DNA of 36,917 nt from Candidatus Geocrenenecus huangii. GTDB taxonomy: Archaea > Thermoproteota > Nitrososphaeria_A > Caldarchaeales > Wolframiiraptoraceae. The notes beneath the pieces were generated by a model. The model was not told the origin of the DNA. It searched no databases and saw nothing but the letters and a program-made list of their open reading frames with translations. Both the position numbers and the translations under genes were made by a program. Shown here piece by piece: positions 1 through 36,917 of the stretch. The stretch's first letter is position 1. Each line of letters starts with the position of its first letter. The stretch spans positions 1 to 36,917 of the forward strand of contig JALNKM010000011.1 in the NCBI GenBank assembly GCA_023268155.1, read 5' to 3'.

Positions 1-2
1 TA

Positions 3-512
3 AGGTTCGATACACCTAGTTCGAGAAGAGGGGATATGAGGAAGATAGTTCAGGAAGCCAGATGGGCTCTTGATATTCTTGGATACAAGCATGTCAAGAT
101 ATATGTGAGCGGTGGATTGGATGAAGAGGATGTACGAGAGCTCAATGACATAGCCGACGGGTTCGGTGTGGGAACATCTATCGCATTCCCACCATCAGTA
201 GACCTTGCATTAGATGTAGTTGAAGTAGAAGGTAAACCGATTTCTAAGAAGGGAAAGATGCCGGGGAAGAAACAGGTATATAGATGCTCGAAATTTCATG
301 ATGCTGTTACGCCGTTCGATAAACTATTAGATAGATGCCCAGTATGTGGAGAACCTGTAGAGCCTCTTCTAAAGCCACTAATAGTTGACGGTGAACTAGT
401 TAGAGAGATTAAGCCTCCCACTGAGATTAGAAGAGAGGTGTTAGAAAAACTTAAGAAAATATCATCTCTTCCAGAATTCAATCCCGAACCAATACTCTTT
501 TCATCCCCATAG
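3..512 (+). CDS. pncB: Nicotinate phosphoribosyltransferase, C-terminal part (5' truncated by window edge)
   Basis: The reading frame is open from base 3, so the first ATG at 36 is internal and the gene begins outside the window. The frame before that ATG reads DTPSSRRGD, a phosphate-binding-loop motif of archaeal nicotinate phosphoribosyltransferases, followed by [12 protein letters not shown]. The enzyme makes nicotinate mononucleotide from nicotinate and PRPP in NAD salvage. The piece [14 protein letters not shown] is the conserved strand of the type II PRTase barrel. The C-terminal part has a Cys-rich stretch (YRCSKFHD, then CPVCGEP) like the zinc-ribbon-like appendix of archaeal members. 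The product ends at a TAG at 510-512, and no partner gene lies directly downstream. Family assignment is firm; only about 170 residues are visible. Confidence 0.9.
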
Positions 513-718
513 AAAATTACATTCATATTGGCTGGAGCGAGCCCATGAGAAGAACCTTTTCAACAGCATACCACATATTCTTATACACTTTCATCTCGAG
601 CCTATGTTTTCTTCCAAGCTTAAGCTTAAGTTTATATTCGCTATTATAGGCCTACCCGTCTTAGATTTAGGTGGGTTCAAGGACCAAATAAGCTTCCATT
701 CGCCATTACTAATCTCAT

Positions 719-746
719 AAAACTTCATGAAGAAAGCATAAGTTTT
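719..746. other. Inverted repeat upstream of the fumarase operon
   Basis: AAAACTT at 719-725 is matched by AAGTTTT at 740-746. Inside this, ATG at 727-729 can pair with CAT at 737-739, giving about 10 pairs with one bulged base and a 7-base loop. It lies 37 bp before the TTG start of the fumarase alpha gene, in an otherwise featureless 270-bp spacer. It could be a regulator site, a terminator for the upstream gene, or chance in AT-rich DNA. Confidence 0.25.
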
Positions 747-782
747 TGAGTAAGCGGTCGCCAGTTAGTATCGTGATCTTAA

Positions 783-1628
783 TTGAAGATTGTAAGAGTT
801 GAAGAAATTGAAGAAGCTGTTAGAAGATTGTCAATGAACGTAAATTATTTTATTAGAGATGAAGTAAAAGAAGCATATAAGAAATCTCTGGAGAGAGAAG
901 TATCTGAGAGTGGAAAGGAGATACTGAGTCAGATGATTGAGAATGTAGAATTGGCTGCTAGAGAACAGCTTCCAATATGTCAGGATACAGGTGTCTCGAT
1001 AATCTACGTGGAGATGGGGGAGGATGTAAGAATTGAGGGTGGAAGCCTCTATGATGCGATAAACAAAGGTGTTTCAAGAGGATATAAAGAAGGATATCTT
1101 AGGAAGTCGGTCGTCAAGGATCCATTATTCAACAGAGTCAACACGGGGGATAATACGCCTGCAATGATCCACGTAGATATTGTTCCAGGAGACTTATTTA
1201 GAATAACGTTCATGGCTAAGGGGACTGGAGCAGAAAACATGTCTAGACTTGCAATGCTGACGCCCGCCGCAGGAGTGAGAGGAGTAAAGGATTTCGTATT
1301 AAAAACTGTCGCTGAAGCTGGTCCGAATCCATGCCCACCCGTAGTCGTAGGCGTGGGGATAGGTGGAACATTTGATGTTGTTGGATGGCTTGCGAAAAAA
1401 GCATTAATGCGTGAATTCGGATCCAGGCATCCAGACCCTAATTATGCTAAGCTTGAGCTAGAGCTTCTAGAAGAAGTAAACAAGCTGGGTGTAGGTCCTC
1501 AAGGCTTAGGTGGACGTATAACAGCTCTAGACGTAAGAATAGAGACTGCGCCATGCCATATCGGCGCATTACCTGTAGCGGTAAATTTAGATTGTCATGC
1601 TCATAGAGTAGGAGTGTGGGAGAAGTGA
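783..1628 (+). CDS. Class I fumarate hydratase, alpha (N-terminal) subunit
   Basis: This is the N-terminal half of the two-subunit class I (4Fe-4S) fumarase / L-tartrate dehydratase family, 281 residues. It interconverts fumarate and malate in the citric acid cycle. The cluster cysteines are visible as C66 (LPICQDTGV), C184 (PNPCPPVVVG) and C258 (APCHIGALPV), and GVGIGGT follows C184. The start is TTG at 783, with GTGAT about 8 bases upstream as a possible Shine-Dalgarno. It overlaps the beta gene, so the subunits are co-translated. L-tartrate dehydratase is the main alternative; nothing nearby points to tartrate metabolism, so fumarase is preferred. Confidence 0.9.
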   Translation: MKIVRVEEIEEAVRRLSMNVNYFIRDEVKEAYKKSLEREVSESGKEILSQMIENVELAAREQLPICQDTGVSIIYVEMGEDVRIEGGSLYDAINKGVSRGYKEGYLRKSVVKDPLFNRVNTGDNTPAMIHVDIVPGDLFRITFMAKGTGAENMSRLAMLTPAAGVRGVKDFVLKTVAEAGPNPCPPVVVGVGIGGTFDVVGWLAKKALMREFGSRHPDPNYAKLELELLEEVNKLGVGPQGLGGRITALDVRIETAPCHIGALPVAVNLDCHAHRVGVWEK

Positions 1629-2212
1629 CCAAGAAGATTACTCCACCTCTAGATGATAAATTACTTGAAGAGTTGAGGATAGGAGATAAAGTTCTGATTA
1701 CCGGAAAAATATACACTGCTAGGGATGCAGCCCATAAAAGATTCGTTGAAACGATTAATAGAGGTGGGCAGCTACCAATCGACCTTAGAGGTCAAGTCAT
1801 ATACTATGTTGGCCCAACACCTGCTAAGCCCGGTTACGTTATAGGGTCTGCCGGTCCAACCACTTCTATCAGGATGGATAGCTATATGGAGCCATTACTT
1901 AAGGCTGGTCTAAAAGCAACAATAGGTAAAGGGTATAGGAGCTGGGCCGTCGTGGAATTACTGAAGAAGCATAGAGCCGTTTACTTCATCGCTACGGGTG
2001 GAGCAGGCGCACTAATATCGAAGAAGATTAAGAGTGCAAAAGTCGTAGCATATGAAGACCTTGGCCCAGAGGCTGTGATGGAGCTTGAAGTTGAGAACTT
2101 CCCAGTGATCGTTGCAAATGATATATATGGTGGAGACATATTCGAGGAAGGAGTAAAAAAGTATCGTGAGATAACTCTACCGTTCAAGATTGAGAGAATA
2201 TCGGAAGTCTAA
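1616..2212 (+). CDS. Class I fumarate hydratase, beta (C-terminal) subunit
   Basis: This is the C-terminal half of the class I fumarase, 198 residues, completing the heteromeric enzyme. The family signature GPTTSIRMDSYMEP is present (usually GPTTSGRMDSY, so the glycine is Ile here). GKGYRSW and IATGGAGALISKKIKS are the other conserved blocks. Two GTG starts are possible: 1616, overlapping the alpha gene by 13 bp, and 1625, which overlaps the alpha stop as GTGA. GGAG at 1611-1614 is better spaced for 1625. The gene ends 52 bp from the convergent ribosomal protein gene. Confidence 0.9.
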   Translation: MGEVTKKITPPLDDKLLEELRIGDKVLITGKIYTARDAAHKRFVETINRGGQLPIDLRGQVIYYVGPTPAKPGYVIGSAGPTTSIRMDSYMEPLLKAGLKATIGKGYRSWAVVELLKKHRAVYFIATGGAGALISKKIKSAKVVAYEDLGPEAVMELEVENFPVIVANDIYGGDIFEEGVKKYREITLPFKIERISEV

Positions 2213-2263
2213 AACACTACGTTAATTTTATATTTCCTTTCCTATATTTTTATTTGGTTAAGG

Positions 2264-2821
2264 TTATTGGGTCGTTACTTTAACCCCGAATTCTTCTTGG
2301 AAGAACTTCATAGATTCTTCTTTTGTTACTAGATGTTTTTTACCTACCTTGGACCTAGCTCTTCGCCTGATCATTACTCTTCTCCCAGGTCTGGAGACAT
2401 GGACTACGACATCCATTCCGATTACTCCAAGCTCTGGATTATATTTCGTTCCAGGTATATCTAGATGTTCTTTGATCCCGAAGGCCAGGTTACCATGCTC
2501 ATCAAAGTTCTCTTCTCTAACCTTGTATCCTATAGCGGCGATCGCTTTCTGTAAGAATTCTCTAGCCTTACTTCTTCTCAGAGTAACCATGACGGCGATC
2601 GGTTCTCCGCGATGAATCCCGAAGCCTCTTATAGTCTTCTTAGCTTTCCTTATACTCGGCTTCTGGCCTGTAAGCATCTCTATTATTTTCTCGGCTCTCT
2701 CAAGAGGTGCTCCAGACCTACCTACTGAGCAGTTCACAATCACCTTCTCTATCTTTATCTTCCTCATAGGATTATCTAGCTTCAGCCTATTCATGGATGT
2801 ATTAAGTGTTTGCCCACTCAT
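2264..2821 (-). CDS. rpl5: Ribosomal protein uL5 (L5)
   Basis: Large-subunit protein L5, which binds 5S rRNA at the central protuberance. Conserved blocks are MRKIKIEKVIVNCSVGRSG, KAKKTIRGFGIHRGEPIAVMVTLR and the C-terminal GVIGMDVVVHVSRPGRR. The start chosen is ATG at 2821 (MSGQTLN, 185 residues); an in-frame TTG at 2836 would add five residues. It is the last gene of a uL24-eS4-uL5 run on the minus strand. No S14, S8 or L6 gene follows, although these normally continue the archaeal spc operon. Confidence 0.95.
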   Translation of the reverse strand: MSGQTLNTSMNRLKLDNPMRKIKIEKVIVNCSVGRSGAPLERAEKIIEMLTGQKPSIRKAKKTIRGFGIHRGEPIAVMVTLRRSKAREFLQKAIAAIGYKVREENFDEHGNLAFGIKEHLDIPGTKYNPELGVIGMDVVVHVSRPGRRVMIRRRARSKVGKKHLVTKEESMKFFQEEFGVKVTTQ

Positions 2822-2920
2822 CTCTAACCCCTTCAAACATTATCCAGCTTTCTAATAATTTTTAAAATGTATAACATAAATATCGACGTTACAGTTGACT
2901 AGTCCAGCAGAGATTAGACG

Positions 2921-3646
2921 TTATAGTGGGAGGATTATCTCAGGCTTCTCTCTTCCTACAACCATTACATAATCAAGTATTGTAGACACTTCGCCTATTT
3001 TCGTCTCTGATAGTCTTATTGTGGCCTTTGATGGATAAGGCGTATCACGGTTTATCTCGATTATCCTCCCATGTAATCCTTGCTTAGATCCTCTAATTAT
3101 AAGTGCATAGTACCCTTCTTCTAATCTTACGTGATCAAGGATGGTTTGACTAGGCACAGAGATCTTTAGAGTATCCCTTGTATTGATTTGGCGTACTTCG
3201 TCAGTAACCTCCTTGAATAGTATATTCCTTCCATCGTGAAGTGTTAATTGAAGCCTAGCTCTAGCTACGTGCATCTTCCTAATTATTTTCCCAAGCTTCA
3301 CCCCCGATTCTTCTCTAGGTATCTCTATCAATCTCAACCCCTTCCTATATACAGGTAGAATACGATAATTCTCACCTGTATCAGGAATAGATACAACATC
3401 CATTAAGCCCACTGGAAACTTATAGTCTCTTATGATCCTACCGTCTACAAGTATTTTCCCAGCCTTGATGATCTTCTTCGCCTCATCCGCTCTTTCCGCA
3501 TATCCTAAATATTCTCTTAAGATTAGAAGAAGCGGTATACATTCAGTCTTCGGATGTGGCCCGGGTCTAGGTGCAATCGTGAAAACATATTCTTTGACCT
3601 TGATATCTAAGTGGGGTGGTGCTGCAAGCCTTTTCAAATGAACCAT
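2921..3646 (-). CDS. rps4e: Ribosomal protein eS4 (S4e)
   Basis: Small-subunit protein found only in archaea and eukaryotes, 241 residues. The order is: N-terminal block VHLKRLAAPPHL; an S4-like RNA-binding region (AKKIIKAGKILVDGRIIRD); a central RS4 domain; and a KOW-like C-terminal region with IIEINRDTPYPSKATIRL. The ATG at 3646 lies only 2 bp after the uL24 stop, so the genes are co-transcribed. About 100 bp separate it from uL5 downstream. Confidence 0.95.
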   Translation of the reverse strand: MVHLKRLAAPPHLDIKVKEYVFTIAPRPGPHPKTECIPLLLILREYLGYAERADEAKKIIKAGKILVDGRIIRDYKFPVGLMDVVSIPDTGENYRILPVYRKGLRLIEIPREESGVKLGKIIRKMHVARARLQLTLHDGRNILFKEVTDEVRQINTRDTLKISVPSQTILDHVRLEEGYYALIIRGSKQGLHGRIIEINRDTPYPSKATIRLSETKIGEVSTILDYVMVVGREKPEIILPL

Positions 3647-3648
3647 AT

Positions 3649-4020
3649 CTACTCAGCCTCTTTTCCTCTAGTTAATGCAGCCTGCCTATATTTATCATCT
3701 AGCTTCAATTGCGTAATCATTACGTTTGATACGTGGATTGGTCGAGGCTTAGTTGTTCCATCCGCTTTCTTCATAGTAACATTCTCAACATATATGTACT
3801 GTCTCCTCCTATCTACTCCTGTAACTTTTCCCTCTACCCCCCTATACTCGCCTCTCATGATCTTTACTGTATCTCCTACTCTGACCGGGAAAGACCTCCG
3901 ATTATACTTCTCTCTTAATTGAGGTGATAACTGAGCGGACATCAGCTTAGATAATTTATGGTACGGAGCGTTATAGAGAAGCTTTCTCTGTTTTCTAGGT
4001 TTCGAAGAAACTATACTCAT
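3649..4020 (-). CDS. rpl24: Ribosomal protein uL24 (L24)
   Basis: Large-subunit assembly-initiating protein, 123 residues from ATG at 4020. The archaeal N-terminus SSKPRKQRKLLYNAPYHK is followed by the KOW motif VRVGDTVKIMRGEYRGVEGKV. An in-frame GTG at 4035 would add five residues, but GGTGAGG lies at a good distance before the ATG, so ATG is preferred. It is the first gene of the three-gene ribosomal unit. uL14, normally just upstream, is absent; the next gene upstream is divergent and unrelated. Confidence 0.94.
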   Translation of the reverse strand: MSIVSSKPRKQRKLLYNAPYHKLSKLMSAQLSPQLREKYNRRSFPVRVGDTVKIMRGEYRGVEGKVTGVDRRRQYIYVENVTMKKADGTTKPRPIHVSNVMITQLKLDDKYRQAALTRGKEAE

Positions 4021-4368
4021 GCGATACGACCTCACCCTGCCTTAATCTCTAATCCATGAACTTCTACATGCATGTCTATCTGACAGTGAGGATATCTAAA
4101 ACCCTCTATTAAGGATTTCTTCTTTCTTGTCAAATACTGATTTAATCTCCATAATCAAAATTCTTCAACGTATTATCTTCTGTATGTTTTTCCTTAAAAA
4201 TGTTCTTATTAAACATCTTTAGATCGTATCTAAGAGCTCCTCCAACTTCTTAAATTGAGTTTATTCAGAACACTACTCGGCTTTCCAAATCGTCATCATG
4301 AGATCCATCTATCAATAGAGCTTAAAGATTAGCGTTAAATCCTGCCTATTGATCGTTATCTCCAGCAT
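4021..4368. other. Divergent intergenic region between uL24 and an uncharacterised gene
   Basis: About 350 bp, AT-rich, with no ORF or RNA gene I can support. It must hold the promoter of the ribosomal unit on the minus strand; CTTAATAG near 4112 is a weak TATA candidate that would leave a leader of some 70 nt. A TATA-like GTTAAATC near 4334-4341 lies about 30 bp before the ATG of the plus-strand gene at 4369. Confidence 0.4.
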
Positions 4369-5139
4369 ATGCTTGAGGCCGGTTTACTCGTCAAGCCTCC
4401 GACTAGGAAAGCTGATGTTGAGACCTTGGAAGTCGTTAGAAGACTTCGCCCACAAGCCATTCTATTGAATTTTCCAGAAAATATTGAGGAGATAGTTTAT
4501 AGCTATAGTAAAGGTTTGATAGACTACGATGAGTTCGTCGAATCTATAAGCGAGAAGCTTCCAGAGCCCAAGAGTACGTGGATCAAAGGATTTGAAGTAT
4601 TGTTGAGAGAACTTCCAGGTATAGGTGAGCTGGCCGACATATTCTGTTATACTGATGTGGAGTTATTCGATCAGGAGGCTGCTACATCCGTAGAGATAGC
4701 TCTCCTAGCCATTAAATGTATTGTAAGAGAAAAAATAGATGTAGAAGAATGGGTGAAAGTCTTAAAGAAGTCGGTAATAGGGGAAGATGAGAGATTAGGT
4801 AGAGAGTTCTCAAAGATAATTGACGTAGCACAGAATTATGAGAGGGTAATCTGTATATCAGGTTTCGAGGGAAAATATATCAAGAGAAGACTTGAACAAG
4901 CCGGGGTCAAGTCATGGATAAGATACCTAGGCATGCCCTATCATTTTACACCCCTAGAAATATTGAAGAGGCTCATAATGCTCGATAAAATAGACAAAGA
5001 ACTATTCAGCAAACTGATTAAAGAGCATATAAGGTTCTTGAGAGAATACGTATACTACATGTCATATGCTGATGCGGTTGAGAAATGGGTAAGAGAGAGA
5101 TTGTACTGGCTACCTGTAGGGAGGGTTCAGCCTGGCTGA
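4369..5139 (+). CDS. Uncharacterised protein, possibly TraB/TIKI-like
   Basis: I do not recognise this 256-residue protein with confidence. It has no signal peptide or membrane segment and is rich in charged helices. Two stretches resemble the TraB/PrgY-TIKI fold: an early strand after a run of Pro/Arg residues (RPQAILLNFPEN), and a later strand ending in a helix (ERVICISGFEGKYIKRRLEQAG), where that family has a conserved Gly-His region. The usual GxxH histidines are not present, so this is only a fold-level suggestion. A TATA-like GTTAAATC about 30 bp before the ATG suggests a short-leader transcript. It lies 19 bp before sfsA on the same strand, so the two are probably co-transcribed. Confidence 0.6.
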   Translation: MLEAGLLVKPPTRKADVETLEVVRRLRPQAILLNFPENIEEIVYSYSKGLIDYDEFVESISEKLPEPKSTWIKGFEVLLRELPGIGELADIFCYTDVELFDQEAATSVEIALLAIKCIVREKIDVEEWVKVLKKSVIGEDERLGREFSKIIDVAQNYERVICISGFEGKYIKRRLEQAGVKSWIRYLGMPYHFTPLEILKRLIMLDKIDKELFSKLIKEHIRFLREYVYYMSYADAVEKWVRERLYWLPVGRVQPG

Positions 5140-5158
5140 AGGGATAACACTAGCTAGA

Positions 5159-5848
5159 TTGGAGTTACGCCGTGCTGAAGTCATTAGAAGAGATACTAGA
5201 GTAACAGTATTGGCAAGAGAAGGGAGGAGAGAAATAAGGCTACATTTAACAAATACGGGAAGACTAAATGACTTAATCTATCCAGGCTCAGAGATACTTT
5301 ATGTAAGGAGAAAACATGGAGGTAGAACGTCGGGTAGGGTTGTCGGAGTATGGCTTAAGGATTCAGCCGCCTTAATAGATACGATTCTCCATGCCAAGAT
5401 GTTTGAGAAGGCATTAGAGTATGGATTGATTCCATGGCTTGAAGGCTACGAGATAAAGAAGAGGGAAGTGAAGATACATGGTTCTAGATTTGATTATCTC
5501 TTAAGTAATGGTTTAGATGAAATTATTCTGGAGGTCAAGTCGGCTGTATACCTGTCCAGCGATGGGGCTGCGATGTATCCTGACACGATATCGGAGCGTG
5601 GAGTAAGACACTTCGAGATACTGAATAGGCTTAAACAGGCTGGATGGAATACCTCGATAGTATTCATCGCTGCACACCCTCACGCGTTATATTTTCGTCC
5701 AAACTTCAATGTTGACCTAAGACTAAAAACAATTCTCTGCGCATCTCTAGAACTCGAGATCTTGATCAAATCTATCAAGATGCATTTAGAAGAGGATGGC
5801 TCTATAGTTCTTGATGAAGCTGACCTCCCTATCCTTATACCATGTTGA
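5159..5848 (+). CDS. sfsA: SfsA family protein (sugar fermentation stimulation protein homologue)
   Basis: The 229-residue length and motif order match SfsA: HLTNTGRLNDLIYPGSEI near the N-terminus, AALIDTILHAKMFEKAL in the middle, then SRFDYLL, ILEVKSAV and MYPDTISERGVRHFEIL. The D...E-x-K pattern is the restriction-endonuclease-like core of the family. The molecular role is poorly defined; nucleic acid binding is proposed. The start is TTG at 5159; a CTG at 5132 is the only other nearby option after the in-frame stop at 5117. It follows the uncharacterised gene by 19 bp. Confidence 0.88.
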   Translation: MELRRAEVIRRDTRVTVLAREGRREIRLHLTNTGRLNDLIYPGSEILYVRRKHGGRTSGRVVGVWLKDSAALIDTILHAKMFEKALEYGLIPWLEGYEIKKREVKIHGSRFDYLLSNGLDEIILEVKSAVYLSSDGAAMYPDTISERGVRHFEILNRLKQAGWNTSIVFIAAHPHALYFRPNFNVDLRLKTILCASLELEILIKSIKMHLEEDGSIVLDEADLPILIPC

Positions 5849-5923
5849 GGGGAAGAAACGTTTAGAGGTAGCTCGCCCACCTACTAGGTTAACCTAATAT
5901 CTTAGTTAATATCTACGATATAC

Positions 5924-6883
5924 ATGCCGAACGAGATAGGATACGCTTCTAAGAAGAAGATTAGCCTAAAAGGGAGAGATTTCCTCGAACTTCAAGATTT
6001 TTCAGCTGAAGAGATATGGAAGATCCTAAAGACTACACGTACTCTCAAGAAGTATAGAGGTAAGAAGATCAATAAGCTTAGAGGGAAGAGTGTGGCCATG
6101 ATCTTCGAGAAGCCTTCTACGAGAACCAGAGTATCGTTCGAAGTAGCCGTCGAGGAATTAGGTGGAAAGGCCCTCTACCTAAGCAGGAATGAGCTACAGC
6201 TCGGTCGAGGCGAAACAATAGCTGACACCGCTCGAGTACTCTCACGCTACGTTCATCTAATAATGGCTAGAGTCTACAAATACGAAACACTTGAAGAACT
6301 AGCAAGCTACGCCACCGTACCGGTCGTCAATGGTCTATCCGATATAAATCACCCACTCCAGATCCTCGCAGACCTTTACACTCTTTGGGAGAGATTCAAG
6401 AAGCTGAGAGGATTAACTATCGCATGGGTAGGGGATGGAAACAACGTATGTAATTCTATATTGATCGGCGCATCTAAACTCGGTTTAAATGTTAATGTTG
6501 CAACCCCGCCTGGCTACGAGCCTCACCAAAGATATCTCGAGTGGTCTAAGGCTAATGCTAGCCAGTCCGGCTCAAACATCAACCTTTTTACGGATCCCTC
6601 CGAGGCAGTAAGAGATGCTGACGTCATAATGACTGATGTTTTCGTTAGTATGGGTCAAGAAGAAGAAAAAGAAAGAAGAATGGCGATATTTTATCCGAAA
6701 TACCAAGTTAATATGGAGTTGATGGCTAGAGCGAGAGCAGATGTAGTTTTCATGCATCCTCTCCCAGCACATAGAGGTGAAGAAGTTACAGATGATGTAA
6801 TAGATTCTGAACGCTCACTAGTATGGGAACAGGCTGAAAACAGACTTCACACAAGTAAAGCCTTACTATATCTCCTACTCTAG
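5924..6883 (+). CDS. argF: Ornithine carbamoyltransferase
   Basis: This 319-residue transcarbamoylase makes citrulline from ornithine and carbamoyl phosphate in arginine synthesis. The carbamoyl-phosphate site is intact: STRTR at 65-69 and HPLQ at 143-146. The OTC-specific SMG loop appears as DVFVSMG at 238-244, where Trp is usual before VSMG. The ornithine motif reads HPLP at 278-281 rather than HCLP, so the conserved Cys is Pro. The following AHRGEEVTDDVID and ENRLHTSKALL are typical OTC. The SMG loop and C-terminus exclude aspartate carbamoyltransferase, but another amine acceptor cannot be excluded. A TATA-like CTAATATC lies about 30 bp before the ATG. No other arginine genes are adjacent. 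Confidence 0.88.
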   Translation: MPNEIGYASKKKISLKGRDFLELQDFSAEEIWKILKTTRTLKKYRGKKINKLRGKSVAMIFEKPSTRTRVSFEVAVEELGGKALYLSRNELQLGRGETIADTARVLSRYVHLIMARVYKYETLEELASYATVPVVNGLSDINHPLQILADLYTLWERFKKLRGLTIAWVGDGNNVCNSILIGASKLGLNVNVATPPGYEPHQRYLEWSKANASQSGSNINLFTDPSEAVRDADVIMTDVFVSMGQEEEKERRMAIFYPKYQVNMELMARARADVVFMHPLPAHRGEEVTDDVIDSERSLVWEQAENRLHTSKALLYLLL

Positions 6884-6929
6884 AGGCTTTCGAAGAGATA
6901 CCGTCATCATGAAGGACTGGGGGTTCATT

Positions 6930-7094
6930 CTAGATTTTTTCAGAGCTCTGCGTAGACGTGGCCTGTAGTATCCTTTTTGTAAAGTTGTACCTGTTCCTGA
7001 TCCTCGGAATAACCCCTTTTTTAGGTTTAGCTTCTATCTTAGGTGTCTGAGACCTAACCTTTCCAGCTTTTGTTATTGAACCGTGACTCGGCAT
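6930..7094 (-). CDS. rps30e: Ribosomal protein eS30 (S30e)
   Basis: A small basic protein of 54 residues starting MPSHGSITKAGKVRSQTPK, the conserved N-terminus of eS30. It then has a Lys/Arg-rich tail (AKPKKGVIPRIRNRYNFTKR). The frame stays open upstream to 7121, but that part covers a TATA-like box at 7120-7128. The box is 30 bp before the ATG at 7094, so this ATG is the start and the mRNA is probably leaderless. It is a single-gene unit, convergent with argF and divergent from nop5. eS30 is found in TACK archaea and eukaryotes but not typically in Euryarchaeota. Confidence 0.9.
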   Translation of the reverse strand: MPSHGSITKAGKVRSQTPKIEAKPKKGVIPRIRNRYNFTKRILQATSTQSSEKI

Positions 7095-7119
7095 CTCAAA
7101 CTTAATGAATGTGTCTGGC

Positions 7120-7128
7120 AATATAAGG
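7120..7128 (-). promoter_or_regulatory. TATA box of the eS30 gene
   Basis: CCTTATATT on the minus strand, centred about 30 bp before the eS30 ATG at 7094. This implies transcription starts within a few bases of the start codon, and it fixes the eS30 start. Confidence 0.6.
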
Positions 7129-7242
7129 ATTACCCTTCTCTCTATGTGAAGAATATAGATTAACTTATTTCTCGACCCTAGGACGCTTCATAGATTCTGT
7201 AAAGATTGTTATTTCTATTCATGAAACATGCAATTGACCAAC

Positions 7243-7250
7243 CTTATAAA
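7243..7250 (+). promoter_or_regulatory. TATA box of the nop5-fibrillarin operon
   Basis: CTTATAAA at 7243-7250 lies about 33 bp before the nop5 ATG at 7280. The predicted start of transcription is near 7272, leaving a very short leader. Confidence 0.6.
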
Positions 7251-7279
7251 TTGCTCTTCACAGATATTATGTTGAGAAT

Positions 7280-8488
7280 ATGGCGTCTGCCAGCTTAATC
7301 GTAACACCTATCGGCGTTATCTCTCTAGCGGATGATGGAAAAATCATCGCATACAAGATGTTTAGAGAAGTAGATGATGCTGCTTCAAAATATTCCAGCA
7401 CTATCAAAGGTGAAGTCATAGAAGATCTCAGAGAAATAATTAATGAGCTCTCTTCAAAAGGTTTCAGAGAATTCAAAGTAGAGCCTCCACACATAATTGG
7501 TAATCTCTCATCAAGCTACCCCGAGTACAAGTTCTCTGAATATTCTCTTTCAATAGATCTTGAAAGCCTATTTGTCAATAATGGTTTAGTCGGAAGCATT
7601 GAAGAGTATAGAGATCAACTAAAGAAGATAACAGACGCAGTTCTAGCAATCCAACTAAGAGAAGCTGTAGCTAGAAGAGATATGATGATTGTGCACGCCG
7701 TCCACGTCTTAGAAGACCTAGATAAACAGATAAACATGTTCTATACTAGATGTAGAGAATGGTATAGCCTCCATTTCCCAGAACTCGCAGAAATAGTTGA
7801 AGAACCAGAAGAATACCTGAAGATAGTTGCTGAGCTAGGGTCTAGGAGCAAAATAACGATAGAAAGTTTATCCAGACTAGTAGGTGAGAAGAAAGCTCGC
7901 CAGATAATAGAGAAGGCTTCAGGGTCTATTGGAGCAGACTTAAGCTTAGAAGATGAGGAGCATTTGAAACGTATTGCTAGAGAAGGTCTCAGACTCATTG
8001 AGATGAAAAATCAGCAAGAAGCATATATTAGAGAATTAATGAATTCAGAAGCACCTAACTTGTCCGCGGTAGCCGGAGCAATACTGGGGGCCAAACTCAT
8101 ATCACTTGCAGGAGGATTAGAGAAACTAGCTAAACTCCCAGCAAGCACAATCCAGGTCCTAGGAGCAGAGAAAGCCCTCTTCAGATTCTTCAAGACGGGT
8201 AGAGGTGCGCCTAAGCATGGGGTTATATTCCAGCATCCTTACATACATGGTTCTCCCAAATGGCAGAGAGGTAAGATAGCTAGACTGCTAGCTACCAAGA
8301 TTGCTATCGCCGCTAGGATCGATTATTTCTCAAGAGAAGATAGAAGCAGTGAATTAAGGAAGGTTCTAGAGGAAAGACTAGCGGAGATTAAGAAGAAGTA
8401 TGCACAACCACCAGCTAAGAAGGTTAAGCCTACGCCTAGAGTAGAAGTAAAAGCAAGAGAAAAAAAGAGACATAAACGTAAACGATGA
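7280..8488 (+). CDS. nop5: C/D box sRNP core protein Nop5 (Nop56/58 homologue)
   Basis: Scaffold of the archaeal box C/D ribonucleoprotein, which joins L7Ae, the guide RNA and fibrillarin for 2'-O-methylation of rRNA and tRNA. The 402-residue protein has an N-terminal fibrillarin-binding domain (1-125), a coiled coil (about 130-240) and the NOP domain. The NOP domain is marked by NLSAVAGAILGAKLISLAGG, then LPASTIQVLGAEKALF and HGVIFQHPYI. The C-terminus is a Lys/Arg-rich tail after residue 365, typical of archaeal Nop5. Fibrillarin follows on the same strand, the standard archaeal pairing. Confidence 0.97.
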   Translation: MASASLIVTPIGVISLADDGKIIAYKMFREVDDAASKYSSTIKGEVIEDLREIINELSSKGFREFKVEPPHIIGNLSSSYPEYKFSEYSLSIDLESLFVNNGLVGSIEEYRDQLKKITDAVLAIQLREAVARRDMMIVHAVHVLEDLDKQINMFYTRCREWYSLHFPELAEIVEEPEEYLKIVAELGSRSKITIESLSRLVGEKKARQIIEKASGSIGADLSLEDEEHLKRIAREGLRLIEMKNQQEAYIRELMNSEAPNLSAVAGAILGAKLISLAGGLEKLAKLPASTIQVLGAEKALFRFFKTGRGAPKHGVIFQHPYIHGSPKWQRGKIARLLATKIAIAARIDYFSREDRSSELRKVLEERLAEIKKKYAQPPAKKVKPTPRVEVKAREKKRHKRKR

Positions 8489-8555
8489 GAGAAGCCATGA
8501 GCAGGGTTGATACAAACTATTTATCTTGAACCCGACTAGATCGGTAGTGGTAGAA

Positions 8556-9245
8556 ATGGTGACGGTTAAGTCTCACGAAAAATTTAACGGAGTATACTGG
8601 GTTGCATCAGACGAGGGAGAGAAGATTCTTGCAACCAAGAATCTCGCTCCAGGCATCCAGGTATATGGTGAAAGATTATTCAAAGTTAAAGGTGATGAAT
8701 ATAGGGCTTGGAACCCTTATCGTAGTAAGCTTTCAGCGGCTATCTGGAACAAGATTAATGAAATATATCTTGCAAGTGGAAGTAAAGTGCTCTATTTGGG
8801 TACAGCTACCGGGACGACTGCAAGCCATGTCTCCGATATAATAGGTAATGAGGGGGTGCTATACGGTGTGGATTTTGCCCCGAGAGTTATGATACAATTT
8901 AAGCAGAACGTCGCACAGCATAGAAGAAACATTATCCCAATCTTTGCGGATGCCCGTAAACCTAGAGAATACGCACACATAGTAGGAAAAGTAGACTTGA
9001 TATACTGCGATGTGGCTCAGCCTGAGCAGGCAAAGATTCTCGTTGATAATGCATTGCTAACTTTAAAGAGTGGAGGCCACGGGATGATAGCTGTAAAAGC
9101 TAGAAGCATAGATAGTGTAGAAGATCCTGAAGTAGTCTACAAGAGAGAGATTAGGATCCTCGAGGAAAACTCCTTCAAGATACTGGAGGTTGTTAATCTC
9201 GAACCATACGAGAAAGATCACGTACTAGTGGTAGCAGAATACTAG
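8556..9245 (+). CDS. flpA: Fibrillarin-like rRNA/tRNA 2'-O-methyltransferase
   Basis: SAM-dependent methyltransferase of the box C/D sRNP, 229 residues from ATG at 8556 (MVTVKSHEKFNGVYWV, the typical N-terminus). SAM-binding motif I is VLYLGTATGTTASHVSD. GVDFAPRVM and the acidic residue in LIYCDVAQPEQA follow, and the late Lys of the catalytic set lies in MIAVKARSID. An in-frame TTG at 8526 would add ten residues, but it sits beside a TATA-like ACTATTTATC (8515-8524) that could be a second promoter, so ATG is preferred. The gene is 67 bp downstream of nop5. Confidence 0.96.
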   Translation: MVTVKSHEKFNGVYWVASDEGEKILATKNLAPGIQVYGERLFKVKGDEYRAWNPYRSKLSAAIWNKINEIYLASGSKVLYLGTATGTTASHVSDIIGNEGVLYGVDFAPRVMIQFKQNVAQHRRNIIPIFADARKPREYAHIVGKVDLIYCDVAQPEQAKILVDNALLTLKSGGHGMIAVKARSIDSVEDPEVVYKREIRILEENSFKILEVVNLEPYEKDHVLVVAEY

Positions 9246-9276
9246 AAAAAGATATATTGACAAGGTCTCCTGAAGC

Positions 9277-10854
9277 TTACTTCGACTGTAGGTATCTGTG
9301 TATTGATTCAGCAGCTCTCTTACCGTCTGCGAATGCCTCTATAGCTGTCGCAGGCCCCCTAACGCTATCTCCTCCGGCGAATACTCCGGGCCTCGTAGTA
9401 GACAAATCTTCATTTACCTTAATAGTACCCCACCTCGTTAACTCTATATTGTCTTCAGGTTTGATAAAGTCTAACTGAGGATCTTGACCGATGGCCAGTA
9501 TTACGTAGTCCGCTTCTTCTATGAACTCTGAGCCTGGTATAGGTTCTGGCCTCCTCCTGCCATCCGGTCCAGGCTCACCCAACCTCATCCTTATACATTT
9601 CATCTTCTTTATTGCCCCGTTTTCTCCTATGAACTCGATTGGTGTAGCAAGGATCACTATCTCGATTCCTTCTTCTTCTGCGTCAAGTACTTGTTCAGGG
9701 TCAGCAGGCATCTCTGCTCTACTCCTCCTATACATGATCTTCACTTCTGATGCGCCTAGTCTCAATGATGTTCTAGCTGCATCCATCGCTACATCTCCTC
9801 CTCCGATTACCCAGACTCTCCCAGAGACACTCTTTATCTCTCCAATCTTCACTTTATAAAGGAATGGTAACGCTTGTATAACTCCCTGAAGGTCCTCTCC
9901 TGGGATATTCATCTTCTTTGGTTTATGTGCTCCTACGCCTATGAATACTGCATCATATTGTTTAACAAGCTCCGATATAGATATGTCCCTACCAACCCTC
10001 TTCATGAGCTCGAACCTTACACTTAACTTCTCTAGGATGCTCGTTTCATCTTCCACGATCCTCGATGGAAGCCTGAATTCCGGTATAGAGAGTCTAAGCA
10101 TTCCTCCAGTCCTCTCAGCGGCCTCATATATCGTTACAGAGTAACCCATTAAAGCTAAGTGGTATGCAGCATTTATCCCTGCGGGTCCAGAGCCTACTAC
10201 AGCTATCTTCTTACCTGTTGACGACTTAGGTGTAAGACGAACACTACTCTTGTCAGCGTAGTCTGAGACGAATCTATGAGAGTACCTTATAGCTAGCGGC
10301 TCCATTCCTATCTCATTCATTATACACGCATTTTCACAGAATCTTACACATATTCTACCTGTCGTTCCAATACAAGGGTAATAAGAGAGAGACAGCTTAT
10401 AGGCTGTATCTATGTTTCCCTGAGCAATTAGCTTGAATACTGCTGGAATACCGAAATGTATTGGGCATGCATCAACACATCTAGGGTTCCTACATGTTAA
10501 GCATCTACTAGCTTCTTTAACCCCTTCTTCTAGGGTATAGCCTTTTCTAACTTCTTCGAAACTACTCTTTCTGATGGGTAACGGTAAAACACTCATAGGA
10601 GTTCTGGGATCAAATTTGTGGGCTAGAGGATTTCCAGATTCTTCAAGTAATTGTTTTAGAAGTGTGATTATTTTCTTTCTCTTCTCTTTCGATTGCTCTT
10701 TCTCTACTAGTATTCTTACAAATGCTTCTAGAATTCTTCCATCCATATTCTTCAAATCTTGATCTAGACCGAACCCAGCCTCCCCCAATACATTCAAGAC
10801 AAGATTATATTCTTCAGATGTAAGCAAGTTTCCTAGCTTAGAGACCTTAACCAT
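9277..10854 (-). CDS. GltD-like NAD(P)-dependent glutamate synthase small-subunit family oxidoreductase
   Basis: A 525-residue flavoprotein of the family that includes the glutamate synthase beta subunit and NfnL-type subunits. After an N-terminal helical extension of about 90 residues come two cysteine groups: C118, C121, C126, C130 (CLTCRNPRCVDACP) and C169, C173, C177 with an extra C161. The first dinucleotide motif is VVGSGPAG at 219-226 (FAD); the second is VIGGGDVAMDAART (NAD(P)H). The C-terminal FAD motif is PGVFAGGDSVRGPATAIEA. No large glutamate synthase subunit lies nearby, so it either acts alone or passes electrons to a partner encoded elsewhere. The start is ATG at 10854. It converges with fibrillarin, 31 bp apart. 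Confidence 0.87.
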   Translation of the reverse strand: MVKVSKLGNLLTSEEYNLVLNVLGEAGFGLDQDLKNMDGRILEAFVRILVEKEQSKEKRKKIITLLKQLLEESGNPLAHKFDPRTPMSVLPLPIRKSSFEEVRKGYTLEEGVKEASRCLTCRNPRCVDACPIHFGIPAVFKLIAQGNIDTAYKLSLSYYPCIGTTGRICVRFCENACIMNEIGMEPLAIRYSHRFVSDYADKSSVRLTPKSSTGKKIAVVGSGPAGINAAYHLALMGYSVTIYEAAERTGGMLRLSIPEFRLPSRIVEDETSILEKLSVRFELMKRVGRDISISELVKQYDAVFIGVGAHKPKKMNIPGEDLQGVIQALPFLYKVKIGEIKSVSGRVWVIGGGDVAMDAARTSLRLGASEVKIMYRRSRAEMPADPEQVLDAEEEGIEIVILATPIEFIGENGAIKKMKCIRMRLGEPGPDGRRRPEPIPGSEFIEEADYVILAIGQDPQLDFIKPEDNIELTRWGTIKVNEDLSTTRPGVFAGGDSVRGPATAIEAFADGKRAAESIHRYLQSK

Positions 10855-10980
10855 GGATACTAAACCCCCTAATATACTTGGAACGTCTAAGATTTGAGCT
10901 TACATTATACATCCAATCAATAAGTTAGAAGATACAGCTAAATAATAGCTTTAACCAGGTTCGTTCGAAAAGAAGGAAAA

Positions 10981-10990
10981 AGATATATTC
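10981..10990 (+). promoter_or_regulatory. TATA box of the rpo7-spt4 unit
   Basis: AGATATATTC, with predicted transcription start near 11011. That excludes most of the upstream TTG-started extension of rpo7 and supports the ATG at 11030. Confidence 0.55.
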
Positions 10991-11029
10991 TGTTAGAAGG
11001 TTGTATTGGAGGATCTTGAGTGTAGGGAG

Positions 11030-11605
11030 ATGTTCACACTCGTCGAGTTAGAAGAGATTATAGGTATACCACCTCGAGACTTTAGTAAGCCTCTCAAAGA
11101 GGCGGCCGTCGAGAGGCTTAAGAATCTCTACGAGGGGACCGTGATAGAAGGTCTTGGATATGTTGTAATGGTTCTCGATGCAGAAGTAGACCCTGTAGGT
11201 TTCCTACTCCCTCGAGACGGCTCAATCTACCATAAAGCTATAGCGAGACTACTTCTCTTCACACCTAGGATACAAGAGGTAAGTGAGGGAGAGATAGTCG
11301 AGATCACGGACTTCGGCGCATTCATCAGGGTTGGACCGATGGATGCTTTACTACACATATCCCAGATCATGGATGACTACCTATCATATGATGAAAAACA
11401 CTCTATACTACTTGGTAAGAAGACGGGAAAGAAATTAGAGGTAGGAGATGAAGTTAGATTCAGGGTAGTGGCCGTTTCTATATCTCCGGGTACAGCTGGG
11501 AAAATCAGTGTTACGACCCGTCAGCCATATCTTGGGAAGATAGGGTGGATTAAGGAAAGCATCGAGGAAGTGAAAGAAAAAACTGTAGCGGAGGAGAAGC
11601 ACTGA
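11030..11605 (+). CDS. rpoE1: DNA-directed RNA polymerase subunit E' (Rpo7)
   Basis: Rpo7 forms the stalk of archaeal RNA polymerase with Rpo4 and binds emerging RNA. The N-terminal RNAP domain starts MFTLVELEEIIGIPPRDF and includes YEGTVIEGLGYVVMVLDAE. An S1 domain follows (GEIVEITDFGAFIRVGPMDALLHISQIMDDY). Length from ATG at 11030 is 191 residues. A TTG at 11006 would extend it by eight but falls upstream of the predicted transcription start. spt4 follows after one base, the conserved archaeal rpoE1-rpoE2/spt4 arrangement. Confidence 0.96.
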   Translation: MFTLVELEEIIGIPPRDFSKPLKEAAVERLKNLYEGTVIEGLGYVVMVLDAEVDPVGFLLPRDGSIYHKAIARLLLFTPRIQEVSEGEIVEITDFGAFIRVGPMDALLHISQIMDDYLSYDEKHSILLGKKTGKKLEVGDEVRFRVVAVSISPGTAGKISVTTRQPYLGKIGWIKESIEEVKEKTVAEEKH

Positions 11606-11606
11606 G

Positions 11607-11798
11607 ATGGCAGGGTCTAGGGAGAGGGCATGCATGAACTGTAAGAAGATAACGACTGGAAGCGAATGCGATAACTGCGGTTCAACAAACTTGACGACAA
11701 ACTATTCTGGCCTAATAATAATAATTGACCCTGAGAAATCCGAAATAGCGAGAGAACTTGGATTAAAGAAGCCGGGAGCTTATGCTACTAAAACGTAA
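11607..11798 (+). CDS. spt4: Transcription elongation factor Spt4
   Basis: A 63-residue zinc protein with C9-x2-C12 and C21-x2-C24 (CMNCKK, CDNCGS), then NYSGLIIIIDPEKSEIARELG, the conserved core that pairs with Spt5 NGN. Spt4/5 clamps RNA polymerase and raises processivity. The ATG at 11607 is one base after the rpo7 stop, so translation is probably coupled. Confidence 0.95.
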   Translation: MAGSRERACMNCKKITTGSECDNCGSTNLTTNYSGLIIIIDPEKSEIARELGLKKPGAYATKT

Positions 11799-11874
11799 AT
11801 TAAAGGTATCACTTACTTTCTTGCGGGCTAGAGATGGCTGAAACCTCAATCCGACAAACGGGGGTAGATGACTC

Positions 11875-12429
11875 GTGGAGGGTGTTATCTGGCCACCCCG
11901 CCACAAGATAATCTTCACAGAGGAGATGAAGAATAGATTGAGAGAGCCCATCGGAGAACTCGTTACCGGCAGAGACCCTGATGAAGTAACTAGGAGATTA
12001 AAACAATTAATCGAAGACATTAAGCCCCCGGTAGTCATCGCTGTCGGAGACTACGTCTCTAACAAATTATATCAACACAACATCAAAGTCGACATATACG
12101 TAGTAGACGGGAGGATCGAGAGGATCGAAAAACCAATACATTTAACCACTCTAGAAAATGTGGTGGAGTCTGTTAATGAGGCTGGGACAATATCACCTAG
12201 CTCCGCTGAGAAACTACATCAATTGATACATTCTCCTGAATCATGGCCTATCGTCTTGAAGGTTAAAGGTGAAGAAGATCTATTAGCTCTAGCAGCTATA
12301 CTATCTTCTCCGGAAAATTCCGTGATTGTCTACGGGCAGCCGAAGAAAGGAGCCGTGCTAGTAAGAGTTAATGTCCAGGTGAGGAATAAGATGGTCGAGA
12401 TAATACGCCAATCTGGAATCACCTCTTAA
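11875..12429 (+). CDS. GTP-dependent dephospho-CoA kinase (DUF359 family)
   Basis: Archaeal enzyme for the last step of coenzyme A synthesis, unrelated to bacterial CoaE. The 184-residue protein has the family order: an N-terminal REPIGELVTG stretch, PPVVIAVGDYVSNKLYQHNI, DIYVVDGRIER, then NEAGTISPSSAEKL and SPENSVIVYGQPKKGAVLV. The earliest possible start is GTG at 11875, because an in-frame TGA lies at 11869. It follows spt4 by 76 bp, the usual neighbourhood for this family in archaea. Confidence 0.9.
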   Translation: MEGVIWPPRHKIIFTEEMKNRLREPIGELVTGRDPDEVTRRLKQLIEDIKPPVVIAVGDYVSNKLYQHNIKVDIYVVDGRIERIEKPIHLTTLENVVESVNEAGTISPSSAEKLHQLIHSPESWPIVLKVKGEEDLLALAAILSSPENSVIVYGQPKKGAVLVRVNVQVRNKMVEIIRQSGITS

Positions 12430-12464
12430 GAGCTTTATCTATTCGTAGAGATAGGTATTGGAAG

Positions 12465-13247
12465 CTAGGATAGAATTACATCTAGTATGAGCATAACTAT
12501 CAACCCAGCTATTAAGCTATATGTTGATGTTCTCTCCCCACCTGATCTATGGATTTCCGGAACTATCTCGTCGCTTACAACGTATATCATTGCTCCTGCC
12601 GCAAACCCCATCGCGTAGGGTATTATGCTCGTGAATATAGATGTCAAGTAAGCTCCCAGCAGGGCTAAGGGAGGTTCAACAAATCCTGATGCAACCGATA
12701 TAGTGTAAGCTTTTCTCCTACTATAATTTTCTGTAGCTAGTAGTGAAAAACCTACTGATAATCCTTCAGGAATATTCTGGAAGCCTATTGCAAGCATTAG
12801 AGATGCTCCGGCTACCAGGTCGCCTGACCCGAAGCCTACACCTACAGCTAAGCCTTCAGGTAGGTTGTGGATGGTTACAGCAATCACGAATAACCATATT
12901 GCTCTAAGCCTGCTTAAGACGCGGCCTTCTCTACCTTTAACGAAATGCAGATGAGGCATCATGTAATCTATCAATGAGATGGTAACCGCTCCAATTACTA
13001 TTCCAACTACAACTGCGAATATGCCTCCATACTCTATGCCTGGAAGAATCAAGCTCGTGAAGCTTGCAGCCAACATAACTCCAGCGGCGAAACCGAGCCC
13101 AATATCGATCAACGTCTTTGATGGAGACCTAAAAAACAATACGGGTATAGCTCCTAGAAGATTTAGCACCGCCCCTACGGTTCCCCCGATCAAGCCTATT
13201 AAAACGAGATTTCCACCAGCAATAGTTGTTAATATTTCAGGAATCAT
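12465..13247 (-). CDS. ZIP family divalent metal transporter
   Basis: A 260-residue, eight-helix membrane protein of the ZIP/ZupT family for uptake of Zn2+ or similar ions. The metal-site helices are recognisable: H127-N-L-P-E131-G in TM4 and Q157-N-I-P-E161-G in TM5. A short His/Met stretch (YMMPHLHFVKG, about 95-105) lies in the loop before TM4. The minus-strand promoter is suggested by a TATA-like CTTAAATAATT about 30 bp before the ATG, so a leaderless mRNA is likely. It is monocistronic and converges with the dephospho-CoA kinase gene. Confidence 0.92.
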   Translation of the reverse strand: MIPEILTTIAGGNLVLIGLIGGTVGAVLNLLGAIPVLFFRSPSKTLIDIGLGFAAGVMLAASFTSLILPGIEYGGIFAVVVGIVIGAVTISLIDYMMPHLHFVKGREGRVLSRLRAIWLFVIAVTIHNLPEGLAVGVGFGSGDLVAGASLMLAIGFQNIPEGLSVGFSLLATENYSRRKAYTISVASGFVEPPLALLGAYLTSIFTSIIPYAMGFAAGAMIYVVSDEIVPEIHRSGGERTSTYSLIAGLIVMLILDVILS

Positions 13248-13297
13248 CTTACAGAATTTGGTAAATAATTATTTAAGAACATTCTAATTAATCATCT

Positions 13298-13852
13298 TCA
13301 CGTAATCGAGTGGTCTAACGTCGTAGTATATTTTCCCCCGCCCAAGTATAATAGTATCTTTACTTTAGATAGATTGTAGGTATCATCTTCTATAGCTTCC
13401 TCCCTAACATACGCTTTTTCTACTTTCCCCAATACTAGTGCATGGTCTCCTGCAGGATACTCATCGTATAGGCTGCATTCTAGAGCCGTTACAGCCTCAG
13501 CGATATGTGGAGACTTCACTATTCTTGATTTAACTAAAGTCAGCTTAGATTTCTCAAATTTATCGACCGCTCTTCCAGAATAGCCTCCGAAGAATTCGGA
13601 TTCATGGATCATGCTGAAGTCGAGGATATTCACGGTGAAATCCCGTGTCTGCTTAATCAGTTCATATGTGTATCGTTTAGGAGAGATCGCAACAGCAAGC
13701 AGGGGAGGATCCCTAGAGGTAGGTGTAAGCCATGCAGCAGACATACCGTTAGGCTTTCCAAAAGAATCAACAGAAACGATTATTGCCACAGGCTTAGGTT
13801 GTAGAAGATAGACGAATGAACGAGGCTTAATCTCTACTAGACCCAACCCCAA
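13298..13852 (-). CDS. Flavin reductase-like (flavoredoxin-type) FMN-binding protein
   Basis: A 184-residue split-barrel flavoprotein. The features are an N-terminal strand PKPVAIIVSVDSFGKPNGMSAAW, the PPLLAVAISPKRYTYELI block and DFTVNIL, all typical of the flavin reductase domain that binds FMN. ALECSLYDEYPAGDHALVLGKVEKA is the family's C-terminal signature. It reduces or carries flavin for a partner not identifiable here. The start is TTG at 13852, 51 bp from the divergent acetyltransferase gene. Confidence 0.87.
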   Translation of the reverse strand: MGLGLVEIKPRSFVYLLQPKPVAIIVSVDSFGKPNGMSAAWLTPTSRDPPLLAVAISPKRYTYELIKQTRDFTVNILDFSMIHESEFFGGYSGRAVDKFEKSKLTLVKSRIVKSPHIAEAVTALECSLYDEYPAGDHALVLGKVEKAYVREEAIEDDTYNLSKVKILLYLGGGKYTTTLDHSIT

Positions 13853-13903
13853 GACACCGATAACTTATTAGGCGAACTAGTTGAATAACATTTCATTGGG
13901 GCC

Positions 13904-14386
13904 ATGGCAAAGAATCTAGAAGATTTAGAAGACAAGAACACCAAAGTAATAGTCAGGGTCTCGCCTGTTTCTGAAGGCGACTTAGAAGAAGTATATCAAA
14001 TTGAGTTAGAATGTTTTGGGAGAGATGCTTACCCGAAGCTTGTTTTCAACTACTTGCTGAGAAACCCTAGGTCTATCTTCTTGAAAGCAACGATAGACAA
14101 CATTCTAGTAGGCTTCATAGCTGGATTATGCCATAGAGACGAATGCTTACTATATACGCTCAACGTTAAGAAAGATTTTAGGAGGATGGGCATAGGCTCA
14201 ATCCTTCTAGAAGCTCTTGAGAAGAAAGCCTTGGAATTGAATATGAAGAAGATAGTCTTGCAGGTTGAAGTGACGAATTCTCCCGCAGTCAACCTATATC
14301 TAAAGAAAGGATACTCAATCACAAGAATGATAAAGAATTATTATGGTTATAGAAGAGATGCATATGAAGCATGTAAGCTGCTATAA
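13904..14386 (+). CDS. GNAT family N-acetyltransferase (RimI-like)
   Basis: A 160-residue GNAT protein. The acetyl-CoA loop R93-R-M-G-I-G98 follows the strand LYTLNVKKDF, and the late motif NSPAVNLYLKKGY is typical of RimI-type acetyltransferases. Archaeal RimI-like enzymes acetylate protein N-termini; the substrate here is not shown. The gene starts a plus-strand run with the Mth938-like and radical SAM genes, spaced 35 and 19 bp. Confidence 0.88.
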   Translation: MAKNLEDLEDKNTKVIVRVSPVSEGDLEEVYQIELECFGRDAYPKLVFNYLLRNPRSIFLKATIDNILVGFIAGLCHRDECLLYTLNVKKDFRRMGIGSILLEALEKKALELNMKKIVLQVEVTNSPAVNLYLKKGYSITRMIKNYYGYRRDAYEACKLL

Positions 14387-14421
14387 GACATATATTTCCG
14401 TTTCTCAACATTCTCTAGGAG

Positions 14422-14772
14422 ATGGCTCCAAGAATCAATGATTACGGATTCGGCTACATAGTGGTAGATGGGGTAAGATATGGTAGAGACTTGATAATAC
14501 TTCCCGGAAAGGTTATACCGAACTGGTGGAGGAAGGAAGGACACAGGATAGAACTTGAAGACCTGAAAGAAATTCTAGGAATAGATTTAGAATATATAGT
14601 AATAGGCACCGGATATTTTGGGAGAGTTGAAGTATCTGAGGAGGTAAAAAGAGAGTTAGAGGAAAAAGGTGTAAAGCTAGTCGTAGCTGATTCTAGGGTT
14701 GCTTGGAAGAAGTATAATGAGTTTATCGATAAAGGCGTAAAGGTATGCGGAGCATTCCACCTTACATGCTGA
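14422..14772 (+). CDS. Mth938-like domain protein
   Basis: A small 116-residue protein of the Mth938-like family (related to NDUFAF3/DUF498). It starts with PRINDYGFGYIVVDGVRYGRDLIILP and has the conserved YIVIGTGYFGRVEV and the late KGVKVCGAFHLTC. Function is not established in archaea; the eukaryotic relative helps assemble respiratory complex I. It lies between a GNAT gene and a radical SAM gene, so a role beside that iron-sulfur protein is plausible but is inference. TAGGA lies directly before the ATG. Confidence 0.82.
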   Translation: MAPRINDYGFGYIVVDGVRYGRDLIILPGKVIPNWWRKEGHRIELEDLKEILGIDLEYIVIGTGYFGRVEVSEEVKRELEEKGVKLVVADSRVAWKKYNEFIDKGVKVCGAFHLTC

Positions 14773-14791
14773 TAGACAACTGGGCTTTGAA

Positions 14792-16009
14792 ATGCTTAGA
14801 CCCATAGTTGAAGTAGATGAAGAATCTTGTAAGAGCTGCAGATTCTGTATAGATGTCAGCAGATGTATGAGCCCCTCTCAATGTATTGGGTGCCTCTCAT
14901 GCTACTGGAGCTGCCCATACAATGCAAGAAAGATCAAGTTCCTAGAACTTGAAGAGAAGAATGTAAGTATCTGGGTAGAGGATAGGGTATACCTTGTACC
15001 GTACCCTTCAACCCTGAAAGAAGCTCTAGAAAATATAGGAATAGCATTTGGGAAACCTGGTTCACGAAATCTATCTTCACCATGCAATCTAGGAGGATGC
15101 TGGGCTTGTAGCGTTATAGTAGATGGAAAACTCGAGAGGACATGTATAACACCTGTAAGAGAAGGAATGAAGATAAAGCTTGACGTAGAAAACATTGATC
15201 CCCTGAGAATAGTCCATGGCCCGCAGCCTCACAAGGTTGGTGGAAAGGGAACTCCATGGTGGGAAGTTGGTACAGGCTACGTCGAGGCAGCTATATGGGT
15301 TGCTGGATGTAATCTCAGATGCCCGCAATGCCAGAATTATTACGTAACATATGATAATGCTACAGACCCAGTAACTCCTAAAGAAGCGGCGAGGATGACT
15401 ACATGGTGTTTTAGAAGATATGATACCAAAGGTATAGCTATTAGTGGAGGAGAGCCAACACTTAACAGAAGATGGCTTACAGAATTCTTTAAGGAGGCTA
15501 GAAGGCTGAGCCCAGGGAAAAGACTGCATCTTGATAGTAATGGGACTACCATTACGAAAGAATATGTAGATGAGCTTTTCGAGGCTGGATGCAACAATAT
15601 CGGCATAGAGCCTAAAGCATCTAGAGTAGATACCTACATGAAGATTACGGGGATTACGGATAGAGAACTTGCAAAGAACTATCTCGAGAATTCATGGAAC
15701 ATAATAAGATACATTCTAGAGAATTATGGTGGTAAGATCTACCTAGGGGTGGGATTTGCATACAGTAGAGAATGGATGACCATAGATGAAGTAGAAGAGA
15801 TTGGGGAGAGAGTCGCATCGATAGATAGAGACCTCCAAGTGATCGCCTTAGACTACTTCCCATCATTTAGAAGAAGATCTATTAGAAGACCTAGCGTAGA
15901 AGAAATGCTCAATGTTAAGAAGAAGCTCGAAGATAGAGGTTTAAGAACGGTGATTGTACAGACGAGTGTAGGTCATTTCGGCCCATCCCAGAGCTCTAGA
16001 ACATATTAA
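14792..16009 (+). CDS. Radical SAM protein with N-terminal ferredoxin and [2Fe-2S] domains
   Basis: This 405-residue protein has three iron-sulfur regions in a row. Residues 1-50 hold eight Cys (13, 16, 19, 25, 31, 34, 37, 41) in CxxCxxC patterns, the second ending CYWSCP like a 4Fe-4S ferredoxin. Residues about 58-122 look like a plant-type [2Fe-2S] domain, with C98-x4-C103-x2-C106 and C118 (CNLGGCWACSVIVDG). The radical SAM core begins at C173-NLR-C177-PQ-C180, with ISGGEPTLN as the SAM-binding GGE motif. The core resembles pyruvate formate-lyase activating enzyme (COG1180). The target is unknown. It is the last gene of the GNAT/Mth938 run, 19 bp after the Mth938-like gene. Confidence 0.88.
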   Translation: MLRPIVEVDEESCKSCRFCIDVSRCMSPSQCIGCLSCYWSCPYNARKIKFLELEEKNVSIWVEDRVYLVPYPSTLKEALENIGIAFGKPGSRNLSSPCNLGGCWACSVIVDGKLERTCITPVREGMKIKLDVENIDPLRIVHGPQPHKVGGKGTPWWEVGTGYVEAAIWVAGCNLRCPQCQNYYVTYDNATDPVTPKEAARMTTWCFRRYDTKGIAISGGEPTLNRRWLTEFFKEARRLSPGKRLHLDSNGTTITKEYVDELFEAGCNNIGIEPKASRVDTYMKITGITDRELAKNYLENSWNIIRYILENYGGKIYLGVGFAYSREWMTIDEVEEIGERVASIDRDLQVIALDYFPSFRRRSIRRPSVEEMLNVKKKLEDRGLRTVIVQTSVGHFGPSQSSRTY

Positions 16010-16103
16010 CTAAGAATGAAGATGAGAAATATCCTGTTGGATAAGTGTTCGATTATTTTGCTAAGTGTTTACTAAGGGGAGAATCTAAGAGTATGCTTTA
16101 TAA

Positions 16104-16859
16104 CTACATTAGGTCGCCGCATTCACATAATGCTTCATGTACTATGGTATAGAGGTCGCTCATCCCTTCTCCCGTCTTCGCAGAGGTCTTCACAATTCTA
16201 ATACTCTTAGAGAATTCTTTTAGAAGCTGAATGTATCTTGATGCAAGGTCTCCAATGAGTCCAGATTCTTCTCTAGCTATCTCCTGCCCTAGCGTCAATA
16301 CATCTTCGAGGAATTTTTCTACTTTATAGATTTCGGGCATATCGGACTTATTGATTACAGATACTGTAGGCACTTTTAATCGTAATCTTGTTATCAATGG
16401 GAGTGTTAGAGAGATCGCTAACCCACTTGAGCTTGAAGCTATGGCAGGATCCATTATGTAGACTGAGACTGTTGGAGAATACCTCGAAACATCTTCTATT
16501 AATCTCGGACCCATAGACCTGAATAGGAAGAGCTCCAATTGACCAGGCGTATCTATCAAGATGAAATCACTGCTTAGCGAGTTTATCTCATTGCAAATTA
16601 CGCCTAAGTTTTCCTCAATTATCTCAGCCGCTCTAATCATGCCTCCATTCGGCCCCAACCCTTCCTCCATTAATTTCTCAACCGTTACTATCTCTCTTAC
16701 ATCGTATGAGGGTTTGTAGGGCGTGGTATAGACGCCGGGGTCCATATTAATGTACGAGATGCTTGCATCTAGTTCTTCCTTCAACCATTCTCCGAAAGCG
16801 TATGTTAGACTTGTTTTTCCGCATCCCGCTGTTCCGAGGAATACTATCTTGAACATCAT
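16104..16859 (-). CDS. GPN-loop GTPase (XAB1/Gpn1-like)
   Basis: A 251-residue GTPase of the GPN family; eukaryotic members help assemble RNA polymerase II. The P-loop GTAGCGKT is at 9-16, the signature GPN occurs in EEGLGPNGG, SDFILIDTPGQLELF is the Walker B/G3 region, and SVINKSDM is the G4 motif. The start is ATG at 16859 with GGAG six bases upstream. An earlier in-frame ATG at 16889 overlaps a TATA-like TTACTTAAATG and is rejected. It converges with the radical SAM gene. Confidence 0.92.
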   Translation of the reverse strand: MMFKIVFLGTAGCGKTSLTYAFGEWLKEELDASISYINMDPGVYTTPYKPSYDVREIVTVEKLMEEGLGPNGGMIRAAEIIEENLGVICNEINSLSSDFILIDTPGQLELFLFRSMGPRLIEDVSRYSPTVSVYIMDPAIASSSSGLAISLTLPLITRLRLKVPTVSVINKSDMPEIYKVEKFLEDVLTLGQEIAREESGLIGDLASRYIQLLKEFSKSIRIVKTSAKTGEGMSDLYTIVHEALCECGDLM

Positions 16860-17058
16860 TCTCCAACTCTTTAATTTAGGTTGCAGCATTTAAGTAAATT
16901 CGTTTAATGTTTATTTGGGTGATTTATCTTGGTTTGATATGTGATGGATGTGGCCGTATCTGACCTTTTGGGGATGAGGATAGCGGGCTTGACTGATGTA
17001 TGAAGATTGAGAACATATCAAGTAGGCGATTAATCTTAAAGATATAACGTGGAGATCG

Positions 17059-18324
17059 TTATTCTCTTCTTAATGCTTCCACGGGAGTGTATTTAGCCGC
17101 CCTCCATGCTGGGATCAATCCTGCAAGTATTCCCACTATGAAAGCTAAGCCTATGGCTGTAAGTAGTAGCTCGGGGGTTATTCTAGGCGTATATGCTATG
17201 TTTAATGCTGAGAAACCCATCTGACCTCTAATATTGGATATTCCTCCTTGAGCTTCCTGCTCTGGTGATGATGGTTGTGCAAGTATGTATGCTCCAGCTG
17301 CTCCCACTACTGCACCTATTATCCCCCCTATTAAACCTATTAATGCCGCTTCCATCAAGAACGATAATAGGACGTCTCTTGTCTTGAACCCTAACGCTTT
17401 AAGTAAGCCTATCTCTCTTATCCTCTCTGTTACCGCTGTAAACATCGTCGCCATTATCGCTAGGAACGCGACAATCAAAGACATAGAGGCCATAGATGCT
17501 AAAAAGATGGTAAGAGTCCCCGAGATTGTTTGAACCGTCTGGAGGACAGCTTTAGTTGAGATGACTATTACTTCTCCGCCATATCTTTCGCTTAACCTGG
17601 TTTCAATGTAATCTATCAACGATGAGTCCTCAGCTATAACGAATATTCCTGTATAGCTTCTTCCTCCAATAAGCTTCTTCCCAGCTTCTCTTGATACAAA
17701 TATTAATAGATCCGGGTTGTAGAAGAATGATTGCCCATAGTAATCTAATATACCTTGAACAACCACTGAGTGAGATTTCGATTCACCTGCAGGATTATGC
17801 CTTATGATTGTTATAGCATCTCCGACATATATTCTGGGTAGGTCTTTGCTATCCGGTACAGCTACTTTCGACCCTATCAGTGCAACGTTATCCCCACCTA
17901 GAGGCATTAATCCTTCTTTCAGCTTAGCTCCAGGAAATATCTTATCGATATCTCTAAAATCTAATGCAAGGACTGAGTATGTCTCCGCAGGGTTAAGCTC
18001 AACCGTCATCCCCTTTGCTTTTGCTTGCCCCGTACTCATAGCATAGAAAGGTATAGCGTACTTCACACCTTGAATCCTAGAGATGTCTTCAACCATTTTA
18101 TCGGTTATATCTATGTTGCTTCTGGCACTTCTCCATACAAAGATCTTCTCTGCTCCGAGATTCCTCAAGCTATCGATTATGGATTCGCTTATACCTTCCG
18201 TAGAGGCTATTACGGCGACATAGGCCGCGGGGCCAACTACCATTCCGAGTATTGTAAGTACGGTTCTAAGTTTTCTATCTTTTAAAGCTGAGAAGGCTAA
18301 CAGGACAACGTCAAGTAATCTCAA
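17059..18324 (-). CDS. ABC transporter permease, MacB/FtsX type
   Basis: A 421-residue permease. It has an N-terminal membrane segment (LRTVLTILGMVVGPAAYVAVIAS), a large extracytoplasmic MacB-like core (about 45-270), then an FtsX domain with three membrane helices. The TAVTERIREIGLLKALGFKTRDVL loop and the C-terminal GLIPAWRAAKYTPVEALR are diagnostic. It starts at TTG 18324, overlapping the secreted protein gene by 14 bp. With the ATPase two genes upstream it forms a MacB/LolCDE-type system, which usually couples ATP hydrolysis to extracellular mechanical work or efflux rather than import. Confidence 0.92.
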   Translation of the reverse strand: MRLLDVVLLAFSALKDRKLRTVLTILGMVVGPAAYVAVIASTEGISESIIDSLRNLGAEKIFVWRSARSNIDITDKMVEDISRIQGVKYAIPFYAMSTGQAKAKGMTVELNPAETYSVLALDFRDIDKIFPGAKLKEGLMPLGGDNVALIGSKVAVPDSKDLPRIYVGDAITIIRHNPAGESKSHSVVVQGILDYYGQSFFYNPDLLIFVSREAGKKLIGGRSYTGIFVIAEDSSLIDYIETRLSERYGGEVIVISTKAVLQTVQTISGTLTIFLASMASMSLIVAFLAIMATMFTAVTERIREIGLLKALGFKTRDVLLSFLMEAALIGLIGGIIGAVVGAAGAYILAQPSSPEQEAQGGISNIRGQMGFSALNIAYTPRITPELLLTAIGLAFIVGILAGLIPAWRAAKYTPVEALRRE

Positions 18325-20326
18325 CCTTCTTCTTCCTCCTTCTTAGGGCCACGTAGGTTATGACTCCTAAGGCGACCATTGCGAGCACCACTAGCAATAC
18401 TTGCTGGTTAGCTAGAGCAAATGATTGCTCGCTGGGTTTTGGCGATGATGTGCTTTCTGGAGGCTTCTCCCCAACATTGATATCAAGGTACCCGGAAGCT
18501 TCGATCTTGTCGCCGTAGGAATTTTCCGCTTCGACGACTACTTTCACGTTGTAGGTCCCAGGCTTGGCATTATCTGATACTCGGAGTGATAAGGTGAAGG
18601 AAGATGTAGAGTATGGGGATACGTCGCCTATATAGTATGTTGAGTATTGAGTCGGTGTTAATGGTTCTTCGAGAATAAGCTTAACGTTTGTTAGCCTTGC
18701 TGTTGTCGTCCCACTGTTCAAAACTTCTCCTAAAATATCTACTAACCCTCCAGGATACGTCTTTGATACACCTAGTTGAAGTTGCCTAAAAGATAGTTTA
18801 ATCAATCCCTTAACTATGAGAGGCAGTGATAAGCTATCTGTCCTCGGCTGACCATATGGATCCCTATATGAGATCGTTATGCTACCTTCATATACTGTCT
18901 CATCAGCTTTGGGTGATACAAGTAGCTCTAGAGGAATTCTTACTTCTTCGCCAGGCTTCATCTCATGGATGTAAGCATTCTGTTCTCCAGCAATGATTAC
19001 CGCCGGTAAGCCTTTCAGAGAGATGAGAGTCTTTACTTCAGTTACTGGACCATCATAAAGATTCTTCAAGACTATATTTATCTTCGAAGACCTGGAAGTT
19101 ATTAGAGGTTCACCTTCAACAAACGATGTTAATCCTACTTCTGGTGTACGACGTACGTACACACCTATACCTCTTACCTCGGATTTCTGAACCCCAGAAG
19201 AATCTAGATAATTTATTGTAAGAGTTAATGCGTAGGAGCCTTCAGGCAAGGTCGGTGGAGCGAATATCAATGGTTTAAAAGTCACTGATTGACCCGGGGT
19301 GAGGATGTTTACCTCCTTTGTGATCTCTGATAAGATTATCAATCCCCCTTCTGCGGTGACTCGAGACTTTACAGAATATATAGGTGCGCTACCCTTGTTC
19401 TTGATAACTATCTCGGCGTTTTCTAGAGAGCCTGCAGAGATAAGCATTCCCTGTAAGTTTACGTCGAGGTCTCCAGATCCACTCACTTTTACTGGTACCT
19501 GGATCTCCTGGCTTACTTCTTTAAGCCATCGGTTATAATATCTTAGAGAAAGGCTTAGCGTATGTACTCCAATTAAAGCATCTTCAGCAATGTTTAGACC
19601 GAATTTTAGCGAGAAGACTTGACCTCCTAGCACTTGTCCGGTATAGAATGATTCAGCTATCCTTCCACCAGTTAGATTTGTAAAGGATCTTGATAGGTAT
19701 AGTATTCCTTTAATGTTCGAGGCGGAATAATATCTTGGGAGGTATAATGTTAATGTGAGGAATTTAGCATAATCCCCTGGTCCAGCATATGTTGGTAAAC
19801 CATCTTGTGTGACCCAGTTTGAATCAATTACTTTTATCTCGGGGTAATCCCAAACTTTTAGCTTTATGCTGGCCCTAGTTGAAAGCTCTGGATAATCGGG
19901 ATCCTCGCAATCCATGTAAGTGAAGTACACGTTCACATCGTAGTATCCAGGCTTAGCTTCTGGAATCACAGATACATCGAATTCTATGCTTCTTACTTCT
20001 CCTACACGTATGTATCCTTCATGGTAGCCCAGGATTGTTGTTCTCCCATCTTTATCTCTAAATGGATATGGGATGTTTTTATCCTTCTCAAATATCGTTG
20101 CTTTTAGACCGCATATTGTTGTATCATCGTTATTCTTTATGATTAGCGTGAGCTTAGCGTTATCGTCGCCAGGTATCACCGCCCATTCCTCTCCTGCCCT
20201 CCCCCAATAGTAGTCGAGGATCTCTATTCCTTTACTAGCTCTCACCGTATCGAGGGCTGGGGATTGCATAACTATCATAGAAGCGATGAGCAGTATCATT
20301 AAGAGATGCCTACTCTTCAACTTCAT
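18311..20326 (-). CDS. Secreted, membrane-anchored CARDB/S-layer-like domain protein
   Basis: A 671-residue surface protein related to COG1361. It has an N-terminal signal peptide (hydrophobic 7-24), then several repeated Ig-like/CARDB-type beta domains (blocks such as LKVWDYPEIKVIDSNW and TYNVKVVVEAENSYGD). A Pro/Ser linker follows, then one C-terminal membrane helix (about 640-660) and a basic tail RRRKKK. The ATG at 20326 overlaps the ATPase stop as ATGA, and GAGGTGAT upstream is an almost perfect Shine-Dalgarno. Its place between ATPase and permease genes suggests an extracellular partner of the transporter. It may take the place of a MacA-like adaptor, but that is inference. Confidence 0.85.
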   Translation of the reverse strand: MKLKSRHLLMILLIASMIVMQSPALDTVRASKGIEILDYYWGRAGEEWAVIPGDDNAKLTLIIKNNDDTTICGLKATIFEKDKNIPYPFRDKDGRTTILGYHEGYIRVGEVRSIEFDVSVIPEAKPGYYDVNVYFTYMDCEDPDYPELSTRASIKLKVWDYPEIKVIDSNWVTQDGLPTYAGPGDYAKFLTLTLYLPRYYSASNIKGILYLSRSFTNLTGGRIAESFYTGQVLGGQVFSLKFGLNIAEDALIGVHTLSLSLRYYNRWLKEVSQEIQVPVKVSGSGDLDVNLQGMLISAGSLENAEIVIKNKGSAPIYSVKSRVTAEGGLIILSEITKEVNILTPGQSVTFKPLIFAPPTLPEGSYALTLTINYLDSSGVQKSEVRGIGVYVRRTPEVGLTSFVEGEPLITSRSSKINIVLKNLYDGPVTEVKTLISLKGLPAVIIAGEQNAYIHEMKPGEEVRIPLELLVSPKADETVYEGSITISYRDPYGQPRTDSLSLPLIVKGLIKLSFRQLQLGVSKTYPGGLVDILGEVLNSGTTTARLTNVKLILEEPLTPTQYSTYYIGDVSPYSTSSFTLSLRVSDNAKPGTYNVKVVVEAENSYGDKIEASGYLDINVGEKPPESTSSPKPSEQSFALANQQVLLVVLAMVALGVITYVALRRRKKKVEIT

Positions 20327-21018
20327 GTGTTTATCACCTCTTTTTCTATTAACCCGTCCCTCAAATAGATTATTCTTCTAGCATAGCTGGCCATCTCCAT
20401 ATTATGTGTAACCATGACTATGGTTCTACCCTTAGAGTTTAAGTCGCGGAATAACTCTGCAATGATCTTCGAATTCGCAGAGTCAAGGTTTCCAGTAGGC
20501 TCATCCGCAAGAATTATCTTCGGGTCGCTTACTAACGCTCTAGCAATAGCTACACGTTGCTGCTCTCCCCCACTCAATTGTGTAGGTTTCTTGAACGCTT
20601 TATCTTTTAGCCCAACTTCTTCAAGAGCCTTCAATGCCTTTATCCTCCTCTCCTGCGGCGACACACCTCTAACAATTAATGGAAGCTCTACATTCCTCAA
20701 TACAGGTATTCTAGCTAGAAGATTGTAAGTTTGGAATATGAATCCTATCTTCTTGTTTCGAAGTTCTGCTAAACCATCATCGGACAGCCTGGTAATGTCT
20801 ATTCCATCTATTAAGACCCTGCCGCTTGTCGGCCTATCAAGTGCACCGATCATATTAAGTAGCGTTGATTTCCCACTACCCGAAGGCCCCACTATCGCTA
20901 AGAATTCTCCGTTCATTACTTTTAGATTTACCCCTCTCAGTGCAGATGTAGGTATACCGTTTGCGTAATAGGTCTTCTTTAAATCTATCAATTCTATTAC
21001 AGGCATCTCACCACTCAT
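20323..21018 (-). CDS. ABC transporter ATP-binding protein, LolD/MacB type
   Basis: A 231-residue nucleotide-binding subunit. Walker A is GPSGSGKS at 44-51, the Q-loop is in FIFQTYNLL, the signature LSGGEQQRV starts at 148, Walker B is ILADEP with D172-E173, and the H-loop is VTHN with H205. The sequence [20 protein letters not shown] is typical of the LolD/MacB/FtsE group. The ATG at 21018 overlaps the tetR stop as ATGA, with GGTGATG upstream; the stop overlaps the next gene. Confidence 0.94.
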
Positions 21019-21584
21019 GAGAACATCACCTGTACGGCTTCTTCTTTTAATTCATCTGCAAACTTTTTCTCTAAAGGCCTCGGATAAAAGAATGTATAAT
21101 GTATTAGCCCATTCAGCGTTATCATGAAGAGCGTCGCTCTAATCTCACTTCTAGCTATGCCCGCATGCCTGAGTATACTCGCAATCTTATTTCTAATTTT
21201 CTCATATGATTCTTTAATAAAATCGTATCTATTGTTTTCTGCGAGGGCTCTACAAATCTCCGAGACGAATTCTAAGGAGCTCGGCTTATCCGTATTCATC
21301 TGAGCGTACTGTATCGTAAGGTCAACTAGCTGCCGAATCTTCTCTTTATCTTCGTCAGATGATGATAGAATCTGGTCCACTTTCTGCTCAATTGTTGCTA
21401 GGATATTCTTCATTACTGCTTCTGCCAGATCAATCTTTGAATTAAAGTAATGAAAGATAGCACCTTTAGAAACTCCTGCCCTCAACGCTATATCTTCTAT
21501 CGATGATTTAGAGTAAGATTGTTCAGAGAATAATTCTATCGCTGCCTTTATTATAGCTTCCCTAGTGGTGGATGAACGTATCAT
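21015..21584 (-). CDS. TetR/AcrR family transcriptional regulator
   Basis: A 189-residue one-component regulator starting at ATG 21584. The helix-turn-helix is within residues 8-53, with SIEDIALRAGVSKGAIFHYF as the recognition part; the C-terminal helical domain would bind a ligand. The frame stays open to 21626, but that extension covers the operator and TATA box, so the internal ATG is preferred. It heads a four-gene operon of overlapping genes (regulator, ATPase, secreted protein, permease). The palindrome just upstream implies it represses its own operon until an inducer binds. Confidence 0.93.
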   Translation of the reverse strand: MIRSSTTREAIIKAAIELFSEQSYSKSSIEDIALRAGVSKGAIFHYFNSKIDLAEAVMKNILATIEQKVDQILSSSDEDKEKIRQLVDLTIQYAQMNTDKPSSLEFVSEICRALAENNRYDFIKESYEKIRNKIASILRHAGIARSEIRATLFMITLNGLIHYTFFYPRPLEKKFADELKEEAVQVMFS

Positions 21585-21591
21585 ACCATAT

Positions 21592-21605
21592 ACCGACTGG
21601 TCGGT
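21592..21605. promoter_or_regulatory. TetR-type operator palindrome
   Basis: ACCGACTGGTCGGT is two perfect 6-bp arms (ACCGAC/GTCGGT) around a 2-bp centre. It lies 7 bp before the tetR ATG and 5 bp downstream of its TATA box. A regulator bound here would block access to the transcription start. The sequence class is common for bacterial TetR-family operators. I saw no second copy in the window. Confidence 0.7.
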
Positions 21606-21610
21606 CCACC

Positions 21611-21618
21611 TTATATAT
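21611..21618 (-). promoter_or_regulatory. TATA box of the tetR-ABC operon
   Basis: ATATATAA on the minus strand, about 30 bp before the tetR ATG at 21584; the operator lies between box and start codon. Confidence 0.6.
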
Positions 21619-21733
21619 CTTGACAAACCAACACAAAACGAAGATAAGAAGGTAAAAATAAAGAATTAATACTACCTTTGAAGAAGGAAACCTTATTCTA
21701 AAATGAGGAGATAATGTTGTAAGGGTTTGACAC

Positions 21734-22315
21734 TTGAGTGTAGAGTTAGAGCACTTACGGAAGATGGTTGAAGAATGTAGAAAATGTCCATTATGGAGGA
21801 ATAGAAATAAGCCTGTATTCGGTGAAGGCCCACCTGATGCAAAGATAATGCTGATAGGCCTAGGACCAGGATATAATGAAGACCGTGAGGGGAGACCATT
21901 CGTAGGAGCTGCTGGAAAATTCCTCAACAAGCTACTCGAGTCGTCGGGCTTGAAAAGAGAAGAAGTATACATAACGAACGTCGTTAAATGTTATCTTCCA
22001 GAGAATAGGGCTACGGATGAAGAAGTTAAAGCCTGTACACCCTACCTAGACAAACAGATAGAGCTAATAGATCCAGAATACATTATTGGGCTGGGAAACA
22101 CCGCCGCCGAATACCTTTCAAAAAAGTATGGATTCGATTTCACATCCATGGAGAGAATACATGGAGTTACATTTAAGATCTCGACAATATCTAAGGAAGT
22201 TAAGATAACGGTGATGTATCATCCAGCAGCAGGGCTGAGAAATCCACCTCTTAGAAAGATCATTGAAGAAGATTGGGGAAAGCTCCGTGGATTACTAGGT
22301 AGTAGAATTATTTAG
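21734..22315 (+). CDS. Family 4 uracil-DNA glycosylase (Fe-S)
   Basis: Removes uracil from DNA after cytosine deamination. The 193-residue protein carries the four cluster cysteines of family 4: C15, C18, C86 and C101. Motif 1 reads GLGPGYNED at 42-50 instead of the usual GEAPG/GEGPG; GRPFVGAAG follows, and the late HPAAGLR is at 163-169. The start is TTG at 21734 with AAGGG about 10 bases upstream. It is divergent from the tetR operon. Confidence 0.93.
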   Translation: MSVELEHLRKMVEECRKCPLWRNRNKPVFGEGPPDAKIMLIGLGPGYNEDREGRPFVGAAGKFLNKLLESSGLKREEVYITNVVKCYLPENRATDEEVKACTPYLDKQIELIDPEYIIGLGNTAAEYLSKKYGFDFTSMERIHGVTFKISTISKEVKITVMYHPAAGLRNPPLRKIIEEDWGKLRGLLGSRII

Positions 22316-22801
22316 AGTAAAAAGGTATGCTCCTGGCATATGTTGTCTGCGATCTTTCACTCTCTAGTTTTCTTCTTACCTCTTAAGTCTCGAGAAAAAT
22401 TACAAGCAACCCATGAATATCTTAACTCCAAAATTGTATTCTTCCATTAACATGTTTTACAAGTAAGTTATATTCTCTACTGTGAAGCATTGCACATTTG
22501 ACCTCGAGCTCTTTCTACTCTCATTAGAACTATATCGAGACTAGCTTGGTTATTAATTTGTTTCTCTCACGACCTAACCTCAGCCTATACTTCCATAATT
22601 CTTCTTATTAATAGTCCTCCATACCCTCCGCCAACAGATGCATAGAGGTTTAAATTACTATATAATGATAAAGAAATTATTTTTCTCTAGATCTGACGAT
22701 ATTCTTTCTCTATCTTCCCTGCTCACGTTAAAACTATAATTTTGAGATTTATAGAGTTCACGAATAGACGTAAAAGCGTGTTGGTATTCAAAGCGTTTCG
22801 G
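22316..22801. other. Intergenic region with no supported gene
   Basis: About 490 bp of AT-rich DNA between the uracil-DNA glycosylase stop and the 3' end of RNase P RNA. I see no credible ORF, tRNA, repeat array or C/D box RNA. The part next to 22800 may contain the RNase P RNA terminator; T-rich tracts occur on the minus strand. Confidence 0.5.
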
Positions 22802-23104
22802 GGGCGTGCGGCGGTAGCCCTCCTTCTGTATTTAGGCGGGATTCGTCTTGTCGGTTCTTCAGGGTTCTCTCCGAAGGCAGGATCATAGAGCCCTGACCTT
22901 TCCCCACGTGGGACGCCCGTTTCAGCCACTCTCCATCTACTCGATCAGCAGCTTACCACCTGCATCATCTTCATTGTAGGTGGAGGGGTCTCGTTTCTGA
23001 TGCGTTGCCCGGGGTCTCCCCCGACGCCTCACGGCGCCACGTGCCTTCATCTGGGGGAGGAACTTCCTCGGGAGTTCCCCCGTGACCCGCCCCGCCGCTC
23101 GCCC
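22802..23104 (-). ncRNA. rnpB: RNase P RNA
   Basis: A GC-rich island in AT-rich DNA that folds as the catalytic RNA of RNase P, which matures tRNA 5' ends. On the minus strand the ends pair as P1: GGGCGAGCGGCGG (23104-23092) with CCGCCGCACGCCC (22814-22802), 11 pairs around an AG/CA mismatch. The CR-I element GAGGAAGUUCC is at 23069-23059. The CR-V element ACAGAAGGAGGGCU is at 22829-22816. They form P4 with one unpaired U, as in all RNase P RNAs. CR-II/III-like GCAACG, CAGAAACGAGACC and GGCUGAAACGGGCG lie in order between them. The ends are those of P1 and may be off by a few bases. Confidence 0.93.
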
Positions 23105-23253
23105 AATCTATATCCCTACACACCATGATTAAAATTTTAATGTACTTATTCATGTTATCATTCTTACCTAGTAGGTTGTGAAGTCATTCTTCGAGATTAC
23201 CTTAAATTTAACAGTTGATTCTTGAGCGTAGAAATTGTAAATCTGGCTGGTTT

Positions 23254-24159
23254 CTATCGAGCGAATATTTTCCTGTAGGGTTCTACTACGTCTTTAACGA
23301 AGTCGTTGATCCCTTCTATTGTTTTGCTATGTGTTAACATTTCCTTCAATACGTAGAATGGCACGGTAACGATATCTACGCCTATCTCCGCCATCTCTCT
23401 TACTTGCCTAGCATTCCTAATACTTGAAGCAATAACTTGGGATTTGAAACCATAATTCCTAAAAATGGTTACTATAGATTTTACGAGCTCGACGCCACTA
23501 GATATCCCGTTGTCATTTAGTTTGGATACGGCATCTTTTACTTCATTGTCTAAGTATACTTCTTTAGGCGAGCTGATGTTTTTCGAGGAAAGCGTCTTCT
23601 CGATCATTAAGGATTCAACGTTCTTCATTAAATTGAAGTTGTAGTACTCTGATTTCTGATAATCTCTGCCTCTCCTCATCCCAATCTTATCTCTAATATA
23701 GTCGTCTATCCTTCCCGCGAACGGGCTCACATACATTGCTCCCGCCTTAGCTGCAAGGATTGCTTGTTCTGGAGACATTACGAGCGTAGCGTTTACAGGT
23801 ATACTCTCGCCTGCAAGTTTCCTGATAGTTTTCAGGCCATCATATAAGTTATTTACACCATCTAGACTCGAGCAGACAGGTATCTTGATAACTACATTTC
23901 CATGCTTCCTAAACCTACTATGTAGTAGCCTAGCTTCTTCAACCATCTTCTCGAACTCCACACTAATAACCTCTAAACTAACAGGTCCCGGAGTCAATTC
24001 AAGTATCTTCTCAATATATTCTTCCATGTTTACTGAGCCGCTTCTTTTCTCAACAGCCTGTTTAATAAGAGACGGGTTTGTGGTAACTCCGTCGATAACC
24101 CCTGCAGAGACAGCAAAACTAATCTCATCGATATCAGCCGTATCGAGGAAGATCTTCAT
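23254..24159 (-). CDS. tal: Transaldolase, FSA/TalC-like with a large insertion
   Basis: A (beta/alpha)8 aldolase of the non-oxidative pentose phosphate pathway that moves dihydroxyacetone units between sugar phosphates. It starts MKIFLDTADIDEI with GVTTNPSLI, and the Schiff-base Lys is K92 in VVIKIPV. SPFAGRIDDY and SSIRNARQVREMAEIGVDIVTVPF are the conserved later strands. At 301 residues it is about 85 longer than typical TalC/FSA; the extra is mainly residues 155-222. The ATG at 24159 is preferred over the open frame to 24183, because a TATA-like TCTTAAATT lies about 28 bp before it. The transketolase gene is 90 bp upstream on the same strand. Confidence 0.9.
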   Translation of the reverse strand: MKIFLDTADIDEISFAVSAGVIDGVTTNPSLIKQAVEKRSGSVNMEEYIEKILELTPGPVSLEVISVEFEKMVEEARLLHSRFRKHGNVVIKIPVCSSLDGVNNLYDGLKTIRKLAGESIPVNATLVMSPEQAILAAKAGAMYVSPFAGRIDDYIRDKIGMRRGRDYQKSEYYNFNLMKNVESLMIEKTLSSKNISSPKEVYLDNEVKDAVSKLNDNGISSGVELVKSIVTIFRNYGFKSQVIASSIRNARQVREMAEIGVDIVTVPFYVLKEMLTHSKTIEGINDFVKDVVEPYRKIFAR

Positions 24160-24181
24160 GCAATATAACGGTATTAACTCC

Positions 24182-24190
24182 AATTTAAGA
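24182..24190 (-). promoter_or_regulatory. TATA box of the transaldolase gene
   Basis: TCTTAAATT on the minus strand, about 28 bp before the ATG at 24159. It implies a leaderless mRNA separate from the transketolase transcript. Confidence 0.5.
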
Positions 24191-24249
24191 ATATCTTTAT
24201 GGATAGCGTGTTATCCGCCTATCAATCAAACTTTTGCTTAACCTTTCAG

Positions 24250-26241
24250 CTATAAAAGATTGAAATGCTGTAGAATTTTTTCAGATATTTTTTCACTTGT
24301 GAACCCGAAGTCCACCATCAGATCTTGATATGGAGCCGATTTACCAAATCTTTCAATACTAATTACTAGACCATCTTCTCCAACGTACCTATACCAGCAT
24401 AGACCTCTACCAGCTTCTATAGCAACTCTTGCAACACTTCTCGGAACAACTCTTCTTCTATAATCTTCATTTTGTAGTTCAAACAGCTCGAATGAGGCCA
24501 TGTTGACTACCCTTGTCTTCACCCCTTTTTCTTCGAGTATCTTCTTAACTTCAAGAGCTATGTGAACCTCTGAGCCTGAGGCAAGTATTAGTAGATCAGG
24601 CTCGTTACCTGAGTCTGCAAGTATGTATGCACCTTTCCTTATACTGTCAGCGGGCGGATATTTGCTTCTATCTAATACAGGTACTTTCTGCCTAGTCAGT
24701 ATAATGGCGGTTGGACCATCCTTTCTTTCTATTGCTATCTCCCATGCTACTGATACTTCGTTGGGGTCGCATGGTCTGATAACCCAGAGATTAGGTATTA
24801 GCCTAAGTGATGAGAGCTGTTCTACTGGTTGATGTGTTGGGCCATCTTCTCCAACCCATACAGAATCATGGCTGAACACATAGATTACCTGTAGGTCTGC
24901 CATTGCAGCTAATCTTATCGCTGGCCGCATGTAGTCTGAGAATACTAAGAACGTACCACCGTAGGGCAGTATGCCCCCATGATACACCATTCCGTTCATT
25001 ATGGCCCCCATAGCATGCTCTCTCACACCATAGTGTATATTCCTGCCTAGAGGGTTATCAGCCTGGAAATCTCCTAAACCCTGTAGATACGTGCTAGTCG
25101 ATTCGAACAGGTCAGCCGAGCCACCCACCATTGTTGGGATGTATTTAGCGATTGCATTCAATACCTTGCCGCTTGCAGCTCTTGTAGCCATCCCCTCGCT
25201 GAACACTGGTAGATGCTTTTTGTATTCTTCTCCCCAATCTCTATTGAAAGATCTTAATAATAACTCTGCAAGCTCAGGATATTTTTCATTATACTTTTCA
25301 AATAATTTCCTCCATTCTGCTTCTCTCCTTAATCCCAGTTTAATCTTCTCTTCTCTATATTTCCAAACTTCTTCAGGTACGTAGAATTCTTGAAGAGACC
25401 AACTAAGTTTCTTCTTCATCTCATCCACTATTTCTTTTCCGAGAGGAGCCCCATGCGCACGACTATCGTCTTGAAGCCTACTTCCATAAGCTAGATGAGT
25501 TCTAACAGCTATAAATGAAGGTTTATCCTTTTGCTCTCTTGCATTTCTTATAGCATTCTCAATCTTTGATAAATTGTATCCATCTTCGATGTCTTGCACA
25601 TACCAGCCTAGAGCGTCAAATCTTTCTACGACGTTCTCAGACCACGCTAAAGACGTCGGCCCATCGATGGTAACCTTGTTATTATCCCAGACAACTATTA
25701 ATTTACTAATTTTGAAGTGCCCAGCTAAGGCTGCTGCTTCGCTGGATACTCCCTCCATCAAGTCTCCATCGCTTGCTAAGACATACGTGTAATGGTCTAT
25801 TATGTTGAATCCGTCTTTATTGAAGTAGCTTGAAAGATACTTCTCAGCTATAGCCATGCCAACACTATTCCCGAATCCCTGCCCAAGCGGTCCAGATGTA
25901 ACTTCAACTCCAGGGGTCAACGTATTCTCAGGGTGGCCAGGAGTAATACTATCTAATCGCCTAAACCTTCTCAAGTCTTCTATAGTTACATCATAACCAT
26001 TTACGAAAAGTAACGAGTAAAGCATTGCACTTGCATGACCAGCCGACAAAACGAATCTATCACGATCTATCCACTTAGGATTCTTAGGATTAAACTTCAA
26101 GAACCTATCAAAGATTATATACGCTATGTGAGAAGCCCCCAGAGGCATACCAGGATGACCAGATTTAGCAAACTCAACTTGATCCGCACTTAGGAATCTT
26201 ATAGTATTTATTACCAATTCATCCATATCCTTATCTTTCAT
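24250..26241 (-). CDS. tkt: Transketolase (full-length, single-chain)
   Basis: Thiamine diphosphate enzyme that moves two-carbon units in the pentose phosphate pathway. The 663 residues cover the whole enzyme: the ThDP domain with GHPGMPLG (H29), SAGHASAM (H69), GHPE (H103) and the cofactor motif SDGDLMEG...DNN at 157-188. The pyrimidine domain holds GVREHAMGAIMNGM and VGEDGPTHQPVE, and the C-terminal domain follows. Many archaea encode transketolase as two half genes, so a single bacterial-style chain is notable. A TATA-like AAAATATAA lies about 30 bp before the ATG at 26241. Confidence 0.96.
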   Translation of the reverse strand: MKDKDMDELVINTIRFLSADQVEFAKSGHPGMPLGASHIAYIIFDRFLKFNPKNPKWIDRDRFVLSAGHASAMLYSLLFVNGYDVTIEDLRRFRRLDSITPGHPENTLTPGVEVTSGPLGQGFGNSVGMAIAEKYLSSYFNKDGFNIIDHYTYVLASDGDLMEGVSSEAAALAGHFKISKLIVVWDNNKVTIDGPTSLAWSENVVERFDALGWYVQDIEDGYNLSKIENAIRNAREQKDKPSFIAVRTHLAYGSRLQDDSRAHGAPLGKEIVDEMKKKLSWSLQEFYVPEEVWKYREEKIKLGLRREAEWRKLFEKYNEKYPELAELLLRSFNRDWGEEYKKHLPVFSEGMATRAASGKVLNAIAKYIPTMVGGSADLFESTSTYLQGLGDFQADNPLGRNIHYGVREHAMGAIMNGMVYHGGILPYGGTFLVFSDYMRPAIRLAAMADLQVIYVFSHDSVWVGEDGPTHQPVEQLSSLRLIPNLWVIRPCDPNEVSVAWEIAIERKDGPTAIILTRQKVPVLDRSKYPPADSIRKGAYILADSGNEPDLLILASGSEVHIALEVKKILEEKGVKTRVVNMASFELFELQNEDYRRRVVPRSVARVAIEAGRGLCWYRYVGEDGLVISIERFGKSAPYQDLMVDFGFTSEKISEKILQHFNLL

Positions 26242-26266
26242 ATTTTTAGATCCTTAATTCTCTATG

Positions 26267-26275
26267 TTATATTTT
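26267..26275 (-). promoter_or_regulatory. TATA box of the transketolase gene
   Basis: AAAATATAA on the minus strand, about 30 bp before the ATG at 26241, so the message is probably leaderless. Confidence 0.5.
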
Positions 26276-26350
26276 AAATTATTTTTCAGTATTATCCTAT
26301 ACTATGTGGAAGGAAAAATAGCCATAAACATCGACAGCTGCCGATATTTA

Positions 26351-27130
26351 TTATTTTTCGATTATGTTTAAAGCTTCTTCAACTTCTTTATCTTCATGTA
26401 GGATAGCGACTAAGGCTTTTACAACTTTCTCTGGTTTTTCATGCTGCCATATATTTCTACCGATAGTTCCACCTGTTGCACCTGCCTCCACGGCTTCTTT
26501 CAGCATCAATAAAAATTCTCTCAAGCTTTCAATCTTGGGACCACCCATTACAGTGATAGGAACAGGTGTTGATTTTACGACTTCACTGTATCTAGATGGT
26601 GGTCCAACATACGCTGTTTTAATAATATCTCCTCCAAGCTCAGCCCCAATTCTAGCAGCCTGCTTTACTTTCTCCACGTCATAGATAACTTTCCCTTTTT
26701 CATCACATGGAACAACTTCAGCCATGTAGGGCATCCCCCATTCTTCGGCTGCCAGTGAAACTCTCCATACTTTATTCATTGTCTCCCAATCAAGTGGTAC
26801 GGGTCCAAAGTAAGTTGTCTTAACAGCATCGGCACCAAGTTTGACAGCGTATTCAACATATTTCTCATCGTAGGGTATCGACAAGACTAATGAAATCCTA
26901 TCTTTAATCTTCTTAACAAGATATTTACCTATAGCGGGAGTTACTAATAACGCATCAGCCCCTCCATCAATCATCTTCTTCGCTACAATCTCAATATGCT
27001 CCAGACATCTAAAATCTCCAATCATCCCATGATCCATCGCCACGATGAGTGCTTTACCATCTTTCGAGAAAATATTCTTAAACCTGCATAACTTCCCAAT
27101 ACTTGAGAACTCGATTTCAAAACTTGTCAT
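26351..27130 (-). CDS. DhnA/class I fructose-bisphosphate aldolase family protein
   Basis: A 259-residue TIM-barrel aldolase of the DhnA family, which includes archaeal fructose-1,6-bisphosphate aldolase, 2-amino-3,7-dideoxyheptulosonate synthase and LsrF. Visible residues are D33 in VAMDHGMIGDF, the Schiff-base Lys K171 in DIIKTAYVG, and phosphate-binding ITVMGGPK and GGTIGRNIWQ. Its place next to transketolase, a polyol dehydrogenase-like gene and a carbohydrate transporter suggests sugar-phosphate cleavage rather than aromatic synthesis. The start is ATG at 27130 with AAGGTG upstream; the open frame to 27247 runs through the promoter and is not used. Confidence 0.87.
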   Translation of the reverse strand: MTSFEIEFSSIGKLCRFKNIFSKDGKALIVAMDHGMIGDFRCLEHIEIVAKKMIDGGADALLVTPAIGKYLVKKIKDRISLVLSIPYDEKYVEYAVKLGADAVKTTYFGPVPLDWETMNKVWRVSLAAEEWGMPYMAEVVPCDEKGKVIYDVEKVKQAARIGAELGGDIIKTAYVGPPSRYSEVVKSTPVPITVMGGPKIESLREFLLMLKEAVEAGATGGTIGRNIWQHEKPEKVVKALVAILHEDKEVEEALNIIEK

Positions 27131-27169
27131 CCTATAACACCTTGAGTCAAAATAGAACATCGAATCGCA

Positions 27170-27179
27170 TAATTTAAAG
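27170..27179 (-). promoter_or_regulatory. TATA box of the DhnA-type aldolase gene
   Basis: CTTTAAATTA on the minus strand; predicted transcription start near 27148. It leaves a leader of about 18 nt with AAGGTG before the ATG at 27130. Confidence 0.5.
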
Positions 27180-27291
27180 ATTAGCTGAAAAACCTCAAAA
27201 CACAAAAAGTTCAGAAACCATAATACCAATTGTTTTTCATCAAACAATTATCAATTTTTCTGTGAATGTATATTAGATTTGTTGAATAATG

Positions 27292-27298
27292 CTTATAT
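27292..27298 (+). promoter_or_regulatory. TATA box of the G1PDH-like gene
   Basis: CTTATAT lies about 30 bp before the ATG at 27325. This favours ATG over the GTG at 27319 and a leaderless mRNA. Confidence 0.5.
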
Positions 27299-27324
27299 TC
27301 TTCTCATCCGATGATTGAGTGATT

Positions 27325-28452
27325 ATGAAGACTATTTCCTTCTCTGTAAATGATAAAATCCCTCCCCGAGAAGTTTGTGGATGTGGTTTTCCACATCACT
27401 ACAATCTAAAAAACGTTCTATTTGGAAACGTACTCGATTTATTAGAGCTTCTCCCTGAATTTGATATGAGTCCTCCGTATGGAGTATTTTATGATGAGAT
27501 CACGTTTAAGGTATGTGGAAAGCAAGTTGTAGAGCAGCTAAACGCTGTTGAATTTAATGTAAAGTATCCAACATTTGATGAGGCGGAAACGCATTTGAGA
27601 AGAGTTAGAGATCTGAGAACAATTATTGCCGTCGGAGGAGGTGCAGTAATCGACGTAGCCAGGTATGTAACTTACAGGGCTAAAACAACCTTTGTGGTAA
27701 TCCCTACGGCTCCTTCACAAGATGGAATAGCTTCACCGAGGTCAGCTCTCTACGCTGTTTCTCCTGAGGGTGAACTGGTCTATAAAGGAACCGCTGAAGC
27801 AAAAGCTCCAGATATCGTGATATTCGATTTAGATATCGTTTCTTCAGCACCAATCACATTGATAAGATCCGGATACGGAGACATCTTAACAAAGTTAACT
27901 TCGATCAAAGACTGGCAATTAGGAAGAGACGATCTAGGCGAACCATATTGCCCCACCGCAGAGAAACTTGCTTTAGAAGCTGTTGAATCCATAATAAATG
28001 TAGGTAGCGAATACAAGTCAGCTAACTCGATCATGAATCTATGCAAAGCTCTAATACTATCAGGGGCTGCAATGGGCATTGTAAATTCTACGAGGCCAGG
28101 AGGAGGTAGTGAGCATATGATAGGTCGTCACCTAGAAATATACACAAAGAGAAAGTTATCTCATGGCATCGCGGCTGCGGTAGGAACCTTGCTTATGGCC
28201 TCTTTACATGAATTGAAGAATCCAAATTGGTGGAGTGAAGAAAGATACAAGTTAAATTCTATAAGAGAACGATGTGAGAAATGGGATATTCTTAAATCAT
28301 TGAAAGAAGCAAATATTCCAAGGCAGGTATTTGTAGAAGCGATCACCGAGTCTTGGAAAACTCGTCCTGAGAGATATACTATTCTCCATAAATATAAACC
28401 AGAACGTGAATTAGCCGAACAGCTAGTCAGTTATTCAAGAATGGAGATCTAG
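27325..28452 (+). CDS. Glycerol-1-phosphate dehydrogenase-like (EgsA/AraM family) oxidoreductase
   Basis: A 375-residue NAD(P)-dependent, metal-containing dehydrogenase of the iron-alcohol/glycerol dehydrogenase superfamily, closest by motif to sn-glycerol-1-phosphate dehydrogenase. Positions are counted from the GTG two codons upstream. The nucleotide loop is VGGGAVID at 105-112. The family block PTAPSQDGIASP at 129-140 is usually PTAxSHDGIASP. Metal ligands are expected at D188 (SGYGD), H266 (GGSEHMI) and H282 (LSHGI). EgsA makes the archaeal lipid backbone, but the position between sugar genes fits a catabolic AraM-like role too. It may be the only G1PDH of the genome or a paralogue. Confidence 0.85.
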   Translation: MKTISFSVNDKIPPREVCGCGFPHHYNLKNVLFGNVLDLLELLPEFDMSPPYGVFYDEITFKVCGKQVVEQLNAVEFNVKYPTFDEAETHLRRVRDLRTIIAVGGGAVIDVARYVTYRAKTTFVVIPTAPSQDGIASPRSALYAVSPEGELVYKGTAEAKAPDIVIFDLDIVSSAPITLIRSGYGDILTKLTSIKDWQLGRDDLGEPYCPTAEKLALEAVESIINVGSEYKSANSIMNLCKALILSGAAMGIVNSTRPGGGSEHMIGRHLEIYTKRKLSHGIAAAVGTLLMASLHELKNPNWWSEERYKLNSIRERCEKWDILKSLKEANIPRQVFVEAITESWKTRPERYTILHKYKPERELAEQLVSYSRMEI

Positions 28453-28533
28453 GCAAGGATGTCTATAAGAATAATCATAAAAAATAACGGATAGAAAATA
28501 CAAGAAAAATATAAAGAGGGTATTTGTAGTCTT

Positions 28534-30324
28534 CTACAATGGTCCTACTTTCTTGCCCATCCAACCGCTTTCTTTTAAGAAGTCGTCTATAGCTTGAGCT
28601 ACGTATACAGCTATCTCTTCGCCTTTCATTCCTTTTCCGAATGCTTCCATTCCTTTGTCTCTGGCTAGAGGCAATATGTATGGGTAGACCACGCCTATAT
28701 CGTTATCTGTTCCGAAGTGGCTCCTACCTGCTATCTCAGTTACTGTTACTATACCGCCCCATTCTGCATCTTTAGCTTTGAATCTGGGGTCTTGGAATGT
28801 TGACCATCTAACCGGTAATCCTACGTCTAAGTTCTTCTTTAGTTCTACAGCCTTTGATACCATGAATGAAGCGAATAAGAATGATGCTTCTTGTCTTGGG
28901 GAATATGCCGAGAGCACCCACCCCGAGGGGTCAATGTATCCTCTAGGCTTTCTTGGATGGTAGTATGGTGCATAAGCTGGGTAGGGGGCAAATTCGAACT
29001 TTCCTCTCACGAGTGAGTCTTCAGCCGCTAAGCCTGTCGCCCAATGGAAGTAGAATGGCCACATGGTTGCATAATTACCGTCATACTTGAAAGCGTCATG
29101 AGCCTCGACAACTCCTATCTCGTAAGCTTTCTTCGGAGCATATTTTAACGAGTCTTCAAGCCACCACTTGTACATAGCTTTCCCACCCTCGCTATCTAGT
29201 CTTCCTCCATTCTTTGTACTGGCTCCTCCAATAGTATCATCCTTGACATTAATTGCCCATGGAGTTGATACTCCGTCAATGTGAGTTACCTCCAGAGGCA
29301 TCTTTCCTTCTGGTGCGGGGTCGGCAAGCTGGAAGCAGTCATCTAGACCATCAGCGATATACCATCCCAACCAGTCTCCAGGTTTGACGCCGGTCACATA
29401 CCCATACACTCCTTTATCCGGGTCTGTGAAGAACTCTGCTATGTCTCTTGCTTTATCTGTAGTCCAATCATCTTCTACCTTTCCAGATTTCTGTGCATCA
29501 AGGTAATACTGTCTCGGCGTCTTTAGCTCGTACCCATATCTCTTCTTGAACTCTTCCTTATTCTTCGGATCTTCAAACCAGTCTTTTCTGTAAACTGTTC
29601 CGGCGAAGGCATTGTATGCATGAAGTGCATATAGATTTCCTTTGCTGTCGCTGTAGCTTGCTCGTAAGAAGAAGTCTTCAACATCAAAGTGAGGTGGAGT
29701 TAGCTCAGGTTTCCTCTTTAGCAAGTCCGTTATGTTAACCGCACTCTTATTATAGATATAGAATCCATTCATGTCTTGGTCTGTTCCGACTAGGTCATAG
29801 ATTCCAGCTTTTAGTTTTGCATCTTCCATGCTTTTAACAATCGTCTCCCAGTTTGACATTGATTCATACGTAAGCTTTATTCCCGTTATCTTCTCAAACC
29901 ATGGACCTAAGTTCTTCTCTTCCCATACTGCACCCGGCACCGCTTCATACATTATGTGTAATGTTTGACCCCTATACGGTTTCGAGGCTCTAACGTAGTG
30001 GATCACTTCTTCCTCCAGCTGTTTCGGGGATAAGACCGTTACACCACCTATCCAATCAATCAACTGGTAGGCTGCCTTAAGATACGGTTCATCTTCAGGA
30101 CCTAAACCTGGAGGATACGCAGGAGTAGTCGGAGGAGTGATGGTCGGGGTCCCGGTAACCGTAACTGTCTCTCTTACAGTCTCAGTAACTATTTTAGTCA
30201 CTGTTTCTCTCGCTGCTTCTGGTTTAGCAAGATATCCTATAACTCCTCCAATGACAAGCCCAGCAATCGTTCCGCTTACAATTTTAAGAGCAGACCTTCT
30301 ATCAACTTTTTCTCCGCCTGACAT
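28534..30324 (-). CDS. ABC transporter substrate-binding protein, GlpV-like
   Basis: A 596-residue binding protein, far longer than usual sugar-binding proteins but like the bacterial glycerol-binding GlpV. The N-terminus has a twin-arginine-like D-R9-R10-S-A-L-K and a hydrophobic stretch (SGTIAGLVIGGVIGYLA). A Thr/Val-rich linker (about 38-70) follows, typical of anchored archaeal binding proteins. Blocks shared with GlpV are WFEDPKNKEEFKKRYGYEL, DIAEFFTDP, GGASTKNGG and SKAVELKKNLDVGLPVR. It is divergent from the permease operon across a 415-bp control region. A TATA box lies about 32 bp before the ATG. Confidence 0.88.
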   Translation of the reverse strand: MSGGEKVDRRSALKIVSGTIAGLVIGGVIGYLAKPEAARETVTKIVTETVRETVTVTGTPTITPPTTPAYPPGLGPEDEPYLKAAYQLIDWIGGVTVLSPKQLEEEVIHYVRASKPYRGQTLHIMYEAVPGAVWEEKNLGPWFEKITGIKLTYESMSNWETIVKSMEDAKLKAGIYDLVGTDQDMNGFYIYNKSAVNITDLLKRKPELTPPHFDVEDFFLRASYSDSKGNLYALHAYNAFAGTVYRKDWFEDPKNKEEFKKRYGYELKTPRQYYLDAQKSGKVEDDWTTDKARDIAEFFTDPDKGVYGYVTGVKPGDWLGWYIADGLDDCFQLADPAPEGKMPLEVTHIDGVSTPWAINVKDDTIGGASTKNGGRLDSEGGKAMYKWWLEDSLKYAPKKAYEIGVVEAHDAFKYDGNYATMWPFYFHWATGLAAEDSLVRGKFEFAPYPAYAPYYHPRKPRGYIDPSGWVLSAYSPRQEASFLFASFMVSKAVELKKNLDVGLPVRWSTFQDPRFKAKDAEWGGIVTVTEIAGRSHFGTDNDIGVVYPYILPLARDKGMEAFGKGMKGEEIAVYVAQAIDDFLKESGWMGKKVGPL

Positions 30325-30500
30325 ATCAGCTGTAATTAAGGTTCTTGAGCTTAATATATTTTTCTACACAAAAAATAATTGAAGAAAGTTCAAAAAATTT
30401 GAGCTCCTAATGAAAAGTTGTTATCAAGCTTGTCCTCTTATCGTGTGTCCAGAATAGTAGAGATTTGAGGAGATGGAGAGTTCACTTTCACATGTATCCC

Positions 30501-30524
30501 ATACAATTCGTTATCAAATTGTAT
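30501..30524. repeat. Inverted repeat, candidate operator
   Basis: ATACAATT at 30501-30508 and its exact complement AATTGTAT at 30517-30524, separated by 8 bp. The two half-sites are 16 bp apart centre to centre, which would suit a dimeric regulator. No regulator gene is adjacent in the window. Confidence 0.45.
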
Positions 30525-30548
30525 ACGTGTTAAGTACCATTTTCACTA

Positions 30549-30561
30549 CTATCACTGATAG
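30549..30561. repeat. Short dyad CTATC-ACT-GATAG, candidate operator
   Basis: A 5-bp perfect dyad with a 3-bp centre. The 14 bases CTATCACTGATAGG equal the core of the bacterial tet operator. This may be coincidence, as short dyads are frequent and no tetracycline genes are present. Confidence 0.35.
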
Positions 30562-30739
30562 GAGAGAATACGTAGGAACAGAATTATTAAGATTCTGAAA
30601 TGTTCAAGAAAGTATGAAGAGATCCGTTAACGATTAACACTCCATTCTTCAAATGTAGCACTGTAGTTCTATGCAGCGATAATATGAGTACTCGATTAAT
30701 TTAAGGTTAAATACGAGGTATGCCTCTTGAGTTAGCAGT

Positions 30740-31603
30740 ATGAAAACACAAGTGTGGCTATTATTTCCTGCACTAATATTAACAGCGTTTGTAGGCATTT
30801 TCCCGATCTTCGCTCTCGTCAACTATGCTCTCCAGACACCATTCGCTATAGAGAACAGATTTGTCGGACTAACACATTTCGGCTTTATGTTCAGGGATTA
30901 TCGATTTATCGACGCCATAACAAGAGGTATAACTTTTGCTGCAATATGCTTAGCAATAGAAATCCCACTAGGATTAGGGCTTGCATACATGCTTCGAAAA
31001 CCTGGAAAAATAAATGCTGTAATCTCAGCATTAATAGCACTTCCAACATTATTCCCACCCGTAACAATAGGTATGATGTGGCTGCTAATGGCTAGAAGCA
31101 ATGGTCCGATCGGAATGATCTTCAATACTATACTAACATCTATTGGAGCAGGTATTTATGACCCGTTCAGGAACCACATGCATGCATTAGGAACAGTAAT
31201 TCTAATGGATGTTTGGCATTGGACAGGTTTAGTATTCTTAGTCTCTCTAGCGGCGATCTCAGGAATGGATGAGACATACGCTTTATCTGCTAGAACAGAG
31301 GGAGCTACAAGATGGCAGATCTTTAGATACGCTGAACTGCCGCAACTGGTATTCCCATTAACGTTCGTCTCTCTTTTGAGATTGATAGATACATTAAAAA
31401 TCTTTGATGAAGTATATATCTTAACTGGAGGAGGCCCAGGATTATCAACAGAATTTGTTACACAATATATTAGAACAGTTGGAATTGAGCAATGGAATGT
31501 AGGTTATGCATCTGCAGTATCTCTTGTTTATCTTTATATCGTAATTGTTTTGTGTTGGCTCATGATCACTGTCTTGACTAGGGGCAGGGGGTTGATCGAA
31601 TGA
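30740..31603 (+). CDS. ABC transporter permease, GlpP-like (MalF type)
   Basis: A 287-residue inner-membrane permease with six predicted membrane helices. It has the coupling-loop motif EAA as TYALSARTEGATRWQIFRYAELP (around 185-205, with the conserved G). Together with the next gene it would form the translocation pore of a carbohydrate importer. The ATG at 30740 lies about 30 bp after a TATA-like GGTTAAATAC, so it is the first gene of the operon with a leaderless mRNA. Its stop overlaps the next start as ATGA. Confidence 0.93.
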   Translation: MKTQVWLLFPALILTAFVGIFPIFALVNYALQTPFAIENRFVGLTHFGFMFRDYRFIDAITRGITFAAICLAIEIPLGLGLAYMLRKPGKINAVISALIALPTLFPPVTIGMMWLLMARSNGPIGMIFNTILTSIGAGIYDPFRNHMHALGTVILMDVWHWTGLVFLVSLAAISGMDETYALSARTEGATRWQIFRYAELPQLVFPLTFVSLLRLIDTLKIFDEVYILTGGGPGLSTEFVTQYIRTVGIEQWNVGYASAVSLVYLYIVIVLCWLMITVLTRGRGLIE

Positions 31604-32415
31604 AGACTATCGGCTTTATTCTCAGAATTATCATACTCGTATTCGTTTCAGCTCTATTTATAATACCGATTTATTTTACTTTCTCCGTTTCTATCTCCTC
31701 TAAACCCAGAATAAATGAGGGCGCCATTGTTCCAGATTTCTATTTAGGACATTGGATAGAAGTAACCGGAGGTTTCGGATATTGGCGAGCAGGAATAATA
31801 AACTCTGCTATTGTCTCGTTGGCATGTATGTTAATAGCATTGTTGGTTAGCCTGCCAGCTGGGTATGTTTTTACAAGGATCAAATTTTTAGCGGATAAGC
31901 ATTTATTCTTTTGGTTCCTAACAAATAGAATGGCTCCTCCTGTTGTATTCGCAATCCCGTACCTAATGATCTGGAGAGGCTTGAAGATATGGGATACCTA
32001 TACAGGTTTAATACTAGCCTACATGGTCTTCGAAATACCTATCACTACATGGATCATCGCAAGCTTTCTTGCAGGAATTCCAAAGGAGATCGATGAAGCA
32101 GCATACATAGATGGATATAATACATTTAGACTATTCACAAAGATTATCCTCCCACTGTTAAGACCTGCTATAGGCGTAGCCATGTTCTTCGCATGGCTAT
32201 TCGCTTGGACTGACATGTTCTTCGCAAGCGTTCTAACATCAGTAAATGCAAAGACCTTACCGGCACAACTGCTTACGGCATTGGGAAAAGTAGGTTGGGG
32301 TGTAGAATACGGACCTGCAGCAGCCGCTGGATTCGTGACATTAGTTCCTGGACTAATGTTATTATATTGGGTAAGGAAGTATATCTTGCGAGGATTCATC
32401 TTCGGGAGGCTGTGA
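31600..32415 (+). CDS. ABC transporter permease, GlpQ-like (MalG type)
   Basis: A 271-residue permease with six membrane helices and the EAA motif IPKEIDEAAYIDGYNTFRLF, which contacts the ATPases. Blocks such as FWFLTNRMAPPVVFAIPY and WLFAWTDMFFA are typical of the MalG/GlpQ partner. It overlaps the first permease by 4 bp and is followed after 4 bp by the small membrane protein gene, so translation is probably coupled. Confidence 0.93.
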   Translation: MKTIGFILRIIILVFVSALFIIPIYFTFSVSISSKPRINEGAIVPDFYLGHWIEVTGGFGYWRAGIINSAIVSLACMLIALLVSLPAGYVFTRIKFLADKHLFFWFLTNRMAPPVVFAIPYLMIWRGLKIWDTYTGLILAYMVFEIPITTWIIASFLAGIPKEIDEAAYIDGYNTFRLFTKIILPLLRPAIGVAMFFAWLFAWTDMFFASVLTSVNAKTLPAQLLTALGKVGWGVEYGPAAAAGFVTLVPGLMLLYWVRKYILRGFIFGRL

Positions 32416-32419
32416 AAAC

Positions 32420-32734
32420 ATGACCACAGGCGTATTAGAATCATTCGAGTTATGGTTGAATGAGATGATGCCTTGGATGTATTGGAAAGGCGAAGTAGCA
32501 TTATTCTTCATATTCTTCTTTTCTTTCCTGACAATCTTAGCAATCTATAATATTAAGAAGCCGTCCAATCCAAGAAGTGGAATCTTGAGGATTCCGACGA
32601 CGTTAGGTGACAGGATCTTCGTCAGCGTTGTGATATTCATAGCAGTAATGTTGACTGTCGCTGCGTTAGGGTTACCATTGTATCTACTAATTATTGCGCT
32701 ACCTATATTAATTATCATACTCTTGCGGGGTTAG
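32420..32734 (+). CDS. DUF2160/GlpU-like small membrane protein
   Basis: A 104-residue protein with two or three membrane helices (about 25-45 and 68-103). The start WMYWKGEVALFFIFFFS matches the W-x-x-W-T...FF pattern of DUF2160. The middle SGILRIPTTLGDRIFVSVV matches its conserved G-x-L-x-I-x-T-T-x-G-D-R-x-F. In bacteria GlpU lies within glycerol ABC transporter operons, and its role is unknown. Here it sits between the permeases and the ATPases, 3 bp before the first ATPase. The position and motif together make the call. Confidence 0.82.
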   Translation: MTTGVLESFELWLNEMMPWMYWKGEVALFFIFFFSFLTILAIYNIKKPSNPRSGILRIPTTLGDRIFVSVVIFIAVMLTVAALGLPLYLLIIALPILIIILLRG

Positions 32735-32737
32735 ACG

Positions 32738-33841
32738 ATGACCGAAATACTATTAGAAAACGTTTCAAAATACATTAAAGGCAAAACAGTATTAAATAAC
32801 ATAAATCTAAGAGTGCAATCGGCAGACGTAGCCGTTCTACTAGGACCAGCAGGTGCCGGAAAGACAACACTGCTCAGAATAATTGCCGGAACTGAAAAAC
32901 CTGATAAAGGCAGAATATATTTCGATGGTAAAGATGTAACTGATCTTCCACCGCAGAAAAGAGATGTTGGCATGGTTTTCCAAACCTTTGCACTATATCC
33001 AAACATGACTGTTTACGAGAATATAGCTTCACCGCTTAGGATTCGAAAGCTCCCTGAAGCAGAGATAAACAAGAAAGTAAAAGAGGTGGCGGAACTACTC
33101 AATATAACTCACATACTGAGTAAAAAGCCTCATGAATGTAGCGGAGGCGAAGCTCAAAGAACAGTAATTGCCCGAGCAATAGTAAAGAGGCCAAAAATCT
33201 ACTTATTCGATGAGCCGCTGACTAACCTAGACTACAAAGTTAGAGAAGTCTTGAGGCTCGAATTAAAGAAAATATTTAATGAAGTCAGATCTACAGTTTT
33301 ATATTCAACTTCAAACCCTGAAGAAGCCGCAGCATTGGGAAAAACCTTAATCCATATCAGAGAAGGGAGAATAATCCAGACTGGCCCTATAAAAGATTGT
33401 TTCAGAAAACCCGCTGACATTAATGCCGCATTGTATTATTCACCGGTCGGTGTAAACATTTTCAATAGCAAATGTTTACGAGTGGATTCAAGAAAATACT
33501 TACATGTAAACAGTGTGCTGAAATTTGATGTCACCGACGTCGAGCAGGTCCAGGAAGGCAAAGAATATATGATAGGGATCTATCCTCATAGCATCAAGTT
33601 GTTTAAACTTGCCTCCGAAAATAAACTAATAACGATCCCAATCGATGTTGACTTCGTGGAGAATATGGGATCTGAATTAGTAGTAGTCACTAAATGTGGT
33701 GAACATATTATGACCATACTCTCATCTGAAGTTGAGAGACTTCATGAAATAAAGGACCTGAAATATGCCTATGTACCTCCTAATGAAATAATGATATTCT
33801 CGAAGGATGGGGGTGAATATCTCCAAACCCTAGAGAGGTAA
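32738..33841 (+). CDS. ABC transporter ATPase, GlpS-like (degenerate H-loop)
   Basis: A 367-residue ATPase of the MalK/UgpC group with a C-terminal regulatory (OB-type) domain after about residue 240. Walker A is GPAGAGKTT at 36-44, the Q-loop is VFQTF, the signature is C134-SGGE-138 and Walker B is LFDEP with D158-E159. The H-loop that usually reads THDQxEA is TSNPEEA at 191-197, so the switch histidine is Ser192. Bacterial GlpS proteins have a similarly altered H-loop. The gene lies 3 bp after the GlpU-like gene and 5 bp before the second ATPase. Confidence 0.93.
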   Translation: MTEILLENVSKYIKGKTVLNNINLRVQSADVAVLLGPAGAGKTTLLRIIAGTEKPDKGRIYFDGKDVTDLPPQKRDVGMVFQTFALYPNMTVYENIASPLRIRKLPEAEINKKVKEVAELLNITHILSKKPHECSGGEAQRTVIARAIVKRPKIYLFDEPLTNLDYKVREVLRLELKKIFNEVRSTVLYSTSNPEEAAALGKTLIHIREGRIIQTGPIKDCFRKPADINAALYYSPVGVNIFNSKCLRVDSRKYLHVNSVLKFDVTDVEQVQEGKEYMIGIYPHSIKLFKLASENKLITIPIDVDFVENMGSELVVVTKCGEHIMTILSSEVERLHEIKDLKYAYVPPNEIMIFSKDGGEYLQTLER

Positions 33842-33846
33842 AGAGC

Positions 33847-34914
33847 ATGGTAGACGTTTCTCTCGTTAATATCAGCCACTCCTACGATGGTGGAAAAACA
33901 TGGGCTGTACAAGATATAAATCTAGAGTTTGAGTCGGGAAAACGATATGCACTGTTAGGACCATCAGGTTGTGGTAAGACTACACTACTAAAAATAATCT
34001 GTGGTTTAATCAAACCTAGCAAGGGCAGAGTTTTCTTCGAAGATGTAGATGTAACAGAATATCCGCCCGAGAAAAGGAACGTCGCAATAGTTTTCCAATT
34101 CCCAGTCGTTTACAAGATGACGGTACTAGAGAATCTGCTTTTCCCATTGATGAACGTGAAAATTTCTAAAGATGAAAAAATCAATAAAGCTAAGGAGGTG
34201 GCTAGTCTCCTAAAACTTGAAGGAATCTTGAAAGAGCCTGCTCATAGACTTGGTCCGGCTGATAGACAGAGAATCGCTATAGGAAGAGCTCTAATAAGAA
34301 ATGCTGGAATTATCTTACTAGATGAGCCGATGAGCTCGATAGAGCCCGATAGAAAATACGAGATCAAGAAGCTTCTCATAGACATAAGTCGAAGCCTCAA
34401 GAGAACTATGATCTTTGTAACCCATGACCAGACAGAAGCACTAACCTTTGGAGAAAAAATAGCAGTAATGTCGCCTAAAGGAAGATTACTACAATTTGGA
34501 AACTTCGATGAAATATATCATAAACCATCACATGAATTCGTCGGATTCTTTATAGGATTCCCAGGAATGAATCTCATAGAAGCCGTACTAGAAAATAATT
34601 TCTTAAACTTCGGATCATTTAAGATAAGTATCAGAAAAGAAATTATACCGTTAAAAACGGGCACTCGCTTAAAGGTTGGAATACGTCCTGAACATGTAAG
34701 GGTTTCAACAGTCCAATTAGAGGGCCACATCCCATTCAAGGTAGTCTATGTAGAAGACCTTGGAAGAGGGAAATGCATACTACACCTACAGAATGATAGT
34801 ATCATCATAAAGGCAATCTCTGAAAAAGAATTACCTATTCATTCGACGGCATGGGTCAAATTCCCAGAAGATTATCTAAACTTCTTCGATGAGTCAGGAC
34901 AGAGGATAATGTAA
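33847..34914 (+). CDS. ABC transporter ATPase, GlpT-like (degenerate signature)
   Basis: A 355-residue ATPase related to the previous one, with an OB-type C-terminal domain. Walker A is GPSGCGKTT at 38-46, Walker B is LLDEP with D159-E160, and the H-loop VTHDQTEA keeps H193. The signature LSGGQ is replaced by L135-GPAD-139, followed by RQRIAIGRAL. The D-loop is SSIEP instead of SALD. It is the partner of the ATPase whose H-loop is altered. Bacterial GlpT has a comparable non-canonical signature. The oxidoreductase gene follows after one base. Confidence 0.93.
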   Translation: MVDVSLVNISHSYDGGKTWAVQDINLEFESGKRYALLGPSGCGKTTLLKIICGLIKPSKGRVFFEDVDVTEYPPEKRNVAIVFQFPVVYKMTVLENLLFPLMNVKISKDEKINKAKEVASLLKLEGILKEPAHRLGPADRQRIAIGRALIRNAGIILLDEPMSSIEPDRKYEIKKLLIDISRSLKRTMIFVTHDQTEALTFGEKIAVMSPKGRLLQFGNFDEIYHKPSHEFVGFFIGFPGMNLIEAVLENNFLNFGSFKISIRKEIIPLKTGTRLKVGIRPEHVRVSTVQLEGHIPFKVVYVEDLGRGKCILHLQNDSIIIKAISEKELPIHSTAWVKFPEDYLNFFDESGQRIM

Positions 34915-34915
34915 C

Positions 34916-36145
34916 TTGAAGATACCGCTAATCGCCGTCATTGGACTAGGCAAGATGGGGGAAGCACTGGTACACCATATAAGGAAAACGAATCATAGGT
35001 TGACCATCGCAATTGAAGTAAACCTAACAAGAGGAAAAGAAGTTCTGAGTAGAGCTGGGATAAAGTATGCAGTCGCCAACAATGTTGAAGATGCTCGCCA
35101 GATATCGGAAAGAGGAGAAACCATCCTCACGGATAGCATAGACCTCGCATTTGAATTGGACGATGTAAACGTTATAATAGACGCTACTGGAAATATAGAT
35201 GCTGGGGCATACATTGCATGGAAGTGCATTAATATAAAGAAAAACATAGTTATGCTGAACGCAGAGTTAGATGCTACTATAGGGCCGATATTATCAAAGA
35301 TTGCTAGATCAGCTGGAATAATCTATACAGGCGATATAGGAGATGAGCCAGGTTCAATAATGTATTATCTCTACAGACCCCTAAAGGAAATAGGACTAGA
35401 AATACTCGTGGCAGGTAAAGGAAAAAACAACCCTCTCAACCCACATGCAACTCCATCATCTCTGAAAGAAATGAGCGAAAAATTAAAACTTAATCCGAGA
35501 ATCTTAACATCTTTCGTAGATGGTACAAAGACCATGGTTGAAATGACTATACTCTCTAATGCGACAGGACTTCTTCCAGACGTAAGGGGGATGCATGGTC
35601 CAGTCGCCGATTTAAAAGACCTGGCGAAACTATTTCGAACAAAAAATGAAGGTGGCATATTGAATAATCTACACGTAGTTGATTACGTTATAGGGATAGC
35701 CCCGGGAGTATTCGTAATAGCAACAACAGATGATGAAGCAATAATGGAAAATCTCCGATATCTGAAAGTAGGGGACGGCCCCAACTTTCTCTTCTACAGA
35801 CCATACCATCTACCAGGCTCCGAAACATTATTATCCGCGGTTAAAGCAGTATGTGAAAACGAAGCTGTAATTCAGCCGATTGGATACTTTAGTGAAACCG
35901 TAGCAGTTGCTAAACGGGACCTGAACTCTGGAGAAAGAATAGATGGAATAGGTGGAGATACTGTTTACGGTATAATAGAAAGAAGAACCATAACTTCAGC
36001 TGAGGGTCTCTTACCTATAGGTCTCTCCGAGTCAGCCACTCTGAAAAGGAGTGTCAGAAAAGACGAGGTACTAACCTTCGATGATGTAGAAATACCGGAC
36101 AAGCTGGTACACGCTCTCTGGAGATTACAGCAAAAGTCCCTATAA
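34916..36145 (+). CDS. Homoserine dehydrogenase/DRL-like NAD(P)-dependent oxidoreductase with SAF domain
   Basis: A 409-residue protein. The N-terminal Rossmann domain has GLGKMG at 10-15 and IIDATGN at 87-93. The catalytic middle carries DGTKTMVEMT (202-211) and DVRGMHGP (222-229). The C-terminal SAF domain (about 328-398) starts AVAKRDLNSGERI. This layout is that of the family annotated as homoserine dehydrogenase-like, which includes the Brucella DXR-like reductoisomerase DRL. The start is TTG at 34916, one base after the ATPase stop, so it is the last gene of the transporter operon. That points to the imported compound or its product as substrate. The reaction cannot be read from the sequence. 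Confidence 0.82.
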   Translation: MKIPLIAVIGLGKMGEALVHHIRKTNHRLTIAIEVNLTRGKEVLSRAGIKYAVANNVEDARQISERGETILTDSIDLAFELDDVNVIIDATGNIDAGAYIAWKCINIKKNIVMLNAELDATIGPILSKIARSAGIIYTGDIGDEPGSIMYYLYRPLKEIGLEILVAGKGKNNPLNPHATPSSLKEMSEKLKLNPRILTSFVDGTKTMVEMTILSNATGLLPDVRGMHGPVADLKDLAKLFRTKNEGGILNNLHVVDYVIGIAPGVFVIATTDDEAIMENLRYLKVGDGPNFLFYRPYHLPGSETLLSAVKAVCENEAVIQPIGYFSETVAVAKRDLNSGERIDGIGGDTVYGIIERRTITSAEGLLPIGLSESATLKRSVRKDEVLTFDDVEIPDKLVHALWRLQQKSL

Positions 36146-36243
36146 TAAACAACATGCTTCCAAGCAAGACCTTCACACTTTAAAGAGATATAGTCTACCT
36201 CGATATTTCAAAATTTATTTGTTCCTCTATAAGATAGACAACT

Positions 36244-36753
36244 CTAGTATCCTAACAGATGCCTCCATCGAAATACGGTTGGAGCTTTATATGACCTCAG
36301 AACAGCATAATCAAACTTCTTCCTTATTAGTGATGAGTAAAACCAATCAGTTGCACGGAGAAGCTCGAATCTGTAAAATGTATCTATATCCTTGAAAACA
36401 TTCTCTAGATGCTTCATTTTACTTAAATGATAGTCTCTCGCATATTTACTCTCAATCTCTAAATAAGGATCTTTCAATTTTTGTAGTAAAAGCTTTCTCA
36501 ATAGCTCATTACTTTTACAATAATATATCGCAAAAGTCATTTCGTAGATTCTATCAACTTTTAATTTCTCAATATTTACATAAGATGAAACATCCGCAAT
36601 GAACATCATTTCATCTCTAGGAACAAAAACGACGACTTCTTTTCTACGAGGGTCCACCTGTACCAGATATCCATAAGTCTTGAAATATTTTAGGAATTTC
36701 CAGTCAATATTAGAAAGATCGTAACTCTTCTTCGTAGTGCGCTCACTTTCCAC
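36244..36753 (-). CDS. Hypothetical protein
   Basis: I do not recognise this 169-residue protein. It is basic, without signal peptide, membrane helix or Cys motif, and mostly alpha-helical by composition. The N-terminal third has a short beta-rich stretch (GYLVQVDPRRKEVVVFVPRDE). The start is GTG at 36753 with AAGG about 4 bases upstream. It lies 39 bp after the stop of the FGGY kinase on the same strand, so it is probably co-transcribed with it, and it converges with the oxidoreductase gene. Confidence 0.6.
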   Translation of the reverse strand: MESERTTKKSYDLSNIDWKFLKYFKTYGYLVQVDPRRKEVVVFVPRDEMMFIADVSSYVNIEKLKVDRIYEMTFAIYYCKSNELLRKLLLQKLKDPYLEIESKYARDYHLSKMKHLENVFKDIDTFYRFELLRATDWFYSSLIRKKFDYAVLRSYKAPTVFRWRHLLGY

Positions 36754-36792
36754 AATCCTTCTACCCGACTCTAGTTTGTCATTATTCTTATT

Positions 36793-36917
36793 TTAGGTTT
36801 GTGTTAGTTTGTGCATGTTTTCTCTTAGTTTTGGGTATAGTTCTAGGTATATCTTGTATAGTTGATTGTATCTCTCTATGTTCTCCGGGTTCGGTCTTGT
36901 CTCCTCGTCTACTTCTA
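36793..36917 (-). CDS. FGGY-family carbohydrate kinase, C-terminal fragment (truncated by window edge)
   Basis: The minus strand is open from the right edge to a TAA at 36793-36795, giving about 41 residues. The sequence includes RYNQLYKIYLELYPKLR and then ENMHKL. The Y-x-x-LY-x-x-Y-x-x-LYPxL pattern is the usual C-terminus of FGGY kinases (xylulokinase, glycerol kinase, erythritol kinase and relatives). The rest of the gene lies outside the window, so the substrate is unknown. Its position beside the transporter and oxidoreductase fits phosphorylation of the imported sugar or polyol. Confidence 0.72.
   Translation of the reverse strand, partial: EVDEETRPNPENIERYNQLYKIYLELYPKLRENMHKLTQT

Follow-up and report, generated by a model that had tools for sequence, protein, structure and literature searches.

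In the window (the whole stretch of DNA analysed, 36,917 nucleotides), positions 14,792–16,009 contain an intact ORF with an ATG start, which encodes a radical SAM protein of 405 amino acids; all window features described below lie, like this gene, on the forward strand. Along the protein, the Pfam domains Fer4 (E-value = 2.1 × 10−5), Fer2_4 (E-value = 2.8 × 10−6), and Radical_SAM (E-value = 2 × 10−21) follow one another in this order. Residues 8–46 (14,813–14,929) form a predicted compact dicluster ferredoxin domain, recognized by the Fer4 match at residues 28–46, by cysteine conservation, and by DSSP, with two sets of putative ligands, Cys13, 16, 19, 25 and Cys31, 34, 37, 41, the last followed by proline. 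Against the criterion of two CxxCxxCx3C[P] motifs, the second motif was standard, whereas the first read CxxCxxCx5C. Residues 56–133 (14,957–15,190) constitute a [2Fe-2S] ferredoxin domain (Fer2_4 score of 27.7 against a cut-off of 22.8 bits, together with profile matches in the PDB), with its four cysteine ligands in the pattern C98-x4-C103-x2-C106-x11-C118. A junction of residues 134–161 (15,191–15,274), marked by the invariant residues R139...H147-x-VGG-x-x-TP, leads to the radical SAM barrel at residues 162–391 (15,275–15,964), which resembles that of pyruvate formate-lyase (PFL) activases according to Pfam and Foldseek and contains SGGE (218–221), HxDxN (246–250), and K275. The Radical_SAM score (77.3 against 29.5 bits) and the CX3CX2C motif of the SAM cluster (C173, C177, C180, followed by QN; 15,308–15,331; invariant in 59 of 59 homologues) place the protein in the radical SAM superfamily. 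The original prediction had listed eight cysteines in residues 13–41, Cys98/103/106/118, a CxxxCxxC radical SAM site, and a CxxCxxC-x5-C spacing of the first group; the ORF translation agreed with it throughout, the site corresponding to Cys173/177/180 and the spacing to C19-x5-C25. It was equally accurate on the neighbouring genes: an Mth938-like gene of 116 amino acids (14,422–14,772; Pfam DUF498, E-value = 2.1 × 10−22) stops 19 bp short of the radical SAM gene's ATG and is itself preceded, at a distance of 35 bp, by a RimI-like GNAT gene of 160 amino acids (13,904–14,386; Acetyltransf_1, E-value = 2.4 × 10−17; 79.9 bits with the RimI model, below its cut-off of 86.4).

The AF2 model of the 405-aa protein had a pLDDT of 94.0 and a pTM of 0.93. 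In this model, DSSP assigned a strand–helix–helix–strand arrangement to the ferredoxin domain, with the central hairpin missing, and we take this domain to be a classical ferredoxin minus that hairpin. The best solved structures found by Foldseek were the PFL-activases 3c8f and 8fo0 (TMt of 0.74–0.75, barrel only), and in the comparison of sequence profiles with the PDB the barrel was likewise nearest to the PFL-activating enzyme, PFL-AE (E-value = 2.9 × 10−9). The [2Fe-2S] domain profile matched the N-termini of HydA1, of the formate dehydrogenase FdhA, and of the 75 kDa subunit of complex I. In one of the genomes carrying the enzyme (hereafter, carriers), profile residues 7–140 aligned across the C-terminus of a NuoF-like gene product and the beginning of the NuoG/HoxU-like protein encoded next to it, a pair that adjoins a hydrogenase-like gene (all three identities were read by eye from the sequences). 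At the level of sequence, this suggests a relationship between the N-terminal module and electron-relay proteins of the NuoF/NuoG/HoxU-like type. The family alignment had no conserved cysteine after C180; such cysteines would be expected for a C-terminal auxiliary cluster of the SPASM/twitch type. The chain is predicted to hold four clusters, namely, two [4Fe-4S] clusters, one [2Fe-2S] cluster, and the SAM cluster.

Full-length homologues were found in 61 of the 398 sampled genomes of Thermoproteota and in 36 of 163 genera, with one copy per carrier except for a single genome with two. The 15 cluster cysteines were retained in 57–59 of the 59 aligned homologues (all eight ferredoxin cysteines in at least 57) at identities down to about 43%, and the cysteine pattern is therefore not a product of chance. 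The exceptions were the L059 ORF, without the first three ferredoxin cysteines, which probably reflects a late start or a broken 5′ end, and L097, with one change. The CxxCxxC-x5-C spacing of the first motif was fixed in all 57 homologues showing the full pattern of eight cysteines; the spacer between the two ferredoxin motifs varied from 4 to 10 residues, both motifs lying within about 29–36 residues. The C-x4-C-x2-C-x11-C pattern of the [2Fe-2S] domain was conserved in the alignment, the barrel motifs were invariant or nearly so, and the junction residues R139, H147, G150, G151, T154, and P155 were invariant across homologues and corresponded to no standard domain. Homologues devoid of the extra cysteine sets, which would have spoken against the original prediction, were looked for among the 59 aligned sequences, in which these sets proved invariant or nearly so. 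Since the cysteine sets and the junction are conserved together, the predicted additional clusters are a constant feature of this family. Most homologue matches with a reported in-frame stop fell in uninterrupted ORFs, so that these stops look like a terminal stop included in the match; disrupted frames occurred only in L064 (7953–9200) and L091 (8007–8891), either by decay or by assembly error.

The nearest named relative, with 74% identity, is encoded by Candidatus Geocrenenecus dongiae. The genus Geocrenenecus is presumably to be placed with Wolframiiraptoraceae (Caldarchaeales). Tungsten dependence has been reported for a cultured member of this family (PMC9246946). The tree of homologues contained two well-supported clades, A (40 rows, including the protein from the window) and B (20 rows). 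In this sample, genomes of genus g2 carried an enzyme of either clade A or clade B, never both, which hints weakly at an exchange of equivalents. One of the rows of clade B was L103 (3797–5011, reverse strand), a full-length homologue with all 15 cysteines from a deltaproteobacterial bin, where a gene of the metallo-beta-lactamase fold begins 6 bp after the enzyme. This copy lies on a contig of only 5.8 kb and was the only one among 148 genomes sampled from its phylum and 6 from its order; therefore, contamination or recent transfer is possible. The viral contigs and plasmids searched contained no relatives of the enzyme.

Tungsten/aldehyde oxidoreductases of the AFOR family, an anaerobe-type family, were encoded in 59 of the 61 carriers, compared with 286 of the 398 genomes overall. 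This co-occurrence fits a low-potential ferredoxin metabolism, and the enrichment may be due to kinship only. Together with weak matches of 14 family members to the tungsten-oxidoreductase maturase model TIGR04317, it could also be read as a sign that the enzyme matures these oxidoreductases or their cofactor. Such a role is extremely improbable, considering that 227 of the 286 AFOR genomes have no copy of the enzyme, that no AFOR gene was recognized among its annotated neighbours, and that two carriers, G232 and G236, gave no AFOR_N match.

None of the NCBIfam models reached its cut-off with the 405-aa protein. The nearest were NrdG2 (TIGR02495; 56.8 against 131.15 bits) and PFLA (TIGR02493; 43.0 against 231.75), while TIGR02494 (19.2 against 174.35), TIGR04041 (37.7 against 250.2), and the viperin model pVip (29.8 against 180) also remained below theirs. 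A defence role was considered and rejected, the PADLOC viperin match being weak (26.6 bits) and confined to the barrel. That NrdG2 and PFLA are the nearest curated models (NrdG2 in 58 of 58 members, best E-value = 1.7 × 10−19), that PFL-AE is the best fold match, and that D248 and K275 align with residues of the PFL-AE motifs "LDTNG" and "LDLK" would all be expected if the protein activated a glycyl-radical enzyme, either class III ribonucleotide reductase or a PFL-like protein, and carried a ferredoxin module relocated to its N-terminal end. We nevertheless regard this assignment as very unlikely, because the scores were far below every activase cut-off and the putative partners are missing from several carriers. 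Six carriers estimated to be 89–97% complete (G064, G152, G134, G140, G182, and G205) had no NrdD, PFL-like, or Gly_radical domain. A PFL-like domain was present in 12 and absent in 28 of the 40 carriers tested, the Gly_radical domain was absent in 9 of 11, including the window's genome (G000), and NrdD was missing in four of the five genus members and in the g3 carriers. No gene for a glycyl-radical enzyme occurred among the inspected neighbours. In the window's genome, NrdD, a class III ribonucleotide reductase, has its own NrdG2-like activase directly downstream (contig C12; L104, 2622–5464, reverse strand), and this activase shares with the 405-aa protein only a core of 90 residues at 31% identity. 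Within the limits of incomplete genomes, the six carriers and the separate activase of NrdD thus exclude the known glycyl-radical partners for the family as a whole, and for these partners the explanation is largely refuted.

The gene order GNAT–Mth938–radical SAM was kept in all five members of the genus, with a gap of 19–25 bp before the radical SAM gene, and DUF498 was more common in carriers (29 of 61) than in the remaining genomes (53 of 337; odds ratio of 4.9, uncorrected for kinship). Both observations are in line with the earlier proposal that the three genes make up a dedicated modification system; however, adjacency to DUF498 was absent in the other 56 of the 61 loci, and the neighbours in other lineages were different and clade-limited. 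The suggested check of co-occurrence also went against this proposal: DUF498 was found in 82 of the 398 genomes and together with the enzyme in 29, leaving 32 carriers without DUF498 and 53 DUF498 genomes without the enzyme. Where both genes shared a contig outside the genus, they lay far apart (for example, 89 kb in G380 and 205 kb in G279). The enrichment is real in the 398-genome sample but is confounded by kinship and an anaerobic lifestyle, and we consider a dedicated system highly improbable. The three genes are a local cluster at the genus level, not a conserved system.

Twelve clusters of close same-strand neighbours recurred, each confined to one or two related groups, and the genes involved included those for a TYW2/Trm5-like methyltransferase, a DUF438–hemerythrin–PAS protein, and an MFS transporter. 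At L070, L071, and L074, the enzyme is flanked on one side by the gene of a TRM5/TYW2-like tRNA methyltransferase and on the other by a gene of 394–400 amino acids without a Pfam match, with all three on one strand. In clade B (L079, L080, and L083), the enzyme is followed by the DUF438–hemerythrin–PAS protein and a small HTH protein, and both of these families also occur near the enzyme in another archaeal family (L086 and L088); a link to oxygen or NO sensing is possible. In carrier G140, only 28 bp separate the enzyme from an upstream gene with a lipoate-protein-ligase C-terminal domain (L048, 3352–3648, reverse strand). Among the loci compared, no neighbour was common to all lineages, which argues for a stand-alone enzyme.

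Taking up the domain content and order, the cysteine conservation, the fold, the distribution, and the missing fixed gene partners, we consider it rather probable that anaerobic Thermoproteota possess in this protein a stand-alone radical SAM enzyme, the N-terminal clusters of which supply low-potential electrons. Reduced ferredoxin would deliver single low-potential electrons to the compact 2[4Fe-4S] dicluster domain, from which they would pass through the [2Fe-2S] cluster of the xanthine-oxidase/HydA type to the CX3CX2C [4Fe-4S] cluster. The latter would cleave SAM to a 5′-deoxyadenosyl radical for hydrogen abstraction from a substrate that may be a protein or another large molecule. A macromolecular substrate is conceivable because the barrel, as in PFL-AE, has no C-terminal closing domain; the comparison of neighbours and co-occurrence among carriers revealed neither substrate nor partner. 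Occupancy by all of the clusters, the path and direction of the electrons, and the class of substrate are what we infer here. Of the original proposal of up to four clusters forming an internal wire, the first part stands as four predicted clusters conserved as a unit in one chain, while the wire would be the natural reading of this arrangement.

The direction of electron flow is not fixed by the sequence, and the clusters could instead accept an electron from a product radical. SPASM auxiliary clusters are thought to accept the product electron. The main rival to the wire from ferredoxin to the SAM cluster is accordingly an outward flow, in which the enzyme, like a SPASM dehydrogenase, would oxidize its substrate by two electrons overall, the second of which would go to ferredoxin. 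The same clusters could run in reverse, and carriers use ferredoxin-linked oxidations; even so, this export appears unlikely, given that the clusters are located ahead of the barrel, in ferredoxin domains of the relay type, rather than behind it in a SPASM/twitch domain, and that no substrate was found. Returning to the inward supply of electrons, we tentatively suggest, without regarding it as the likelier outcome, that this self-wired family, in which a single chain combines ferredoxin, [2Fe-2S], and SAM clusters, catalyses a radical reaction new to studied enzymes with no glycyl-radical partner, and that many anaerobic Thermoproteota have the substrate of this reaction in common.

Radical SAM enzymes depend on an external low-potential electron and are often inactive in vitro when a suitable donor is lacking. 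With a natural enzyme from a thermophile that has the relay built into the same chain, the delivery of electrons to the SAM cluster could be studied directly. The enzyme also marks an uncharacterized radical reaction across many anaerobic archaeal lineages. No paper on an architecture of Fer4, [2Fe-2S], and radical SAM domains was found in the literature searched, most subscription journals being outside the search; as far as this literature goes, ORF 14,792–16,009 encodes a previously undescribed kind of radical SAM enzyme.

Among known systems, PFLA (TIGR02493; 3c8f and 8fo0) shares with the 405-aa enzyme the radical SAM barrel, CX3CX2C, GGE, the LDxNG-like and K residues, and a chain without a C-terminal SPASM domain, but it has no N-terminal Fe-S domains, and its partner PFL is missing in most of the tested carriers. 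The NrdG2 activase (TIGR02495), the nearest curated model to the barrel, has a motif of the same GCNLRCPxCxN type, whereas it comprises only about 190–230 amino acids and no extra clusters. The glycyl-radical enzyme activases with a ferredoxin domain (TIGR02494, PFLE_PFLC type; for example, HpdA and CutD) are similar in combining, in a single chain, radical SAM with a 2[4Fe-4S] ferredoxin domain, which in the 405-aa enzyme is a predicted one. In these activases, the barrel chain contains the ferredoxin domain as an insertion, and we know of none with any [2Fe-2S] domain. The function of the auxiliary clusters in glycyl-radical activases is unknown (PMC11528403), and a relay role is therefore not automatic. 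The N-termini of HydA1, FdhA, and NuoG differ in that the [2Fe-2S] domain comes first and is joined to parts of hydrogenase, formate dehydrogenase, and complex I, respectively, with no radical SAM domain; they have the same type of [2Fe-2S] domain as the 405-aa enzyme, and in those proteins it serves as an electron relay.
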